Shown: piece after piece, positions 1-64,000 of the stretch
Layout: every line of letters begins with the position of its first letter
Position numbering within the stretch: the first letter of the stretch is position 1
DNA from: Geothrix sp. 21YS21S-4
GTDB taxonomy: Bacteria > Acidobacteriota > Holophagae > Holophagales > Holophagaceae
Direction of reading: 5' to 3'
Length of the DNA stretch: 64,000 nt
Assembly (NCBI RefSeq): GCF_030845995.1
Contig: NZ_CP132719.1
Span: 248,001-312,000 of the forward strand
Notes under the pieces: model-generated
Told to the model about the DNA's origin: nothing
What the model saw: the letters and a program-made list of their open reading frames with translations, nothing else
Databases searched by the model: none
Position numbers and translations under genes: made by a program

Positions 1-87
1 GTTCTGGACGAAGTCCGCGATGGGGCCCTCTTCGCCGGAGACGCTGGGCGTTCCCACGAGCCGCGTGAGCAGGTCGGCGGGCGTCAT
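1..87 (-). CDS. M20-family deacetylase, N-terminal 29 codons only (likely N-acetylcitrulline or N-acetylornithine deacetylase)
   Basis: The ATG at 85-87 overlaps the argB stop codon (TGA at 84-86), and the frame stays open to the window edge. The visible peptide contains LVGTPSVSGEEGPIADFV, the usual opening of M20 zinc deacetylases of the ArgE/DapE group, where an LL..LV..PSVSGEE segment precedes the first metal ligands. The metal-binding residues lie outside the window. As the last visible member of the arginine operon, and because the carbamoyltransferase next to it looks like the acetylornithine type, its likely job is removing acetyl from N-acetylcitrulline. That is inferred from context; plain ArgE or another M20 amidase remains possible. 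Confidence 0.7.
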   Translation of the reverse strand, partial: MTPADLLTRLVGTPSVSGEEGPIADFVQN

Positions 88-1019
88 GACTGGACTCCCG
101 CGGCGGCGGGCGTTCCGGCGCCGATCCCCGCACCAATCATGGTGCCGCTGCCCTCGTTGGTGAAGATCTCCGCCAGCAGGGCGTCCGGCGCGAGGCCGCT
201 CACCAGGTGGGCGCTGGGCACGCCGCTCTGGAGCGCGGTCTTGACGGCCGTGAGTTTGGGCCGCATCCCGCCGGTGATGGCGCCCTTGGCCTCCAGGGCG
301 GCGAGATCCTCCAGCGTGGCGTGGGGAATGAGGGACGAGGGCTTCGCGACGTCCTTCAGGAGGCCCGGGACGGAGAGCAGGAAGAACAGCTTCTCGGCGC
401 CCAGGGCCGAGGCCAGGCTGGCGGCGATGGTGTCGGCGTTGGTGTTGTAGATCGCGCCGTCCTCGCCGCCGGAGAGGGGCGCCACCACGGGCACGAATCC
501 GCCCTCCAGCAGGTGGGCGAGGACGTGGGGGTCCACGCTGTCGATGTCGCCCACCAGCCCGAAATCCACCAGCTGGGGCTCGGTGGCGCCGTCCGGCACC
601 ACGGGCACCGGCGGGCGGCGGGTAGCCTTCAGCAGGCCCGCATCCACGCCCGTGAGGCCCACGGCCGGGACGCCCGCCGCCTGCAGATCGGCGAGGAGGT
701 CCATGTGGACCTGTCCCGCGAAGACCATCTTGGCGGCGTCCAGCACCTCGGGGCTCGTGATGCGGCGGCCCGCCACCTTCTGCACAGGGATGCCCATGGA
801 CTGGCAGACGGCGTCCAGCTCCGCGCCGCCGCCGTGCACCACCACCACGCGGATGGAGAAGGACCACAGCAGCGCGATCTGCTCGCAGAGGGCCTTCCGG
901 ATCTTGGGCTCGGAGATCACCTCGCCGCCCACCTTCACCACGAACGTCTTGCCGCGGAACAGGCGGACGTAGCGGGAGGCTTCCTTGAGCGCGGCGTAGG
1001 GATTGGGGGACAGGGGCAT
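84..1019 (-). CDS. argB: Acetylglutamate kinase
   Basis: Phosphorylates N-acetylglutamate in the second step of arginine synthesis, in the cytoplasm. The 311 residues match the usual family length. Visible motifs are the N-terminal KVGGEVI phosphate-binding segment (near residue 29), the VVVVHGGGAELD loop (near 58), a NTNADTIAASLA segment (near 192) that helps bind nucleotide and substrate, and GAITGGMRPKL (near 246), which includes the catalytic lysine region. Transcribed after the carbamoyltransferase with a 31-base gap, it overlaps the next gene by 4 bases, so the four arginine genes form one operon. The N-terminal extension that carries arginine inhibition in some NAGKs is short here (about 25 residues), so feedback sensitivity cannot be judged. 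Confidence 0.95.
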   Translation of the reverse strand: MPLSPNPYAALKEASRYVRLFRGKTFVVKVGGEVISEPKIRKALCEQIALLWSFSIRVVVVHGGGAELDAVCQSMGIPVQKVAGRRITSPEVLDAAKMVFAGQVHMDLLADLQAAGVPAVGLTGVDAGLLKATRRPPVPVVPDGATEPQLVDFGLVGDIDSVDPHVLAHLLEGGFVPVVAPLSGGEDGAIYNTNADTIAASLASALGAEKLFFLLSVPGLLKDVAKPSSLIPHATLEDLAALEAKGAITGGMRPKLTAVKTALQSGVPSAHLVSGLAPDALLAEIFTNEGSGTMIGAGIGAGTPAAAGVQS

Positions 1020-1050
1020 GGGAACCTCGGACGGAGCGGAAGGCGGAAGG

Positions 1051-2043
1051 TCAGAGCTGGGAGAGCAGGTCGTGGATCGTGGCCCGCTGCACGTGGAAGC
1101 GGTTCTCGGCCTCGTCCACCACGCGGCTCCAGGGGCCGTCGAGGACGCTGTCGTGGACCTCGAGGTTGCGGCGCACGGGCAGGCAGTGGAGGAAGACGGC
1201 TTCCTTGGCGGCCTTGGCCATGTGCGCGGCGGTGGGCATCCAGCCGCCGAAGTCCGACATGGGCGCGGCCTCGATTCCGGAGGCGGTGGACGGGCCCCAG
1301 GCTTTGGCGTAGACGGCGGCGCTGCCCTCCAGCGCGGCGTCCTGGTCGTTCGTGTAGATGATCTTCCCGCCCGTGGCGGCGGCGTAGGCCTCGGCTTCCG
1401 CGCGGACCTCGGGCGCCAGCTCGTAGCCCTTGGGATGGGCCACGCGGATCTCGGCGCCGCAGGCGGCGGCGGTCAGCAGGAAGGAGTTGGGCACGGCCTT
1501 GGGCAGGGGCTTGATGTGCGGCGCCCAGGTGAGGGTGACGGGCACCTTCGTGGTGCCGTGGGTCTCCTGCACGGTGAGCAGGTCCGCCAGGCCCTGGTGG
1601 GGGTGCTCCCGGGCGCTCTCCATGCTGAGGACGGGCACCGTGGAGAATCGGCGGAAGGCGCTGATCACGGGATCGATCTCATCGACCGCGTCGCCCTGGC
1701 CGCCGCTGAAGGTCCGCACGGCGAGCAGGTCCGCGTAGCGGCCCAGGACGGGCACGCCTTCGCGCACGTGCTCGGCGCGGTCCTGGTCCATCACGGCGCC
1801 GTCCCGGTCCTCCAGCTTCCAGGTTCCGGCGCCCACTTCCAGGACGATGGCGTGGCCGCCGTGGCGGAGCATCGCCGCCTCGAAGCTGGTGCGGGTGCGG
1901 AGGCTGGGGTTGAAGAAGACCATGCCGAGGATGCGGTCGCGGAAGATGGGGCCGGGCCGCTCCTGCTTCCAGGCCGCGGCCTGCGCCAGGATCCGCCGGA
2001 CGCCGTCGGGGCCGAGGTCGGAGATGCGGGTGAAGTGCTTCAT
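1051..2043 (-). CDS. argF': N-acetylornithine carbamoyltransferase (AOTCase-type)
   Basis: Predicted to transfer carbamoyl from carbamoyl phosphate to N-acetylornithine, giving N-acetylcitrulline. The 330-residue protein has the carbamoyl-phosphate motif as FFNPSLRTRTSFEAA (near residue 43), where ordinary OTCases carry STRTR. The C-terminal region reads HCLPVRRNLEVHD and then DEAENRFHVQRA, which resembles the Xanthomonas acetylornithine enzyme (HCLPLRRNVKATD, DEAENRLHVQKA as I recall it) much more than the OTCase HCLPAHRG form. The start codon overlaps the argD stop (ATGA at 2040-2043). If the call is right the pathway does not make free ornithine and needs an acetylcitrulline deacetylase downstream. 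A succinylornithine-specific enzyme is the main alternative. Confidence 0.82.
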   Translation of the reverse strand: MKHFTRISDLGPDGVRRILAQAAAWKQERPGPIFRDRILGMVFFNPSLRTRTSFEAAMLRHGGHAIVLEVGAGTWKLEDRDGAVMDQDRAEHVREGVPVLGRYADLLAVRTFSGGQGDAVDEIDPVISAFRRFSTVPVLSMESAREHPHQGLADLLTVQETHGTTKVPVTLTWAPHIKPLPKAVPNSFLLTAAACGAEIRVAHPKGYELAPEVRAEAEAYAAATGGKIIYTNDQDAALEGSAAVYAKAWGPSTASGIEAAPMSDFGGWMPTAAHMAKAAKEAVFLHCLPVRRNLEVHDSVLDGPWSRVVDEAENRFHVQRATIHDLLSQL

Positions 2044-3188
2044 TTCGACTCCGGGGCGAAGGCGCGGATGGCGGCGATCAGGGCGGCGAGGGCTTCGTCG
2101 CTGATGTTGAGGGGCGGCATCAGGCGCAGCACCGTGGGATCGCCCGACCCGCCCACCAGGAAGCGGCGCGCGAGCAGGTGCTTTTTGAGGGCGGGGGCGT
2201 CGGCGCAGCGCAGGCCCAGCAGCAGGCCTTCGCCGAGGACTTCCGTCACCGCGGAGCCCGCCAGTTCCCGGCGGAGGCGCGTGGCCGCGGCGGCGGCGTT
2301 CGCGGGAAGGCCTTCGGCTTCAAGGACGTCCACGGTGGCCAGCAGCGCGGCACAGGCCAGGGGACCGCCGCCGAAGGTGCTGCCCAGATCGCCGCCCTTC
2401 AGCTTCGCGGCCACCGCCGCGGTCATCAGGAGCGCCCCCATGGGCACGCCGGACGCGAGGCCCTTGGCGGAGGTGATCACGTCGGGCCGCACGCCGTAGA
2501 ACTGGGCGGCGAAGGGCGTGCCCATCCGGCCCATGCCCGTCTGGATCTCGTCGAAGATCAGCAGCGTGCCGCTGGCGTCGCACTTGGCGCGCAGGGCCTG
2601 GAACCACTCGCGCGAGGCCGTCTTGATCCCGGCCATGCTCTGGATGGGCTCCAGGATGACGCCCGCCACGTCCGAGAAATCGGCGGCGGCGAGGGCGGCC
2701 AGATCGCCGAAGGGCAGGCGCAGGCAGGGCGTGAGGTGGGCCGCGAAGGGCGCGGTGATCTTGGGGTCGTCCGTGACCGACAGGGCCAGCAGCGTCCGGC
2801 CGTGCCAGCCGCCGTCGAAGGCCGCCAGCTTCCCGCGGCCCGTGAGCAGGAGCGCCACCTTCAGGGCGTTCTCGTTGGTCTCGGCGCCGCTGTTGCAGAA
2901 GAAGACGGAATCCATGCCGGCGAAGGCGGTGATCCGCGCGGCGGCGGCGTCCCGGACCGGGAGCGCGGCGGCGGCGGAGTAGAACAGCAGGGACGCGGCC
3001 TGGTCCGCCACGGCCTTCACCACGGCGGGATGGCTGTGGCCGGTGGCGCAGACGCAGTGCCCGCCGTAGAAGTCCCACCAGGCCTGGCCCTGGTCGTCGA
3101 ACACCCGGTCGCCCTCGCCCCGGACCAGGGGAAAGGGATAGGGCGCGTAGGTGGGCAGCAGGGCGGGAACGGGCAGGAGGGCGGTCAT
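2040..3188 (-). CDS. argD: Acetylornithine aminotransferase
   Basis: PLP-dependent class III aminotransferase that makes N-acetylornithine from N-acetylglutamate semialdehyde. From the ATG at 3186-3188 the protein is 382 residues, normal for ArgD; an upstream in-frame extension reaches into the argR coding region and is not real. Motifs include the N-terminal FYGGHCVCATGHSHPAVV, NSGAETNENALK around residue 105, LIFDEIQTGMGRMG (PLP-ring aspartate) near 195, and TSAKGLASGVPMGAL with the Schiff-base lysine near 226. It is the first gene of the operon running left to argB and beyond, and its promoter faces argR across an operator-rich region. Confidence 0.93.
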   Translation of the reverse strand: MTALLPVPALLPTYAPYPFPLVRGEGDRVFDDQGQAWWDFYGGHCVCATGHSHPAVVKAVADQAASLLFYSAAAALPVRDAAAARITAFAGMDSVFFCNSGAETNENALKVALLLTGRGKLAAFDGGWHGRTLLALSVTDDPKITAPFAAHLTPCLRLPFGDLAALAAADFSDVAGVILEPIQSMAGIKTASREWFQALRAKCDASGTLLIFDEIQTGMGRMGTPFAAQFYGVRPDVITSAKGLASGVPMGALLMTAAVAAKLKGGDLGSTFGGGPLACAALLATVDVLEAEGLPANAAAAATRLRRELAGSAVTEVLGEGLLLGLRCADAPALKKHLLARRFLVGGSGDPTVLRLMPPLNISDEALAALIAAIRAFAPESK

Positions 3189-3204
3189 CGGAGTCCTGGG
3201 ATGG

Positions 3205-3222
3205 CGTGCATGAGGATGCATA
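3205..3222. promoter_or_regulatory. ARG box (ArgR operator) near the argD start
   Basis: The core TGCATGAGGATGCA at 3207-3220 is a perfect TGCAT-N4-ATGCA palindrome, the half-site spacing known for ArgR operators. It lies about 17 bases upstream of the argD start codon, so bound repressor would block the operon. A second, imperfect TGCAT...ATGCG pair with a 3-base spacer follows at 3238-3250. Binding is inferred from the match and from the adjacent argR gene. Confidence 0.7.
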
Positions 3223-3321
3223 TTTGTACAAACGGAATGCATAATATGCGCGTGCTGCATCCCCGAATCAAGCGATAATTTCGGATATTGCGTGAAACAT
3301 TCCGGCGACCGATTGCGCATG

Positions 3322-3350
3322 CATGCGTTTTCATGCAGCATGTATGCATG
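3322..3350. promoter_or_regulatory. ARG-box cluster overlapping the argR start
   Basis: TGCGTTTTCATGCA at 3324-3337 fits TGCAT-N4-ATGCA with one mismatch. It is followed at once by a looser TGCAG...ATGCA pair (3334-3348) that runs into the argR ATG at 3348-3350. Tandem boxes a few bases apart are typical for hexameric ArgR. The position suggests that ArgR represses its own gene. No Shine-Dalgarno sequence is visible before this ATG, so the message may be leaderless or nearly so. Confidence 0.6.
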
Positions 3351-3749
3351 GACCTGGATCCGCTCATCCTCCGCCTGCTGGAGGCCCATCCCATCGCCGA
3401 CCAGACGGACCTCTTGGCGCGGCTGGCCGCCGAGGGCCACGACCTGACCCAGTCCACGCTGTCCCGCCGATTGAAGCGCCTGGGCGTCCAGAAGGTACAA
3501 GGCCGCTACCGCCGCGTGGAGATGGCGCCGGTGCTTCGGGACGTCGCCGTCGCCGAAGCCCCCCCCAACCTCCTCGTGCTCCGCACCGCCCCCGGCTTCG
3601 CCCAGGCCCTCGGTCTCCGCCTCGACGCGGAGCCCGTCCCCGGCCAGGTGGGCACCCTCGCCGGCGACGACACCGTGTTCATCGCCGTCCTGCCCGATCG
3701 CCTGGCCGAGGTGAAGGCCCACGTGGAGCGGCTGCTGGGGGGGCGGTAG
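3348..3749 (+). CDS. argR: Arginine repressor
   Basis: Arginine-responsive repressor/activator of the arg genes. From the chosen ATG the protein has 133 residues, slightly short for the family (about 150). The N-terminal winged helix contains TQSTLSRRLKRLGVQKVQG, which matches the ArgR recognition helix. The C-terminal domain contains NLLVLRTAPGFAQALGLRLD and GTLAGDDTVFIAV; the GT.AGDDT segment forms the hexamer core and arginine pocket. In-frame starts exist upstream at 3333 and 3288, but they add residues that lie inside the operator cluster, so 3348 is preferred. Divergent from argD. Confidence 0.9.
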   Translation: MDLDPLILRLLEAHPIADQTDLLARLAAEGHDLTQSTLSRRLKRLGVQKVQGRYRRVEMAPVLRDVAVAEAPPNLLVLRTAPGFAQALGLRLDAEPVPGQVGTLAGDDTVFIAVLPDRLAEVKAHVERLLGGR

Positions 3750-3825
3750 AGTCCTCCCTTTTTGAGTTGGTAAGATTGGCGCCCCGAAAACGCTTGGCCT
3801 ACTCTGAAAGTTCAGGAGAGAGGCC

Positions 3826-4056
3826 GTGGATCGGAGCCTGCTGGAGCGCATCACGCTGGAGCCCGGAAAGCGGGGAGGAAAGCCTTGCATCCGCGGCCTC
3901 CGGATCACCGTCTACGACGTGCTGTCCTACCTGTCTTCCGGAATGAGTACAGCCGACCTGCTGTCCGATTTTCCGGAGCTGACTGAGGAGGATGTCCGGG
4001 CCTCCCTTGCCCTCGCCGCGGATCGCGAGCGGCAGCAGTTCCAACTGGGCGCATGA
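3826..4056 (+). CDS. DUF433-family small protein, putative antitoxin
   Basis: A 76-residue protein with a GTG start behind a good ribosome-binding site (GGAGAG, 7 bases upstream). The core GKPCIRGLRITVYDVLSYLSSGMS is the DUF433 signature (G.P.I.GTRI.V..I......G.S), followed by a helical FPELTEEDVRASLALAADRE segment. DUF433 proteins are small DNA-binding-like proteins often encoded directly before DUF5615 PIN-like proteins, and that is the arrangement here, with a 4-base ATGA overlap. Predicted to neutralise and autoregulate its partner; this is inference from family and context. Confidence 0.85.
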   Translation: MDRSLLERITLEPGKRGGKPCIRGLRITVYDVLSYLSSGMSTADLLSDFPELTEEDVRASLALAADRERQQFQLGA

Positions 4057-4385
4057 ACCTGCTGCTGGACCAGAATCTGTCCTCCCGCCTTTCGGGGCGC
4101 TTGAAGGATTTTTTTCCCGGAATCCGCCACGTCGCCGATCTGGGCCTGTCGAGCGCCTCCGACGGAGAGATATGGGAGGCCGCCCGGCAGATGGAGTGCA
4201 TGATCGTCACCAAGGACTCGGATTTCGTGGATCTCCAGGTTCTGCGCGGGTTTCATCTCAAGGCCCTCTGGCTGCGGCTGGGGAACTGCACGACGGCCCA
4301 CCTGGAGGCCGCGCTCCGGGCGCATGTTTCGGACATCGCTCGTTTCATCGCCGATGAAGAGATGGGGTTGCTGGCGCTCGGCTGA
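4053..4385 (+). CDS. DUF5615 PIN-like protein, putative toxin
   Basis: A 110-residue protein beginning MNLLLDQNLSSRLSGRLKDF. The early LLDQNLS aspartate and the later VTKDSDFVDL pair match the acidic positions of the DUF5615 (PIN-like, Mut7-C related) fold. Such proteins are proposed RNases of VapC-like toxin-antitoxin modules. The start codon overlaps the stop of the DUF433 gene, giving a translationally coupled pair between argR and a membrane-protein operon. No mobile-element remains are seen beside it. Nuclease activity is inferred. Confidence 0.82.
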   Translation: MNLLLDQNLSSRLSGRLKDFFPGIRHVADLGLSSASDGEIWEAARQMECMIVTKDSDFVDLQVLRGFHLKALWLRLGNCTTAHLEAALRAHVSDIARFIADEEMGLLALG

Positions 4386-4442
4386 CCGGTGTTCCCGGCT
4401 TTCCAGCCTGTACACTGGTCCCTCATCCGTCTGGAGCTCCCC

Positions 4443-5186
4443 ATGGACCGTTTCGGAAGTTCGAAGCTGCGCATCGGCTGGACGTTGGCCTGCCTGTTCC
4501 TGACGGGGCTCATCGTCATGGGCGTCCGCGGGCAGCAGGGCGAGGACGGATCGCAGCTCATCGTGTTCGGGACGATGGTCCCCCTCGGCGCCGACTCGCT
4601 GCGGGCCTACGCCCTCGGCAACCTCCAGAGCGCGATGTACTGGGTCGTGTCCCTGGTAGTTCTGCTGGGCGCCTACATTCCGGTGAGCCAGTGGACGGCG
4701 GCCGCGGCCCGGGGCGAGCGGCTGAAGGGCTTCTTCGCGGGCACGGGATTGGGTTTCGCGCACGGCCTGTTCATGTCGCAGGTGGCGCTCATTCCCGTGT
4801 GGGCCCTGAGCTGGCGGCTGCTGGGCCAGGCGTGGCCGGCGGAGCTGCTCCGCGCCGATCTGCATGGACTGCTGCTGGGCCTCCAGATGCTCCTGTGGGC
4901 GGTGCTCCTCTCGCGGCTGCTGAAGTCCAGCGCGGGCCTGGCGCTGCTGCTCACGCTCCTCCTCCGCGAACTGGGGCCGCGCCTCAGCTTTTTCCTGGAT
5001 TTCGGCCAGGACCTCGGCTGGAGCGCGGGCCAGGTGAAGGCCCTCGAAGTGCTGGTGCGCCTGCTGCCCATGGCGCAGCTCCCGTCGGATCCCTTCTCGC
5101 CGCTGGCGCTGCCGCTGTCCATCGGAGGCCCGCTGGTGCTGGGCGCCCTCGCCATGCTGCTTCCCGCGGGCGGGCGACGGAAATAG
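4443..5186 (+). CDS. Multi-spanning membrane protein of unknown function
   Basis: About 247 residues from the ATG at 4443, which has GGAGC a few bases upstream; an upstream ATG at 4389 would add an unlikely 18-residue leader. Hydrophobic segments start near residues 12 (WTLACLFLTGLIVMGV), 60 (MYWVVSLVVLLGAYI), 95 (GFAHGLFMSQVALIPVWAL), 135 (LLLGLQMLLWAVLLSRLL), 155 and 220, suggesting six inner-membrane helices with a periplasmic loop after the first. I do not recognise the family; an ABC-2-like permease is conceivable. It ends 4 bases before the EnvC-like gene, so the two probably work together, in the position that FtsX often takes upstream of EnvC. Confidence 0.75.
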   Translation: MDRFGSSKLRIGWTLACLFLTGLIVMGVRGQQGEDGSQLIVFGTMVPLGADSLRAYALGNLQSAMYWVVSLVVLLGAYIPVSQWTAAAARGERLKGFFAGTGLGFAHGLFMSQVALIPVWALSWRLLGQAWPAELLRADLHGLLLGLQMLLWAVLLSRLLKSSAGLALLLTLLLRELGPRLSFFLDFGQDLGWSAGQVKALEVLVRLLPMAQLPSDPFSPLALPLSIGGPLVLGALAMLLPAGGRRK

Positions 5187-5190
5187 GCCC

Positions 5191-6363
5191 ATGCGGCGCG
5201 GCTTCGGCCTCCTTCTCCCGGCGCTCCTCCCTACGCTCGTCGTGGCGCAGGGCGCCCAGGATCCGGCGGGGTCCCGCCAGGACCCCGCCGAGCTGCGGCG
5301 GCAGCTGGCGGCCCTTCAGGGACGGCTGGGCCAGGTGGACCAGCAGCTCGAAGCGCTGAAGAAGCGCCGCAAGGGCGTCCTGGTGGAGATGCAGGGCATC
5401 TCGCTCCAGCGGGACCGCGCCAAGGCCCAGGTGGAAGGGGCGCGGCTGCGGCGGGACCAGGCCCAGAGCGAGGTCCAGGTCATCAGCCGGGAGCAGACCC
5501 GCATCCAGGGCGAGGTGCTCCAGCTCCAGGGCGACCTCCGCAAGCAGGTGCGGTGGCTCCAGGCCCTCGGCCCCTGGGGGGAGCTGGGCTTCTACGCCTC
5601 GTTCCATGATCTCGAAGCGTGGCTGGTGCGGGGCCGAATGCTCGCCTGGGGGCGCCTTCAGGAGCGCCGGCGGCTGGAGCGCATCCACCGCCTCCAGGGC
5701 GACCTCAGCGTCAAGGAGAAGGCCCTGAAGGAAGTCCTGGCCCGCCTGGCGGGCGAGGAGCGGGAGGCCGCCCAGCTCCAGGCGGCGCTGAAGGTCCAGG
5801 AGGACAAGCTCAGCGGATTCCTCGACGGCCTCCAGAAGGACGAAGCGGCCCAGAAGCAGGCCCAGGCCGAGCTGGCCGAAGAAGCCGTACAGCTGGAGCG
5901 GCTGCTGGCGGGCCTTCTCGGGAAGCCCAAGGGCGAGGCCTTCGAAGCGGCCGTGGCCTTCGCGGACCTCCGCGGCGACCTGCCCCAGCCCGTGGAGGGC
6001 ACCCTGGCGCAGAGCTTCGGCGAGCACCTCCACCCGCGCTTCCGCACGCGCACGGTCCAGAGCGGCCTGCTGGTGGCGGCGGAGGCGGGCGCTCCGGTGG
6101 CGGCCGTGGCCGACGGCAAGGTGGCCTTCGCCGACTACTACCAGAGCTACGGCCCCGTCGTGATCCTCGACCACGGCGGCGGCTGGTTCACCCTCTACAC
6201 GCACCTCCTGGGCCTGGAGGTGGCGAAGGGCCAAATTCTGCGGGCCGGCGATCCCCTCGGCGCCGTGGGCGGGACCATGGACGGCCCCCGCCTGGGCTTC
6301 GAGATCCGCCATCAGGCCCAGCCCCAGGATCCGCAGAAGTGGCTGAAGCGGAAATACCGGTAG
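5191..6363 (+). CDS. EnvC-like murein hydrolase activator (degenerate M23/LytM domain)
   Basis: A 390-residue exported protein: signal peptide (MRRGFGLLLPALLPTLVVAQG), a long Gln/Arg/Leu-rich coiled coil (about residues 30-255), then a LytM domain (about 265-390). Zinc-site residues of active M23 peptidases are missing: the HxxxD segment reads QSGLLVAAEAGAPV and the HxH segment reads LGFEIRHQ, while the THL histidine of YTHLLGL is kept. This pattern fits EnvC, which activates amidases during septal peptidoglycan splitting instead of cutting itself. It follows the membrane protein by 4 bases. A weakly active endopeptidase is less likely. Confidence 0.85.
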   Translation: MRRGFGLLLPALLPTLVVAQGAQDPAGSRQDPAELRRQLAALQGRLGQVDQQLEALKKRRKGVLVEMQGISLQRDRAKAQVEGARLRRDQAQSEVQVISREQTRIQGEVLQLQGDLRKQVRWLQALGPWGELGFYASFHDLEAWLVRGRMLAWGRLQERRRLERIHRLQGDLSVKEKALKEVLARLAGEEREAAQLQAALKVQEDKLSGFLDGLQKDEAAQKQAQAELAEEAVQLERLLAGLLGKPKGEAFEAAVAFADLRGDLPQPVEGTLAQSFGEHLHPRFRTRTVQSGLLVAAEAGAPVAAVADGKVAFADYYQSYGPVVILDHGGGWFTLYTHLLGLEVAKGQILRAGDPLGAVGGTMDGPRLGFEIRHQAQPQDPQKWLKRKYR

Positions 6364-6386
6364 CGATCCGGGCGTGGCCCCACTTC

Positions 6387-6494
6387 GCATTCAAAGAATA
6401 AGGATCACCACCAAGACACAAAGGCACTAAGAAAAGCTCTTTTGAAGTTCTTGGTGCCTTGGTGGTGAAAAGAAAAATCTTGGGTCTTGATCGC
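6387..6494. repeat. Interspersed inverted repeat, copy 1 of the CACCACCAAGAC family
   Basis: The segment begins GCATTCAAAG, carries ATCACCACCAAGACACAAAG, then TTCTTGGTGCCTTGGTGG and GTGAAAA, and ends GGGTCTTGATCGC. The arms CACCACCAAG and CTTGGTGGTG are inverted copies. The same start, arms and end occur at 15441-15563, with shorter relatives at 12982-13046 and 60195-60285. It fills the space between the convergent EnvC-like and pilC genes. AT-rich relative to its surroundings. Confidence 0.8.
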
Positions 6495-6515
6495 CTGTTG
6501 GTAGGGATCGCCCCC

Positions 6516-7703
6516 CTACTTCACCGCGCTGCTGGCGTTGAACAGCGGCACGTAGATGGCGAGAAGGAGCGTCAGGACGACGACGCCCATGAACAGGATC
6601 AGCACGGGGCCGATGAGGCTGGTCACGGCGGTGGTGGCCTTTTCCACTTCCTGGTCGAAGAAGTCGGCGACGTGGTCGAGCATCTCGGGGAGGGCACTGC
6701 TCTGCTCGCCCACGCGCACCATCTCGACGGCGAGGGGATCCAGAAGCTTGGCCTGTTCCAGCGCCAGGTGCAGGCTGCTGCCCGCGCGGACCTTGTCGGT
6801 GACGGTGAGCAGCCCGGCCTTCATCCGCTCACTGGGACTGGTGCGCTGCACCACTTCCAGGGCCTGCACGGCGGGCAGGCCGCCCGAGAGGAGCACGCCC
6901 AGTGTCCGGGAGAAGACGCTGGAATGGTACATGCGGTAGAGGGTGCCGATCTTGGGGAGGGTCAGGAGAAGGCGTTCCCCCATTTTGCGGCCCGCTTCGG
7001 AGGCCACCATCCACCGGGCGAGGACCGCCAGGCCGACGAGGACGAGCCCCTGCAGCCACAGGGTGGAATTGACCACCTTGCCGATGCCCAGCAGGACCTG
7101 CGTGAACATGGGCATCTCCACGTTTCCGCCGGCGTAGAACTCCGCGAAGCGCGGCAGCACCACATTGAAGATCACGCCCAGGGCCAGCACGAGCACCAGC
7201 ACGAGGAAGGCCGGGTAGAACAGGGCTTCGAGGATGCGGCGGCGGCTCACCTGGGCGAACTTCTGGAAGGACAGCCAGCGGCCCAGGACGTCCGGCAGGG
7301 TACCGCTCCGCTCGCCGGCCACCACGTTGCTGCGGTAGACGGGCGGGAAGGAGCCCGCCTGCTCCAGGGCATCCGAAAAGGACATGCCCTCGCGAACCAG
7401 ATCCACCACCTGCGTGAGGGCGCGGCGGAGCTGGGGATCCTTGCCGTGGCCCACCAGCAGCTCCAGGGACTGGAGCAGGGGGATGCCGGCCTTCAGCAGG
7501 GCGAGCAGCTCCTGGTTGAAGAGGACCAGGGATTCGGTCTTGAGCTGGGCGCGGCTGCGGAAGGCCGTGTCCGTGCGCGTGATCTCCAGGGGAAAGCTGC
7601 CCTCTCCCAGAACCCGCGCCCGGAGCGCCTCCGCGTTCTCCGCCTCGAAGTCCCGCACGAGGACTTCGCCGTTGGACTGGGTGAGCCGGACCGTGAATCG
7701 CAT
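6516..7703 (-). CDS. pilC: Type IV pilus / type II secretion inner-membrane platform protein (PilC/GspF)
   Basis: Polytopic inner-membrane protein that anchors the extension and retraction ATPases of type IV pili, or the related type II secretion system. The protein from ATG 7701-7703 has 395 residues, normal for the family. It has two T2SSF domains: the first contains FNQELLALLKAGIPLLQSLE (near 68) and GMSFSDALEQAG; the second repeats the pattern with FSRTLGVLLSGGLPAVQALE (near 270). Strong membrane segments follow each, and it ends in GPVLILFMGVVVLTLLLAIY. An upstream extension to 7769 is possible but adds a non-conserved leader. Encoded alone here, without pilB or pilD. Confidence 0.93.
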   Translation of the reverse strand: MRFTVRLTQSNGEVLVRDFEAENAEALRARVLGEGSFPLEITRTDTAFRSRAQLKTESLVLFNQELLALLKAGIPLLQSLELLVGHGKDPQLRRALTQVVDLVREGMSFSDALEQAGSFPPVYRSNVVAGERSGTLPDVLGRWLSFQKFAQVSRRRILEALFYPAFLVLVLVLALGVIFNVVLPRFAEFYAGGNVEMPMFTQVLLGIGKVVNSTLWLQGLVLVGLAVLARWMVASEAGRKMGERLLLTLPKIGTLYRMYHSSVFSRTLGVLLSGGLPAVQALEVVQRTSPSERMKAGLLTVTDKVRAGSSLHLALEQAKLLDPLAVEMVRVGEQSSALPEMLDHVADFFDQEVEKATTAVTSLIGPVLILFMGVVVLTLLLAIYVPLFNASSAVK

Positions 7704-7783
7704 GGGCACCTGGAAGCTCTGAGGATAGCGGAAAGCGGCCGGAGGGCCGGAGACGGTAGCCTGGAGCATCTTCCGGAGACCGC

Positions 7784-10273
7784 GTGCCGCGTCGCCCGTT
7801 TGCTTCGATTCCCGTCCTCGCCCTCAGTTTGGCCGCGCAGTCCCCGGCGCCCGCTCCCCTGCGGACCGGCGTGCCCCAGCCCCTGACCCTCGACCTGCGG
7901 CAGGCGGACAGCGCGGCGCTGCTGCCGAAGGACGCCCGCGACGCGGGCCAGGTGGAAGCCGTCCGGCAGCGGTGGACGCCGCTGGTGGCGGGGCTGAAGG
8001 ACGCGCCGTCGGTGCGGATCCTCCTCCCCTCCGGCGACGGTCGCCTTCCGCTGCTGCTGGCGGCGTCCCAGGCGCTGAAGGCGCAGGCCCCGAGCCAGCG
8101 GCTCTACGTGGGCTTCGACGCCCAGGCCGCGCCCCTGCTGGACGAGACGGCCTGGGGCGCCGTGGACGGCGGGGCGCTGGTGCCGTCGGACCTGAACCTG
8201 GATCCGGGCCGCTGGCGGGAGCAGCTCACCCGGGCCCAGGACAGCTTTCCGGGCCGGCCGTGGACGCTGTGGCTGCCCTCCGATCCCGGCGCGCTGGTGT
8301 CGGTGCTCCTCGGCGACGGCGGGCGCGTGGTGGTGCCCGCGGGCGGCCCCGGCGCGCGGCTGGCGGCGGAATTGCCGCAGGGATTCGAGGACGTCGAGGG
8401 AGGCCCCGCGGACCTGACCCTGCGGAATCCGGCCGGCGAGGCCCGGCGCTGGACGTTCGCCCAGGGCGCGTGGTCCTCCGCGACTCTGCCCAAGACCCGC
8501 CACGAAGTGACGGTGACGGCGGCGGAGACCTACGACGTGGGCGCCCTGCTGGCCAAGGTCCGGGCGGCCCAGCTCCGGGGACGGGCCGCGGTGCGGACGG
8601 TGCAGGCCAAGGCCGACCTCGACCTCCACATCCAGGGCACCCGCGGGGCGGGCGGGGACCTGGGCTTCACCTTCGGCTATTTCGAGCGGGCGGGCGAATG
8701 GCCCGAGCTGCTGCAGAAGGAGGTCCGGCTCAACGGCGTCACCGCCAAGCTGGACGGCGAGGTGCAGCTTCCGCTCATCGAGAGCCGCCAGTCCATGGCG
8801 CTGCCCGTGGCTCTGGGGCTGACGGAGCGCTACCGCTACCGCGACGGCGGATCCGCCGGGCCCGGTCGGCGCCTGCTGCGGTTCGAGCCTGCGGGCGTGG
8901 ATCCCCTCCTGTACCGCGGCGAGCTGGAGGTGGACGAGGCCACCGGCCGGATCCTGGTGGAGCGGCGTGAGCGCGTGGACCTGCCGGGCACCGTCAAGAG
9001 CGAGCGCGAGATCCTCACCTACGGCGAAGCCGTGCCCGGCGTGTGGCGGCCCGTGGCGGTTCAGACCTTCGAGCGGTGGGTGAGCGCCGGCGGCATGGTG
9101 CAGGTGCAGCGGCGGTTCACCTACCGCGACTTCGAGGTGAACGGCGGGGGCTTCGACGCGGCCCGGTCCGCGGCCCGGGAGTCCGGCGCCACCATGCTCA
9201 AGGTGACGCCCGGGGGCGCCCGCTACTTCACGCGCCAGCCGGACGGCACCCGCAAGATCGAAGAGAAGCCCAAGAGCAACGGCCGCGCCGCCGCGGGGCT
9301 GGTCCTGGTGGATCCGGGGCTGGAGCCGCCCGTGATCCCCCTGGCGGGGTTGGTCTACTTCGACTACAACGCCTTCGGCAAGGGCATCCAGCTGAACGCC
9401 CTCACCGCAGCCGTGTTCAACACCGCCAGCCTCGCCATTCCGCGCGGCCTGGGCGGGTTCGACGTGAGTGCCAACGCCTCCGCCCTGCTGCTGAAGGGGA
9501 CGGAGCGGCCCGTGGTGAACGGCAAGCTGGCGGATCGGGACGGCGTGGGCCATCGCTTCGGCTCGCTGGGCGTGGAGCTGGGGCGCGACCTGGGCCTGGG
9601 CTTCCGGCTGGAGGGCCGCGGGGACTTCGTGTACGACGACTACAGCCTGGGCGATTCCAAGTACCGCACGCCGGATTACGCCCTTCCTCCTTCGGGGCTG
9701 ACGAAGATGGGCACCCTCCAGGGCTCGTGGCTGTTCCGCGGCTTCCAGGTGCAGGCCTTCCACGGCTGGGGCCGGCGGCCCGACGGCATCTACGGCACCC
9801 CGGCGGATCCCCAGGCCGTGCCGGACGGCGGAGGTTTCCGCCGCTGGGGCGCGAGCCTCGGCCTGGACCGCGAGGTGAGGCCGGGCGTCTGGTTCCACGG
9901 CGAAGCGGGCTGGGCCTCGGGCGAGGGCTTCGACCGCTTCAAGGGGCTGGACGTGGGCGCCGTGGGGGGCGCCGCCCGGGTGGCGGGCATCCGCGCCAAC
10001 GCGCTGGTGTCGGATCGCCAGACCTACGTCAAGACCGCCCTCGCCATTCCCACGGGGCCGAACCTCCGCCTCTCCGTCAGCCTGGAGCACGCCCGGGCGC
10101 GCAGCCTGGACGACGGCCGGACCTACGGGATGACGGGCGTGGGGTTCACGGGCGACCTGCCGGGCTTCTGGATCTTCACGGCGGTCCGGATGGACCTGGG
10201 CGTGGGCGTCCAGAGCGACATCGCGGGCGTGAAGGGCGTGAACGGGTTCCTGGCCCTGCTGCGGGTGTTCTGA
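7784..10273 (+). CDS. Large exported protein of unknown function, probably outer-membrane associated
   Basis: 829 residues, divergent from pilC. The N-terminus (MPRRPFASIPVLALSLAAQS) looks like a signal peptide. The first 250 residues form a globular region with no recognised motif. The middle (about 270-470) alternates strands in the manner of an LPS-transport or lipoprotein-carrier beta sheet (EVRLNGVTAKLDGEVQLPLI). The last 300 residues have alternating polar/aromatic strands and end in LLRVF, typical of a beta barrel with a terminal phenylalanine. I do not recognise the family. No partner gene is contiguous; the riboswitch and nrdD follow. Confidence 0.75.
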   Translation: MPRRPFASIPVLALSLAAQSPAPAPLRTGVPQPLTLDLRQADSAALLPKDARDAGQVEAVRQRWTPLVAGLKDAPSVRILLPSGDGRLPLLLAASQALKAQAPSQRLYVGFDAQAAPLLDETAWGAVDGGALVPSDLNLDPGRWREQLTRAQDSFPGRPWTLWLPSDPGALVSVLLGDGGRVVVPAGGPGARLAAELPQGFEDVEGGPADLTLRNPAGEARRWTFAQGAWSSATLPKTRHEVTVTAAETYDVGALLAKVRAAQLRGRAAVRTVQAKADLDLHIQGTRGAGGDLGFTFGYFERAGEWPELLQKEVRLNGVTAKLDGEVQLPLIESRQSMALPVALGLTERYRYRDGGSAGPGRRLLRFEPAGVDPLLYRGELEVDEATGRILVERRERVDLPGTVKSEREILTYGEAVPGVWRPVAVQTFERWVSAGGMVQVQRRFTYRDFEVNGGGFDAARSAARESGATMLKVTPGGARYFTRQPDGTRKIEEKPKSNGRAAAGLVLVDPGLEPPVIPLAGLVYFDYNAFGKGIQLNALTAAVFNTASLAIPRGLGGFDVSANASALLLKGTERPVVNGKLADRDGVGHRFGSLGVELGRDLGLGFRLEGRGDFVYDDYSLGDSKYRTPDYALPPSGLTKMGTLQGSWLFRGFQVQAFHGWGRRPDGIYGTPADPQAVPDGGGFRRWGASLGLDREVRPGVWFHGEAGWASGEGFDRFKGLDVGAVGGAARVAGIRANALVSDRQTYVKTALAIPTGPNLRLSVSLEHARARSLDDGRTYGMTGVGFTGDLPGFWIFTAVRMDLGVGVQSDIAGVKGVNGFLALLRVF

Positions 10274-10326
10274 TCCCAGATTTAGGGTTGACCATCGACG
10301 GCATCCACTACATCTTGGGGTCTACT

Positions 10327-10499
10327 CCATGGTGAGCCCGGGTCTCCCGGGTTTCCAAAAGGGAAGCCGGTGCGAATCCGGCGCTGCCCCGCAGCGGTAA
10401 GGGGGAACGAGGATCCATAAGCACTGGCCCCGCGCGGGCTGGGAAGCGGGATCCGAGGAACCTGGCTACCAGAGCGCCCCCCAGCCCGAAGACCTGCCA
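10327..10499 (+). promoter_or_regulatory. Cobalamin (B12) riboswitch
   Basis: The conserved core is clear: GGGAAGCCGGTGCGAATCCG at 10361-10380, then GCGCTGCCCCGCAGCGGTAA, AACGAGGATCCATAAGCACT, GGGAAGCGGGATCC, and a closing CCCGAAGACCTGCC ending at 10498. This is the order of the AdoCbl riboswitch including the B12 box. The interval 10274-10326 before it holds the promoter by inference. The expression platform (10500-10655) has GC-rich stems around CCGCCGCCTTCGCGGCC and a strong AGGAGG at 10648 just before the nrdD ATG, so translation or transcription control are both possible. High cobalamin should switch nrdD off. Confidence 0.93.
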
Positions 10500-10655
10500 T
10501 GGATCCGCCCTCCGGCGGCGCTCGTCGTTTCGAGGGAAAACGGCGGCGGCGAAATCCCAGTTCCATCCGTTCGGCCCATCCGCCGCCTTCGCGGCCGGCG
10601 GGTCCCGTTCCCATCTCCCATCGATTGTCCGCGCCGCCGCGGACCAGGAGGTTCC

Positions 10656-12800
10656 ATGTCCCCGTCCACCCTTCCGGAGGACCGCCCGTCCAGCGTGCTG
10701 GAGCCCGCCGCGCCCGTGTTCGTGCGGAAGAGGGACGGGCGGACGGCGCCCTTCGACGCGGCCCGGATCCTGTCCGCGCTCCAGCGGGCGGGCGCCGCCT
10801 GCGGCGAGTTCGGCGCCGAGGAGGCCCGCCTGCTCGCGGCCCAGGCGGTGAAGGTGCTGTCCCATCGGCGCGCGGCGGAGGCCCCGGGGGTGGAGCAGAT
10901 CCAGGACGTGGTGGAGCAGGCCCTGATCACCGCCAACCACTTCCGCACCGCCCGCGCCTACGCCGTCTACCGCGAGCAGCGGGCCCGGGCGCGGCAGGAC
11001 AAGCGGACGGTGGTGGAGGTGGCCTCGTCCGTGAACGAGTACCTGGACCGCCTGGACTGGCGGGTGAGCGCCAACGCCAACCAGAGCTATTCCCTGGGCG
11101 GGCTGATCCTCAACGTGTCGGGGAAGGTGGTGGCGAACTACTGGCTGAACCACATCTACCCGCCGGAAGTGGGCCAGGCCCACCGGAACGCGGACCTCCA
11201 CGTCCACGACCTGGACATGCTGGCCGGCTACTGCGCGGGCTGGTCCCTGCGGACCCTGCTGGACGAGGGCCTGAACGGGATCCCCGACAAGGTGGAGGCG
11301 GGGCCGCCGCGGCACCTGTCCAGCGCCGTGGGCCAGATCGTGAACTTCCTCGGCACCCTCCAGAACGAGTGGGCCGGCGCCCAGGCCTTCAGCTCCTTCG
11401 ACACCTTCCTGGCGCCCTACGTCCGGAAGGACAACCTGGGCTACGGCGAAGTCCGGCAGTGCATCCAGGAGCTGATCTACAACCTGAACGTGCCGTCGCG
11501 GTGGGGCACCCAGACGCCCTTCACCAACCTCACCTTCGACTGGACCTGTCCCGAGGATCTGGCGGCGCAGGTGCCGCGCATCGGCGGCAAGGAGATGCCC
11601 TTCACCTACGGCGACCTCCAGGCGGAGATGGACCTCATCAACCGCGCCTACCTCGAAGTGATGATGGCGGGCGACCTCAAGGGCCGCGCGTTCACGTTCC
11701 CCATCCCCACCTACAACATCACCAAGGACTTCCCCTGGGAGTCCCCCAACGTGGACCTGCTGTTCGAGATGGCCGGGAAGTACGGCCTGCCCTACTTCCA
11801 GAACTTCCTGAACTCGGACCTGGAGCCGCGGATGGTGCGCTCCATGTGCTGCCGGCTGCAGCTGGACCTGCGGGAGCTGCTGAAGCGGGGCAACGGCCTG
11901 TTCGGCAGCGCGGAGCAGACGGGCTCCGTGGGCGTGGTGACCCTCAACTGCGCCCGGCTGGGCTTCCTGTTCCCCGGCGACGAGGCGGCGCTGCTGCGGC
12001 GGGCGGACGAACTGCTGGACTTGGCGAGGACGTCGCTGGAGATCAAGCGCAAGGAGATCCAGCGCCTGATGGACGGTGGCCTCTTCCCCTACACGCGCCG
12101 CTATCTGGGGACGCTGCGGAATCACTTCTCGACCATCGGCGTGAATGGCCTGCACGAGATGATCCGCAACTTCAGCGGCGACGTGGAGGGCATCGAGGGC
12201 GATTGGGGCAAGGCCTTCGCCCTGCGGTTCCTGGACCACGTCCGCGCCCGGATGACGGCGTTCCAGGAGGAGACCGGCCACCTCTACAACCTGGAGGCGA
12301 CGCCCGCGGAAGGCGCCACCTACCGCTTCGCCAAGGAGGATCGCGTGCGCCACGCGGGCATCCTCCAGGCGGGGACGGACGAGCAGCCCTACTACACCAA
12401 CTCCTCCCAGCTGCCCGTGGGCCACACGGACGATCCGTTCGAAGCCCTGGAGCACCAGGAGGCCCTCCAGCGGAAGTACACGGGCGGGACCGTGCTCCAC
12501 CTCTACATGGGCGAGCGGCTCTCCAGCGCCGAGGCGTGCAAGCGCCTGGTGCGCAAGGCCCTCAGCCGCTTCGCCGTCCCCTACCTCACCGTGACGCCCA
12601 CCTTCTCCATCTGCCCAACCCACGGCTACCTGTCGGGCGAGCGGGAAACCTGCCCCACCTGCGAAGGCGAAGGCCGGCGCCAGCCCTGCGAAGTCTGGAC
12701 CCGCGTCATGGGCTACCACCGCCCCAAGTCCACCTTCAATCCCGGGAAGCAGGGCGAGTACGCCGAGCGCCAGTGCTTCGCGGAGCCGGCCGCCGTCTGA
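10656..12800 (+). CDS. nrdD: Anaerobic ribonucleoside-triphosphate reductase, class III
   Basis: Oxygen-sensitive glycyl-radical enzyme that makes dNTPs without B12 or oxygen. 714 residues. Residues 18-110 are an ATP-cone (FVRKRDGRTAPFDAARI...HFRTARAYAVYREQRA), the allosteric domain. The catalytic domain follows, with MCCRLQLDL near 403, which supplies an active-site cysteine. The C-terminus has a zinc site CPTHGYLSGERETCPTC near 650 and the glycyl-radical loop TRVMGYHRP near 683. Downstream nrdG is the radical-SAM activase. An upstream cobalamin riboswitch controls it, which makes sense if the organism also has a B12-dependent reductase. GGAGG lies 5 bases before the start codon. Confidence 0.95.
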   Translation: MSPSTLPEDRPSSVLEPAAPVFVRKRDGRTAPFDAARILSALQRAGAACGEFGAEEARLLAAQAVKVLSHRRAAEAPGVEQIQDVVEQALITANHFRTARAYAVYREQRARARQDKRTVVEVASSVNEYLDRLDWRVSANANQSYSLGGLILNVSGKVVANYWLNHIYPPEVGQAHRNADLHVHDLDMLAGYCAGWSLRTLLDEGLNGIPDKVEAGPPRHLSSAVGQIVNFLGTLQNEWAGAQAFSSFDTFLAPYVRKDNLGYGEVRQCIQELIYNLNVPSRWGTQTPFTNLTFDWTCPEDLAAQVPRIGGKEMPFTYGDLQAEMDLINRAYLEVMMAGDLKGRAFTFPIPTYNITKDFPWESPNVDLLFEMAGKYGLPYFQNFLNSDLEPRMVRSMCCRLQLDLRELLKRGNGLFGSAEQTGSVGVVTLNCARLGFLFPGDEAALLRRADELLDLARTSLEIKRKEIQRLMDGGLFPYTRRYLGTLRNHFSTIGVNGLHEMIRNFSGDVEGIEGDWGKAFALRFLDHVRARMTAFQEETGHLYNLEATPAEGATYRFAKEDRVRHAGILQAGTDEQPYYTNSSQLPVGHTDDPFEALEHQEALQRKYTGGTVLHLYMGERLSSAEACKRLVRKALSRFAVPYLTVTPTFSICPTHGYLSGERETCPTCEGEGRRQPCEVWTRVMGYHRPKSTFNPGKQGEYAERQCFAEPAAV

Positions 12801-12981
12801 GGGCCAGGGCGATCAGGGACTGGCGAAGCCCCGCCAACCACGATCTTCCGAACATCGAGAAAAGCCACATCCAAAGCGGAGGAGCGCCGAGCGGCCAAGG
12901 AAAGCGGATGAATGTCTCTCCGATCTCCTCCGTCCCTCAGCTCTCCTCAGCTTTCATTCCTTCCGGACACGGCACTCTCCA

Positions 12982-13046
12982 CCCCAAGAACTTCATCAAC
13001 GTTGAAGAAAGCTCTTCTTGGTGCCTTGGTGGTGATCCTTGATCCT
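12982..13046. repeat. Interspersed inverted repeat, copy 2 (short) of the CACCACCAAGAC family
   Basis: CCCCAAGAACTTC at the left faces TTCTTGGTGCCTTGGTGG at 13015-13032, followed by GATCCTTGATCC. The right arm is identical to that of the 6387 copy over about 20 bases; the left arm is degenerate. It sits in the 270-base gap between nrdD and nrdG, just upstream of the nrdG start, and nothing else is recognisable in that gap (12801-12981). Confidence 0.7.
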
Positions 13047-13070
13047 TTCGATTACAAGCGGTGTGAATCC

Positions 13071-13679
13071 ATGGGAACCCTCGCCGTCGGCGGCTTCGTG
13101 CCCTTCACCACCGTGGATTTCCCCGGGCGCCACGCCGCTGTCGTCTTCTGCCGCGGATGCCCCTGGAGGTGCGGCTATTGCCACAACGCGCACCTCCAGG
13201 GACCGGACTCCGATCTGGACTCCGGTCCTGACTGGACCGCCGTCCTCGCCCTCCTGGAAAAGCGGCGGGGGCTGCTGGAGGGCGTCGTGTTCTCCGGGGG
13301 CGAGCCGCTCCTCCAGCCCGCCCTTCCGGAAGCCGTGGCGCGGGTCCGGGGCCTCGGCTACGCGGTGGGCCTGCACACGGGCGGCAGCGATCCGGAGGCC
13401 TTCCGGCGCGTTCTTCCCGACCTCGCGTGGGTGGGCTTCGACGTCAAGGCGCCCTGGGAGCGCTACGACGCGCTGACGGGCGCCCCGGGCAGCGGCAAGG
13501 CCGCGCGGCGGAGCCTGGAGCACCTGCTCGCGGAGGGAATCCCCTTCCAGGTCCGCACCACCGTGGATCCGACCTTCCTGCAGGAGCCGGACCTCCAGCG
13601 GATGCGCGCCGCCCTGACGGAACTGGGAATCCGGGACTGGACGCTCCAGCCCGCGCGGCCGATCCCCGCGAGACCCTAG
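13071..13679 (+). CDS. nrdG: Anaerobic ribonucleotide reductase activating protein (radical SAM)
   Basis: Installs the glycyl radical on NrdD using a 4Fe-4S cluster and S-adenosylmethionine. 202 residues from ATG 13071. The cluster motif is CPWRCGYC near residue 30 (CxxxCxxC), inside FVPFTTVDFPGRHAAVVFC, followed by FSGGEPLLQP, the SAM-binding GGE motif. The longer in-frame start at 12912 would run through the repeat element and has no homology to the family, so it is rejected. Length and the FVPFTTVDFPG opening match NrdG-type activases. Likely co-transcribed with nrdD despite the 270-base gap, which was probably widened by the repeat. Confidence 0.9.
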   Translation: MGTLAVGGFVPFTTVDFPGRHAAVVFCRGCPWRCGYCHNAHLQGPDSDLDSGPDWTAVLALLEKRRGLLEGVVFSGGEPLLQPALPEAVARVRGLGYAVGLHTGGSDPEAFRRVLPDLAWVGFDVKAPWERYDALTGAPGSGKAARRSLEHLLAEGIPFQVRTTVDPTFLQEPDLQRMRAALTELGIRDWTLQPARPIPARP

Positions 13680-13688
13680 ACTGGAGCG

Positions 13689-15431
13689 ATGCTCCGCACT
13701 CCTTTCCACGTCCACGCCATGGCGACGCTCAAGGTGAGCGGGCGCCGCATCCTGGGCTGGCGGACGCTGGCGTGGACCCTCGCGGCGGCGCTGCTGCTGT
13801 CCGGCCTGGGGCTGGGGAACCACGAGCTGTGGGACTACCACGAGCCCTACGTCGGCGGGATCGTCCGCGAGATGGCCAGCAGCGGCGATTGGATCGTGCC
13901 CACCCTCAACGGCCAGCCGTACCTGGAGAAGCCGCCGCTGTTCTACGCCCTGGGCGCCCTGGTGTGCCGCGCGACGGGCAGCTTCGATCCCTGGGCCCTC
14001 CGCCTGCCCTCGGCCCTGCTGGCCCTGGCGACGGTGGCGTGGAGCAGCTTCCTGGGCTGGCGCCTCAGCTCCGCGCGGGCCGGCGGCTGGGCGGGGTTCA
14101 TGGTGGGCACGGGCGTCCTGTTCTTCCAGGTGGGCCACATGGCCGTGGTGGACATGGCGCTCACGGCGGCGGTGAGCTTCAGCCTGGGCCTGGCCTTTCT
14201 CGCCCTGGTGGAGCCGGCCTACCGCGCCCGCTGGGTGCCCTGGTTCTGGGCCAGCCTGGGCCTGGCCTTCCTGGCGAAGGGGCTGGTGGGTCCCGTCCTG
14301 GTGGCCCTCCCCGTGGCGGCGACCCTGCTCATCGAGCGGAATCCGGAACTGCTGCGGGCCTTCCTCCGCCCCAACGCGGGCATGGCGGCGGCGGTGCTGC
14401 TGGCCCTGGGCTGGGCGGTGCCCCTGGGCCTCCGGGGCGGGCGGGAGTTCCTGACGGAAGTGTTCGTGCGGAACACCGTGGGCCGCTTCCTGGCGGACCC
14501 GAACCTGGTGCCCCGCACGGGGCGGCTGGGGGAACATGTCGAGCCCTTCCTGTTCTACGTCCAGCGCGTGCCGGGGAACCTGCTCCCCTGGCTGGGGATC
14601 TGGGTCGCGGCCCTCGGCTCGGCCCTCCCCCGCCGCCGGCGGCACCACCTCTCGCCGCGCAGCTACTTCCTGCCGCTGGCCTTCGGGCTGATCCTGCTGC
14701 TCCTCTCCTTCTCTGCGGAGAAGCGGATGGTCTACATCCTCCCCGTGTTCCCCATCTCCTTCGTCCACGCCGCCCTGTGGCTGGACACGCGCGTCCCCCG
14801 GGCCCGGCGGCGGGTGGATCGCACCCTGATGGCGGTGCTGGGGCTCACCTTCCTGCTGGTCGGGATCCTGGGCGTCGGCTTCCCCTGGGTGGTGATGGAC
14901 CGGGCCGGCCTGCCGTGGCCCGCGGCGCTGACCATGGCGGCGGCCTCCCTGGTGCTGAGCGTCCTGTCGCTGCGCCTCCTGTGGCGGCGGGATTTCCCCG
15001 GCGCCCTGGACCTGGCGATGGCCCAATGGACCGGCTTCCTCGTGGTGTTCCTGGTGTTCGCCGTGCCCCAGTGGGACCGGGAGAACTGGGCGCCCCTGGC
15101 GGATCCCTATGCCGCCGCACTCCGGCTGGAGCGGGCGGGGACGCGGGTGGTGGGGGGCCGGCTGTCCGAGACCCAGCTGGGCTTCGCCAGCCTGCGGCTG
15201 CGCCATCCCCTTCCCATGGCGGACGACGCCGCGACCCTCGGCCGGGAACTGGCCTCGGACCGCCCCGTGGCGGCGCTGGTGGAACCCCAGTGGTGGACGG
15301 CCGAACTTGCGGCGGCCGCGCCGGGAACCGTGCGCCCCACCGCCGCCTCGATCCTCCGTCCCTCCCTGCGGAGTCGGGCGCCAGTGTTGGTGCTCAACCC
15401 CGCGGCGCTGCGGCGGGCGGAGGGGCGCTGA
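13689..15431 (+). CDS. ArnT/PMT-family membrane glycosyltransferase
   Basis: 580 residues with about a dozen hydrophobic helices. The first periplasmic loop reads NHELWDYHEPYVGGIVREM and then GDWIVPTLNGQPYLEKPPL, the signature of PMT/ArnT enzymes: the acidic residue of the loop and the EKPPL motif bind a lipid-linked sugar donor. It probably transfers a sugar from a polyprenyl phosphate carrier to lipid A or a protein at the outer face of the inner membrane. The C-terminal ~100 residues are soluble. It begins 9 bases after nrdG ends, possibly by chance. The acceptor cannot be read from the sequence. Confidence 0.85.
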   Translation: MLRTPFHVHAMATLKVSGRRILGWRTLAWTLAAALLLSGLGLGNHELWDYHEPYVGGIVREMASSGDWIVPTLNGQPYLEKPPLFYALGALVCRATGSFDPWALRLPSALLALATVAWSSFLGWRLSSARAGGWAGFMVGTGVLFFQVGHMAVVDMALTAAVSFSLGLAFLALVEPAYRARWVPWFWASLGLAFLAKGLVGPVLVALPVAATLLIERNPELLRAFLRPNAGMAAAVLLALGWAVPLGLRGGREFLTEVFVRNTVGRFLADPNLVPRTGRLGEHVEPFLFYVQRVPGNLLPWLGIWVAALGSALPRRRRHHLSPRSYFLPLAFGLILLLLSFSAEKRMVYILPVFPISFVHAALWLDTRVPRARRRVDRTLMAVLGLTFLLVGILGVGFPWVVMDRAGLPWPAALTMAAASLVLSVLSLRLLWRRDFPGALDLAMAQWTGFLVVFLVFAVPQWDRENWAPLADPYAAALRLERAGTRVVGGRLSETQLGFASLRLRHPLPMADDAATLGRELASDRPVAALVEPQWWTAELAAAAPGTVRPTAASILRPSLRSRAPVLVLNPAALRRAEGR

Positions 15432-15440
15432 TACCGCTTT

Positions 15441-15563
15441 GCATTCAAAGCTAAAGATCACCCCCAAGACGCTAAGGGCACCAAGAAACGCAGCCTCAGT
15501 GGGGAAAGCTGTTCTTGGTGCCTTGGTGTCGTGGTGGTGAAAAAAAGCCTGGGTCTTGATCGC
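15441..15563. repeat. Interspersed inverted repeat, copy 3 of the CACCACCAAGAC family
   Basis: Begins GCATTCAAAG and ends GGGTCTTGATCGC exactly like the 6387 copy, with the arms CCCCCAAGACGC...GGGCACCAAGAAA and TTCTTGGTGCCTTGGTG. The insert between the arms differs. It overlaps the 3' end of the kinase gene at 15496-15563, where its reverse strand is read as coding sequence. Confidence 0.82.
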
Positions 15564-17070
15564 TCATGGGTACGAGCCCTTCGGAAACCTCGGCCAGGAC
15601 ACGCAGGATCTCGCCGTCCTCCGGCCGCTGGTCCGGCTCCTTGTCGAGCAGGCGAGCCACCAGCCGCGCCAGGGCCGGGGGAACGTCGGGGCGCCGCTCC
15701 GCGAGATCCGGCGGCGGGGCGTGGCGGTGGCGCTCCAGGATCTGGAATGGCGTGTTTCCCTCGAAGGGCGGAGCGCCGGCGAGCATGTGGAACAGGATCA
15801 CGCCGAAGCTGTAGCGGTCCGCGGCCGGTCCCACGTGCGTGCGGACCTGGGCCTCCGGCGCGGCGTAGAGCGGCGTTCCCAGGAAGGCGTAGGTGGTGGT
15901 CACCGTGGCCGCGTCCATCACCCGGGCGATGCCCAGGTCCATCACGCGGGGGCCTTCGGCGGCGAGCATGACGTTGCCCGGCTTGAGGTCGCGGTGGACG
16001 ACGCCGTGGGCATGGGCGTGGGCCATGGCGCCGGCCACGCCGAGCGCGATGTCCACGGCTTCCGCGAGGGGAAGGGGCCCGTCCCCCAGCCGCGCCTCCA
16101 GGGTGCGGCCCGGGAGGTATTCCATCGCCAGGTAGGGTGGGTCGTCGGGCCGCCCCGGATCGAGGATGCGGACGAGGTTGGGATGGTCGAGGCGCGCGCC
16201 GAGCTGGGCCTCCTGGTGGAACCGCGCCCGGAAGGCCGGATCCTGCGCCCGGTGCGGATGGGGCACCTTCAGGGCCACGGCTCCGCCCGTCCGGCGGTGG
16301 CGGGCGAAATAGGTGTCGGCGAAGCCGCCGCTCCCCAGCAGCCGCTCCAGGCGGTAGGGCCCCAGGTCCGCGGGCAGATGGCGGAGGGAGGCGAAGGGCG
16401 CTGGGCGGTTCCGCAGGCGCCGGCGCATCCAGAGCCACGCGGTCGCGGCGATCGCGGCGCCGCCCAGGCCCAGCGCCGTCCAGGGAAGGGGGCGGGCGGG
16501 CTCCTGGGGCGGCGCCGGAAGGGCGCGTTCCGGCGCGGGCCCGGGGCCTTCCGCGCGGGGCGCCTCATGGGGAGGCGAGGCCGGGAGGGAAGGCGTCGAC
16601 GGGCCGGGCTCGGGGACGGAGCGGGGCGCGTCGGTGGAGACGGACGGCAGCGGCGGCTCTGTGGCGGGGGCCGGCTGGGGAACGGGTGGGGGCTCCGCAC
16701 GGACGGGGGCGGCCGGCGAACTGCGGGGCCGCAGGTCATTGAGGCGCTGGACCAGCGCCTCCCGGGCCGCCCGGGGCTCGGCGCCCGCCTGTTTCAGCTC
16801 AGCCTCAGCGGCGTCCAGGTCCCGCAGCTCGATCAGGCAGCGGGCGAGATGGGTGCGGGGAAAGTAGCCCACCAGCAGGTGGTTCCCATAGGTGACGACC
16901 CGTTCCGCCGGCTCGGGGCGGAGGAGGATGGCGCGACGGAACGCGGCGGCGGCCTCCGCCCAGCGTCCCGCCTGCTCGGCCTCCAGCCCGTCCTGCCAGG
17001 CGGCGTAGAAGGTGGGCTGCTGCTGGGCGAGGAGGGGCGCGGCCACCAGGAACCACCGCAGCGGACGCAT
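15496..17070 (-). CDS. TPR-transmembrane serine/threonine protein kinase
   Basis: 524 residues. Signal peptide (MRPLRWFLVAAPLLAQQ), a short TPR-like region (about 20-140), a Pro/Ala-rich linker, a membrane helix (ALGLGGAAIAATAWLWM, near 228) and a C-terminal Hanks kinase (about 255-505). The kinase keeps GSGGFADTYFA (P-loop), AVALKVP lysine, VVHRDLKPGNVML catalytic loop, DLGIAR (DLG in place of DFG) and an APE motif. Thus the sensor part is periplasmic and the kinase cytosolic, the reverse order of PknB. The start overlaps the stop of the barrel gene at 17070. The final ~22 residues (SDQDPGFF...NSFPH) are encoded by the repeat at 15441-15563 and are unlikely to be ancestral. Confidence 0.9.
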   Translation of the reverse strand: MRPLRWFLVAAPLLAQQQPTFYAAWQDGLEAEQAGRWAEAAAAFRRAILLRPEPAERVVTYGNHLLVGYFPRTHLARCLIELRDLDAAEAELKQAGAEPRAAREALVQRLNDLRPRSSPAAPVRAEPPPVPQPAPATEPPLPSVSTDAPRSVPEPGPSTPSLPASPPHEAPRAEGPGPAPERALPAPPQEPARPLPWTALGLGGAAIAATAWLWMRRRLRNRPAPFASLRHLPADLGPYRLERLLGSGGFADTYFARHRRTGGAVALKVPHPHRAQDPAFRARFHQEAQLGARLDHPNLVRILDPGRPDDPPYLAMEYLPGRTLEARLGDGPLPLAEAVDIALGVAGAMAHAHAHGVVHRDLKPGNVMLAAEGPRVMDLGIARVMDAATVTTTYAFLGTPLYAAPEAQVRTHVGPAADRYSFGVILFHMLAGAPPFEGNTPFQILERHRHAPPPDLAERRPDVPPALARLVARLLDKEPDQRPEDGEILRVLAEVSEGLVPMSDQDPGFFSPPRHQGTKNSFPH

Positions 17071-18467
17071 CAATCGCCCACGAACAGGTAGCGCAGCGCC
17101 CGGTCCACGGGGCCCCGGTCGAAGGTGTGGATGAACGAGACGTCCAGGCGGTGCTCGCGGATGCGCTCCATGCCCACGGAGGTGGGCGGGGTGCGGGACA
17201 GGAGCTGGTCCACCTCCAGGAACTGCGAGGCGCGGCGGGTGGACCAGCCGTAGCGGTAGGCCAGGTCCACGCCGGTCCGGCCCCGCTTGAACCCGCTGCC
17301 CAGGGAGGCGCGGTAGATCACGCGCTGCTCGCCGGTGATGGTGTCCACCAGGGGCTGGGGCTCGCGGCTGAGGCCCGCGCGCAGGGGAACGATGGCGTTC
17401 CCGCCGGTGATCCACAGGTGCTCCACGCCCACGTGGGCGGTGGTGACGTTCGGGGTGCGGGTCTCCCGGTCCAGGTCGAAGAAGCTGAGCCCGTTCAGGC
17501 CCGGCGAAGCGGACATGTAGCGGGCGCTGGCCCACAGGGTGTGCGTGACGTCCGCGGTGACCAGCCACCGCTCCGCGGGCCGGAGGGCCAGTCCCGCGCC
17601 CGTGGCCGCGGGCCAGTGGAGCCCCGTCCGGATGGGGGGCGTGGCGACGTCCAGGCCGGGCAGGTTGGCGGTCACCTGGGTGGCGAAGGTGTAGTCGGCG
17701 TGGAAGCCCGTCCGCCTCACCAGGCCCACGCTCCAGGTGGGCCAGCGCCAGATGAGCCCCACGTTGAAGTTGTCGCCGTCGAGGGCGCTGGACTGGTGGA
17801 AGTCCACGGCGGTTTCCCGGGCGGGAGAGGTGCGAAGGCTGGCGGAGGAGACGTCCCACCGGCCGCGCCACTGGTTGTAGCCCACGCCGAAGAGCACGCG
17901 CTGGGACAGTTCGTAGGCCACGGCGACGGAGTAGAGGTCGATCTGGCCGGACTGGTTGATGCCCTGGGTGAGCCGCGCGGGAAGGCTGCCGCTGTCGGCC
18001 TCCGGGGTCTCCTGGAGGGTGCGGTCGTCGTGTTCACCGAGGGCGATGGCGCGCTGGACGGAGAGCTGGACCACCAGGTTCCGCCCCGCCACCCGCACCG
18101 GCGCCGTGGCCGAGACGAACAGGGGGTCGAAGCGCGTGCTGCTCGCCAGGGCGTCGGACACGGCGAGCGCCCGCCGGCGGCCGCGGGTCTCGAAGTCCTC
18201 GTAGGACACGTTCCGCTGGAGGCCCCGGGCCACGAAGCTCACTTCGGGATCCAGGAGCTGGGCCAGCCCGGCGGGATTGAACGACACCGCCGTCGCGTCG
18301 TCCGCCACGGCGATGAAGGCGCCGCCCAGGCCCATGGCCCGCGCCCCGGCGCCCTCCACCGTGAAGGCGCTCCGGGACTGCTCGGCGATCAGCGAGCCGA
18401 TGGGCGTCTGCGCCGACAGGGCCGCGGCGAACAGGGCGGCCGGAACGAGGCGGGCGGAAAGGGGCAT
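17070..18467 (-). CDS. FadL/PorV-like outer-membrane beta-barrel protein
   Basis: 465 residues with a signal peptide (MPLSARLVPAALFAAALSAQ). Just after it, GARAMGLGGAFIAVADDATA and SFNPAGLAQL form the N-terminal hatch motif shared by FadL-type transporters and PorV-like proteins (GA.A.GMGGA..A..DD..A...NPAGLA). The rest alternates as a ~14-strand barrel. An in-frame TTG at 18494 could extend it by nine residues; the ATG at 18465-18467 gives a cleaner signal peptide. Coupled by overlap to the kinase gene, so the kinase's periplasmic TPR may report on this barrel. The substrate is unknown, probably hydrophobic. Confidence 0.83.
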   Translation of the reverse strand: MPLSARLVPAALFAAALSAQTPIGSLIAEQSRSAFTVEGAGARAMGLGGAFIAVADDATAVSFNPAGLAQLLDPEVSFVARGLQRNVSYEDFETRGRRRALAVSDALASSTRFDPLFVSATAPVRVAGRNLVVQLSVQRAIALGEHDDRTLQETPEADSGSLPARLTQGINQSGQIDLYSVAVAYELSQRVLFGVGYNQWRGRWDVSSASLRTSPARETAVDFHQSSALDGDNFNVGLIWRWPTWSVGLVRRTGFHADYTFATQVTANLPGLDVATPPIRTGLHWPAATGAGLALRPAERWLVTADVTHTLWASARYMSASPGLNGLSFFDLDRETRTPNVTTAHVGVEHLWITGGNAIVPLRAGLSREPQPLVDTITGEQRVIYRASLGSGFKRGRTGVDLAYRYGWSTRRASQFLEVDQLLSRTPPTSVGMERIREHRLDVSFIHTFDRGPVDRALRYLFVGD

Positions 18468-18497
18468 GGGCTGCGCGGGAGTCCCGCCCTCCAATGG

Positions 18498-19751
18498 CTA
18501 GGCGTAGAACCCGCGGTACTTCATGGCCTGGGCCACGCGGTCGAGCGCGAGGATGTAGGCGCCGATGCGGGGGTTGGTCTGGTACTTGTCGGTGGTGGCG
18601 AAGGTGGCCTGGAACGCGTGGGTCATGTAGTCCACCAGCCGCTCGTTCACTTCGCGCTCGCGCCAGTAGAAGCCCTGGCGGTTCTGCACCCACTCGAAGT
18701 AGCTGACGGTGACGCCGCCCGCGTTGGCCAGGATGTCCGGCACCACCAGGACGCCGTGCTCCAGCAGGATGGGATCGGCCTCGGGCGTGGTGGGGCCGTT
18801 GGCGCCTTCGACGATGACCTTGGCCCGCACCTGGGCGGCATTGGCTTCGGTGATCTGGTTCTCGGAGGCGGCGGGCACGAGGATGTCCACCGGATGGGTG
18901 AGGAGGCTGGAGGCGTCCATGGGCTCCGCGCCCTTGAACCCGGCCACGGTGCGCGCTTCCATCGCGTACCGGAGGAGGGCGTGGATGTCCAGGCCGCGGT
19001 CGTTCTTGACGGCGCCGTTGATGTCGCTGACGGCCACCACGCGGGCGCCGGCCTCGTGCAGGAGGCGCGCGGCCTGGCTGCCGACGTTCCCGAAGCCCTG
19101 CACGGCCACCGTGGCGCCGGCGAGGGGCTTGCCTAGCCGCTGCATGGCCTCGCGGGCGGTGATGAGGATCCCGCGGCCCGTGGCTTCCGTGCGTCCCAGG
19201 CTGCCGCCCAAGCCCAGGGGCTTGCCCGTGACCACCGCGTTCTCCGTGCGGCGGACGTGCATGGAATAGGTGTCGAGCACCCAGGCCATGGTCTGCGCGT
19301 CGGTGCCCATGTCCGGCGCCGGCACATCGCGGTCGGGGCCGATGATGTCCATGATCTCGGCGATGTAGCGGCGGGTGAGCCGCTCCTTCTCGCCGAGGCT
19401 GAGGCGCGTGGGATCGCAGACGATCCCGCCCTTGCCGCCGCCGAAGGGGACGTCCACCACGGCGGTCTTCCAGGTCATCCACGCGCTGAGGGCCTTGACC
19501 TCGTCGAGGGTGACGTTGAGGTCGTAGCGGATGCCGCCCTTGGCGGGGCCCCGGGCCACGTTGTGCTGCACGCGGTAGCCGGTGAACACCTCCCACTGCC
19601 CGTTGTCCATGAGCACCGGCAGGCTCACGATCATCGAGCGGCTGGGGGCCATGAACACCTTGAAGAGCGCGTCGTCCAGCCCGTAGAGCTGGGAAGCGAC
19701 CCGCAGGCGGGCCTGCATGGCCTCGAAAGCGTTGGGCTGGGCGGTGGACAT
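18498..19751 (-). CDS. gdhA: Glutamate dehydrogenase (Glu/Leu/Phe/Val dehydrogenase family)
   Basis: Interconverts glutamate and 2-oxoglutarate plus ammonia in the cytoplasm. 417 residues, the short hexameric form. Catalytic and substrate motifs are GPAKGGIRYDLNVTLDE (near 69), the PFGGGKGGIVCDP lysine motif (near 103), PAPDMGTDAQTMAW (near 143) and a Rossmann GFGNVGSQAARLL (near 220). Coenzyme preference is not readable with confidence. Sits upstream of the barrel gene and downstream of rsfS with a short spacer, at the end of the obgE-nadD-rsfS transcript. Confidence 0.93.
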   Translation of the reverse strand: MSTAQPNAFEAMQARLRVASQLYGLDDALFKVFMAPSRSMIVSLPVLMDNGQWEVFTGYRVQHNVARGPAKGGIRYDLNVTLDEVKALSAWMTWKTAVVDVPFGGGKGGIVCDPTRLSLGEKERLTRRYIAEIMDIIGPDRDVPAPDMGTDAQTMAWVLDTYSMHVRRTENAVVTGKPLGLGGSLGRTEATGRGILITAREAMQRLGKPLAGATVAVQGFGNVGSQAARLLHEAGARVVAVSDINGAVKNDRGLDIHALLRYAMEARTVAGFKGAEPMDASSLLTHPVDILVPAASENQITEANAAQVRAKVIVEGANGPTTPEADPILLEHGVLVVPDILANAGGVTVSYFEWVQNRQGFYWREREVNERLVDYMTHAFQATFATTDKYQTNPRIGAYILALDRVAQAMKYRGFYA

Positions 19752-19762
19752 GGAGGTCTCCC

Positions 19763-20137
19763 CTAGGGGCGGGCGTCGGACGCGGGGTGGGTCTCGGCGG
19801 GCAGCTCCAGATCGCGGCCGGCGCTCCAGAGGCCCTCCAGGTTGTAATGGCGGCGGGTCTCCTCGTCCATGACGTGGACGACGAGGTTGCCGTAATCGAG
19901 CAGAACCCAGTTGCCGTTGGTCTCCCCCTCGCGGGAGATGGGGCGTTCCCCCGTGAGTTTGAGCGCGTCCTCCACCGCCTCCGCGATGGCGCGGTTCTGG
20001 CGGTCGCTGCCTCCGCTCATGAAGGCGAAGACGTCGGTGAAGCTGGCGATGTCCCTCACGTCCAGGAGGCGGATGCGGAAGGCTTTCTTGGACCGGGCGG
20101 CCTCGACGACGGTCGCGAGCCGGGAATCAAGGGTCAT
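19763..20137 (-). CDS. rsfS: Ribosomal silencing factor
   Basis: Binds ribosomal protein L14 and blocks subunit joining during starvation. 124 residues, usual length. The RsfS signature is clear: DVRDIASFTDVFAFMSGGSD near residue 26, then NRAIAEAVEDAL, and ETNGNWVLLDYGNLVVHVM near 72, followed by ETRRHYNLEGLWS. Lies directly after nadD (17 bases), the common bacterial order obg-nadD-rsfS. Confidence 0.95.
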   Translation of the reverse strand: MTLDSRLATVVEAARSKKAFRIRLLDVRDIASFTDVFAFMSGGSDRQNRAIAEAVEDALKLTGERPISREGETNGNWVLLDYGNLVVHVMDEETRRHYNLEGLWSAGRDLELPAETHPASDARP

Positions 20138-20154
20138 GCGGGCTCCAGAGCAGG

Positions 20155-20771
20155 CTAACGATACAGGTTTTCGGCGCGGATGGCAGTCATAACTTGGGAC
20201 GGAATGCCTTCCGGATCATGGGCGGGATCCTGCGCCAGGCGCAGGCGGAGATCGCTCGACGCGAGGTCCAGCTCCGTGGCGGGAAGGGGGACGAGTTCGC
20301 CGGGGGCGCCGGACCACGCCGCGACGGGATGGAGTCCGGCGATCGCGGGCAGGGCGGGGGTGTCCGCGCCGGGGCGGAGGGCCACGGCGACGGAGGCCAG
20401 CTCGAAGATCCGCTCGGCCCGCCGCCAGGCGGAAAGGCCGGGCAGCTGGTCGCTGCCCATCACGAGGATCCACGCCGCGTCCCGCTCGCGGGCGGTGAGG
20501 GCCTCCAGGGTGTCCACGGTGTAGCTGGTACCGCCCCGCTCCAGTTCCAGGGTCTCCACCCGGCAGGCGGGATCGAAGGCGCGCAGGGCCTCGTCCAGGA
20601 GGCGCAGCCGGGCCTGGAGGTCCGGGCCGCCCGGATCGGGCTTGTGGGGGCTGACGGCGGTGGGCACGAAGCGCAGTTCGTCGAGGCCGAGGTGCGCCAG
20701 CGCCAGGCGCGCCAACTTGAGGTGGCCTTCGTGCGGGGGATTGAACGCCCCTCCGAGCAGGCCGATGCGTC

Positions 20772-20775
<4 letters not shown>
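20155..20775 (-). CDS. nadD: Nicotinate-nucleotide adenylyltransferase
   Basis: Adenylates nicotinate mononucleotide in NAD synthesis. 206 residues from a GTG start at 20773-20775 that overlaps the obgE stop codon (GTGA). The N-terminal IGLLGGAFNPPHEGHLKLA has the GGxFNPxHxGH nucleotide-binding motif, and FVPTAVSPHKP follows. The C-terminal part has the second conserved motif degenerate as ATELDLASSDLRLRLA (usually ISST.IR). An upstream extension in this frame overlaps obgE and is not used. Confidence 0.93.
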
Positions 20776-21812
<1,037 letters not shown>

Positions 21813-21863
21813 GGGAAGGCCTAGGGGAGCGATGAGCGGAGAAGGGCGGATCGACTAGGGAAT

Positions 21864-21896
21864 GCACACAGGCCGGGCTCTGCCCGGCCTGTGTGC
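21864..21896. terminator. Perfect 15-bp hairpin between rpmA and obgE
   Basis: GCACACAGGCCGGGC and its exact reverse complement flank a TCT loop. It lies between the rpmA stop and the obgE start, directly beside the repeat at 21897-21943. No run of U follows on the minus strand, so this is more likely a processing, pausing or repeat-derived structure than a full rho-independent terminator. Confidence 0.55.
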
Positions 21897-21943
21897 GGGG
21901 GCTCCGGGGGTGTGCGCGCAAGCGCGGAACCCCCGGACGACAT
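21897..21943. repeat. GC-rich palindromic element abutting the rpmA stop, copy A
   Basis: Plus strand GGGGGCTCCGGGGGTGTGCG, then CGCAAGCGCGGAACCCCCGG and ACGACAT; the next base begins the reverse stop codon of rpmA. TCCGGGGGT and ACCCCCGGA on the minus strand pair as a long stem with an inner GCGC stem. Nearly the same sequence abuts the rplU stop (22279) and another lies inside rlmN (33772). Confidence 0.85.
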
Positions 21944-22204
21944 TCACCCCTCGATGGGATCGATGTGGATGAAGCGGCCGGACTGGCCCTTGTCCTGGAA
22001 ACGGACCTTGCCGTCGATGAGGGCGAACAGCGTGTGGTCCTTGCCCATGCCGACGTTGATGCCGGCCTTGAACTTGGTGCCGCGCTGGCGGACCAGGATG
22101 GAACCGCCGGTGACCTGCTCACCGCCGAATTCCTTCACGCCGAGGCGCTGGGAGTGGGAATCGCGACCGTTGCGGCTGGAACCTACGCCTTTTTTGTGAG
22201 CCAT
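21944..22204 (-). CDS. rpmA: 50S ribosomal protein L27
   Basis: 86 residues beginning [19 protein letters not shown], the classic L27 start whose basic tail reaches the peptidyl-transferase centre, followed by [20 protein letters not shown] and a typical short beta core. There is no N-terminal cleavable extension of the Firmicutes type. Between rplU and obgE; the palindromic element lies immediately after its stop codon. Confidence 0.98.
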
Positions 22205-22278
22205 GGAAGTACCTCATTTAGATGCGGAATCGTGGACTGGGAGAGGATGCGAGCGCGGGTTTTACCCGGGCGAGCATC

Positions 22279-22323
22279 GGGGGCTCCGGGGGTGTGCGCG
22301 CAGCGCGGAACCCCCGGACAGCA
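22279..22323. repeat. GC-rich palindromic element abutting the rplU stop, copy B
   Basis: GGGGGCTCCGGGGGTGTGCG, CGCAGCGCGGAACCCCCGGA, CAGCA: the same element as at 21897, one base shorter in the loop, again touching the stop codon of a ribosomal protein gene. The two copies therefore form a matched pair of 3' untranslated hairpins in the rplU-rpmA-obgE transcript. Confidence 0.85.
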
Positions 22324-22635
22324 TCAGCCCTTGATGGCCTTGATGCGGACCTCGGTGAAGTTCTGGCGGTGGCCCTGGGTGCGCTGGTAGGTGGTGGTGC
22401 GCTTCTTCTTGAAGATGATCACCTTCTTGGCGCGGTCATGGGTGATGACCTCGGCCTCGACCGTGGCGCCGGCCAGAGTGGGCTTGCCCACCTTCAGGTC
22501 GCCGTCGTTGTCGATGAGGAGCACCTGATCGAAGGTGACGGCCTGCTTGGGCTCCTGCTCCAGCGTTTCCACGCGGAGAACGTCGCCTTCGGTGACGCGG
22601 TACTGCTTCCCGCCGGTCTTGATGATTGCGTACAT
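22324..22635 (-). CDS. rplU: 50S ribosomal protein L21
   Basis: 103 residues from the ATG at 22633-22635, beginning MYAIIKTGGKQYRVTEGDVL, the diagnostic L21 opening, and containing KVIIFKKKRTTTYQRTQGHR near residue 72, the rRNA-binding signature (K.RK...R..GHRQ). A longer frame upstream lacks family similarity. First gene of the rplU-rpmA-obgE-nadD-rsfS series; the AGAGG upstream of the ATG serves as ribosome-binding site. Confidence 0.97.
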   Translation of the reverse strand: MYAIIKTGGKQYRVTEGDVLRVETLEQEPKQAVTFDQVLLIDNDGDLKVGKPTLAGATVEAEVITHDRAKKVIIFKKKRTTTYQRTQGHRQNFTEVRIKAIKG

Positions 22636-22781
22636 GAAAACCTCTTTGATTGGGGCGCATGGGCGGCAGTCCATCGGACGCGCTTGGGGGCCCATGGCCA
22701 GGGCAAGGTCGATCAGTATGCGGGAAAAAGCCTGTCAGCTCAAAGAAAAATCCTGAATCGGGCGCGTTTCGGCCGCCCGCT

Positions 22782-24920
22782 TCACCAGCTCAGGGTGAGC
22801 CCCGCCACGAGGATGCGCCGGCTGAAGTAGCTTTCGCTGACGCGCCGTTCGCTGAAGTCGGGGGTGTAGACGTAGGCGGCGGCGTTGTGGCGGGCCAGCA
22901 GGTTCATGACCTCGCCGAAGACCACGCCGTTGAGGCCCCGAAGGCTGAACAGGTGGGTCAGGCGGACGTCCACCCGGCGATAGACCGGCAGGCGATCGGA
23001 GTACTGGGCACCTTCGATGGGATCCCACCCGCCGCCGGGATTGGGGGTGGCGCCCAGGATGGGCGTCACCGGGGACCCGCTGGCGTAGCGGAAGGTCCCC
23101 GCCAGCTCCCAGCCGGGGGCCAATGTATGGCTGGAGACGGCCGTGAGGTTGTGGGGGACGCTGGTGGGGGCCGGGCCCACGGCGAGCTGCTTGTCTTCCT
23201 TCCGTTCGGTGTCCAGGTAGCCGTAGCCGATCCACCCCCGCCAGCCGGGCAGGGCGGCCTTCATCAGCAGGTCGGCGCCCTGGGCGTAGCCCCGGCCGGT
23301 GGACAGGTAGCGCGCCACCGGATCCTCCACCACGAGGCGGTCGTAGTCCTTGCGGTAGAGCTCCAGCCTCAGGTTCCAGGCCGCGGCGCCCTGCCAGGCC
23401 GCGTCCAGCGAGGCCAGGGCATGGGTGGCGCGCATGATCCGCAGGTCGGGGTTGCCGGCGTGGGGGTCGATCTGGGAGGCCGGGGGAGCCTGATGGAAGC
23501 TGCCCCCGGCCAGGCGGAAGGTGATGCCTTCGGCGATCAGGCAGGACAGGGTGCCGCGGAAGTCGTGGGTGGTCTCCCCTTCCAGGCCGTAGCGGTCCTG
23601 GCGTCCTCCCAGCGACAGTCCCCATTTCGGGGAGAGCCGGAAGCGGGCCGTGAGGTAGGTTCCCGTGCGGGTGGTGTCGAAGCCGTAGGCGAAGCTGCGG
23701 GCGGCGGCGACCGGGTTCCAGTTGGCCAGGTCGAAGGGGACCTCGCCTTCGGGATCCACGTGGCCGCGATCCAGATCCAGTCCGCCTTCCAGGGTCAACC
23801 GCTCGCCGAAGGGCACGGTCAGTTCGGCCCGGGCCGAACGGCTGCGCTCTTCCTGGTCGATGCCCCAGTGGTTGAAGCTCCAGACGATGTGGGTGCGCCC
23901 TTCGGAGGCGGAGAGGGAGAGCCCCGCGCGGTCGCCCAGCGTGCCGTTCCACTGCAGGGCGCCGAAGTGGGTTTCGCTCCGGTTGCGGTAGCTGTCCCGG
24001 AGGTTGGCGATGGTGACGTCCGTGGCCAGGTGGTCCTGGGAGAAGAGGCCGGTGGCCACCAGCCGTCCGCTGCCCAGGGGCTGCTGCCAGTTGAGCTGCG
24101 CATCGTGGGAGAGGGGCGATTCCTCGAAGGAGGAAGCCAGGCCGTACCACTTGTCCAGCAGCACGGGATCCGACCGGCGCACGGACGCCCGCAGCAGCCC
24201 CTCGCCCACGGGCCGTTCGGCGGAGAACCCCTGGGTGGGAAGGGTGAGCAGAAGGGTGCGGGTGGTCGCCGGCGTGGGCTGGTCCGTGGAGATGTCGAGC
24301 ACGGCGGAGAGGGCGTCCCCGTAGCGGGCGGAGAAGGCGCCGGGAATGAAGTCCACGCGGGTCACCAGGGCCGTGTCCACGGCGGAGAAGATGCCGCCCT
24401 GGGTGTTCGGGTGGTGGAAGGGGCGGGTCAGGTGGCCCCCGTTGAGCCAGATGCCCACCTCCTCCGGCTTGCCGCCCCGGACGAAGAGTTCGGCGCCTTC
24501 GCTGGCGTTGCTCACGCCGGGCAGGCCCTTGGCAGCCTGCATGACATCGGCCGCGGCGCCGGGCGTGGTGTAGATCTCCAGGCGGGACAGGGTGGACGTC
24601 GCGCCCTCCTGGCTGCTGTAGCCGCTGCCCTCCACCACCTCGACCACGGCGCCCTGCGGCGCGGGCACCAGGAGCACGAGCAAAGGCTCGCCGGGCTGGC
24701 CCATGCGCGTCTGGCTGTCCATGCCGGGGGCGCTGATGCGGGCTTCCACCGGGCCGGGCGCGTCGAGGGGCAGGGTGAAGCGGCCCTTGGCGTCCGTCTG
24801 GGCCTGACGGGTGCCCACCATCACGGCGGCGCCCGCCAGGGGCTTGCCCCCGGGGCCGAGGACCACCCCGCTGAGTTCCAGGGCGGCTTGAAGGAGCGCG
24901 GGAAGGATCGCCACGGTCAT
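22782..24920 (-). CDS. TonB-dependent receptor with N-terminal carboxypeptidase-like domain
   Basis: 712 residues. A short hydrophobic leader (MTVAILPALLQAALEL) precedes a carboxypeptidase-regulatory-like fold (GVVLGPGGKPLAGAAVMVG...DAKGRFTLPL, about 17-75), a plug domain (about 105-210: AADVMQAAKGLPGVSNAS, ELFVRGGKPEEVGIWLNG, VDFIPGAFSARYGDALS) and a 22-strand-type barrel ending in an aromatic LTLSW. The N-terminal fold is typical of SusC/oar-type receptors. The substrate is unknown. The ATG overlaps the stop of the TPR gene (ATGA). The open frame continues upstream for hundreds of codons antisense to other genes; only this part is real. Confidence 0.88.
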   Translation of the reverse strand: MTVAILPALLQAALELSGVVLGPGGKPLAGAAVMVGTRQAQTDAKGRFTLPLDAPGPVEARISAPGMDSQTRMGQPGEPLLVLLVPAPQGAVVEVVEGSGYSSQEGATSTLSRLEIYTTPGAAADVMQAAKGLPGVSNASEGAELFVRGGKPEEVGIWLNGGHLTRPFHHPNTQGGIFSAVDTALVTRVDFIPGAFSARYGDALSAVLDISTDQPTPATTRTLLLTLPTQGFSAERPVGEGLLRASVRRSDPVLLDKWYGLASSFEESPLSHDAQLNWQQPLGSGRLVATGLFSQDHLATDVTIANLRDSYRNRSETHFGALQWNGTLGDRAGLSLSASEGRTHIVWSFNHWGIDQEERSRSARAELTVPFGERLTLEGGLDLDRGHVDPEGEVPFDLANWNPVAAARSFAYGFDTTRTGTYLTARFRLSPKWGLSLGGRQDRYGLEGETTHDFRGTLSCLIAEGITFRLAGGSFHQAPPASQIDPHAGNPDLRIMRATHALASLDAAWQGAAAWNLRLELYRKDYDRLVVEDPVARYLSTGRGYAQGADLLMKAALPGWRGWIGYGYLDTERKEDKQLAVGPAPTSVPHNLTAVSSHTLAPGWELAGTFRYASGSPVTPILGATPNPGGGWDPIEGAQYSDRLPVYRRVDVRLTHLFSLRGLNGVVFGEVMNLLARHNAAAYVYTPDFSERRVSESYFSRRILVAGLTLSW

Positions 24921-25621
24921 TTGCCCTCCAGCCGGGGCAGGACCATGCGGGCCACGAAGCCGTTGCCGGGATCCAGGGCCAGGGCGCGGTTCGCGGTCCC
25001 CCTGGCGGCGGCGACCTGTCCGTCCTGGGCCTGGGCGAAGGCCAGCCAGCCGAGGCTTTCGATGCGGCCCCAGGCGGGAGCCCAGGGATCCCGGGGAGCC
25101 GGCTCCTTCTCGGCCAGGGCCACGGCGGCCTCCAGCAGGGGGAGGGCGACCTTCGCGCCGCCCCCCGCGAAGGCCGGGGTATGCAGGAGGTGGACGGCCC
25201 TCAATAGCGCCACGCGGGGACTCCCGGGCGCCTTGGCCGCGGCGTCGTTGAAGATCCCCATGGCCTTGGGGGCCAGGGTGATGGCCGACGCGGGAGAGGC
25301 GCTGATCTTGAGGCCGAGGAGGGCGCCCACGAGGGCGCGGCATTCGGGATCCTGGGAGGGCTCGAAGGCCTTCAGCGTGCGCTCCACCAGCTCCTTGCTT
25401 CCCTTGGGATCCTCCTGGCGCGTGCGGCTGGCCAGCACGTAGGCCAGGTGCAGCTCGTGATAGGCCTTCTTGGCCGCCGGGGCGGGATCCAGGGCCAGCT
25501 TCGCCTGGAGCGACCGCACCTGCTCCGTCGGCAGGCCCTCGATGCGGGCCAATTGCGCGGGAAGATCGGCTTCCTGGGCGGCGCAGACCAGGGCGGGAAG
25601 GGCGGCGAGCGCATGTCGCAT
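24917..25621 (-). CDS. Exported TPR-like helical protein
   Basis: 234 residues from ATG 25619-25621 with GGAG before it. Signal peptide MRHALAALPALVCAAQEA; the rest is alpha-helical with Ala/Leu-rich repeats of about 34 residues (KKAYHELHLAYVLASRTRQE, AVALAEKEPAP, GWLAFAQAQDGQVAAARGTA, ANRALALDPGNGFV), in TPR style. No enzymatic motif. Overlaps the TonB-dependent receptor start by 4 bases, so probably a periplasmic partner of that receptor. Function unassigned. Confidence 0.8.
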   Translation of the reverse strand: MRHALAALPALVCAAQEADLPAQLARIEGLPTEQVRSLQAKLALDPAPAAKKAYHELHLAYVLASRTRQEDPKGSKELVERTLKAFEPSQDPECRALVGALLGLKISASPASAITLAPKAMGIFNDAAAKAPGSPRVALLRAVHLLHTPAFAGGGAKVALPLLEAAVALAEKEPAPRDPWAPAWGRIESLGWLAFAQAQDGQVAAARGTANRALALDPGNGFVARMVLPRLEGK

Positions 25622-25726
25622 GAAGGCTCCGGTGGGCGCGAGAGCGCCTGGAGCCACGATGGGAAGCTGGACAGGGCGGGGCCCGCGCCAGCGGACGAGG
25701 GGCGGGAATTCCCGGACGGACCGGGT

Positions 25727-26482
25727 TCAGGCGTGCCCGAGCCGGGCGCGCAGGTCGGACATCCGGTCGCGGCTCACGGGGACGCGCGCCCCATCCTGGA
25801 GGCGGAGTTCCCCGGTGCCGCCGGGATCCGGCACCAGCTCCTGAATGGCCTCCAGCGCCACCATGGCCGAGCGGTGGGTGCGAAAGAAGCGGGGCGCCAG
25901 CAGGCCCTCGAGCTCGTCGAGGCTGCGGTCCAGCACGAAGCGGCCCTGGGGCGTATGAACGAAGAGCAGGCGGTTCTCCGTGCGGAGGTGGCTCACCTGG
26001 GACCAGGCCAGCACGAGAATCCGGCCCTTCACGAGCACGGTGAAGCGCTCGGGCATGTCCTTGCGGCGGGCGGCTTCCAGGGCCTGCATGAGCACGCCGA
26101 GATCCAGCCCCGTCGCGCGGGGCCGGGTGCGGGCCAGCGTTTCCGCCAAGCGCTTCCGCTCCACGGGCTTCAGCAGGTAGTCGCAGGCGGCCCACCGGAA
26201 GGCCTCCAGGGCATGCTGGTCGAAGGCGGTGACGAAGGCGATGGGCGGCAGGACGAGCCCCAGGTCGCGTGCCTTCCGAAGCAGACCGAAGGCGCCGTCC
26301 GGCGGGAATTCGATGTCCAGGAAGAGCAGGTCGGAGGGCGTGCTCTGCAGAAGCGCCAATCCGGCCACGCCGTCGGCGGCCTCGCCCGCGCACTCGGCGG
26401 TGGGATCCAGCTCCGCCACCAGGCGCTTGAGGCGGGACCGGGCGGGGGGTTCGTCCTCGATGAGGAGGTAGCGGAGGGGCAT
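25727..26482 (-). CDS. LytTR-family response regulator
   Basis: 251 residues. A receiver domain (1-120) with acidic pocket EDEPPA, phospho-acceptor aspartate in LLFLDIEFP near 55 and conserved lysine in DYLLKPVERKRL near 107. A LytTR DNA-binding domain (about 140-245) carries LRTENRLLFVHTPQGRFVLDRSLDELEG and FFRTHRSAMVALE. Its ATG overlaps the kinase stop by one base (TGATG), so sensor and regulator are co-translated. The obvious candidate target is the TonB-receptor operon downstream. Confidence 0.93.
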   Translation of the reverse strand: MPLRYLLIEDEPPARSRLKRLVAELDPTAECAGEAADGVAGLALLQSTPSDLLFLDIEFPPDGAFGLLRKARDLGLVLPPIAFVTAFDQHALEAFRWAACDYLLKPVERKRLAETLARTRPRATGLDLGVLMQALEAARRKDMPERFTVLVKGRILVLAWSQVSHLRTENRLLFVHTPQGRFVLDRSLDELEGLLAPRFFRTHRSAMVALEAIQELVPDPGGTGELRLQDGARVPVSRDRMSDLRARLGHA

Positions 26483-27471
26483 CACAGCCTCACTTCCACA
26501 GCGCATCCCGCTGCGGCCGGCGGCCAGTGGAGCGATCCGCCCGCCGCCTGCAGGCGCTCCCGCACCGTGCGCAGCCCAAGGCCTTCGGGGGCTTGGGGCG
26601 CGCGGCCCACGCCGTCGTCCTCGATGCGGATTTTTCCGTCGGCAGCCACCACGCTCAGGCGGCAGGGTCCCACTTTGGGGCGGAAGCCGTGCTTGAGCGC
26701 GTTCTCCACCAGCGGCAGCAGCAGGAGCGGCTGGACGGGGCGCGCTTCCATGGCGGGATCCAGCCGCAGGTCGAAGCTCAGGCGGTCGCCGAAGCGCAAT
26801 TTCTCCAGGCCCAGGAGCTGCTCCAGCAGTTGGAACTCCTCCCGCAGGCTCCACGCGGGATGCTCCAGGGCCCCGAGGATCCGACGGAGGAAGGAGGACA
26901 GCCGCTCCGTGGCCTCTTCGGCGCGGCGGGGATCCTCGGGAATCAGCGCCGCGATGGTGTTGAGGGCGTTGAAGAGGGTGTGGGGCTGAAGCTGGGCCTG
27001 CAGGCTCAGGAAGCTGGCGCGGGCCTCGGCTTGGGCCAGGTCGCGCTTGGCCTGGACGTGGTGCTCCACGGTCTCCTTGGTGGCGACGACCGCCGAGATG
27101 GCCAGGCCGACCAGGAAGTTGGAGACGAGGGTGAACCGGGAGCCCATGAGGTTGACGCCGGTGGCCAGGCGCACCAGTCCGAAGGTGATCGCCAGCAGCG
27201 CGACGTACAGCAGCACCATCCAAAGGACGGCGAAGAAGCCCACCCTCGAGACGCTCCAATGGGAGGGCAGCCATTCCTGGGGCCGGGGCGCGAGGTCGAA
27301 ACCGGCCCACATCACCGTGCTGAAGATGGCGCCGATGGTCATGGACTGGCGGATGTCCCACAGGCGGCTCCCCAGGGCCAGCGCCAGGATGAGGCCGATG
27401 GCGGACCCCAACAGGAGGGCCTGGAGGAGCCAGAGAACGGGCCTCGCCCGGACGTAGCTGGGATGCGCCAT
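26482..27471 (-). CDS. LytS/YehU-type sensor histidine kinase
   Basis: 329 residues with about four membrane helices (first at LWLLQALLLGSAIGLILALALG), then a His_kinase domain with the histidine in LQAQLQPHTLFNALNTIAAL near 187. The usual INPHFLFN is here QPHTLFN; the phosphorylatable His and the FN pair are kept. The ATPase part has LLLLPLVENALKHGF near 266 (N box), then DDGVG and GLGLRTVRERL. No extracellular sensor domain, so signals are probably read within the membrane. Pairs with the adjacent LytTR regulator. Confidence 0.92.
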   Translation of the reverse strand: MAHPSYVRARPVLWLLQALLLGSAIGLILALALGSRLWDIRQSMTIGAIFSTVMWAGFDLAPRPQEWLPSHWSVSRVGFFAVLWMVLLYVALLAITFGLVRLATGVNLMGSRFTLVSNFLVGLAISAVVATKETVEHHVQAKRDLAQAEARASFLSLQAQLQPHTLFNALNTIAALIPEDPRRAEEATERLSSFLRRILGALEHPAWSLREEFQLLEQLLGLEKLRFGDRLSFDLRLDPAMEARPVQPLLLLPLVENALKHGFRPKVGPCRLSVVAADGKIRIEDDGVGRAPQAPEGLGLRTVRERLQAAGGSLHWPPAAAGCAVEVRL

Positions 27472-27609
27472 GCCCCCAGGATCAACCCGGACTTTGAGGG
27501 GGATCCAGGGTTTTCGACCAACGGTGGGTCCGTGGGGACGAAGGGGGGCCTTGCCGCCCCCGGAGGCCGAACGGGAGCGAGGCCGGGTAGGATCAAGGTT
27601 CCCCGGGGG

Positions 27610-29085
27610 ATGGCGATGGGCCTTGATTTCCAGACTTTCCTGAAGCGGCTCGAGGCCACTGGCGAGCTGGCGCGGATCGGGGTCGAGGTGGACCCGAACC
27701 TGGAGATGGGCGCCATTGCGGACCGGGTTTCCAAGCAGCCGGGCGGGGGCAAGGCCCTCCTGTTCGAGAAGCCCGCCGGCCACCGGATGCCCGTCGCGAT
27801 GAACGCCTTCGGCAGCCTCAAGCGGATGGAGATGGCCCTGGGCGTGGACAAGGAGCCGCGGGGCCTGGACGCCGTGGCTGACCGCATCGAGAAGCTGGTG
27901 CAGGAGGCCATGCCCAAGCCGGGGACGGGCTTCTTCGAGAAGCTGGCCAAGCTGCCGGTGCTGGCGGAGGTGTCCAACTGGATGCCCAAGACCGTGCGCA
28001 AAGGCATTTGCCAGGAGGTGGTCCTCAAGGGCGACCAGGTGAAGCTCTCCGACCTGCCGGTGCTCACCACCTGGCCCGAGGACGGCGGCCCCTTCATCAC
28101 CCTGGGGATGAGCCACACCCGCAACAAGCAGACGGGCCACCGGAACGCGGGCCTCTACCGCCTGCAGGTCTACGACGACCGCACCCTGGGTTTCCACACG
28201 CAGCTTCACCACGACGGCGCCCGGAACCGCCACGGCTACGGCCGGGACGAGCGGATGCCCGTGGCCGTGAGCTTCGGCGGCGACCCCGCCCTGACCTACG
28301 CCGCCACCGCCCCCCTGCCGCCCTTCCTCAGCGAAGTGATGTTCGCGGGCTTCCTGCGCGGCGAGGGCATGGAGATGGTGCCCTGCGTGACGAACGATCT
28401 GGAGGTCCCCGCCGACAGCGAGATCGTGATCGAGGGCTACGTGAATCCCGGCGAGCTGCGCCGGGAGGGCCCCTTCGGCGACCACACCGGCTACTACTCG
28501 CTGGCGGACGACTACCCCATGCTGCACGTCGAAGCCATCACCATGCGGAAGAATCCCGTGTTCCCCGCCACCATCGTGGGCCGTCCGCCGCAGGAGGACG
28601 CCTACCTGGGCCTGGCCACGGAGCGGATCTTCCTCCCGCTCCTGCGGATGGTGCTCCCCGAGATCCGCGACATGCACCTGCCGGCGGCGGGGGCCTTCCA
28701 CAACCTGGTGATCCTCTCCATGCGGAAGGAGTATCCCGGCCACGCCCAGAAGGTGATGAACGCCATCTGGGGCACGGGCCAGATCATGTTCACCAAGGGC
28801 ATCGTCGTGGTGGACGAGGACATCGATCCCCACGACCTGACGGAGGTCTTGTTCCGCCTCACCAGCAACGTGGATCCCAAGCGGGACATGCTGTTCACGG
28901 AAGGCCCGCTGGACGTGCTGGACCACAGCGCCGACCGCTTCGCCTTCGGCAGCAAAGTGGGCATTGATGCCACGCGCAAGAACCGCCCCTGGGACGGCTT
29001 TCCGCGGGAATGGCCGCGCGACCTCGCGTTTCCGGATGACCTTCTGGACAAGGTCGCGCGGCGCTGGACGGAGTACGGGCTCTAG
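27610..29085 (+). CDS. UbiD-family decarboxylase
   Basis: 491 residues, the standard UbiD length. The prenyl-FMN-dependent decarboxylase signature is present: GELRREGPFGDHTGYYS near residue 281, which contains the catalytic glutamates, with RVSKQPGGGKALLFE near 39 and HRNAGLYRLQVYDD near 177 for metal and cofactor binding. No ubiX (prenyltransferase) lies beside it, and no quinone genes, so whether it acts in menaquinone synthesis or on an aromatic acid is open. The start could be 27610 or the ATG two codons later. Its TAG stop shares the palindrome CTAG with the convergent barrel gene. Confidence 0.9.
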   Translation: MAMGLDFQTFLKRLEATGELARIGVEVDPNLEMGAIADRVSKQPGGGKALLFEKPAGHRMPVAMNAFGSLKRMEMALGVDKEPRGLDAVADRIEKLVQEAMPKPGTGFFEKLAKLPVLAEVSNWMPKTVRKGICQEVVLKGDQVKLSDLPVLTTWPEDGGPFITLGMSHTRNKQTGHRNAGLYRLQVYDDRTLGFHTQLHHDGARNRHGYGRDERMPVAVSFGGDPALTYAATAPLPPFLSEVMFAGFLRGEGMEMVPCVTNDLEVPADSEIVIEGYVNPGELRREGPFGDHTGYYSLADDYPMLHVEAITMRKNPVFPATIVGRPPQEDAYLGLATERIFLPLLRMVLPEIRDMHLPAAGAFHNLVILSMRKEYPGHAQKVMNAIWGTGQIMFTKGIVVVDEDIDPHDLTEVLFRLTSNVDPKRDMLFTEGPLDVLDHSADRFAFGSKVGIDATRKNRPWDGFPREWPRDLAFPDDLLDKVARRWTEYGL

Positions 29086-29657
29086 AACCGCCAGCCCAGG
29101 CTTACCTGCACGGTGTTGGCGTCGAAGGTCTTCTGGATGCCGCTGACCACGTAGCGGGCCTCAAGGGTCAGCTGCCTCGCCATCTGGACGCCGACGCCGG
29201 CGGTGACGGCGAGTTTCGTGGTCGTCAGGTTGGAGGAAAAGGCGGGAGCCTTCTGTTCGAGCGTCCAGCGCGCGCCGCCGAGGCCGCCCACGAGGTACAG
29301 GCGGGCGGGTCCTTCGCTCACGCGGAAGAGGTGGTCGAAGCTGAGCGCCACGTTCTTGGCGTAGGTGGTGGTCGCCGTGGGCCCCACGGGCTGGCTTTCA
29401 GGGAAGACGTTGAATTCCAGACGCGTGCGGCTGGCATGGGCGGCCCCGTGGTCGTGCGTCCACTGCAGGCCGAGGCCGAACCCCGTCCGATGGTCCAGGC
29501 TGTCCTGCAGTTCGCGGAGGGGCAGGTCGGCCTGGACGCTCATCCCGAAGGTGTTGGCATGGGAGGCCTGGGGCGCTTTCCCGTCGGTGTCCCCGGCGGC
29601 GAGGGAGAGGCCCGCGAGGACCAGCGGAAGCAGGTACAGACGTCGGTTGAGGGGCAT
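29082..29657 (-). CDS. Small outer-membrane beta-barrel protein
   Basis: 191 residues from ATG 29655-29657 with GGAGC upstream. Signal peptide MPLNRRLYLLPLVLAGLSLAAG, then eight amphipathic strands of the OmpA/OmpX-like kind (FGLGLQWTHDHGAAH, RLYLVGGLGGARWTLEQ, LAVTAGVGVQMARQLTLEA) ending in the aromatic SLGWRF. Related in style to the truncated barrel at 30573. Convergent with ubiD; the stop codons share CTAG at 29082-29085. No specific function can be assigned. Confidence 0.8.
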   Translation of the reverse strand: MPLNRRLYLLPLVLAGLSLAAGDTDGKAPQASHANTFGMSVQADLPLRELQDSLDHRTGFGLGLQWTHDHGAAHASRTRLEFNVFPESQPVGPTATTTYAKNVALSFDHLFRVSEGPARLYLVGGLGGARWTLEQKAPAFSSNLTTTKLAVTAGVGVQMARQLTLEARYVVSGIQKTFDANTVQVSLGWRF

Positions 29658-29873
29658 GGCGGCTCCTGGGTGCGAGGCTCGGGAAGTCGAGCGTTGAGAG
29701 GCCCGTGCAGAGGCCGTGCCGAGATGGGAACCCCTTTGCGGCACGGAATTGGGGCCAGTTTCCAGGGCCTCCTGTGGCGAACTGCCACGCATGGTGCAAG
29801 GTGTTCACAGAACCTTCCCGGTCGAGCGGGAGGCGTTCGGAGCACACTGTCCCAATTCCGCTCGGAGCCCGTC

Positions 29874-30554
29874 ATGAAACGCGTCCTCCTCAGCCTCCTT
29901 CTGGTTCTGCCGCTGGTCCGGCCCGGGTTCGCGCAGGCTCCCGTTGCGATTGCGCCGGACCAGCCCTGGGCCGAATTTCTCGGTCCCTTCCCCAAGGCGG
30001 ATTCCGACGACGGCAAGGCGGACCTGGCCATCGTCCTGTGGCACCAGCGAACGAGAACGGCGCCCGAAGTCGAGCGCGCCCTTTCGGAAGTCAAACTTGG
30101 CCTGGGGGCCTATTCGACAGCCCTGGGGCGGGCGGGGGACGGGGCCCGTTTCCCCAGGACGGCCGCGCTCCTCGACCTGGCGGGGAAGGACGTCAAGGCC
30201 GTGACCGATGAGCTGAAGCAGCACTTCCAGCGGCCGCGGCCCTACGCGGCGGACCCGCGGGTGCAGCCGGCCGTCGAGCGCGAGACGAGTCCCTCCTACC
30301 CCAGCGGCCACGCGACGCGGGGGCTGGTCTACGCGCTGGTCCTGGCGGAGCTGGCGCCGGAGCGCCGCGACGCGCTGTTGGTCCGGGGGCGCCAGGTGGG
30401 GGTGGATCGCGTCATCGGCGGCGTCCACTATCCTTCGGACATCGAAGCGGGGCAGCGCTTGGCCCTCAAGCTCGCCAGCGAATGGCTGGCCAAGCCCCAG
30501 AACCGAGCTCTGCTCGAAGCCGTGAGGGCCGCCGAATGGTCTTCCAAGCCTTGA
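29874..30554 (+). CDS. Periplasmic class A acid phosphatase (PAP2 family)
   Basis: 226 residues with signal peptide MKRVLLSLLLVLPLVRPGFAQ. The three PAP2 motifs are complete: KQHFQRPRP near 114 (KxxxxxxRP), SYPSGHAT near 143 (PSGH) and GRQVGVDRVIGGVHYPSD near 172 (SRxxxxxHxxxD type). This arrangement is that of secreted PhoN-like non-specific acid phosphatases. The interval 29658-29873 between it and the divergent barrel gene holds no other feature I can support. Confidence 0.92.
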   Translation: MKRVLLSLLLVLPLVRPGFAQAPVAIAPDQPWAEFLGPFPKADSDDGKADLAIVLWHQRTRTAPEVERALSEVKLGLGAYSTALGRAGDGARFPRTAALLDLAGKDVKAVTDELKQHFQRPRPYAADPRVQPAVERETSPSYPSGHATRGLVYALVLAELAPERRDALLVRGRQVGVDRVIGGVHYPSDIEAGQRLALKLASEWLAKPQNRALLEAVRAAEWSSKP

Positions 30555-30572
30555 CGGCCCCCAGCGCGAGAT

Positions 30573-30902
30573 TCAGAAGCGGAGGGTGATTCCCGCCTGG
30601 ACGGCGTCGGCGGAGGCGGTCTGGACCGTGGTGCCGTGGAGGTAGCGGATCTCGGCGCCCAGCGTGGCGCTCCACTGGTAGCCCACGCCGGCGGCGGCGC
30701 TGGGCTTGGTGCTGTGGCGGGTAAGTTTTCCCGCGCCTTGGTCCTGATCGAAGGACCAGTAGGCCATGGCGACGCCCAGGGTGAAGTAGAACCGTTCGGG
30801 TTTTTCCGCGATGAAGTAGAGGTAATCGCAGCCGAGGGAGAGCGTGGAAGCGTTGGTTCGGAGGAGGGAGACCTGGCGTTCCTCGTACCTCGCGTCATCC
30901 AT
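30573..30902 (-). pseudogene. N-terminally truncated outer-membrane barrel gene
   Basis: Encodes about 109 residues that look like the C-terminal half of a small barrel (LSLGCDYLYFIAEKPERFYF, AAAGVGYQWSATLGAEIRY, ending GITLRF). No signal peptide and no N-terminal strands precede it; in-frame ATGs at 30902, 30917 and 30995 give only non-barrel sequence that runs up to the rplS terminator. A complete relative is at 29082. Most likely a gene fragment; a small cytoplasmic protein is improbable given the terminal aromatic barrel signal. Confidence 0.6.
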
Positions 30903-31018
30903 GCGCGGGCGGAGCATACGGAGGTTTACCAGACTCTGTGCACGCCCCAGGGAGGCGCTCCGGCGCGGAGGGACAGGGTGGCCGATCCCTCCCATGGAAG
31001 CGGAGCCTCCCTACGCGA

Positions 31019-31042
31019 AAAGGCGCCCCTCGGGGCGCCTTT
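31019..31042 (-). terminator. Rho-independent-type terminator of rplS
   Basis: AAAGGCGCCCC and GGGGCGCCTTT form an 11-bp stem with a two-base loop 19 bases after the rplS stop; the minus strand continues TTCGCG. Marks the end of the trmD-rplS transcript. Confidence 0.8.
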
Positions 31043-31060
31043 CGAAACGATGGCTGCGGC

Positions 31061-31411
31061 CTACTCGGCGCGGCGCTCCTTGAGGCGGCCGGCCTTGCCG
31101 AGCTTCTCGCGCAGGAAGTAGAGCTTGGCGCGGCGGACCTTGCCGTGGCGGACCACTTCCAGCTTGTCGATGGTGGGGCTGTTGAGGGGGAAGATGCGCT
31201 CCACGCCCACGCCGCTCGCAACCTTGCGGACGGTGAAGGAGGTGCGCATGCCGCCGCCCTTGATGCCGATGATGATCCCCTGGAAGAGCTGGATGCGCTC
31301 CTTCTCGCCTTCCTTCACCTTGACGTGCACCTTGACGGTGTCGCCGGGCTGGATGCGGGGCAGGTCGGACCGAAGCAGGCTGGCTTCGAGCTGGTCGATG
31401 ATGTGGCTCAT
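31061..31411 (-). CDS. rplS: 50S ribosomal protein L19
   Basis: 116 residues beginning [19 protein letters not shown], with the L19 core [20 protein letters not shown] near 22, [20 protein letters not shown] near 43 and a basic C-terminal [20 protein letters not shown]. The ATG at 31409-31411 is used; a longer frame upstream is not conserved. Follows trmD as usual, but rpsP and rimM, which commonly lead this operon, are replaced here by the ExoD-like gene and rlmN. Confidence 0.97.
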
Positions 31412-31517
31412 GTGGGCTCCTGGGCCAGCGGTCCCAAGCCGAATCGGGGGACATGGCACGATGGTCCCCGAACGGGGAGTCCACCAGTCTATCGGAATGG
31501 TGGGAAAAAGAAAGGGC

Positions 31518-32309
31518 TCAATGGGAACGCCAGCCCTTCCACCCCTTGGGCTTCGGCCGATCCCAGTCCCCGGGATGCTCCACCTGCCAGGCGCACCACT
31601 GGGCCGGACGGTCCAGGGCGGGAAGGCGTTCCTCCAGATAGCGGGTCCAGAGGTCGGGGCGGAGGCGCTTCGTGCGGGCCATGGCCTCGCGCAGGCGCCA
31701 CAGCCGGATCGCGCCGTGGTCGCCGCTCTGGAGAACGGCGGGAACGTCCAGATTCTCGAAGACCGCGGGCCGGGTGTAGTGGGGGTGATCCAGGAGGCCC
31801 GTGGCGAAGCTGTCCTCTTCGGCGCTGGCGCCATTGCCCAGCACGCCGGGGAGCCAGCGGCAGACGGCATCGATGAGGAACAGGGCCGGCAGTTCGCCGC
31901 CGCTGAGGATGGCTTCGCCCACGCTCAGCTCCTCGTCCACGCAGCGCGCCACCGCCCGCTGGTCCAGGCCCTCGTAGCGGGTGCAGACGAGGATCAACTG
32001 GTCGAGGCGGGCGAGTTCCAGGACCTTGGCGTGGGTCAGGGGCGGCGCGGCGGGGGTGAAGTGGATGACGCGGCCTTCGCCCGCCCGGGGAACGGACCCC
32101 AGCGCGTCCCGCAGCACGTCCGGCCGGAGGACCATCCCCGGCCCTCCGCCGAAGGGGGCGTCGTCCACGTGGCCGAAGGCGTTCCCGGCGAAGGGGCGGT
32201 AGCTGTGGGTATGGAGCTGGTGGCCCAGCTCCCGGAACGCCCGGCCGGTGATCCCCAGGCGGGCGGCCTCGAAGAATTCCGGGAACAGGGTGAGGGCGTC
32301 GATGCGCAT
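31518..32309 (-). CDS. trmD: tRNA (guanine-N1)-methyltransferase
   Basis: Makes m1G37 in tRNAs and prevents frameshifting. 263 residues. The SPOUT knot motifs are present: [14 protein letters not shown] at the start, [16 protein letters not shown] near 50, [20 protein letters not shown] near 108, [20 protein letters not shown] near 128. The start codon overlaps the stop of the ExoD-like gene (32309). Upstream of rplS with a 106-base gap in which no further gene is seen. Confidence 0.95.
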
Positions 32310-32911
32310 CACTTCACCAGGGCATGGAACGCCTTCACGCAGGTCCGGACGATGAGCCCGAAGCTGGAGGCGAAGTAGACGGTGTTGGCCAGGGAGGCGA
32401 TCGCCCCCACCCAGGCCCAGGTGGGGCGCTCCTCCAGGAGGGCCGCGCCCAGCAGGCACAGGATGCTCGCGGGGATCTGGTTTCCGAAGGGCAGCGGCAC
32501 GGGAAGGGCGAGGAGGAAGCCGGTCCAGGCGATGCACAGCCCCATCCACCGGGGGCTGAGGGGGCGCTGGAGGGGCGCCCGGCGGCGGAAGCGCGCCAAC
32601 TGGACCTCCAGTTTGGCCAGGGCCTCCTTGATCCGTCCCTTGTGGATGGGCTGGGACTGGATGCGCCGGGGCACCCAGGGATGGGTCGTGCCCCACGCCA
32701 ACTGCGCGCCCAGCGCCATGAGGCCCGCGCCCCCGACGGGCGCCAGGCCGAGGTTCAGGCCCGGAACCAGGCTGGGGAGGGCGACCAGCAGGACCAGCAA
32801 CCCGTAGATCTGCTCCCCCGCGGCGTCCAGCAGCTCGCCCAGCGTGATCTCTCCTTCCGCGTCCAGGAGCGCGCGGAGGGTCTCGAACAAGGGCTTGGGC
32901 AGCGGCGGCAC
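32309..32911 (-). CDS. ExoD-like membrane protein
   Basis: 200 residues. GEITLGELLDAAGEQIYGLL near residue 20 followed by LVALPSLVPGLNLGLAPVGG matches the ExoD family (exopolysaccharide synthesis ExoD), which has a conserved short helix before a first hydrophobic hairpin. Two further membrane segments (WTGFLLALPVPLPFGNQIPA, VGAIASLANTVYFA) are seen. The biochemical role of ExoD is not established. Lies between rlmN and trmD, overlapping trmD by one base, so it is co-transcribed with RNA-modification genes. Confidence 0.82.
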   Translation of the reverse strand: MPPLPKPLFETLRALLDAEGEITLGELLDAAGEQIYGLLVLLVALPSLVPGLNLGLAPVGGAGLMALGAQLAWGTTHPWVPRRIQSQPIHKGRIKEALAKLEVQLARFRRRAPLQRPLSPRWMGLCIAWTGFLLALPVPLPFGNQIPASILCLLGAALLEERPTWAWVGAIASLANTVYFASSFGLIVRTCVKAFHALVK

Positions 32912-32930
32912 CCGTCCAGCATGACCGAAC

Positions 32931-34151
32931 TCAGCGCGGTTGCGGTCGCTCCCTCACCAGCTGGCCGCAGGCGCCCGCCACGTCCTGGCCGCGGCTGCGG
33001 CGAACGGAGACGGAAAGCCCGGCTTCCGACAGCAGGTGGCACAGGGCGCCGATGCGGGCCTCGTCCGGGGATTCGAATCCGCTGCCCTCGTGGGGATTGA
33101 AGGGAATCAGGTTCACCTTGGAAGGGAAGCGGCGGGCGAAGGCGGCGAGGCGCCGGCCGTCCTCCAGCCCGTCGGTGACGCCCTTCAGCAGGACGTACTC
33201 CAGCGTGACGCGCTCGCCGGATTGGAGCGGGAACCGCCCGAGGGCGTCGGCCAGGGCCTCCAGGTTCCACACCCGGTTCACGGGCATGATGGCCGAGCGG
33301 TGGAGGTCCGTGGTGGCGTTCAGGCTGAGGGCCAGCCGGGGGCGCTTCGAGAAGGCGCCGAGCCGCTCGATTCCGCTCACCAGGCCCGAGGTCGAGACCG
33401 TGATGCGGCGGGGCGGAATGGCGAGGCCCTTGGGATCCGTCAGCACCTCGAAGGCCGCCATCAGGTGATCGAGGTTGTGGAGGGGCTCGCCCATCCCCAT
33501 GAACACCAGGTTCACGGGCCGGCCCTCGGGATGGCCGTGGTGGTTCAGCAGCGCCACCGCCTGCCCCACGATCTCCGCGGCGGACAGGTTGCGGACGATC
33601 CCCATCTGCCCCGTCGCGCAGAACGTGCACCCCATCGCGCAGCCCACCTGACTGGACAGGCATAGCGTGACGCGGTCGAGATCCTCCGCCTCCGCCTGGG
33701 TGGACGCGGGGCGGAAGACGGACCTTTGAGCAGGGGACAAGCTCCGCCCAGGCTTCGCCTGAGCGGAGCGCGGGGGCTCCGGGGGCGTAGGCCGCAGGCC
33801 GGACCCCCGGACAACATAAGGCATATGCACGCCCTCCACCTGGGCGCCGTCCGCCAGCTCGAAAGCGTGCTTGGTGGAGCCGTCGGAGGAGGGGAGGCTC
33901 TGGACGATGCGCGGCCAGACCAAGTCCACGTCCGTCTCCAACCGGGCGCGAAGGGCTTTGGAGAGGCTGGAGAACTGGTCCCAGGCGGTCCATCGCTGTC
34001 GGTAGAGGCCGTCGAAGAGTTGGGCGCCCCGCCAGGCGGGCTCGCCGAGGGAGGCAGCCAGCGCCTTCAGGTCCGGCAGGCCCATGCCCGTTGCGTTGGG
34101 ACGCGCAACGATTCCGGCTTCGGGAGCCGGCGCATCCCAGGCCTGGGCCAT
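32931..34151 (-). CDS. rlmN: Dual-specificity 23S rRNA/tRNA m2A methyltransferase RlmN, with an internal repeat-derived insertion
   Basis: Radical-SAM methyltransferase for A2503 of 23S rRNA and A37 of tRNAs. 406 residues; usual length is about 350-370. The radical SAM motif is CAMGCTFCATGQMG near 180 (CxxxCxxC), with the SSQVGC segment before it, FMGMGEPLHN near 225, and a C-terminal VSVRRSRGQDVAGACGQL with the catalytic cysteine. Between EGVHMPY and DRVTLC there are about 43 extra residues (RGSGLRPTPPEPPRSAQAKP and SLSPAQRSVFRPAS among them) encoded by the palindromic element at 33729-33819. In other RlmN proteins these two blocks are only a few residues apart. GAGG precedes the ATG at 34149-34151. 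Confidence 0.93.
   Translation of the reverse strand: MAQAWDAPAPEAGIVARPNATGMGLPDLKALAASLGEPAWRGAQLFDGLYRQRWTAWDQFSSLSKALRARLETDVDLVWPRIVQSLPSSDGSTKHAFELADGAQVEGVHMPYVVRGSGLRPTPPEPPRSAQAKPGRSLSPAQRSVFRPASTQAEAEDLDRVTLCLSSQVGCAMGCTFCATGQMGIVRNLSAAEIVGQAVALLNHHGHPEGRPVNLVFMGMGEPLHNLDHLMAAFEVLTDPKGLAIPPRRITVSTSGLVSGIERLGAFSKRPRLALSLNATTDLHRSAIMPVNRVWNLEALADALGRFPLQSGERVTLEYVLLKGVTDGLEDGRRLAAFARRFPSKVNLIPFNPHEGSGFESPDEARIGALCHLLSEAGLSVSVRRSRGQDVAGACGQLVRERPQPR
33729..33819. repeat. GC-rich palindromic element inside rlmN, copy C
   Basis: GGGGGCTCCGGGGGCGTAGG, CCGCAGGCCGGACCCCCGGA and CAACAT at 33772-33816 match the elements beside rpmA and rplU in both arms, with a different loop. A second hairpin, GCTCCGCCCAGGCTTCGCC/TGAGCGGAGC at 33741-33769, lies next to it. 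The block is a multiple of three overall and keeps the rlmN frame open. Confidence 0.85.
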
Positions 34152-34153
34152 CC

Positions 34154-34414
34154 TCAATCCATCCGGATCTTGAAGGACTTCATCAGGCGCTTGTCGTCCT
34201 CGGAGAAGGGAAGGCTCGACGCGCTCTCCACCGGCTCGTCCCCTTCCTCCGGTCGGGCCCCGATGGGCGCCGCCTCGAGAATCAGCATCAGGCCGTAGCC
34301 CTGCGCCTGGATCTGGAACGCGAGGTCCCGACAGTGATCGTCCTCCGCCAGCGCCTTGACCAGAGAATCCCCCAGCTCGCTCACCAGATGGTGAAGGTGC
34401 TCTGGTAAATCCAT
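34154..34414 (-). CDS. Small conserved-looking protein of unknown function
   Basis: 86 residues beginning MDLPEHLHHLVSELGDSLVK, mostly helical and acidic, with a central hydrophobic QGYGLMLILEAAPIG strand. No motif recognised. Ends two bases before the rlmN start, so probably co-transcribed with it. The GC pattern is normal for coding sequence here and the start has GGAGG-like spacing (AGGTCCC before ATG). Confidence 0.65.
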   Translation of the reverse strand: MDLPEHLHHLVSELGDSLVKALAEDDHCRDLAFQIQAQGYGLMLILEAAPIGARPEEGDEPVESASSLPFSEDDKRLMKSFKIRMD

Positions 34415-34471
34415 GGGACCTCCGCGTCCCCAGGATACCAGCGGGCGCGGACGCCGGGATGAAACCGGTTC

Positions 34472-35023
34472 CTAGTCCCGGAAGGCGGCCACGGCGCGGC
34501 GGGGATCGCCCTCCCAGAAGGGGCGGATGGCGGCGATTCCCGCCAGGCGGGGATGGCGCAGCGCGTCCATCCGGTCCGGCTCGACCCCCCCCAGCGCCAG
34601 GATGCGGGGGCCTTCCGCGGGCAGGGCGTCCAGGAACGCCCGGAAGCGCCCCGCGCCCCAGGGCTCGCCTTTTCCGGGACTGGAGAAGACCGGCGACACC
34701 AGGAGCTGGTCGCAGTCCCGGCGGGAAGACCACTGCCCTTCCACATGGAGGGGGCGGGAAAGGGGCACCAGTCCGGCGGGGACTTCGGGGTGGCGCTCCG
34801 GGGCGTGAAGTCCGCAGCCCGCCGCGAACGCCACGTCCAGACGGCCGCCCATCCATAGCGCCACCTCGGGCGCCACGTCCTGGCACCAGCGGGCGGCATC
34901 CAGCAGGGCGCGGGCGGAAAGGGCGCCCTCCCGAATCAGGAAGGCGTCCACGCCGGAGCGCAAGACGCTCGCCCAGCGGTCCCGGTCGAATCCCAGTCCC
35001 GGCGTGACGGCGAGCAGGATCAC
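34472..35023 (-). CDS. ThiE/TenI-like thiamine phosphate synthase family protein
   Basis: 183 residues, a little short for ThiE (about 210). TIM-barrel pattern: LLAVTPGLGF, VDAFLIREGALSARALLDAA (the ThiE IR/RE region), VPLSRPLHVEG, LLVSPVFSSPGKGEPWG (the SPVF...K substrate loop) and ILALGGVEPDRM (GGI-type phosphate loop). The phosphate and pyrimidine sites look partly kept, so TenI-like or divergent ThiE is likely. No thiamine genes are nearby. Overlaps the aldo/keto reductase gene (ATGA-type, 35020-35023). Confidence 0.78.
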   Translation of the reverse strand: MILLAVTPGLGFDRDRWASVLRSGVDAFLIREGALSARALLDAARWCQDVAPEVALWMGGRLDVAFAAGCGLHAPERHPEVPAGLVPLSRPLHVEGQWSSRRDCDQLLVSPVFSSPGKGEPWGAGRFRAFLDALPAEGPRILALGGVEPDRMDALRHPRLAGIAAIRPFWEGDPRRAVAAFRD

Positions 35024-36009
35024 GCGAACAGCCCCGCCAGGACCGCGGGCTCCACCTTAGGCAGCGCCATCACCGCGGCGTTTTCCACCGCGTGCTCCGG
35101 GCGGCCCATCCCGCACAGGGCCACGGTCACGCCGGGGCAGGAGCGGGGGAACTGGAGGGCGGCCTGGGCCGGCGTGGCGCCGCCGAGGGCCGCGGCGAGT
35201 TCGGCGGGCAACTGGGTGAGGATCCGGGCCTGCATGATGGAGGCCGACGTCTGGACGGAAAGTCCCGCGGCCCGGGCCGCTTCGAGGGCGCTCAGGGCGA
35301 CTCCGCCCCACCGCTGGGTGGGCGCGGCGAACGCCTCGGGCAGGGCGAGGTTCAGGGGAAGCTGGATCCAGCGGAAGTGGTGGCTCCGCCCGCCGGCCGC
35401 CTCCGCGGCGGTCACGAGCCGCTCCAGGCTGAGGTGGTCCGGCTGGCCCGGCGGAACGCGGAAGCCGTTCCAGGTGGCCACGCCGTAGGCCCTGATCCGG
35501 CCTTCTTGGACGAAGGTCTCGCAGGCCTCGAAGGCACGGGCGATCGCGGCGTAGAAGGCGTCGGGTCCCAGGTGCGGCAGCTGCTGTTCGGGATTGTGCA
35601 GATGGAAGAGGTCCACGGTCTCCACGCCCAGCGCGGCGCGGCTGATGTCCAGCTGGTGGGACAGGTAGCGGGGCGTCAGGGCGTGGCACCCGTCCACGAC
35701 GTCCGCGGGATCGAGGATGCCGGGCTTCTCCAGCACGCGCTGGAACCAGGTACGGGGGCTCTCTTCGGTGACGCCATCCCCCATGGGCAGGTAGCCCGCC
35801 TTGGTGGACACGAAGAACGCGCCCCGCGGCAGCTTCGCGAACGCCCGGCCCAGCGCGCGCTCCGACCGCCCGCGCCGGTAGTTGGCCGCGGTGTCGAAGA
35901 CATTGCCCCCGGCGGCGAAGAAGGCTCCCGCGGCGCGGATGTAGCCTTCGTCGGCGTCGGGGGTGTCGTCTCCCAGGTAGGTGCCGAGGCCGAGGGTGCT
36001 GAGTTCCAT
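35020..36009 (-). CDS. Aldo/keto reductase
   Basis: 329 residues, NAD(P)H-dependent oxidoreductase fold. GGNVFDTAANYRRGRSERAL near 32 contains the catalytic Asp and Tyr, KAGYLPMG near 73 the lysine, and DLFHLHNPEQQLP near 138 the histidine segment; all four tetrad residues can be placed. Binding of a phosphorylated dinucleotide is suggested by the C-terminal GMGRPEHAVENAAV. Substrate unknown. Ends with a 4-base overlap into the ThiE-like gene and follows bamD by 17 bases. Confidence 0.88.
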   Translation of the reverse strand: MELSTLGLGTYLGDDTPDADEGYIRAAGAFFAAGGNVFDTAANYRRGRSERALGRAFAKLPRGAFFVSTKAGYLPMGDGVTEESPRTWFQRVLEKPGILDPADVVDGCHALTPRYLSHQLDISRAALGVETVDLFHLHNPEQQLPHLGPDAFYAAIARAFEACETFVQEGRIRAYGVATWNGFRVPPGQPDHLSLERLVTAAEAAGGRSHHFRWIQLPLNLALPEAFAAPTQRWGGVALSALEAARAAGLSVQTSASIMQARILTQLPAELAAALGGATPAQAALQFPRSCPGVTVALCGMGRPEHAVENAAVMALPKVEPAVLAGLFA

Positions 36010-36026
36010 GGCCTCTCCGGTCGACC

Positions 36027-36956
36027 CTAGCTGTCCAGTTCCTCGTGGACGCCGCTGGTGCCCATGGTCACCAGGCGGTCGGCCGCGCGGCGGGCCCACT
36101 CGGAGCCGGGGTAGCTCTCCACCAGCTTCTGGTAGTAGCTCCGGGCCTCGTTGCGGAACCCTTCGATCTTCTCCTTGCCGAAGGCTTCAAAGCTCTTGCC
36201 GTATTCCTTCGCCTGCTCCTTGGTGAGGTCCTTCAGGTCCTCCTTCTGGAGCTTGACGGCGTAGTCCTTGTTGAACTGGGTCATCTCCTCGTTGGAGAGC
36301 AGGCGCTGGCGCATGGCCTCGCCCAGGTAGAAGTAGGCGCGCTCGCGGTCCACGTAGTCGGGATAGGTCTCCAGGAGGACCTTCAGCCGCCGCTCCGCGC
36401 CGGGATAGTAGTAGGTGTTCACGTAGAAGACGCCCACCACCAGCTCGTGCTCGGCGACGCGGCGCCAGCACTGGAGCACCTTGGCGCGAGCTTCCCGGGC
36501 GTAGGGACTGCCCGGCGATTCGTTCAGGAGCTGCTGGAAGCCCTCCAATGCCTTGCGGGTCTCGGCCTGGTCGCGCTCGGCGCTCTCGATGGCGGAGAAG
36601 TGGCACAGGGCGCGGTGGTAGAGCGCGTAGTCGCGCAGCTCGTGGCGGGGGAAGTAGTTCAGGAAGCTGGTGTATTCCACCTCGGCTTCCGGAAAGCTGG
36701 GGCTCGGCTGGAAGAAGAAGCTGTCCCCGAGCATCAGCTTGGCCTTGGGAAACTCCGGAGAGCCCGGCAGGTACTGCTCCAGGTGGCGCAGCGTCTGGCG
36801 CGCCTCGTTGAACTTGCCCTGCTTCATCTGCTTGTCCGCCGTGGCCATCAGCTCGGAGGACTGGACGCCCTTGTCGATGTCCTTCGGCTTGCGGCAGCCC
36901 AGGCCCAGCCCCGCCAGGAGGGCGGTCAAGGTCAGGGCGGTGAGGATGGGCTTCAT
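36027..36956 (-). CDS. bamD: BamD-like outer-membrane assembly lipoprotein
   Basis: 309 residues with lipoprotein signal (MKPILTALTLTALLAGLGLG, then Cys 21). TPR units follow: ADKQMKQGKFNEARQTLRHL, FFQPSPSFPEAEVEYTSFL, SPYAREARAKVLQCWRRVAE, and VVGVFYVNTYYYPGAERRLK, which matches the BamD/YfiO signature. BamD is the essential lipoprotein of the BAM complex, inserting barrels such as those in this window. Length is longer than the ~245 of E. coli because of an inserted ~60-residue helical region (NEEMTQFNKDYAVKLQKEDL). Overlaps the hydrolase gene by 4 bases. Confidence 0.9.
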   Translation of the reverse strand: MKPILTALTLTALLAGLGLGCRKPKDIDKGVQSSELMATADKQMKQGKFNEARQTLRHLEQYLPGSPEFPKAKLMLGDSFFFQPSPSFPEAEVEYTSFLNYFPRHELRDYALYHRALCHFSAIESAERDQAETRKALEGFQQLLNESPGSPYAREARAKVLQCWRRVAEHELVVGVFYVNTYYYPGAERRLKVLLETYPDYVDRERAYFYLGEAMRQRLLSNEEMTQFNKDYAVKLQKEDLKDLTKEQAKEYGKSFEAFGKEKIEGFRNEARSYYQKLVESYPGSEWARRAADRLVTMGTSGVHEELDS

Positions 36957-37948
36957 GCGGGCTCCGGGGACGGCACTTCACTCGTGGCGGGAGAGGGGGA
37001 AGGGTTCCGGGCGGCGGCATTCCATCCGCGGCGGAGGCGGTCCAGCCAGGGCGCGGCGAGGGCGTGGGCCTCCTCCCGGCGGCGGTCGTGGAAGACCTCG
37101 TGATAGAAGGCGGGCAGGCGGTGGCGCTCCAGGAGTTCTGACCGGACCGCGGACCACAGCTCCTCGGAACCGTCGGGATCCACCACCGTGTCCGTCCCGG
37201 ATTCCAGGAGGAGGATGGGGCGGTCCAGTTCGTGGCCCAGGGACAGGAGTTCGGCGCGGCCCTCGTCCAGGCAGGCGCCGAAGGCCGCGGTGACCCAGCG
37301 GTGGCAGAGGGGATCCGCCTCGTAGCGCTGGACGAAGACGGGATCGGAGCAGACCTGGTGCTTGTCGCCCTGGAGCCGGATGGCCCGGTGGGGCATGAGG
37401 CGGCGGAACACGTGGGCCAGCAGGGCGAGGCTCCGGGAAGGGGGGCGGACCACCACGGCGGGGCTGGAGAGGATCAGGCCGTCCAGGGTGTCCGGGTGCC
37501 ACAGGAGGGTCAGGAGGGCGACCAGGCCGCCGAAGCTGTGGCCCAGCACCACCTGGGGACAGGCGGGGAGGGGATGCATGGGGACGCCGTCCACGTCCCG
37601 AACGGCCCCGCCGCCGCGCTCGGCGTCGTGGCGGCGCTCCTGGCGGAGGAAGTGGGCGAAGTCGTCCGCGAAGGCGCGGATCCCGGCGGAATCGCCCCGG
37701 GCGCCCTCTGATCGGCCGAACCCGGCGTGATCGAGGCTCGAAACCGACCAGCCCAGCCCGTGCAGCCAGCGGGCCGTGTGGCGGTAGCGCTCGCCGTGCT
37801 CGCCGTAGCCGTGGGAGATCACCACCCGACCACAGGGCGAAGGGTGTTCCCACCGGGCCCAGGCGAGGGACAATCCGCCGTGGCCGATCAAGGTGCCCCG
37901 GGAGGTGGGCTCCAGGTCGGCGGGGATCACGGGGGTGAACTCGGGCAT
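36953..37948 (-). CDS. Alpha/beta hydrolase, monoacylglycerol-lipase-like
   Basis: 331 residues. Nucleophile elbow LGHSFGG near 140 (GxSxG), oxyanion region VVISHGYGEHGERY near 42 (HGxGEH, characteristic of the S33/lysophospholipase group), a second-strand Asp in ESGTDTVVD near 256 and the final histidine in YHEVFHDRR near 283. Probably cleaves acylglycerols or similar esters. Cytosolic; no signal peptide. First gene of the hydrolase-bamD-reductase-ThiE-like transcript. Confidence 0.85.
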   Translation of the reverse strand: MPEFTPVIPADLEPTSRGTLIGHGGLSLAWARWEHPSPCGRVVISHGYGEHGERYRHTARWLHGLGWSVSSLDHAGFGRSEGARGDSAGIRAFADDFAHFLRQERRHDAERGGGAVRDVDGVPMHPLPACPQVVLGHSFGGLVALLTLLWHPDTLDGLILSSPAVVVRPPSRSLALLAHVFRRLMPHRAIRLQGDKHQVCSDPVFVQRYEADPLCHRWVTAAFGACLDEGRAELLSLGHELDRPILLLESGTDTVVDPDGSEELWSAVRSELLERHRLPAFYHEVFHDRRREEAHALAAPWLDRLRRGWNAAARNPSPSPATSEVPSPEPA

Positions 37949-38046
37949 CCCCTCAGAATACCGTGAGCCTGGAATTCGACGGATTGCATTAAACTTGAAG
38001 GTTTCCCGGGGCCGGGCGCGGCGCTGGATCTGGCCGGAGACGCGTG

Positions 38047-39156
38047 ATGATGGATTTCGAGAGTCTGGCGCGGGCCAAGAACGAGCTGGAGCCCCGGATC
38101 CGTCAGCTGGTGGCCCACCTGGATCCCGAGCGCAAGGCGCTGGAACTGGAGCAGATCGAAGAGCGCACCACCGCCCCCGGCTTCTGGGACGACCCCGAAG
38201 CCGCCAAGCCCCTCCTGCAGAAGCGCGGCTCGCTCAGCGACGACATCGCGCTGGCCAAGCGCCTGTCCGGCGGGCTGGACGACCTGGAGACCGGCCTGGA
38301 GCTGGCGCGGGAGGACAGCGAGATGCTGGTCGAGGCCGACGCCGTGGAAGGCGGCCTCCGCAAGGCGGTGGAGGACGCGGAGCTGCGGATGATGCTCAGC
38401 GGTGACTTGGACAGCACCCACGCCATCGTGGCCATCGCGCCCGGCGCCGGCGGCACGGAGAGCCAGGACTGGGCCGCCATGCTCCTGCGGATGTACCTCC
38501 GCTTCTGCGAATCCAAGGGCTGGGCCACGGAGATGATCGACTACCAGGACGGCGAGGAGGCGGGCATCAAGGGCGCCACGTTCATCGTCGACGCGCCCTT
38601 CTCCTACGGCTACCTGCGGGCGGAGGCCGGCGTCCACCGCCTGGTGCGCATCAGCCCCTTCGACGCCGCCAAGCGCCGCCACACCAGCTTCGCCGCGGTC
38701 TACGTCAGCCCCGAGCTGGACGACACCATCGACGTCGACATCCCCGAGAAGGACCTCAAGATCGACGTGTTCCGCGCCAGCGGCGCCGGGGGCCAGCACG
38801 TGAACCGCACGGAATCGGCGGTCCGCTTCACCCACCTGCCCACGGGGATCGTGGTGAGCTGCCAGAACGAGCGCAGCCAGATCAAGAACCGCGCGACGGC
38901 CATGAAGGTGCTGAAGGCGCGGCTGTACGAGCTGGAGCAGCGCAAGTTCCTGGAGAAGGTGGCCGCCGCCAGCGGCGAAAAGGCGGACGTCGCCTGGGGC
39001 AGCCAGATCCGGAGCTACGTCCTCCAGCCCTACCAGATGGTGAAGGACCACCGCACGGGCGAAGAGACCAGCCAGACCCAGAAGGTCCTGGACGGCGACC
39101 TCGACGCCTTCATCCGGACCCAGCTCCTCGCCAAGACGCTGAAGACCGAGAGCTGA
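38047..39156 (+). CDS. prfB: Peptide chain release factor 2, without programmed frameshift
   Basis: Terminates at UGA and UAA. 369 residues with the SPFDAAKRRHTSF motif near 193, whose SPF is the RF2 tripeptide anticodon, and the catalytic GAGGQHVNRTESAV near 245. Unlike most bacterial prfB genes the early region reads through AHLDPERKAL with no internal UGA and no CUU-UGA slip site, so the usual autoregulatory +1 frameshift is absent. Starts GTG/ATG/ATG at 38044, 38047 and 38050 are adjacent; 38047 is chosen. Confidence 0.95.
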   Translation: MMDFESLARAKNELEPRIRQLVAHLDPERKALELEQIEERTTAPGFWDDPEAAKPLLQKRGSLSDDIALAKRLSGGLDDLETGLELAREDSEMLVEADAVEGGLRKAVEDAELRMMLSGDLDSTHAIVAIAPGAGGTESQDWAAMLLRMYLRFCESKGWATEMIDYQDGEEAGIKGATFIVDAPFSYGYLRAEAGVHRLVRISPFDAAKRRHTSFAAVYVSPELDDTIDVDIPEKDLKIDVFRASGAGGQHVNRTESAVRFTHLPTGIVVSCQNERSQIKNRATAMKVLKARLYELEQRKFLEKVAAASGEKADVAWGSQIRSYVLQPYQMVKDHRTGEETSQTQKVLDGDLDAFIRTQLLAKTLKTES

Positions 39157-39166
39157 GGCGGCGGTC

Positions 39167-39997
39167 GTGGCTCCCGCGGCCCTCGGCTTGACCCTGGCGT
39201 CGGCGGTCCTCCACGCGATCTGGAACGCCCTGCTGAAGCGCTCGAAGGACGTGGACGCGACCTCCGCCGTGGCCTTCGCGGCGGCCGTGGCGATCGCGGC
39301 GCTCCTGGCGCTGGTGTGGCGCGCCCCCGCGTTTCCCCAGGTCGCCGCGGTGGGCTGGGCGCTGGTTGCCGGATGCGGCGAGGGCGGCTACTTCATCGGG
39401 CTCGTGGGCAGTCTGGAGCGCGCTCCCCTGGGCTGGTCCTACGCGTGGATGCGGGGTGGTGCCCTGCTGGTGGCGTGGCCCGCGGGGCTGCTGCTGGGCG
39501 AGCCCGTGGACGGGCTGGCGGTGGCCGCGGTGGTGGGGATGCTCGCGGGCCTGGCCCTGCTGGGCGGAGCGACCGGCGGCGTCCGCGGCGGGCGGGCCCT
39601 GCCCTACGTCCTGACTGCGGCCCTGAGCATCGCGGTCTACAACGCCTGCTACAAGCTTTCCCTCGGCGCAGGCGCGTCCCCGCCCGCCCTGTACGCGGTG
39701 TCCATGGCCGTGGGACTGGGGATCCAGGCGCTGTACCGCCGGCGGAGGGGAGGCCGTCTCAAGCCGGTGGCCCTGGGTCCCGCCCTCCTCGTGGGGGTGG
39801 TGTGCCTGGTCGCCTTCCTGTGCTACCTGGTGGCGCTCCGCACCTCTCCCAGCGCGGCGGTCCTGACTCTCCGCAACACCTCGATCGTCTTCACCTTCAT
39901 CCTGGGCTGGGCCCTGGGGGAACGCCCCCGCCCCCGCGAGGCCGCCGGCGCGCTGCTGGTGAGCCTCGGCGCCGTTCTTCTGGGTTGGCCGCGCTGA
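39167..39997 (+). CDS. EamA/DMT-family transporter
   Basis: 276 residues from a GTG start behind GAGGCGGCG. Ten hydrophobic helices in two repeats of five, with SAVLHAIWNALLKRSKD at the start (typical of DMT exporters) and TSPSAAVLTLRNTSIVFTFI near 223, the second-repeat EamA signature. Probably exports a small metabolite across the inner membrane; substrate unknown. Begins 10 bases after prfB, so likely co-transcribed. Confidence 0.87.
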   Translation: MAPAALGLTLASAVLHAIWNALLKRSKDVDATSAVAFAAAVAIAALLALVWRAPAFPQVAAVGWALVAGCGEGGYFIGLVGSLERAPLGWSYAWMRGGALLVAWPAGLLLGEPVDGLAVAAVVGMLAGLALLGGATGGVRGGRALPYVLTAALSIAVYNACYKLSLGAGASPPALYAVSMAVGLGIQALYRRRRGGRLKPVALGPALLVGVVCLVAFLCYLVALRTSPSAAVLTLRNTSIVFTFILGWALGERPRPREAAGALLVSLGAVLLGWPR

Positions 39998-39998
39998 C

Positions 39999-40502
39999 CT
40001 ACTCGCCCTGCTTCGGAGCGGCGAGCTGCTCCTGCTCGTCCTTGGGCAGGCGGAACACCCAGCGGCCCGTCAGGCGGTCCCACAGATCGAAACAGGAGAG
40101 CCAGTTCAGAAGGCCCGCGACCATCACGTAGGTGGCGCCGTATTCCTGGGTGAGGGTGCGGACGGGCTCGGTGCCCGCGCCGCCGAAGGCCCAGGCGAAG
40201 GCCCCGTACACGGGACCGATGCCCGCCGTCGCGAAGGCGCCCAGGGTGGGGAGCCACGTGCCCGCGGTGGGGACGAAGACGCCGCCCTTCACGCCGGCCA
40301 CGGCGCCGTACTGCATCTGGAGGGCGCCCAGAACGCAGAAGAGGAGCCACACGCCGAAGAAGGCCTTGGCGCGGCCCTTCTGCCCGATGGCCCAGTAGCC
40401 CGCCCCCGGAACCAGCCACTGCAGCAGCAGCGGCTTCCAAGCGGCCTGGAGGGCCTTTTTCCGCCGAAGCGGCAGAGGGAGGCTGGGAAGGGCGTCGGGC
40501 AT
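39999..40502 (-). CDS. Small membrane protein of unknown function (DUF6677-like)
   Basis: 167 residues with three to four hydrophobic segments. LLQWLVPGAGYWAIGQKGRA near 26 is a P-GAG-W-G-..-G-A motif seen in small acidobacterial membrane proteins of the DUF6677 kind; that family name is from memory and uncertain. The N-terminus is basic and proline-rich. Convergent with the transporter, and separated from the FMN-binding gene by 33 bases. Confidence 0.65.
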   Translation of the reverse strand: MPDALPSLPLPLRRKKALQAAWKPLLLQWLVPGAGYWAIGQKGRAKAFFGVWLLFCVLGALQMQYGAVAGVKGGVFVPTAGTWLPTLGAFATAGIGPVYGAFAWAFGGAGTEPVRTLTQEYGATYVMVAGLLNWLSCFDLWDRLTGRWVFRLPKDEQEQLAAPKQGE

Positions 40503-40535
40503 GGCTTCAGATTACCTCAAGCCGGGGACGCGCCC

Positions 40536-41036
40536 TCAGGGCAGGCGCCCGGCCTCGCGCGCTTCCTTCAGCATCGCCAGGGCGCGGCGCACGCCGTCGG
40601 TGACGCTGTTGCTCGAAATGGTGGCGCCGCTGATGGGCGCGATGTCTCTGCCCACCGCCAGCGGCGCGGCGGCGGTCTTGCCTTCGAACTGCCGGCGCCA
40701 GGCGGGCATCCGGACTTCCTGGCCGTGGCTCTCGCGGTAGGAGAGGATCTCCACCCGGCGGACGGCTCCGTCCGTGCCCACGCCCACGGCGAGGGTGATT
40801 CGCTCGCTGCGGCCCATGACGTTGTCGATGACGACGTGACCCAGGCTCTTGCCGCCCTGCTTGGCCACCAGCACCTGCCCCCGGAACGCGGCGAAGCCGC
40901 TTCCCGGGGTGAAGGCGAAGGGTTCGATCAGATCCGCCTGGGGGAACATCCCCCGGGCGGCCTGATCGGGCGTGAGGTAGTCCGTGGCGAAGAGCGGTCC
41001 GGACAGCAGGACCGTCGCCAGGAGCTCCCTCTTCAT
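40536..41036 (-). CDS. FMN-binding domain protein (RnfG/NqrC-like)
   Basis: 166 residues with signal peptide MKRELLATVLLSGPLFATD. The FMN_bind domain carries APISGATISSNSV near 137, where the Thr of SGAT is covalently joined to FMN by ApbE-type transferases. Preceding segments AFTPGSGFAAFRGQVLVAKQ and VIDNVMGRSERITLAVGV match the domain fold. Exported, so electron transfer probably takes place in the periplasm. Last gene of the operon with the cytochrome c peroxidase and the porin; its start overlaps the porin stop by one base. Confidence 0.88.
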   Translation of the reverse strand: MKRELLATVLLSGPLFATDYLTPDQAARGMFPQADLIEPFAFTPGSGFAAFRGQVLVAKQGGKSLGHVVIDNVMGRSERITLAVGVGTDGAVRRVEILSYRESHGQEVRMPAWRRQFEGKTAAAPLAVGRDIAPISGATISSNSVTDGVRRALAMLKEAREAGRLP

Positions 41037-42262
41037 CAGAAGCTCCAGCCGAAGCCGAGGTTCACGCGGTTGGCGTCCTTGTTCTCGCGGAACCGCTGCA
41101 CGTCGGCCTTGACGACGACGCCGCGGGCCACGTTGAAGTTGGCGCCCACGGTCCACACGCCCTGGTCCTTCATGGCGGCGGGGGTCAGCCCGGGGCCGAG
41201 GTCGGCGAAGGAGACGGCGGTGTTGTAGGACTCGTAGCGGGCGAAGGGCGCCAGGGAGTAGCTCCCGGAGGTCCACACGCGGTAGGCGGCCTGGCCGTAC
41301 CAGCCGTGGAACTTCTCGGGCACCAGGGTGAGCTGGCCCACCAGGGGCTGGTTGAACTCGGCCGTGTGGGAGATGTTGCCGGCGGCGTAGAGGGCGGAGA
41401 GGTCCCAGTTGCCGGGGGTCCAGCGGGCGTGGGCGTCCCACAGGGTGATGTCCATGGAGGGGACGCCGACCTGGGCCTGCTTGGCGCCGCCGCTGAAGAT
41501 GGAGCAGCCCAGCTGGAGGCCGGGGATGCCGCGCCAGTTCAGGGCGCCGAACACGGAGAAGTCGTGGGACTGCGCCTGGGCCAGTTCCTGGTGGACGGAA
41601 CCCAGCGGCGACTCGGTGCCTTCCGTGGAGGTGGCGTCCCACTTGCCCATGTTGAAGCCCGTGGCCACGCCGGCCTGGAGGGAGATCCCGTTCTCGAAGT
41701 CGGCGTAGACCTGGACGCCGCCTTCGCGCCAGGTGCTGGGGATGATGGCCGTCTCCACGAAGTTGCGCTCCACGCCGTAGAAGGCGGTGGGCTCGTGGTT
41801 CGCGTTGAGCAGGCCCATGGGCACGAGGAACAGGCCGGCGCGGAAGCCCCAGGTGCGGTTCAGCTGGTGCTCGATGTAGGCCTGCTCGATCTCCACCTCG
41901 CCCGGATCGTCGGCGGAACTGACAGCGTGCTCCACTTCCACTTCCGCGACCATGCGGGTGCGGTCGTCGAAGCGGTGCGTGACGCCCAGGACGAAGCGGC
42001 GCACGTCGGCCTGGTTGCGGGACCGGTCGCCCTGGGTGAAGAAGTTGAAGTTCACCTCGCCGTAGCCGCCGATGACGGTGGCGGAGTCGGACGCGGCGGG
42101 AGCCTCCTTCTTCTGGAGGTCGGCCATCTGGGTCTTCACCTTCTGGAGTTCGGAGGTGAGGGCTTCCACGCGGCGGTTGAGGTCGGCCTCGCCGGGCGTC
42201 TGGGCCAGGGCGGGCAGGGCGACCAGGCTGAGGGTGAGCAGGGTGGGGGAGAAGGATTTCAT
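41036..42262 (-). CDS. Phosphate-selective-porin-like outer-membrane protein
   Basis: 408 residues. Signal peptide MKSFSPTLLTLSLVALPALA, a short coiled coil (LNRRVEALTSELQKVKTQMA, about 25-50), then a 16-strand-type barrel ending FGWSF. This is the OprO/OprP (porin_O_P) layout: trimeric channel with an N-terminal coiled coil. A GTG/ATG pair at 42298/42295, overlapping the peroxidase stop, would add 11 residues; the ATG at 42262 gives the better signal peptide. Anion selectivity is inferred from the family only. Middle gene of the peroxidase-porin-FMN operon. Confidence 0.85.
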   Translation of the reverse strand: MKSFSPTLLTLSLVALPALAQTPGEADLNRRVEALTSELQKVKTQMADLQKKEAPAASDSATVIGGYGEVNFNFFTQGDRSRNQADVRRFVLGVTHRFDDRTRMVAEVEVEHAVSSADDPGEVEIEQAYIEHQLNRTWGFRAGLFLVPMGLLNANHEPTAFYGVERNFVETAIIPSTWREGGVQVYADFENGISLQAGVATGFNMGKWDATSTEGTESPLGSVHQELAQAQSHDFSVFGALNWRGIPGLQLGCSIFSGGAKQAQVGVPSMDITLWDAHARWTPGNWDLSALYAAGNISHTAEFNQPLVGQLTLVPEKFHGWYGQAAYRVWTSGSYSLAPFARYESYNTAVSFADLGPGLTPAAMKDQGVWTVGANFNVARGVVVKADVQRFRENKDANRVNLGFGWSF

Positions 42263-42294
42263 GGCAGCTCGACGGAAAAGGGTGGTGGAAGACA

Positions 42295-43491
42295 TCACGG
42301 TTTGTAGCCGTCAGTGAGGGTGAGAAGGAAGGCGACGACGTCATCGATCTCGGCGTCCGTCAGGGCGGGCGCATCGCCGAGCTTGCGGTTGTAGGGCACT
42401 TCGGTGGTGTTGACGTTCTTGTGGTACTGCGCCGGCAGGTCGTCGAACTTCTTCACGCTTCCGTCGGGGTTCCTGGGGTAGAAATTCTCGGGGTTGGTGT
42501 CGCGCTGGACGTAGAACGTGACGACGTCCTTCAGGTCCGTGTAGAGCCCGTTGTGGAAGTAGACCTTCCGGATTCCGACGTTGCGGAGCGAAGGCACCTT
42601 GAATGCGCCGTAGAGATCCGACCGGCCGGTCAGGTCGCCGAGGTCGCGGGCGGCCAGGCCCAGGTCGTAGTAGTTGGGATCGGCGTTCACGGGGAGCTTG
42701 GGGTTGCGGGGCACGCCCAGGACGTCATAGGTGAAGTCCGTGAATAGGGGCATGGTGCCGTCCGCGCCCCGGGTGGAGGGATGGCAGGCGGCGCAGTTGC
42801 CCTTGAGCGGATCGTTGAACAGGGCCAGGCCGCGCATCTCCTGGGCGGTCAGCTTGACCTTGCCCAGCAGGAACTGGTCGTACTTGCTGTCGTAGGGGCG
42901 GAAGGCGGGCTCCTCCAGCTCGTAGCGCTGGATGGCCAGGGTCATGGCCTGGTAGGCCTTCTCCGCGTCGTTGAAGATGTTGGGGCCGAAGACCGCCTTG
43001 AATTCCGCGGCGTAGGTGGCCTCCTTCAGGCGCTCCACCACGGAGGCCTTGTCGGGCATGGCCATTTCCTTGGGGTTGAGCGGCGGCCCGCCGGCCTGCT
43101 CCGCCAGGGACTGGGCGCGGCCGTCCCAGAAGAACCCGCCCGTGGGCGTGCCTTCCTTGTCGAAGAAGAAGGAGGTGTTGGTGGCCAGGTAGCGGATGCT
43201 CGGACTCTGGCGGTTGCCCTGGTCCTGCATGGTGGGACCGCCCATCTGGGCGGGCAGGGTGTTGGGCGCGCCGTGCGCGAACTCGGGATCGTGGCAGGTG
43301 GCGCAGGACTGCTGGCGCGAGGCCGACAGGTTCTTGTCCTGGAAGATCTTCGCGCCCAGAACGGCCTGGGCGGAAAGGGTGGCGGTCTGGGCGGCTCGGG
43401 TGTCCTCCTTGGACGTGCAGCCGACCAGGCAGGCCAGCCCCACACCGATCCCCAGGCACCACCCTGTGTGGGTGGGCGACAATTTCGGCAT
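42295..43491 (-). CDS. Di-heme cytochrome c peroxidase (MauG/CcpA family), lipoprotein
   Basis: 398 residues. Lipoprotein signal ending LACLVGC near 25. Two c-type heme sites: CATCHD near 63 and CAACHP near 234. Additional family motifs are FFWDGRAQSLAEQAGGPPL near 119 and TGRSDLYGAFKVPSLRNVG near 288. Reduces H2O2 with electrons from a c-type cytochrome, or oxidises a protein substrate if MauG-like. First gene of an operon with a porin and an FMN protein. The C-terminal FLLTLTDGYKP is typical of the subgroup. Confidence 0.92.
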   Translation of the reverse strand: MPKLSPTHTGWCLGIGVGLACLVGCTSKEDTRAAQTATLSAQAVLGAKIFQDKNLSASRQQSCATCHDPEFAHGAPNTLPAQMGGPTMQDQGNRQSPSIRYLATNTSFFFDKEGTPTGGFFWDGRAQSLAEQAGGPPLNPKEMAMPDKASVVERLKEATYAAEFKAVFGPNIFNDAEKAYQAMTLAIQRYELEEPAFRPYDSKYDQFLLGKVKLTAQEMRGLALFNDPLKGNCAACHPSTRGADGTMPLFTDFTYDVLGVPRNPKLPVNADPNYYDLGLAARDLGDLTGRSDLYGAFKVPSLRNVGIRKVYFHNGLYTDLKDVVTFYVQRDTNPENFYPRNPDGSVKKFDDLPAQYHKNVNTTEVPYNRKLGDAPALTDAEIDDVVAFLLTLTDGYKP

Positions 43492-43739
43492 TGCATTCCT
43501 CCTTAGGCGGGACTGGAACCCAGCCCTGCATCTGTATCGATTCTGAGATTAAGACTCATTGCTGTAGCAACTGTCAAAGGGCATGTGATGAAGATCACCA
43601 GCCGAACGGGAACCTTCCCTGATCGTCAGCGCAAATGCAGGTTTCACTGGGAAAATGACCGCCTGGTCGATTGCGCAACGCGCCCTTTTGGGGTTTGGTG
43701 AAAGGGCGGAACCCTTCGGCGATCCGCGGTGGAGCGGGG

Positions 43740-44843
43740 ATGGACGAGAAGCACGCGATCAAGCATTTCGCTCCGGGCTGGTTCGCGGTGGTCATGGGCA
43801 CGGGAGGGCTCGCCAACATCCTCTGCCTGTGGGGAACCCCCGCCTTGCGGACCCTCGGCATGGGCATCGCGGCCCTGGCGGGCGCGGCCTACGTCGCGGT
43901 GCTGGTGCCCTGGCTGCTGCGCTGGATCCACCACTTCGAGTACGTGCGCCGGGACCTCCACCATCCGGTGGCCTCCAATTTCTTCGTCACCATGCCCGTG
44001 GCCACCGTCATCCTCGGCACCAACCTCCACCTGATCTGGAGCCCCTTCCTCGGTCCGGAGCGGACGTTCGCCCTGATGGTCGCGTGCTGGGCCGTCGCCA
44101 TCGCGGGCGTGGCCTTCTTCACGGTGGTGACCACCTTCCGCTTCATCCGGGCCGAGGCGCCGCCCGCGCCCGAGACCATGAACTTCTCGTGGATCATGGC
44201 GCCCATCGCGAACATGGCCCTCCTTCTGCTGGGGAATCCCCTCTGCGGGCGGGCGCTGCAGTTGCGGCCCCACTGGTGTCCCACGATCTTCGTGATGAAT
44301 GGGGCCATGTTGGGCATCGGCTTCTTTCTGTTCCTGTTCATCGGGGCCATCATCTTCGTCCGGCTGGCGCAGCATCCCCTTCCGCCGGCGGAAACCACGC
44401 CCACCTTCGGGATCTTCCTGAGCGCCGCGGGACTGGCGGTGAGCGGATTGCTGGACCTCGGCGCGTCGGCCCGCGCCCTGGGGATCCTTGAGGAGACGGC
44501 CCTCCTCGCTATCGGCGCGGCGGCCGTGTGGGGCTTCGGGATGTGGATCCTGGCCCTGATCCTGGTCATCTGCGTTCACCAGCTCCGCCGCGGCGGAATC
44601 CCCTTCAGCCTGGGCTGGTGGGCCTTCGTGTTTCCCCTCGCGGCCTACACCATCGGGAGCCAGAAGCTCGCCGCCCGGTTCCCCACGCTCCTCACCCGCG
44701 GCTACGCCGCCGCGCTGACGGTGCTGCTGGCGGCGCTGTGGGCCTACATCCTGGTGAACACGCTGCGGGCCCTCGCCCGGGGCACCCTCTTCGTGGGCAA
44801 GCCTCTCGTCCCGGCGCCTCTCACGGAAGAGCCCTCCGGCTAG
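43740..44843 (+). CDS. TehA/SLAC1-family anion or dicarboxylate transporter
   Basis: 367 residues, ten hydrophobic helices. APGWFAVVMGTGGLANIL near residue 11 is the typical first-helix motif of the TDT family (TehA, Mae1, SLAC1: FAxVMGTGxLA), and FSLGWWAFVFPLAAYTIGS near 302 is the conserved last-third motif. Members move tellurite, C4-dicarboxylates, sulfite or chloride; which of these applies cannot be read from sequence. GGAGCGGGG directly precedes the ATG at 43740. The stop codon TAG shares CTAG with the convergent c-di-GMP gene. Confidence 0.9.
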   Translation: MDEKHAIKHFAPGWFAVVMGTGGLANILCLWGTPALRTLGMGIAALAGAAYVAVLVPWLLRWIHHFEYVRRDLHHPVASNFFVTMPVATVILGTNLHLIWSPFLGPERTFALMVACWAVAIAGVAFFTVVTTFRFIRAEAPPAPETMNFSWIMAPIANMALLLLGNPLCGRALQLRPHWCPTIFVMNGAMLGIGFFLFLFIGAIIFVRLAQHPLPPAETTPTFGIFLSAAGLAVSGLLDLGASARALGILEETALLAIGAAAVWGFGMWILALILVICVHQLRRGGIPFSLGWWAFVFPLAAYTIGSQKLAARFPTLLTRGYAAALTVLLAALWAYILVNTLRALARGTLFVGKPLVPAPLTEEPSG

Positions 44844-46663
44844 ACGCTCAGCGCTCCGCCGGCCTCCAGAGGGGAAGGCTGCTGCCGGCGGCGCTCCAGA
44901 AAGCAGCTGCAGCCGGGCTGCTGCTTGGCCATCTTCTTGGCGCCGCTGGCGGCGGTGGCGATCTCGTGGTGGTTCGCGTAGGCGCCGGGCTGGACGTGCA
45001 CCACGCCGATGGAGATGGACGCCAGGGGATGGAAGACGATCTGTCCCTTCCGGTCCTCGGACGGATAGCCGCCGGCGGCCAGGTCGTGGGGGTGGAAGAA
45101 GGTGTGCCGCCCGCGCTCGAAGCGGTCGAGAAAGGCCCCCGTCCTCGGTTCCCAGCCCTCTTCGGGGATCGCCAGGATGAAGTCGTCGCCCCCCACGTGG
45201 CCGACGAAATCCCCCGGCTCGTCGAAACATTCCTGAAGCAGGAGGCCCGTCCACTGGATCAGTTCGTCGCCGCGCCGGTAGCCGTAGACGTCGTTGTAGG
45301 GCTTGAAGTGATCCAGGTCGCAGTAACAGACCATGAAGGGCGCGCCCTGCTCCAGGCGGCCCTCCAGGTGCTCGTGGATGGGGACGTTGCCCGGCAGCTG
45401 GGTGAGGGGATTGGCGTACCGGGCCGAGGCCAGCTGCATCTGGGTGATCTCCCGCATCAGGTCATGGCCCGAGCCCATTCCGGCGTAGCGTCCGTTTTGG
45501 GTGATGACGAACCCCAGCAGGATGTGCCGCGGGTCCGACGCCACCACCCGCTCGCTCAGGTCGTGGATGGGGATGGAGCGGTCCACCACCAGGAAGGCCT
45601 CTTCCATGAACTGCGTGCAGGAGCGCTTCCCGTAGAGTTCGGGGCTGAAGGGGCGGGACATGACGTCGATGAAGGAGTGCCGCCCCAGCAGCCCGACGGG
45701 AATGCCGTCCGCCACCACGGGCAGCGACTGGAGTTCCGGCTGGCGCAGGAAGCGGGCCTGGATGTCGAGGTTGCTCTGGTGGGGTTCGGCGGGGGGAATG
45801 GGGAGCAGCAGCCGCTCGGCCGTGGAGCGCTGGGTGGAGGAGGGCGGCCGGGAGGCCGAGGGCCGGACGGGGCGCAGGCGGTGGTGGAGCTCGTGGGAGA
45901 TCCTCAGGTCGGGCTGGGGCCGCGGCTTTCCGAGCAGGAAGCCCTGGCCGTAGTCGATGCCCAGCTCCTGGATGACGGCGAGATCCGCGTCGGTCTCGAT
46001 GCCCTCCGCCACCACCCGGGCGCCCATCCGCCCCGCCAGGTCGCGGATGGACTGGAGGAAGTGCAGCTTCACCGGATCGGCGCCCACGCCCTGGACGAAG
46101 TGCTTGTCCACCTTCACGAATTCGGGCTTCAGCTCGGACCATAGGCGGAGGCTGGAGAAGCCCTCTCCCAGGTCGTCCAGGGCGATGGTGAAGCCCAGGG
46201 CGCGGAGGTACTGCGCGGCCTCCAGGAGCGGGGCGTACTCGAAGGTCGGCTGGCTCTCCGTGAGCTCGATGACCACGTTGCTCGGCAGCAGCCCCAGCTG
46301 GTTCACCAGGTCGGAGCCCACCGACGCCCGGCTGCGCGCGTCCAGAAGGGCGCTGGGGCTCAGGTTCACGAAGATCCGGTGGTGGGTCGCCAGCTGCGAC
46401 CACACGCCGAGGATGGATTCGATGCACGACCGCTCCAGCTCCGCGAGCATCCCCGCGCAGCGGGCCACACCCAGCAGGTTCAGCGGGGCCTGGAGGACGG
46501 AATCGCTCGGGCCCCGGATCAGGCCCTCGAAGCCGTACAGCTCCCCGATGCGGAGGTCGAGGATCGGCTGGAAGCGGGGCGACAGCGCCCGCCGGTCCAG
46601 AATGGCCCGCAACTCGGCCATCAGGGGATTGGCGTCCGCCGGGAGGTTGGTGGGCTCGGACAT
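44840..46663 (-). CDS. EAL-CBS-GGDEF c-di-GMP signalling protein
   Basis: 607 residues. EAL domain (about 15-260): catalytic motif present as FEGLIRG (EGL for EAL), VNLSPSALLD, IELTESQ, LDDLGEGFSSL, VKVDKHF, AEGIET and YGQGFLLGKP, so all metal-binding acids are in place. Two CBS domains (about 285-410) follow, then a GGDEF domain (about 430-590) with DLDHFKPYNDVYGYRRGDEL and an active-site GHVGGDDFIL, GGDDF in place of GGDEF. Likely a phosphodiesterase, with a GTP-binding or weak cyclase half under CBS (adenosine nucleotide) control. ATG 46663 has GGAG six bases upstream; the open frame beyond it is antisense to the chemoreceptor gene. Confidence 0.9.
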   Translation of the reverse strand: MSEPTNLPADANPLMAELRAILDRRALSPRFQPILDLRIGELYGFEGLIRGPSDSVLQAPLNLLGVARCAGMLAELERSCIESILGVWSQLATHHRIFVNLSPSALLDARSRASVGSDLVNQLGLLPSNVVIELTESQPTFEYAPLLEAAQYLRALGFTIALDDLGEGFSSLRLWSELKPEFVKVDKHFVQGVGADPVKLHFLQSIRDLAGRMGARVVAEGIETDADLAVIQELGIDYGQGFLLGKPRPQPDLRISHELHHRLRPVRPSASRPPSSTQRSTAERLLLPIPPAEPHQSNLDIQARFLRQPELQSLPVVADGIPVGLLGRHSFIDVMSRPFSPELYGKRSCTQFMEEAFLVVDRSIPIHDLSERVVASDPRHILLGFVITQNGRYAGMGSGHDLMREITQMQLASARYANPLTQLPGNVPIHEHLEGRLEQGAPFMVCYCDLDHFKPYNDVYGYRRGDELIQWTGLLLQECFDEPGDFVGHVGGDDFILAIPEEGWEPRTGAFLDRFERGRHTFFHPHDLAAGGYPSEDRKGQIVFHPLASISIGVVHVQPGAYANHHEIATAASGAKKMAKQQPGCSCFLERRRQQPSPLEAGGALSV

Positions 46664-46825
46664 GGAGCACTCCATGGCCCCTTTGTCGTCGTTTGCGGGG
46701 AGGCTCCCGTGACGGCCCGGTGATTTCGGGGAAACAAGTGGCGCTCCGTGGGCCGTTACCGAAAAGGTGCAGGCAGGTTCCCTGAGGGGCACGCCGTTGT
46801 TCGGCGACCAGCCGATCCATAAAGG

Positions 46826-48382
46826 ATGCAGAGAGCATCTTCCATGTGGCGCCGCTGGTCCCTCCGCCGCCGAATCTTCGGCGGCACTCTTCTGTTCGCG
46901 GTGGCGCTCACCCTGGTGATGACCCTGGGAGCGGGCCTGATCCTGGGGTCCATGCTGACCTCGGGCCTGCGCGATTCCGGGCGCAAGGCGGTGGCCGCCG
47001 CGGTGGAATCCGTCCGGTCGTGGATCGGCTACGACGATGCGGCCAACACGACGAAGGAGCTGAACAACCTCCAGGACGAATCCATCGTCCGGGTGCTGAC
47101 CTGCACCTGGGATGAGGGCGCGCGGACCTGGACGGCCTTCGCCCAATCGGAGAAGGCGGGCGCGCCTGCGGCCGATCCCACCGACATCCTCAAGGCGCTT
47201 CCCGCGCCGCCTGCGGCCGAGGCGTTCCTGTCCCTCCCCGACGTGAAGGGCTTCCTGCTGATCGGGCGCACCCTCAACCTGGAGCGGGGGAACCGCATTG
47301 CGGCGGTGGTCGCCGTGCTGGACGCCGGGCCGGCCCGTGCCCGCCGCAACCAGCGCATCCTGCTTCTCGGGCTCGTGGGACTGGCCGCGGGGGGCTGCGG
47401 GGCCCTGGGGGCGGCCTACCTCGCCAAGCGGCTGCTGGGGCCGCTGGAGATCATCGAAGCCCGGATGCGGGACATCTCGGAAGGGGACGGCAACCTCACC
47501 CTGCGCCTGGACGAGCGCGGCGAGGACGAGCTGGCCCGCCTGGCCCGCCACTTCAACCGGTTCGTGGACAACATCCAGCGCATCGTCCAGCAGGTGTCGG
47601 CCACGTCCACCCACCTGGGCGCCAGCGCCTCCCAGCTCGCGGCGGGCATGTCCGGGATGGGCGATCGCGCCCAGGAGGTCTCCCGCTCCGCGGAACACCA
47701 GACCGCCAGCGTGTCGGCGAGCACCGCCACCATCCAGGGGATCGCCCTCGCCGCCCACGAAGTCTCCCGGAACGTGGGCCACGCCCTGCAGGTCTTCCAG
47801 AGGGCCGAGGCCGCCGCGGACCAGGGTGGGGCGGCCGTGGAGGGCGCCGTCCAGGGCATGGAGGCCATCCATCACACGTCGCGGGAGATCGGCCGGATCC
47901 TCACCGTGATCACCGAGATCGCCAACCAGACGAACCTGCTGTCCCTCAACGCCGCCATCGAGGCGGCCAAGGCCGGCGCCCACGGCAAGGGCTTCGCCGT
48001 GGTGGCCGACGAGGTCCGCAAGCTGGCCGAGCGCAGCGCCCTCGCCGTGAAGGAGATCTCCACCCTGATCTCGACCTCGGATCGCGCGATTACCGATGGC
48101 AGCCGCATGGTCCACGCCGCCGGTGAGGCCCTCCAGAGCATCCAGGGCGCCATCCGGGAATCCGCCGCCGGCCTCAGAACCGTGGGAGAGCAGAGCGAGG
48201 CTCAGCAGCAGGGCCGGCAATCCGTGGTGGCCACCATGGAACACCTCAGCGCCATCGCGGGAAAGAACGTCGCCTCACTGGGGGAGATGGCGTTGACCAT
48301 CCAGGAATCGATCGGCAGCGTGGAAGCCCTACAGCAGCTCGCCCGGGAGCTGAATGGTTTGGTGGCGCGCTTCCGGGCCTGA
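46826..48382 (+). CDS. Methyl-accepting chemotaxis protein
   Basis: 518 residues. TM1 near 20-43 ([19 protein letters not shown]), a periplasmic sensor of about 130 residues without a recognised fold, TM2 near 178-200, HAMP ([20 protein letters not shown]), and a signalling domain of the chemotaxis class with the hairpin tip [20 protein letters not shown] near 371 and [17 protein letters not shown]. The carboxy-terminal pentapeptide for CheR/CheB is absent. ATG at 46844 is a possible shorter start. No che genes nearby. The adjacent divergent gene is the c-di-GMP protein. Confidence 0.93.
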
Positions 48383-48417
48383 TGGGGCCCAGCGGGGACC
48401 TGGTGGGCTGTATCCGG

Positions 48418-50502
48418 TCAGGGCTTTTCGGGGGGCAGGCCCAGGCCCCAGAAATAATCGTTCAGGAACGCCTTGTAGTCCTTTTTGGTGATGAATCCCA
48501 GAAGATCGAAGAGGCGCGGGGTGGTGACGAACTTCCAGCGGAAGTTGGTCTGGCTCGACTTCAGCCACGTCAAGAAGACGTCGTCACCTAACTCCTGATG
48601 GAGGGCATGGAGCAGCAGGGGGCCTTTCCCGTAAAGGAGATCCCGCCGAGCGATCCAGGTTTCCCTCGGGTCTTCGAATCGGATGTCGTTGGCGAGGGGA
48701 ATGGGCCCCTTGCTCTGGGATTGCTTTGCCTGGGCTTTCCAGATGGCGACCACCTGTGCAAAACGGTTCTTCCCCTTGGTATCGCGGTCATACAGAGCCG
48801 CGCAGTAGTCGGCGAAGGCTTCGGTGATCCATTGGTCCTGCGGGCTGGGCATTTTCACCATGATTCCCCAGTACTGGTGGGCGATCTCATGGGCGAGGAC
48901 ATGCCGCACATCCATCGTGCGAATGGAGATGTTGCGTTGGGCGTAGGTCCCGTAAGCATCGGCGAGCTCCTGCATTTGCCGGATGGTCTGGGCCTGTTCG
49001 AAGGCGTCGCGGGTGATGTACATCATTCCGGCCGGCGCCTGTCCGTAACCCCATTCGTTCTTTTCGACGATGAGGAATTCCTTGAACGGAAAGGGGCCTA
49101 GGAAGGTCTCGTAGTAGCGGATGACATTGCGGGTCTGCTCCTTGAAGACCTTGTTCACGGGACCGGGCTTGAATCCGTAGGTGGCGATCCGCACCGTGAG
49201 GCCGTCGCGCACATCCTCATCCAGGTAGTACTTTCCACCGAGGATGGTGGCAAAGCAGATGGGCTGTTCCGTGCGGGTCTCCACCAGGTTCCAGTCCCCG
49301 TCCTTCTCCCGCCGGACCGTTCCTCCGGGCATAAAGGCCAGCCAGTCCCCGCGCGTTCGGACCGTGCCGTGGAAGGTGTACCACTCTCCATTGAACCCCT
49401 TGGACGTGGGGTACCAACCTTCCTTCACACCCAGTTGCCAATAGTTGCTTCCGCCGGGCTGGATCAGGAAATCGCCTTCGTATTCGACCTGAAGGGTGAA
49501 GGGGACACCTCGGGTGGCGGGTTGGGGAAGGCACACGGCGAACAGGTCGTGGGAGTGGCTGAACGGCAGCGGCTTTCCGGCCCCGTCAGTCACACTGCGG
49601 ATGCGGATATGTCGAGTGGTTTTGGGCTCCGCGATGCTCGACCAAAAGTCGAACGTGAACAGGCGCAATCCACCTTCCAAAGGCATGAGCGTTTGGCGGC
49701 TGACGAGGGTCGCCTGCCGGTTGTCCTCGGTCCTGAGATCCACGTCGAGGGCGTTGATCCGGAAGTGCGCTGGGGGGGCGTCCTTGCGCGGATCCCAGCG
49801 GAGGTACTGCCCGGAGAGCGGCGCGAGATAGTGCCAATCCTTAAGATCCGGATTGGCGCTTTGAAGGGGACGCACCGCCGCCAGCGTTTCTTCCATGGCT
49901 TCCACGTCGTCGTAGCGATACAGCCAATGTCGGCCGTTCCCTTCCAGCTCGATGACGGCCACCGCCCGATTCGGCGCGTTCAAAGTCTGGGAGGCCAACA
50001 AATGACCGGGGAAGTAGCCATCCACCTTTTGCCATCTGTCGGCAAAGGCGGCATAGCCAGCCGGGTTTTCCTCTGCGAATTGCCCTTCCCACGCCGGCAG
50101 GGCGAACCCGGCCAAGAGGATGCGGGCCCGGGTGAAGGGAATATTCACCACCCGGGCGGAGCTTTCCTTCGTGGGCGGGAGCTTGGTGAGCTCCTTGACG
50201 CTCTGCTCCACCAGGGGCCACTCAGGTTCGAAGGTGGACGTGTAGCTGAAGCGGCCGTTCCCTTCGAGAAAGAGACCTGCGTCTTGTTCGCCGCGGCGGA
50301 GGGGGGCCCAGCGCCCTGAAAATTGGATCCGGCTTTTCCCTACGGTGAAGGAGACCTCCTGGCTTCCCGTTCTGCTGGGCCCGAGGCGGAGAGCTTCCAC
50401 GGACTCGAAGGGATCGGAAGGAACCTGAGCCCTGACCGCGGCGCCGAACATGAGGAACAGGCACGCCATCGCCCGGAACCGCAGAGTAAAAGGAGCAGCC
50501 AT
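48418..50502 (-). CDS. M1-family zinc aminopeptidase-like protein, exported
   Basis: 694 residues with signal peptide (MACLFLMFGAAVRAQ within the first 26). Zinc motif HEIAHQYWGIMVKMPSPQDQ followed by WITEAFADY near 545-575, i.e. HExxH-18-E of the M1 (gluzincin) group. The GAMEN-type exopeptidase motif appears only as YGQAPAGMMYI, so substrate-end specificity is uncertain. Long N-terminal region of ~250 residues without clear domain. Codon use is noticeably less GC-rich than in neighbours, which may mean more recent acquisition. The interval 50503-50644 upstream holds nothing I can name. Confidence 0.85.
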   Translation of the reverse strand: MAAPFTLRFRAMACLFLMFGAAVRAQVPSDPFESVEALRLGPSRTGSQEVSFTVGKSRIQFSGRWAPLRRGEQDAGLFLEGNGRFSYTSTFEPEWPLVEQSVKELTKLPPTKESSARVVNIPFTRARILLAGFALPAWEGQFAEENPAGYAAFADRWQKVDGYFPGHLLASQTLNAPNRAVAVIELEGNGRHWLYRYDDVEAMEETLAAVRPLQSANPDLKDWHYLAPLSGQYLRWDPRKDAPPAHFRINALDVDLRTEDNRQATLVSRQTLMPLEGGLRLFTFDFWSSIAEPKTTRHIRIRSVTDGAGKPLPFSHSHDLFAVCLPQPATRGVPFTLQVEYEGDFLIQPGGSNYWQLGVKEGWYPTSKGFNGEWYTFHGTVRTRGDWLAFMPGGTVRREKDGDWNLVETRTEQPICFATILGGKYYLDEDVRDGLTVRIATYGFKPGPVNKVFKEQTRNVIRYYETFLGPFPFKEFLIVEKNEWGYGQAPAGMMYITRDAFEQAQTIRQMQELADAYGTYAQRNISIRTMDVRHVLAHEIAHQYWGIMVKMPSPQDQWITEAFADYCAALYDRDTKGKNRFAQVVAIWKAQAKQSQSKGPIPLANDIRFEDPRETWIARRDLLYGKGPLLLHALHQELGDDVFLTWLKSSQTNFRWKFVTTPRLFDLLGFITKKDYKAFLNDYFWGLGLPPEKP

Positions 50503-50696
50503 GTCGGGGCCCTTTCAGGAGGAAAGGCGAGAGACATTGAAGATGGTTGGGTCAGAAGCTACGATCCTGAATTTCCCCGCCCAAGGCAAGCGAAGTTCCC
50601 AGAACCCCATCCCCTTTTTGCTGCATGTGCGCGGGCTTTCGTACAAAAAAAGGGAGCCATGGGGCTCCCTTTTTTGAAAATCCATCAGCGCCAGGA

Positions 50697-50774
50697 CTAG
50701 TCGGTGGCGAAGGGGAGGAGTGCGATGTTGCGGGCGCGCTTGATGGCTTCCACGAGCTCGCGCTGGTGGATGGC
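50697..50774 (-). pseudogene. Copy A of the rpsR 3' end (25 codons and stop)
   Basis: Reads [25 protein letters not shown], stop, identical in protein to the S18 C-terminus. It differs from rpsR at two codons (Ala GCG to GCA, Ala GCT to GCC), both synonymous. Upstream the frame remains open for more than 60 codons, but I see no ATG, GTG or TTG in it, so it is probably not translated on its own. Confidence 0.85.
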
Positions 50775-50895
50775 AGAAGGCGACCGGTCCCGAAGGGACG
50801 TCGAGGCTCCGGGGGAGCCTTGACGAGGGAGGCTTTCGTGCGGAAAAAAAGGGAGCCGTGTGGCTCCCTTTTTTGAAAATCCATCAGCGCCAGGA

Positions 50896-50973
50896 CTAGT
50901 CGGTGGCGAAGGGGAGGAGCGCGATGTTGCGGGCACGCTTGATGGCTTCCACGAGCTCGCGCTGGTGGATGGC
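50896..50973 (-). pseudogene. Copy B of the rpsR 3' end (25 codons and stop)
   Basis: Same peptide as copy A and as rpsR itself. Differs from rpsR at two codons (Ala GCT to GCC, Arg CGC to CGT), both synonymous. The sequence 5' of the Ala codon (TCGCCTTCTGCC) replaces the rpsR sequence at that junction exactly as in copy A, so A and B share one junction. Confidence 0.85.
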
Positions 50974-51043
50974 AGAAGGCGACCGGTCCCGAAGGGACGT
51001 CGAGGCTCCGGGGGAGCCTTGACGAGGGAGGCTTTCGTGCGGA

Positions 51044-51075
51044 AAAAAAGGGAGCCGCGTGGCTCCCCTTTTTGA
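51044..51075 (-). terminator. Rho-independent terminator of rpsF-rpsR
   Basis: On the minus strand CAAAAAGGGGAGCCACGCGG and CTCCCTTTTTTT form a stable stem (GGGAGCC/GGCTCCC) with flanking A and T runs about 30 bases after the rpsR stop. Two more copies lie in the array at about 50845-50876 and 50645-50676, giving three consecutive terminators. Confidence 0.88.
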
Positions 51076-51094
51076 AAATCAATCAGCGCCAGGA

Positions 51095-51361
51095 CTAGTC
51101 GGTGGCGAAGGGGAGGAGCGCGATGTTGCGAGCGCGCTTGATGGCTTCCACGAGCTCGCGCTGGTGGATGGCGCACACGCCGCTGGTGCGGCGGGGCAGG
51201 ACCTTGCCGCGCTCGGGGGTGAAGGCCTGGAGGGTCTTCACGTCCTTGTAGTCGATCATGAGGGACTTCTCGACGCAGAACTTGCAGAACTTGGCGCGTC
51301 GTCCCCCAAAAGCCTTCTTCTTCTTGGGCTTGCCCTTCTTGGCATCGGCGCGGCGCTTCAT
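51095..51361 (-). CDS. rpsR: 30S ribosomal protein S18
   Basis: 88 residues; lysine-rich N-terminus, [20 protein letters not shown] near 25 and [20 protein letters not shown] near 52, which contains the S18 signature (R.T.GVC..HQR.L..AIKRAR). The pair of Cys at 26 and 29, with a later Cys, suggests the zinc-binding form. ATG overlaps the rpsF stop (51358-51361). rplI, often next in this operon, is absent; instead the array of rpsR 3' ends follows. Confidence 0.97.
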
Positions 51362-51747
51362 CCCATCACCTCTTCAGCGGAGCGTTCCTTGATCCCGGCC
51401 TGGGCCTTGCGCTTGGCCTCGCGCTCGATGCGCTGCTTGGTGCGGCCCGCGGCCTTCTCGGCCTCGTCCATGCGGACGCTGAGGTACTTGATGACCGCGT
51501 CGTGGTTGCGGAAGCGGCGCTCGAGCTCGGCGACGAGGGTGGGACCCGCGTTCATCTCGAACAGGGTGTAGTAGCCCTCGCTGAACTTCTGGATTTCGTA
51601 GGCCAGCTTCTTGCGGCCCCACTTGTCGGTCTTGAGCAGTTCGCCACCCTGCTCGGCAATGATCCCCTCGAACTGCTTGACGAGCTCATCGCTCTGCTCG
51701 TCCGTCAGCGTGGGGGAGGCGATGAAGATGGTCTCGTAGCGACGCAT
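51358..51747 (-). CDS. rpsF: 30S ribosomal protein S6
   Basis: 129 residues beginning [20 protein letters not shown], with [20 protein letters not shown] near 43 (S6 signature) and the typical Lys/Arg-rich C-terminal tail. Binds 16S rRNA together with S18. Start preceded by AGGAGG (51752-51757). Together with rpsR forms the standard two-gene unit here. Confidence 0.97.
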
Positions 51748-51852
51748 CTGTCCTCCTTGTGGATGTGAAGCCCCCTTTGGATTCCAGGGAGCAAGGAAGA
51801 CGTCTTCCTGTGAAGACGCGAAGAATCAGTTTGGCCCGGAAGGGCAGGAAGA

Positions 51853-52452
51853 TCAATGGGAAGTCTGCGAAGCGGCCCTTCCGTCCCCCTCCCAGAACGC
51901 CGCCGGATTGACCCGATTCGCCAGGCTCCCGAGGTCCTCCGTCCCGGCCAGGAGCTCCAGGAACCGGGCGAAGGGGGCGTCCAGGGCGTCGATGCGGTCC
52001 CACTCGGCTTCGGTCCAGGGGGCCAGGACATAGTCGGCCAGGGGGCGCTGGAAGGGGCCGATGCCGAGGCGCAGTCGGGCGATGTCCCCGGTCCCCAGGC
52101 AGCCGAAGACCGAGCGCAGCCCGTTGTGCCCGCCGTCGGAGCCGTCCAGGCGGAAGCGCCCCGTGCCGAGGGGCAGGTCCTTGTCGTCGTAGAGCAGGAT
52201 CAGTTTCCGCGGATAGAGGCCGCCGGCCGCCGCCTGGGCGCAGGCTTCCCCCGAGAGGTTCATGTAGGTGCTCGGCACGAGCGCCTGGAGCCCCGGCGCC
52301 AGCGGATAGAGCGCTCCGGACGGAAAGCGGCGCGAAGGCGCGGGCGCGAGGTTCCGGTCGGCCATCCAGCGCTGGAGCATCAGCCGCCCCAGGTTGTGGC
52401 GGGTGTCCTGGTAGTCGGGGCCGGGATTGCCGAGGGGTACGAGGGTCCACAT
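51853..52452 (-). CDS. pth: Peptidyl-tRNA hydrolase
   Basis: 199 residues. Motifs: LVPLGNPGPDYQDTRHNLGR near 4 (catalytic Asn and His), PSTYMNLSGEACAQA near 60 (binding loop) and LYDDKDLPLGTGRFR near 87 (catalytic Asp), SDGGHNGLRSV near 104. The first motif starts LV.LGNPG as in Pth. Recycles peptidyl-tRNA. Downstream of rplY, as in many bacteria. Confidence 0.95.
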   Translation of the reverse strand: MWTLVPLGNPGPDYQDTRHNLGRLMLQRWMADRNLAPAPSRRFPSGALYPLAPGLQALVPSTYMNLSGEACAQAAAGGLYPRKLILLYDDKDLPLGTGRFRLDGSDGGHNGLRSVFGCLGTGDIARLRLGIGPFQRPLADYVLAPWTEAEWDRIDALDAPFARFLELLAGTEDLGSLANRVNPAAFWEGDGRAASQTSH

Positions 52453-52487
52453 CGTTGAAGAACCTATCAGCTTCCGGGAAAGCAGAA

Positions 52488-52507
52488 CGGGCGCCCTGGG
52501 GCGCCCG
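52488..52507 (-). terminator. Hairpin between rplY and pth
   Basis: CGGGCGCCC and GGGCGCCCG form a 9-bp stem with a two-base loop, about 33 bases after the rplY stop. The minus strand continues TTCTGCTTTCC, a weak U tract. Probably attenuates or ends rplY transcription ahead of pth. Confidence 0.65.
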
Positions 52508-52539
52508 CTGTTGACGACGAATGACTCGAAGGCCGCTCG

Positions 52540-53175
52540 CTACTTCTTGTCGTCCTTCTTGCCCTTCTTGGCCACTTCGGGCTCGGCGGCGGCAGGGGCG
52601 GCTTCTTCCTCGGCGGCCTTGCCGTGGATGGAGCAGACCACCTGATGGGCGTCACCGGTGAACACGACGTTGGGAACCAGCGTGATCTGCTCGAAGCGGA
52701 TGCTGTCGCCCACGGCCAGGTTGGTGATGTCCACGTCGATGTGGGCGGGGATGATGCTGGGGAGGCACTCGATCTCGATCTCGCGGTGGGCGAAGTCGAG
52801 GACGCCGCCCTGGCTCTTGACGCCGATGGAGGTGCCGGTCAGGCGGACGGGCACCTTGACGCGAACCTTGTGGGTCATGTCCACGCGCATGAAGTCGACG
52901 TGGCGCAGGCGGCCGGTGATGGGATCGCGCTGCACGTCCTTGAGGATCACGTGGCGCTTGATGTCCGTGCCCTCGCGCTGGAGGAACATCACGGAGTTCA
53001 TGCCGGCTTCGCTGGCGATGACGCGGGCGACGGCCTTGGGGCTGATGGCGATGGGAACGGGGGGCTCGTTCAGGCCGTAGACCACGGCCGGGATCATGCC
53101 GCTCTTCTTCAGGTCGCGGATGGCGGCCTTACCGAAGGTGTCGCGCTTGGGGACGATCAGGACTTCCTGGGACAT
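52540..53175 (-). CDS. rplY: 50S ribosomal protein L25/general stress protein Ctc
   Basis: 211 residues, the long Ctc type: an L25 domain (1-95; MSQEVLIVPKRDTFGKAAIR, AVVYGLNEPPVPIAISPKAV, GRLRHVDFMRVD) and a C-terminal TL5 domain (GVLDFAHREIEIECLPSIIP, HIDVDITNLAVGDSI). Ends in a Lys/Asp-rich tail. Binds 5S rRNA. Upstream of pth, and divergent from ppk across 181 bases. Confidence 0.95.
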   Translation of the reverse strand: MSQEVLIVPKRDTFGKAAIRDLKKSGMIPAVVYGLNEPPVPIAISPKAVARVIASEAGMNSVMFLQREGTDIKRHVILKDVQRDPITGRLRHVDFMRVDMTHKVRVKVPVRLTGTSIGVKSQGGVLDFAHREIEIECLPSIIPAHIDVDITNLAVGDSIRFEQITLVPNVVFTGDAHQVVCSIHGKAAEEEAAPAAAEPEVAKKGKKDDKK

Positions 53176-53356
53176 GTGTTCCTCCTACCTGGCAGCGGAA
53201 TCGGGCTGCCCTCTCGTTGGGGCGGGTCCGGGCGGACCGTACGGTCCCTCCCCATGGAGGGCCGAACCAACGATTCTGCCCGAAAAGGCCTTAAAAACGA
53301 AGGACATTCCTGAGGCGGGACACATCCCCGTCACACGGCCCGATTATGCTGCTGGC

Positions 53357-55489
53357 ATGTTCCATCCGATCCCCCGACCCGAGGAACTGCTCAACCGCGA
53401 GCTGAGCTGGCTGGACTTCAACGCGCGGGTGATGGAAGAGGCCGAGGACGCCACCGTTCCCCTGCTGGAGCGGGTGAAGTTCCTGAGCATCGTCTCCAGC
53501 AACTGGGACGAGTTCTTCATGGTGCGCGTGGCGGGGATCTGGCGGCAGATCGACGCGGGCATCACCCAGCCGGGTCCCGACGGGCTCACCCCCCGCCAGT
53601 TGCTGGAGCGGGTGTCGTCCCGGATCCACGCCTATTCCGCCCGGCAGCACGAGCTGTTCCACGCGGTGCTCGAACCCCAGCTGGATTCCCACGGGATCCG
53701 CATCCTGGATCCCAAGAACCTCGACGAGGATCAGCGGGCCTTCGTCCTCGACTACTTCGAGCGGAGCCTCCTGCCCCTGATCACGCCCCTGGCGGTGGAC
53801 ACGGGCCATCCCTTCCCCCGCCTGGGCAACCGGGCGCTGGTGCTGGTGGTGGAACTGGAGCCCGAGGAGGACCTCCTGGACGGCGACCTGCCGGCCTCGG
53901 AACTGTCCTTCATCCACGTCCCGACGGGCCTGGCCTCCCGCTTCCTGCGGATGCCCTCGGAAGCGGGCGCCCACGCCTTCATCATGCTGGAGGACGTGGT
54001 CCGCCATCACCTGTCGAGGCTGTTCCTGGGCTACGCGGTGAAGAGCTGCCACGCCATCCGCGTGACCCGGGATTCGGACCTGCCGGTGGAGGAGGATCCT
54101 TCCGAGGATCTGCTCAAGACGGTGGAAGAGAGCCTGCGCGACCGCCGCCGCGGCGCGGTGGTGCGCCTCCAGTACGAGCAGGGGCTGTCGTCGGAGGTGC
54201 TCGACCTGCTCATCGAGGAGATGGAGCTGAGTCCCGAGGACCTCTATCCGAGCTGGGGCCTGACGGCGTTCTCCGACCTGATGCAGCTCTACGGCCAACT
54301 GGACCTGCCGCACCTCAAGGACAGCCCCATGAAGCCGCTGCCGGTGCCGCAGCTGGACCAGAGCGGGAGCCTGTTCGACGCCATCGCCAAGAACGACATC
54401 CTGCTGCACCACCCGTACCAGAGCTTCGACGACAGCGTGGTGCGGTTCGTGCGCGAGGCGGCGGACGATCCCAAGGTCCTCGCCATCAAGATGACCCTCT
54501 ACCGCGTCACGGCCAGCAGCCCCGTGGCGGCGGCCCTGGAACGGGCGGCGGAGCGCGGCAAGCAGGTGACCGCCATCGTGGAGCTGCGCGCGCGGTTCGA
54601 TGAGGCCGCCAACATCGCCTGGGCGCGCCGGCTGGAGAAGACCGGCGTCCACGTGGTGTACGGGCTGCCCAACCACAAGATCCACTGCAAGGCCTGCCTC
54701 GTGGTCCGCCAGGAGGCCGCGGGGATCAAGCGCTACTGCCACCTGGGCACCGGCAACTACAACGAGCGCACCAGCCGCCTCTACTCCGATCTGGGCCTCC
54801 TCACCGCCCGCCCCGAATTCGGCGAGGACCTGTCCAACCTCTTCAACATGCTCACGGGGTACACCCGGCCGCCGCGCTTCCACCAGTTCCTGCTGGCTCC
54901 GCAGCACCTCAAGCGGGCCCTCCGGGAGCGGATCCACCGCGAGATCGCCCACGCGCGGGAGGGCCGTCCCGCCCGGATGATCCTCAAGATGAACGCCCTG
55001 GTGGATCCCCAGTTGATCCAGCTCCTGTACGAAGCCAGCCGCGGCGGCGTGGGGGTGGATCTCCTCGTCCGGGGCACCTGCTGCCTGCGCCCCGGGGTCC
55101 CGGGGCTGTCGGACAACATCCGGGCCCTGTCGATCCTCGACCGCTTCCTGGAGCACGCCCGGATCTACCACTTCGCCAACGACGGCCGCGCGGAGACCCT
55201 CCTGTCCAGCGCCGACCTGATGCCCCGCAACCTGGAACGGCGCGTGGAACTGGCCTTCCCCCTGGTCGATCCGCTCCTCGCCGCCCAGGTGGTGGAGATG
55301 ATGGAACTGCAGCTCCGGGACACGCTGAAAGGCCGGGTCCTGGGGCCCGACGGCGACGTTCTGCGGCGCGGGTTCGACCCGGACGGCGCCCCTCTCCGCA
55401 GCCAGCTCCGGATCTACGAGCACGCCCTCCTCGCCAGCGGCGTCGGAGCGCTGACCCAGAAGCTGGGACCGCTCGATCCGGACATCTGA
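53357..55489 (+). CDS. ppk: Polyphosphate kinase 1
   Basis: 710 residues. N-terminal domain begins NRELSWLDFNARVMEEA near 13, then SNWDEFFMVRVAG near 49 and HPFPRLGNRAL near 153. The two PLD-like domains contain KMTLYRVTASSPV near 378, GLPNHKIHCKACLVV near 436 (the autophosphorylated histidine is in this region) and GTGNYNERTSRLYSD near 462. Makes polyphosphate from ATP. The start is ATG 53357; upstream frame not conserved. Its stop codon lies within a 23-bp inverted repeat. Mrp and the PstS-like gene follow nearby, giving a loose phosphate neighbourhood. Confidence 0.95.
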   Translation: MFHPIPRPEELLNRELSWLDFNARVMEEAEDATVPLLERVKFLSIVSSNWDEFFMVRVAGIWRQIDAGITQPGPDGLTPRQLLERVSSRIHAYSARQHELFHAVLEPQLDSHGIRILDPKNLDEDQRAFVLDYFERSLLPLITPLAVDTGHPFPRLGNRALVLVVELEPEEDLLDGDLPASELSFIHVPTGLASRFLRMPSEAGAHAFIMLEDVVRHHLSRLFLGYAVKSCHAIRVTRDSDLPVEEDPSEDLLKTVEESLRDRRRGAVVRLQYEQGLSSEVLDLLIEEMELSPEDLYPSWGLTAFSDLMQLYGQLDLPHLKDSPMKPLPVPQLDQSGSLFDAIAKNDILLHHPYQSFDDSVVRFVREAADDPKVLAIKMTLYRVTASSPVAAALERAAERGKQVTAIVELRARFDEAANIAWARRLEKTGVHVVYGLPNHKIHCKACLVVRQEAAGIKRYCHLGTGNYNERTSRLYSDLGLLTARPEFGEDLSNLFNMLTGYTRPPRFHQFLLAPQHLKRALRERIHREIAHAREGRPARMILKMNALVDPQLIQLLYEASRGGVGVDLLVRGTCCLRPGVPGLSDNIRALSILDRFLEHARIYHFANDGRAETLLSSADLMPRNLERRVELAFPLVDPLLAAQVVEMMELQLRDTLKGRVLGPDGDVLRRGFDPDGAPLRSQLRIYEHALLASGVGALTQKLGPLDPDI

Positions 55490-55593
55490 AACCGCGAAAG
55501 GCGCGAAAAAAGCCGAAAAAGGCATTGATGGCTTTTTGCCGTTCAATCCTTTTCGCGCGCCCGCAGGGCGTTTCGCGCCTTTCGCGGTTTCAG
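55486..55593. repeat. Perfect 23-bp inverted repeat overlapping the ppk stop
   Basis: CTGAAACCGCGAAAGGCGCG AAA at 55486-55508 is the exact reverse complement of 55571-55593. The 62-base centre contains AAAAGCC...GGCTTTTTG as a second dyad. The ppk TGA at 55487-55489 sits in the left arm. The whole could act as a bidirectional terminator between ppk and mrp, but its size and precision suggest a mobile repetitive element. Confidence 0.85.
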
Positions 55594-55636
55594 TCCTTCG
55601 CTCCGGCCATGGCAAACTGTCCGGCTGGAGACACGC

Positions 55637-56671
55637 ATGTCGAAGATCAGCCGCGCCGCTCTGTTCGAAGCCCTGAATGCCTATGTCGTCCCGGGAACCC
55701 AGGCCACCCTCGCCGCCCTCAAGGCCGTGAAGGGGATCGATGTGACGGACGGGAAGGTGACCGTCCTTCTCCAGTTGGCGGAGTCCTACCGGGACCGGGT
55801 CGCCCCCATGAAGGAGGCCCTGGAAGCTGTGCTCGCCGGCCAGCCCGGCGTGACCCAGGCCGAGATCGAGATCGGCTGGGAGAAGACGGCCCAGGTGGAG
55901 TTCAAGAACCTGATCCCGGGCATCAAGCGCTGCGTGGTGGTGGGTTCGGGCAAGGGCGGGGTGGGCAAGAGCACCGTCACCACCAACCTGGCCGTGGCCA
56001 TGGCCCAGCAGGGGCTGAAGGTGGGCCTGCTGGATTCGGACATCTACGGCCCCTCCATTCCGATGATGCTGGGCCTCAAGGAGTCGCCCCTGGGCACGCC
56101 CGAGGGCCAGATCCTGCCCCTGGAGGCCTTCGGCGTGAAGGTGATGTCCATGGGCGTCCTGATCGAGGAGGACCGGCCCGTCATCTGGCGGGGCGCCATG
56201 CTCAACAAGGCCCTCCAGCAGTTCTTGAAGGACGTGGCCTGGGGCGACCTGGACGTGCTCCTGATCGACCTGCCGCCCGGCACGGGCGACGTCCAGCTCA
56301 CCCTGATCCAGAACGCCCAGGTGGACGGCGCCGTCATCGTCAGCACGCCCCAGGACGTGGCCTTCCTCGACGCCAAGAAGGCCATCGGCATGTTCGGGGC
56401 GGTGAAGGTGCCGATCCTGGGCGTGGTCGAGAACATGAGCAGCTTCGTCTGCCCCGGCTGCGGGCAGGAGACCCAGATCTTCGGCCACGGAGGCGTGAAG
56501 GCCGCCGCGGCCCGAATGGAGCTGCCCTTCCTGGGCGAAGTGCCCATCGACCTGGCCATCCGCGAGGGCGGCGACTCCGGTCGGCCCCTGGTGGCCGCCC
56601 ATCCGGACAGCCCCCAGACCCGCGCCTTCCAGGGGATGGCCGAAACGCTGAAGGTCGCCCTGAAGCTCTGA
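55637..56671 (+). CDS. mrp: Mrp/ApbC iron-sulfur cluster carrier ATPase
   Basis: 344 residues. An N-terminal MIP18-like domain (about 1-85), then a ParA/MinD-type ATPase with deviant Walker A GSGKGGVGKSTVTTNLA near 104, DSDIYGPSIPMMLG near 133, DLPPGTGDVQLTL near 212 and the CPGCG pair (CxxC) near 276 that bridges a 4Fe-4S cluster in the homodimer. Carries clusters to apoproteins in the cytoplasm. The stop TGA is followed at once by the reverse stop of the convergent pstS (TGATCA). Confidence 0.95.
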   Translation: MSKISRAALFEALNAYVVPGTQATLAALKAVKGIDVTDGKVTVLLQLAESYRDRVAPMKEALEAVLAGQPGVTQAEIEIGWEKTAQVEFKNLIPGIKRCVVVGSGKGGVGKSTVTTNLAVAMAQQGLKVGLLDSDIYGPSIPMMLGLKESPLGTPEGQILPLEAFGVKVMSMGVLIEEDRPVIWRGAMLNKALQQFLKDVAWGDLDVLLIDLPPGTGDVQLTLIQNAQVDGAVIVSTPQDVAFLDAKKAIGMFGAVKVPILGVVENMSSFVCPGCGQETQIFGHGGVKAAAARMELPFLGEVPIDLAIREGGDSGRPLVAAHPDSPQTRAFQGMAETLKVALKL

Positions 56672-57703
56672 TCAGTTCAGCTTGCCGGCCCCCAGAGCCG
56701 CCAGATCGCCGGGAATGGCCACCGCGCCGAATCCGGCGACGGCGGCTTGGCCTTCGCGGGAAAGGACGAAGCGGACGAACTCCTTCACCGCCGGGTCCAG
56801 GGCCCGGCCCGGAGCCTTGTTCACGTAGAGGTAGAGGAAGCGCGTGAGGGGATAGGTGGCCCGCTGGATGGTCTCCAGGGTGGGTTCCACGAAGCGGTCG
56901 CTTCCGAAGGGCGCCACGGGCACCCCCTTCACCATGCGGTTGGCGTACTGGAGGGGGCCGTAGCTGATCCCGCCGCCGTCCACGGCCGGCGCCTCCACCA
57001 CCGCGAACTGGTCCAGGTAGCCCTTCACCGAGGCCTTGAATTCCCCCTTTTTCAGGACGTGCTCGCGGAAGAAGGCCCGCGTCCCCGAATTCTCGTCCCG
57101 GCCGTAGGCCTGGATGTCCCGCTGCTTCCAGTCGCCTCCCAGCCCCAGGTCGCCCCAGCGCAGGATGTCCGCCTTGGCGCCGCCCTTGCGGGTGCTGGAG
57201 AAGATGGCGTCGATCTCCTCCATCCGGAGCTGGCGCACGGGGTTGTTGGCATTGACGTAGACCACCAGCGCGTCGACGGCCACGGGGATGCGGATGGGCG
57301 CGTAGCCGTACTTGGCCTGGAAGGCGGCCAGCTCCTGGTCGGTCATCTCCCGGCTCATCTGCCCCATCAGGGCCGAGCCCTCCAGCAGCGCCTTGGGCGC
57401 CGTGGCCGAGCCCTTGCAGATGAACAGGGTGCTGAGGCGGGGATGGAACCGCTTGAAGTCCTCGCCCCACAGGGCCATGAGCGGCTCCATGGAATCCGAT
57501 CCCACGCTCTTCAGCTCCCCGGCGACGGGATGCTCCGGCACGTAGGCGGCCAGCGCCACCTCCCGCACGGGATCCCGGCTGGGGAGGGGCGGAACGGGCG
57601 GCGCGGGGGCGTCCTCCATGGGCCGGCAGGCGAGGCCGAGGGCGAGCAGGGCCGTGGGAACGCAGGCTCGCAGGAACGTGGAGACACGGGTTCTCGGGGT
57701 CAT
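56672..57703 (-). CDS. PstS-like phosphate-binding lipoprotein
   Basis: 343 residues. Lipoprotein signal with ALLALGLAC (Cys near 25), then SVGSDSMEPLMALWGEDFKR near 66 and RDENSGTRAFFREHVL near 205; GSDSM and SGTRAFF are the phosphate-binding positions of PstS-type proteins. YAPIRIPVAVDALVVYVN near 150 is also typical. No pstC, pstA or pstB gene adjacent, so it is an orphan binding protein, possibly a sensor. Convergent with mrp with no intervening base. Divergent from the thioesterase across 118 bases. Confidence 0.88.
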   Translation of the reverse strand: MTPRTRVSTFLRACVPTALLALGLACRPMEDAPAPPVPPLPSRDPVREVALAAYVPEHPVAGELKSVGSDSMEPLMALWGEDFKRFHPRLSTLFICKGSATAPKALLEGSALMGQMSREMTDQELAAFQAKYGYAPIRIPVAVDALVVYVNANNPVRQLRMEEIDAIFSSTRKGGAKADILRWGDLGLGGDWKQRDIQAYGRDENSGTRAFFREHVLKKGEFKASVKGYLDQFAVVEAPAVDGGGISYGPLQYANRMVKGVPVAPFGSDRFVEPTLETIQRATYPLTRFLYLYVNKAPGRALDPAVKEFVRFVLSREGQAAVAGFGAVAIPGDLAALGAGKLN

Positions 57704-57821
57704 CGCGGATCCTCCCCCGCCATTGCCCCACGCCGCGATGACCGGCCCATGAAGCCTCCGTGAAGGTGCGGGACCGCCCACGTAACGCCCCGCTCCGCCC
57801 GGGCTCCAGCTATCCTGGGCC

Positions 57822-58265
57822 ATGCCCCGACCGCAGATTCCCGAGACCCTGGCTCCGGATCTCCTGGAGCGTCTGTGCGCGCGGTTCCATCCCTGGCCGC
57901 TGATCAGCGGATGGGGCCTGAGCATCGAGTCCGTGGCCCCGGGCGAGGCCGTCATGGCGCTGGCGCCCACGAAGGCGGTGATCAACGGCAGCCGGGGGAA
58001 CGTGAACGGCGGCGTCCTTGCCACCATCGCCGACATGGCCAGCGCGCTGGCCCTGAGCACGGCCTTCGACGGGGCGATGCCCTTCGCCACCTCGGACCTG
58101 CACATCCGCTACCTGGAGCCCGCCCGGGGCGAGGTGCGGGCGACGGCGCAGGTGGTGCGGATCTCCGGGCGGAGCGGGATCCTCGAATGCCGCCTGGTGT
58201 GCGGAGGCCACCTGGTGGCCCTCAGCACGGCGAACTTCGCCATCAAGCCCGGCCTCGGCGGATGA
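57822..58265 (+). CDS. PaaI-type hotdog-fold thioesterase
   Basis: 147 residues. NVNGGVLATIADMASALALS near 65 is the hotdog helix with the HGG-type motif altered to NGG, in the pattern GG.......D.A. The later TSDLHIRYLEPARGEVRATA is the typical second half. Hydrolyses acyl-CoA or aryl-CoA thioesters; the active-site Asp is present. Ends one base before the potassium-channel gene (TGA-G-ATG), so the two are co-transcribed. Confidence 0.85.
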   Translation: MPRPQIPETLAPDLLERLCARFHPWPLISGWGLSIESVAPGEAVMALAPTKAVINGSRGNVNGGVLATIADMASALALSTAFDGAMPFATSDLHIRYLEPARGEVRATAQVVRISGRSGILECRLVCGGHLVALSTANFAIKPGLGG

Positions 58266-58266
58266 G

Positions 58267-59310
58267 ATGAAGTTCGCGACCCCCTTTCCCTCCGGGCGCG
58301 GCGATCAGCACGGCGCGCCGGTGCAGCGCCTGCGCCACGCGCTGGCCCTGCTGGCGGCGGTGATCGTGTGCGGCGGGCTGGGCTACCACTGGCTGTCCGG
58401 GCTCGACGCCCTCGACAGCCTCTACATGGCCATCACCACCCTGTTCACGGTGGGCTTCCGCGAGCTGGGCCACGTCAACGCCCACACCAAGATCTTCACC
58501 ATCTTCTACCTCGTCGTGGGGTTGGGCGTGGCGACCTACGCCATCTCGAACCTCACGGCCCTGCTCCTGGAAGGCGACCTCCGGGGCTACCTCTTGGAGC
58601 GCCGCATGCAGAAGCGCCTGGATGGACTCTCCGACCACGTGATCGTGTGCGGCTTCGGAAAGATGGGCTTCCAGGCCGCCTGGGAGCTCAAGAAAGCGGG
58701 CATCCCCTTCGTGATCGTCGAACAGGACGAGACCAAGGGCCGCAGCCCCCGCTTCGCCGGCGAGCTGATCCTCTACGGCAACGCCATGGACGAGCTGATG
58801 CTGGAGCGCGCGGGGATCCGGCGGGCCCGGGGCCTGATCACCGCCCTCACCACGGACGCCGACAACGTCCTGGTGACGCTCACCGTGAAGCAGATGCGCG
58901 CCGACCTGCCGGTGGTGGCCCGCAGCGCCAAGCTGGGCACCGAACGCCAGTTGAAGGCGGCGGGCGCCAACCACATCGTCAGCCCCTACGAGATCGGCGG
59001 GCGCCGGATGGTGGGCCTCCTGCTCAAGCCCGAGATGATGAACTTTTTCGACATCGTCCTCCAGCAGGAGCAGCTGGAGCTGGCGCTGGAGCGGATCGCC
59101 ATCTCCCCCACGTCCGTGCTGGTGGGCCAGACGCTCCGCGAGGCCCGCCTGCGCCACGCCACGGGGGCCCTCCTCGTGGGGCTGGTCCATCCCGGCGCCG
59201 AGCTCCGCTTCAATCCGTCGGGCAACGAGCGGTTCCAGGCCGGCGACGAGCTGCTGGTGATGGGCCCGGAAGAGGCGCTGGAGACCCTCACGGAGCTGGC
59301 CCTGGGGTGA
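58267..59310 (+). CDS. Two-helix K+ channel-like protein with RCK (TrkA) domains
   Basis: 347 residues. Two membrane helices (about 24-44 and 78-100) flank a pore loop TTLFTVGFREL near 60; the selectivity filter reads TVGF where classic K+ channels have TVGYG. An RCK domain (about 120-240) starts HVIVCGFGKMGFQAAWELKK with the GxGxxG nucleotide site, and a TrkA-C domain follows (about 260-347: LVGQTLREARLRHATGALLV, NERFQAGDELLVMG). A MthK/Kch-like design. The start ATG is one base after the thioesterase stop. Confidence 0.88.
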   Translation: MKFATPFPSGRGDQHGAPVQRLRHALALLAAVIVCGGLGYHWLSGLDALDSLYMAITTLFTVGFRELGHVNAHTKIFTIFYLVVGLGVATYAISNLTALLLEGDLRGYLLERRMQKRLDGLSDHVIVCGFGKMGFQAAWELKKAGIPFVIVEQDETKGRSPRFAGELILYGNAMDELMLERAGIRRARGLITALTTDADNVLVTLTVKQMRADLPVVARSAKLGTERQLKAAGANHIVSPYEIGGRRMVGLLLKPEMMNFFDIVLQQEQLELALERIAISPTSVLVGQTLREARLRHATGALLVGLVHPGAELRFNPSGNERFQAGDELLVMGPEEALETLTELALG

Positions 59311-59357
59311 AGTCCCGGCAGGGGGGATGGTAAGGTGGCCGTTCCCAGGAGCCTCCC

Positions 59358-59693
59358 GTGACCGCGTCCACCCCCACTCCCGAAACCACCGAAACCGAGG
59401 GCCTGACCGAGGTCACCCTCAACCTCGTCGCCCTGGGCGCCGCCGTCGCGGCCAATGCGGAGCGCGCCTTCCACGCCCACCAGGCCCGGCTGGAGGAGCT
59501 GGGCGTCTCCAAGAACGAGATGATCCAGGTCGTGAACATGGCCCTGCGGGTGAAGAACGATCCGCACCAGCTCATGATGGGCCTCGCCGAATCCACGCTG
59601 ACCGAAGGGGGCGGAGGCTGCTGCGGCGGCTGCGCCTGCGAGGAGGCGGGCGGCGAGAAGGGCGACTGCGGCGACGATTGCGACTGCCGCTAG
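59358..59693 (+). CDS. AhpD/CMD-like small protein with Cys-rich tail
   Basis: 111 residues from GTG 59358. TLNLVALGAAVAANAERAFH near 19 and LGVSKNEMIQVVNMALRVKN near 47, then DPHQLMMG, resemble a carboxymuconolactone-decarboxylase/AhpD helical pair, but the CxxC of AhpD is missing (AANAERAFHAH). The last 27 residues are Cys-rich (GGCCGGCACEE, DCGDDCDC): seven cysteines suited to metal or cluster binding. I do not know a described family with this tail. Between the channel and an acetyltransferase. Confidence 0.75.
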   Translation: MTASTPTPETTETEGLTEVTLNLVALGAAVAANAERAFHAHQARLEELGVSKNEMIQVVNMALRVKNDPHQLMMGLAESTLTEGGGGCCGGCACEEAGGEKGDCGDDCDCR

Positions 59694-59700
59694 TCCAGCC

Positions 59701-60183
59701 ATGATCCGCCCCGCGGTCCCCGCCGACGCGCCGGCCATCGCCGACATCTACGACCCCTACGTCCGCGCCACCACCATCACCTTCGAGGAGGATCCGGTGA
59801 CGGCGGAGGAGATGGCCGCGCGGATCGTCCGCGTGTCCGAAGGCTATCCTTGGCTCGTGCTGGAAGAAGAGGGTCGGATTCTCGGCTACGCCTACAGTTC
59901 CCTGTGGCGGACGCGGGCGGCCTACCGCTACGCGACCGAAACCGCCATCTACCTGGCCGAGGGCCAGCGGGGAAGAGGCCTCGGCGAGACGCTGTACCGC
60001 GCGCTCATCGACGAGCTGCGACAGCGCGGGTTCCATTCCGCGCTGGGATGCCTGGCGCTTCCCAACGACCCCAGCGTCCGCCTCCACGAGCGCCTCGGCT
60101 TCCGCAAAGCCGGCCACATGCGCGAAGCAGGCCGCAAGTTCGACCGCTGGGTGGATGTGGGGTTTTGGGAATTGCTTCTGTAG
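59701..60183 (+). CDS. GNAT acetyltransferase, phosphinothricin-acetyltransferase-like
   Basis: 160 residues. N-terminal MIRPAVPADAPAIADIYDPY followed by TTITFEEDPVT matches the Pat/YwnH group (I..IYN.Y...T..TFE). The CoA-binding motif A is IYLAEGQRGRGLGETLYRAL near 88 (Q/RxxGxG/A), and motif B is NDPSVRLHERLGFRKAGHMR near 121. Acetylates an amine such as phosphinothricin or methionine sulfoximine in known members; native substrate unknown. Its stop is followed by the repeat at 60195. Confidence 0.9.
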   Translation: MIRPAVPADAPAIADIYDPYVRATTITFEEDPVTAEEMAARIVRVSEGYPWLVLEEEGRILGYAYSSLWRTRAAYRYATETAIYLAEGQRGRGLGETLYRALIDELRQRGFHSALGCLALPNDPSVRLHERLGFRKAGHMREAGRKFDRWVDVGFWELLL

Positions 60184-60194
60184 GATCAGCAGCC

Positions 60195-60285
60195 AAAAAA
60201 AGACTCACCACCAAGACACCAAGGGCGCCAAGAAAAGCCAGTCTTGGTGTTGTTCTTGGCGCCTTGGCGGTGTTCATTTTTTGAA
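60195..60285. repeat. Interspersed inverted repeat, copy 4 of the CACCACCAAGAC family
   Basis: CACCACCAAGACACCAAGGG followed by CGCCAAGAAAAGCC, with the right half TTCTTGGCGCCTTGGCGGTG. The arms CACCACCAAGAC...GGCGCCAAGAA and TTCTTGGCGCC..GCGGTG are inverted copies with compensating changes (CACC/GGTG to GCC/GGC). It lies between the acetyltransferase and the sod-array terminator. Confidence 0.78.
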
Positions 60286-60291
60286 AACAGG

Positions 60292-60313
60292 AAGGGCCCC
60301 TTGCGGGGCCCTT
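60292..60313 (-). terminator. Rho-independent terminator after the sod array
   Basis: AAGGGCCCC and GGGGCCCTT form a 9-bp stem with a TTGC loop; the minus strand continues CCTGTTTTCAAAAAA. This is the first strong terminator downstream of sod and follows both repeat copies. Confidence 0.82.
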
Positions 60314-60334
60314 TCGTGAAGACGGAGATGTGAG

Positions 60335-60427
60335 TTACTTGCCGAAGCGTTTGGAGACTTCGCTCCACTTGATGTTCTCGGCGAAGGCATCGAGGTACTT
60401 CGCGCGGGCGATGCCGTAATCGACCAT
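60335..60427 (-). CDS. Copy 1 of the sod C-terminus, possible 30-codon mini-gene
   Basis: ATG at 60425-60427 begins MVDYGIARAKYLDAFAENIK, followed by WSEVSKRFGK and TAA: the exact C-terminal 30 residues of the superoxide dismutase. GGAG lies six bases before the ATG (GGAGCCTCC), unlike the parent gene where Met is internal. Compared with sod, five codons differ (Val, Arg, Ala, Asp, Lys), all synonymous. Whether it is translated is unknown. Confidence 0.4.
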   Translation of the reverse strand: MVDYGIARAKYLDAFAENIKWSEVSKRFGK

Positions 60428-60595
60428 GGAGGCTCCGTCTCCAGGAGCGCGGGCCCGAAGGGCAAGCGAATGGGAGCACAGCGCGGGGCGCTGTGCGATA
60501 GACGGAGGGCGTGCGAGGGGGGAAACAGGCGGGCCCCCAAGCGGGGGCCCGTCCATGAGCACGCGTGGAGAAGCGCTGGGACGCCCGCGCGCGAC

Positions 60596-60688
60596 CTACT
60601 TGCCGAAGCGCTTGGAGACTTCGCTCCATTTGATGTTCTCGGCGAAGGCGTCGAGGTACTTGGCGCGGGCGATGCCGTAATCGACCAT
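60596..60688 (-). CDS. Copy 2 of the sod C-terminus, possible 30-codon mini-gene
   Basis: ATG at 60686-60688 begins the same 30-residue peptide as copy 1, preceded by the same GGAGCCTCC, and ends TAG in place of TAA. Relative to sod it has three codon changes (Val, Arg, Lys), all synonymous, and shares the Val and Arg changes with copy 1. The identical new 5' junction shows that copies 1 and 2 derive from one event. Confidence 0.4.
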   Translation of the reverse strand: MVDYGIARAKYLDAFAENIKWSEVSKRFGK

Positions 60689-60857
60689 GGAGGCTCCGTC
60701 TCCAAGAGCGCGGGCCCGAAGGGGCAAGCGAATGGGAGCACAGCGCGGGGCGCTGTGCGATAGACGGAGGGCGTGCGAGAGGGAAATAGGCGGGCCCCCC
60801 AAGCGGGGGCCCGTCCATGAGCACGCGTGGAGGGGCGCCGAGACGCCCGCGCGCGAC

Positions 60858-61436
60858 TTACTTGCCGAAGCGCTTGGAGACTTCGCTCCACTTGATGTTC
60901 TCGGCGAAGGCGTCGAGGTACTTGGCCCGGGCGATGCCGTAATCCACCATGAACGCGTGCTCCCACGAGTCCAGGATCAACAGCAGGTCCTGTTCGATGG
61001 GGATGCCCAGGTGGTGCTCGGCGAAGAAGTAGGTGTGCAGCTTCCCGTCCTTGCGGTTGCGGGTCAGCATGGCCCAGCCGGGCCCGCACATGGCGGCGGC
61101 CTTGAGGTCCGCGACGACCTTGTCCTTGCCGCCGGCCTGGTCCAGCGCGACCTTCAGCCCGGCGCTGATGTCCTCGTCCGCGCCCAGGTTCTCGAAGTAG
61201 AACTCGTGCAGGAAGGAGCCGTTGAAGGCCACCGCTTCGCGGCGCTTCAGTTCGCTGTACTCGTTGAAGGAATAGTTCGCTTTGCTGTTGTCGATGGCGC
61301 CCAGCTTCTCCTCGATTTCATTCAGCTTCGTGATGTAGCCCTTGTAGAGGGTGAAGTGCTGTTCGAGCTGGGAGTCGCTGAGTCCCTTCAGGGCGCCGCC
61401 CTTCAGGTGATCGTAGTTTTTGGCGGTATAGGGCAT
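60858..61436 (-). CDS. sodB: Superoxide dismutase (Fe/Mn family)
   Basis: 192 residues. Metal ligands can be placed: His in LEQHFTLYKGYITKLNEIEE near 26, His in FNGSFLHEFYFENL near 76, then Asp and His in LDSWEHAFMVDYG near 158. The first ligand region (QHF.LY.GY..KLNE) is typical of the SodA/B subgroup of Acidobacteria and Deltaproteobacteria as I recall. Converts superoxide in the cytoplasm. First of an oxidative-stress block with catalase and Dps upstream. Its 3' end is tandemly repeated downstream. Confidence 0.95.
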   Translation of the reverse strand: MPYTAKNYDHLKGGALKGLSDSQLEQHFTLYKGYITKLNEIEEKLGAIDNSKANYSFNEYSELKRREAVAFNGSFLHEFYFENLGADEDISAGLKVALDQAGGKDKVVADLKAAAMCGPGWAMLTRNRKDGKLHTYFFAEHHLGIPIEQDLLLILDSWEHAFMVDYGIARAKYLDAFAENIKWSEVSKRFGK

Positions 61437-61584
61437 GTGATTCGTCTCCTTCGCGCCCGTCGGGGCACCGAATTAATGTAGCGAATCCTTGAGGATCCAG
61501 GTGGAAAGCTTTGACGGATTTTGCCTGTTAACCGCAAGGGTATAAGCACCTTCGCGGTCGCTTGTTAGGGGGCGAGGATGCGAT

Positions 61585-63084
61585 CTACACGCGGGCCGCG
61601 AGCATCGCGGCCACGGCTTCGACTTCCGCCTGGGGGAGGCCCAGATGCCTGGCGATGCCGAGGCCGTAGTCCTTGTCCGCGCGGTAGAAATTGTGGATGG
61701 CGCGGAGCTGGACCATCCGGTTGGCGGGCCGCATGTGGTTGGCGATGTTCGAGACGAGGCGCTCCCGCTCGTCGTCCTTCATCAGGCGATAGAGGAGACC
61801 GGCCTGCTCGAAGTCGCCGGCGCGGTTCGCCTGGGGGTACTCGCTGCGCGTGAAGGCGCCTTCGACCGGCGCGGCGGCCTCCGCGTGCCGGGGCGCTTCG
61901 TGCAGATCCCCCAGGCTGTTGGGGAAGTAGTTCGGAGCGGCGCCCCCGTTGGTGTTCACCACCATCGCGCCGTCGCGCTGGTGGTTCTGGGCGGTGGTGG
62001 CGTAGGGGCAGTTCACGGGGATCTGCGCGTAGTTGGGGCCCAGGCGGTGGCGCTGGGTATCGGGATAGGAGAAGAGCCGGCCCTGCAGGAGCTTGTCGGG
62101 CGAGGCCTCGATTCCGGGGACGAAGCTGGAGGGGCTGAAGGCCGCCTGCTCGATCTCGGCGAAGTAGTTCGCGGGATTCTGGTTCAGGACGAGGCGGCCC
62201 AGCGGGATCCGCGGATAGTCCTTGAACAGCCAGACCTTCGTGATGTCGAAGGGATCGTAGCGGTAGGTCTCCGCGTCCTCCAGGGGCATGATCTGGACCG
62301 AGACTTCCCAGGCCGCTTCGAGGCCCTGGGCGATGTGGTCGAAGAGGTCCCGCGTGGCGTGGTCGGGATCCTGGGCCGCGGTGCGGGCGGCTTCCTCGGC
62401 GGTGAGGTTCTGGATGCCCGCCTCGGTGCGGAAGTGGTACTTCACCCACACGGCCTTGCCCTCGGCGTTCACCCACTTGAAGGTGTGGCTGCCGAACCCG
62501 TGCATGTGCCGATAGCTGGCGGGAATGCCGCGGTCGGAGAAGAGGACGGTGAGCTGGTGCGTGGTCTCGGGGGAGAGCCCGTTGAAGTCCCAGAAGGCGT
62601 TGGCGTCCTTCAGGTTCGTCTGCGGATTCCGCTTGTGGGTGTGGACCATGTCCGGGAACTTGAACGCGTCGCGGATGAAGAAGACGGGCGTGTTGTTCCC
62701 CACCAGATCGTAGTTCCCCTCGTCGGTGTAGAACTTCAGGGCGAAGCCCCGGGGATCGCGCTCGGCGTCGGCGCTGCCCCGCTCGCCGCCCACGGTGGAG
62801 AACCGCGCCAGCACCTTGGTCTTCTGGCCCACCTGGCCGAGGAAGTGGGCCTTCGTGTAGCGGCTGAGGTCGTGGGTCACCTCGAAATAGCCGAAGGCGC
62901 CGGCGCCCTTGGCGTGGACCACGCGCTCGGGAATGCGCTCCCGGTCGAAGTGGGCCAGCTTCTCGATGAGGTGATGGTCCTGCAGCAGCACCGGGCCGCG
63001 CTCGCCGGCCGTCAGGCTGTGCTGATTGTCCGGCACCGGAGCGCCGAAGTTGGAGGTGAGGGGTTTGGAGTCGGAAGAATGCAT
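61585..63084 (-). CDS. katA: Heme catalase (clade-3-type, small subunit)
   Basis: 499 residues. The distal heme side has [20 protein letters not shown] near 51 (catalytic His and the RVVHAKG motif), the Asn in [20 protein letters not shown] near 125, and the proximal tyrosine in [14 protein letters not shown] near 336. No C-terminal flavodoxin-like extension, so a small-subunit enzyme. Decomposes H2O2. Divergent or convergent partners: sod lies downstream on the same strand after 148 bases and dps upstream after 146; all three may share stress control. Confidence 0.96.
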
Positions 63085-63230
63085 TGGTGCCTCGCGAAAA
63101 GGGGGATGGGAGGGAGGTGGACCCAGATGAACCCCGGGCCCGTCCTCCTCCGCCGGTCCGTCAGGACCGGAGGCGAAGGGCGAGCCCGACGAGGAATGCC
63201 ATGACTGATCCGAGCGGGATCCGCCGGGGG

Positions 63231-63674
63231 TTAGCCCAGCATCTCCCGCAGGAACCAGGCTTCCTTCTGGTGGATCTGGATGAAGCGGGTGAGCAGGTCG
63301 GCGGTGCCCGGATCTCCGGCGTCGTCCGCCAGTTCAATGCCTTCGCCCAGGAAGGCGACGACGGCTTCTTCGTTGGCCAGGGCCTCTTCCAGCATTCCCT
63401 TGTGGTCCAAGCGCGAAGCGGGATTGGAGACCTGGGCCTTGGTGAGGGCTTCGATCTGGGAGGGGGCGTGGATGGGGGTTCCGCCCATGATGCGGATGCG
63501 CTCGGCCAGCTCGTCCACGGTGCCGTCGGCGGCGGTGTAGAGCTCTTCGAAGCGCAGGTGGTAGTCGCGGAAATGGGGACCGAGCACGGTCCAGTGGTAC
63601 CGCTTGGCGTTGAGGGCCAGGACGAAGGCGGTGGCCAGTTCGGCGTTCAGGTGGTCGATGACGGAACGGTTCAT
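63231..63674 (-). CDS. dps: Dps-family ferritin-like DNA-protection protein
   Basis: 147 residues. Ferroxidase motif [20 protein letters not shown] near 26 followed by [20 protein letters not shown], giving the inter-subunit His, Asp and Glu ligands of Dps. Oxidises Fe(II) with H2O2 and stores it in a 12-mer; the short N-terminus lacks a lysine-rich DNA-binding tail, so DNA binding is doubtful. Upstream of katA on the same strand. Confidence 0.93.
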
Positions 63675-63684
63675 GGGGTTCTCC

Positions 63685-64000
63685 TCAGGAAAGCCAGTGG
63701 CTCCAGGCGGCGGGCGCGGGCCAGCGGCCGGGAGCTTCGGCGTGGTTGGAGACGAGGGCGACGGGGGTGCCCCCGTCCGGGATCAGGTAGCGGAGCGCCA
63801 GGACCGACGGAAGCCGATCCTCGGGTCCGGCCGTGCCCCGGTCCACGGCGGGCGCGGCGAGCGTGCCGTCGGCGAGTTCCAGGAACAGCTGGTCGGGGAA
63901 GGTGTGGAGGGCCGCCAGCCGGCGGTTGCGGATGGCATCGGGGAAACCGAGCATCAGCGTGGCGGCCACACTGCATCCGGCGCTCTCGCGCCGGGGCGCG
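63685..64000 (-). CDS. DUF3501-like protein, C-terminal part (continues beyond the window)
   Basis: The frame is open from the window edge to a stop at 63685. The first complete start-like codon inside is GTG 63967-63969, but the open frame continues upstream (APRRESAGCS). VAATLMLGFPDAIRNRRLAA, then LHTFPDQLFLELADG and LRYLIPDGGTPVALVSNHAE, resemble the end of the DUF3501 domain (an ATL.IE..D...R...L....D.v.l...g pattern followed by a regular C-terminal region). DUF3501 proteins are often next to rubrerythrin or heterodisulfide-type genes. Ends 11 bases before dps. Family call moderately sure. Confidence 0.55.
   Translation of the reverse strand, partial: APRRESAGCSVAATLMLGFPDAIRNRRLAALHTFPDQLFLELADGTLAAPAVDRGTAGPEDRLPSVLALRYLIPDGGTPVALVSNHAEAPGRWPAPAAWSHWLS

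Follow-up and report, generated by a model that had tools for sequence, protein, structure and literature searches.

The superoxide dismutase gene (sod) of Geothrix sp. 21YS21S-4 lies on the minus strand of the analysed window, a 64,000-nt stretch of DNA, and is followed in the sense of the gene by two further copies of its own 3′ end. We refer to the duplicated host stretch as T (its tail at sod being the last 30 codons plus the stop codon) and to the GC-rich folded element of ~75–90 nt that separates the copies as E, so that the array reads T1-E1-T2-E2-T3, with a terminator present in T1 and T2 and T3 consisting of the tail alone. The sod product matched the NCBIfam model NF041312 with an E value of 3.2e-17, under the model's own curated cut-off.

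60858..61436, minus strand: sod, superoxide dismutase gene of 192 codons, an open reading frame with a match to NCBIfam NF041312, superoxide dismutase [Mn]
60773..60951, minus strand: T1, the end of the gene itself, with its final 30 codons, stop, 3′ UTR and intrinsic terminator
60690..60772 (borders approximate), minus strand: E1, folded element of type A separating T1 from T2, with a match to covariance model R2 at 60683-60772
60511..60689, minus strand: T2, tail copy (60596-60689) with UTR and terminator
60429..60510 (borders approximate), minus strand: E2, second type A element, with an R2 match at 60422-60510
60335..60428, minus strand: T3, tail copy only, its homology ending right past the stop codon

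Alignment confirmed the three tails on the coding strand (60335-60428, 60596-60689 and 60858-60951) and their intervals of 261 and 262 bases. An earlier note on this DNA had given each tail a downstream spacer of about 168 bases, which we found only twice, as the third tail runs into unrelated sequence with a terminator of its own. The two E copies are near-identical to each other and scored 74.6 bits (E1, E value 6e-14) and 73.7 bits (E2, 9.5e-14) against R2, whose building alignment includes these window copies. Tandem Repeats Finder (TRF) gave the array a score of 1111 (2.4 copies, 94% matches), far above the threshold of 50, which rules out chance. Two observations speak against an assembly artefact: the source genome is a single contig of 3,078,440 bases (3.08 Mb), and the named isolate Geothrix fuzhouensis SG12 carries a sod array of three tails and two elements that repeats every 261 bases and is ~86% identical in DNA to the window array, plus two reversed type B elements. 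The window also holds a dispersed intergenic repeat, CACCAAGACACCAAGGGCGCCAAGAA, with an inverted partner (60197-60272, 6380-6494 and 15434-15563), and several relatives (L068, L072) carry similar sequence 3′ of sod.

Other genes carry such arrays too, a point that the earlier note had put forward as a check: within the same window, rpsR does so at 50634-51172 (TRF period 199, 2.7 copies, score 1001), and further genes do so elsewhere.

51095..51361, minus strand: rpsR, ribosomal protein S18 (TIGR00165, E value 7e-26)
51030..51172, minus strand: T1, last 25 codons, stop and terminator
50974..51029 (borders approximate), minus strand: spacer element 1, with hairpin AGGCTCC-CCC-GGAGCCT
50833..50973, minus strand: T2
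50775..50832 (borders approximate), minus strand: spacer element 2
50634..50774, minus strand: T3

As at sod, the two rpsR E copies are near-identical to each other. CRISPR arrays are also regular successions of repeat, spacer and repeat, in which the repeat is duplicated with each insertion and unique spacers separate identical repeats. By contrast, the spacers of the sod and rpsR arrays are near-identical instead of unique, and their "repeats" are locus-specific gene ends.

Using the rpsR unit as a query in the source genome, we found the hairpin AGGCTCC-CCC-GGAGCCT in two further tandem arrays, at a MacB-like permease gene and a DJ-1/PfpI gene, and all seven exact copies of this hairpin in the genome sit in such arrays. 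An exact copy is present in 35 of 47 genomes of the genus vs 2 of 30 other genomes of the family. Forty loci of relatives revealed two main element types, A (that of sod) and B, from which we built the models R2 (type A, 21 sequences) and R1 (type B, 33 sequences). R1 matched 46 of the 47 genus genomes. R2 matched 63 of 77 genomes of the family, with matches in 9 of 11 genera, none in genera g2 and g11 and hardly any in g3 and g9. The source genome contains at least 17 R1 and at least 13 R2 matches with E values no higher than 0.1, which fall in about 19 places besides rpsR; since not all candidates were scored, the number of copies in each genome is a minimum. In 16 of the 19 places we found a direct repeat at E or around it, and in two of these (L190, L195) the repeat seems to be the element itself. 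Among named records, the type A core was found in Geothrix, Holophagaceae or an unassigned Acidobacteria MAG (12 stretches), and viral contigs searched with one exact type B pattern gave no match. Rfam at the gathering threshold returned no model for E in the window and six loci, its only hits being a cobalamin riboswitch (window 10313-10515, 103 bits) and two tRNAs. We consider it probable that the sod array is one site of a Holophagaceae family of short (~70–90 nt), GC-rich, folded interspersed elements.

Type B forms an extended hairpin, with 97.5% of the cells in its alignment paired. Ten pairs showed covariation, with 47 cells changed on both sides vs 12.5 in shuffled alignments, and none of 500 shuffles reached the values seen for paired cells, covarying pairs or changed cells, the structure having been taken from the same alignment; a weaker measure that counts further pair types was equalled by 11 of 500 shuffles. 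In the outer stem, 94.9% of cells pair, with changes on both sides in four of six pairs. Covariation was counted for type B alone, and the type A model R2 holds a 9-pair core hairpin only.

The link between E and duplication extends well beyond the two arrays of the window. Distinct hairpins with a CCC or CCT loop and a length of at least 19 nt numbered 76, and 63 of them had an abutting direct repeat, vs 9 of 342 positions drawn at random from these loci; this speaks against the refuting outcome that the earlier note had named, arrays present only by chance at random genes. Some of the 63 repeats contain E itself, in arrays. As the 76 hairpins included several per array and loci partly found through the hairpin, we repeated the test on loci found with R2, which were chosen regardless of T, and a repeat was present at 13 of 23 testable loci (6 of 29 were dropped as too short). 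T measures 14–254 bp (median 58). The distance from the hairpin to the downstream T is near-constant within each class: among 46 type-B-like hairpins it is 18–24 nt in 33, and among 17 others it is 35–48 nt in 14. Many hairpins off these distances are array members whose repeat includes E. At many loci one E lies between two T copies rather than in an array. Duplication is not obligatory, since 13 of the 76 hairpins and 10 of the 23 R2-only loci have E without T. In addition, by eye, E sits within other hairpins or T copies with T not duplicated at L085, L092, L183 and L203.

A scan for direct repeats that used neither model found 9 pairs in 400 kb of the source genome, 5 in 200 kb of genome G079 and 3 in 200 kb of genome G065, counts that give no contrast. 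The scan excluded overlapping repeats, so that the window's own arrays score zero. Six of the nine source-genome pairs were inspected, of which five were gene-end duplications by eye and one lay between genes; the one control pair inspected (G065, L261) is a tandem repeat that we cannot explain. Of the five G079 pairs, four may be protein repeats, as their period is a multiple of three and their spacers are AT-rich.

The earlier note took the multiplication to be a matter of gene 3′ ends, and these are indeed frequent. Besides sod and rpsR, duplicated 3′ ends belong to genes for HPPD, two MacB-type permeases, GlmS, a Rid-family protein and an Xaa-Pro dipeptidase, and to DJ-1/PfpI, GroEL, SprT-like, YebC-type and SucB-type genes; the 400-kb scan added those of acyl-CoA dehydrogenase, NADH dehydrogenase 49-kDa and an NFACT-domain gene. 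However, 3′ ends do not define the phenomenon, because such spacers also separate duplicated 5′ parts of uvrA (L078) and a MerR-type gene (L037/L082/L110), as well as duplicated tRNA ends (L087, L093, L107), and the same scan contained two 5′-end duplications by eye. What held was the note's view that the duplication is not arbitrary and that an element is involved. L239 (18986-19325 onward) carries tandem copies of the 5′ end of a biotin-carboxylase-like gene (named by eye), the repeat comprising the start codon plus ~12 codons, a mirror image of the sod case. L087 (1302-1375 onward) and L093 carry part of a tRNA gene plus flank, repeated with type A elements near a contig end, which may matter for assembling these genomes. 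The window contains a different GC-rich hairpin repeat at the stop-codon regions of rpmA- and rplU-like genes (21896-21969 and 22278-22349, named by eye; also 33770-33820), 86% identical between the two copies, and the type A element in L085 is inserted in an apparent repeat of this kind.

The T border lies within 4 nt of the stop codon at 22 of 40 loci and at −7 to +204 in the rest, so we no longer assumed that the stop codon is always where T stops. Among 21 genes with a 3′-end T and a clear E strand, 18 have E in the orientation of the gene (sign test, P 7e-4), a tally that leaves out five ambiguous loci, the exceptions being L194, L196 and the acyl-CoA dehydrogenase gene (L236). Replication strand as the determinant of E orientation was rejected, as E runs with the leading strand in 9 and against it in 11 of 20 source-genome places (rough skew). 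Co-orientation, T borders near stop codons or just past terminators, and the missing leading-strand bias would all suit a transcript-linked route, in which a reverse transcriptase copies the E RNA, jumps to the 3′ end of a neighbouring mRNA and writes T-E. Against this stand the three genes with opposite orientation, the duplicated 5′ parts and non-coding T, and the distribution of the reverse transcriptase family PF00078, which has no match in the source genome and matches in 15 of the 47 genus genomes; we regard this route as very unlikely. Group II introns and retroelements differ from E in the same respect, as a reverse transcriptase goes with them and PF00078 has no match in the source genome.

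Comparison with relatives revealed empty and differently filled sites. Among 20 sod loci, obtained from 20 of 25 genomes with a match, four have the insertion of the window, three have a different E with another T border, three have a reversed E without sod duplication, nine have a single tail and one is cut by a contig end. Among 19 rpsR loci examined of 29 returned, one is the window's own array, three share its first element and have others in addition, three have a shorter T behind another element, eleven are empty and one is cut. T is single at empty loci. Geothrix campi SG10 carries three E at sod that differ in sequence. As sod and rpsR are filled differently in relatives, the same gene ends must have been hit more than once.

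These comparisons bear on two simpler accounts. Hairpins promote replication slippage and unequal exchange, and the near-identical units of the sod, rpsR and Rid gene arrays resemble the products of either, so that a plain tandem duplication by slippage, merely promoted by the hairpins and without a mobile element, might be invoked. But duplication of a T-E unit would not yield the common arrangement of a single E between two T copies, and E is a conserved family whose members sit at unrelated loci, one and the same gene bearing different insertions from genome to genome; we hold slippage as the whole explanation to be highly improbable. Each of the two full sod units contains an intrinsic-terminator-like hairpin, which would suit repeated terminators or tails selected to protect or regulate sod mRNA. 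Given the single tail at nine of 20 sod loci, and that unrelated genes, tRNAs and 5′ parts are struck as well, such a selected function appears extremely improbable.

The extra T copies differ from T1 in an unexpected way. The 40 loci tallied were chosen for an open frame of 60 codons or more that continues into T1 as far as its stop codon, and from these we compared 38 coding-end pairs, setting aside two with frameshifts (L052, L170), together with the window's own sod T1/T3. One frame was used per locus, repeat views L134, L147 and L158 were dropped, L078 and L167 were uncounted, and a tail list obtained by regular expression was kept out as it selects conserved copies. The 39 pairs contain 73 synonymous and 22 non-synonymous codon differences between T1 and another T, where a neutral extra copy would lead one to expect ~62% non-synonymous (P 8e-15 for independent pairs, the true significance being weaker because several pairs are orthologous). 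Their stop codons show 10 stop-to-stop swaps and three losses. By gene (n=14), synonymous differences exceed non-synonymous ones in 10, equal them in 3 and are fewer in 1. Seven loci of doubtful frame (L054, L117, L144, L149, L191, L194, L196), left out together with second frames at kept loci, have 9 synonymous and 14 non-synonymous differences by themselves, and including one frame from each gives 82 vs 36 (P 2e-12).

To judge from these codon counts, it looks as if extra copies recently were working gene ends, whereas after a plain insertion T2 would be expected to decay as non-coding DNA, and mostly synonymous differences would not be predicted. Three readings fit the excess. The ordinary one is that T1 or T2 is exchanged with functional alleles from other strains; another is repeated insertion and loss; and a bold one has the extra copies serving now and then as the working gene end. 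All three look alike in a comparison of one genome per species. HPPD copies within one genome share odd codons that differ between genomes, which is a pointer to exchange between copies.

In its boldest form, E plus T would be a gene-free integrative unit of 100–300 bp supplying a replacement gene end, both copies passing through use and thereby being coding-selected, a reading that we consider unlikely. The course of events might be that of a micro-integrative element, in which incoming T1 and E are joined at T, T1 replaces a displaced T2, and excision restores T2. Using both copies would hold them under coding selection, as the synonymous excess suggests, and T starts inside the gene and often ends close to the stop codon, or at a tRNA 3′ end (L107); prophage-type elements insert at the 3′ ends of icd or tRNA genes. 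Phage 21 and e14 duplicate the end of icd with synonymous differences, and the element's copy restores the gene. Those elements, however, are large, encode an integrase and use one fixed site, whereas E, at ~80 nt, occurs at many genes and, at 70–90 nt, is too short for an integrase gene; an element-side copy that restores the gene end was found at the 40 loci, which were chosen for their open frame. Moreover, E is without genes and also occurs at 5′ parts, and T differs per gene, with no common recombination core noticed. T2 is not always kept, as it is frameshifted at the GroEL loci L052 and L170 and the doubtful loci look neutral (0 vs 4 with the stop lost at L194). Orthologous pairs are not independent, and if T1 or T2 were often exchanged with functional alleles from other strains, the same pattern would result. 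We judge this course of events to be quite unlikely.

Taking these observations together, the explanation that we hold probable is a folded element of REP/MITE-like kind, non-autonomous, which on insertion duplicates a long stretch of its target, with array growth and exchange following later. E would be, or would have been, mobile, and its insertion may re-copy 14–254 bp of target, either as one long duplication of the target or through upstream re-priming by the free end of E; recombination between T copies could afterwards enlarge T-E-T arrays. Both mobility and the copying are deduced from comparing loci and not from an insertion caught in the act. That T so often straddles a gene end may reflect the survival of those insertions that spare one intact copy of the gene. 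As for an enzyme, neither candidate family tracks the E family: Y1 transposase (PF01797) matched in only 5 of the 47 genus genomes, and reverse transcriptase is distributed as given above. Six IS200-type (L118-L123) and six reverse-transcriptase loci (L124-L129) scanned with R1 and R2 contained no full-length E, with a single 19-nt R2 fragment among the twelve. The source genome itself carries five IS200-type (Y1) transposase copies of equal score (contig positions 1121467, 1771272, 2192230, 2445343 and 2777555), and 42 of the 47 genus genomes are without a Y1 match.

The preferred explanation relates E to two known classes without placing it in either. REP and REPIN sequences, mobilised by the RAYT transposase (TnpA-REP), resemble E in being short, palindromic, intergenic, multi-copy, non-coding and sometimes clustered or nested. 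E differs in being longer (70–90 nt) and in its long host duplications, and the RAYT link is absent, Y1 transposase occurring in 5 of 47 genus genomes vs 46 of 47 for type B. GTAG repeats are tied to RAYT genes and CGTC repeats lack a dedicated transposase, according to parts of one REP study, the main text of which does not use the word "duplication" (PMC3733652). By eye, no constant GTAG or CGTC tag stands at the palindrome foot in alignments A1 and A2; the rpsR spacer holds CGTC ahead of its hairpin. Bacterial MITEs are likewise non-autonomous, with complementary ends and flanking direct repeats. In the sections consulted of one account, MITEs have terminal inverted repeats of ~4–30 bp, are typically AT-rich and are flanked in younger copies by the direct repeats of target duplication (PMC10969869). 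The outer stem of type B provides terminal inverted repeats, but the E family is GC-rich, and its T of 14–254 bp, which some E lack entirely, contrasts with a short target duplication of fixed length. Because the RAYT link and the short fixed duplication are both missing, we file E under neither REP/REPIN nor MITE. The open-access literature gave no recognised description of such elements, with subscription papers and preprints outside the scope of the search.

The target duplications of such elements are usually short. If our reading is true, small folded repeats in a bacterial family duplicate tens to hundreds of host bases per insertion, and the resulting copies of gene ends can mislead annotation and assembly. 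Gene ends that are empty in some species and occupied once or several times in others would then provide a comparative system for the enzyme involved and for the exchange of gene ends.
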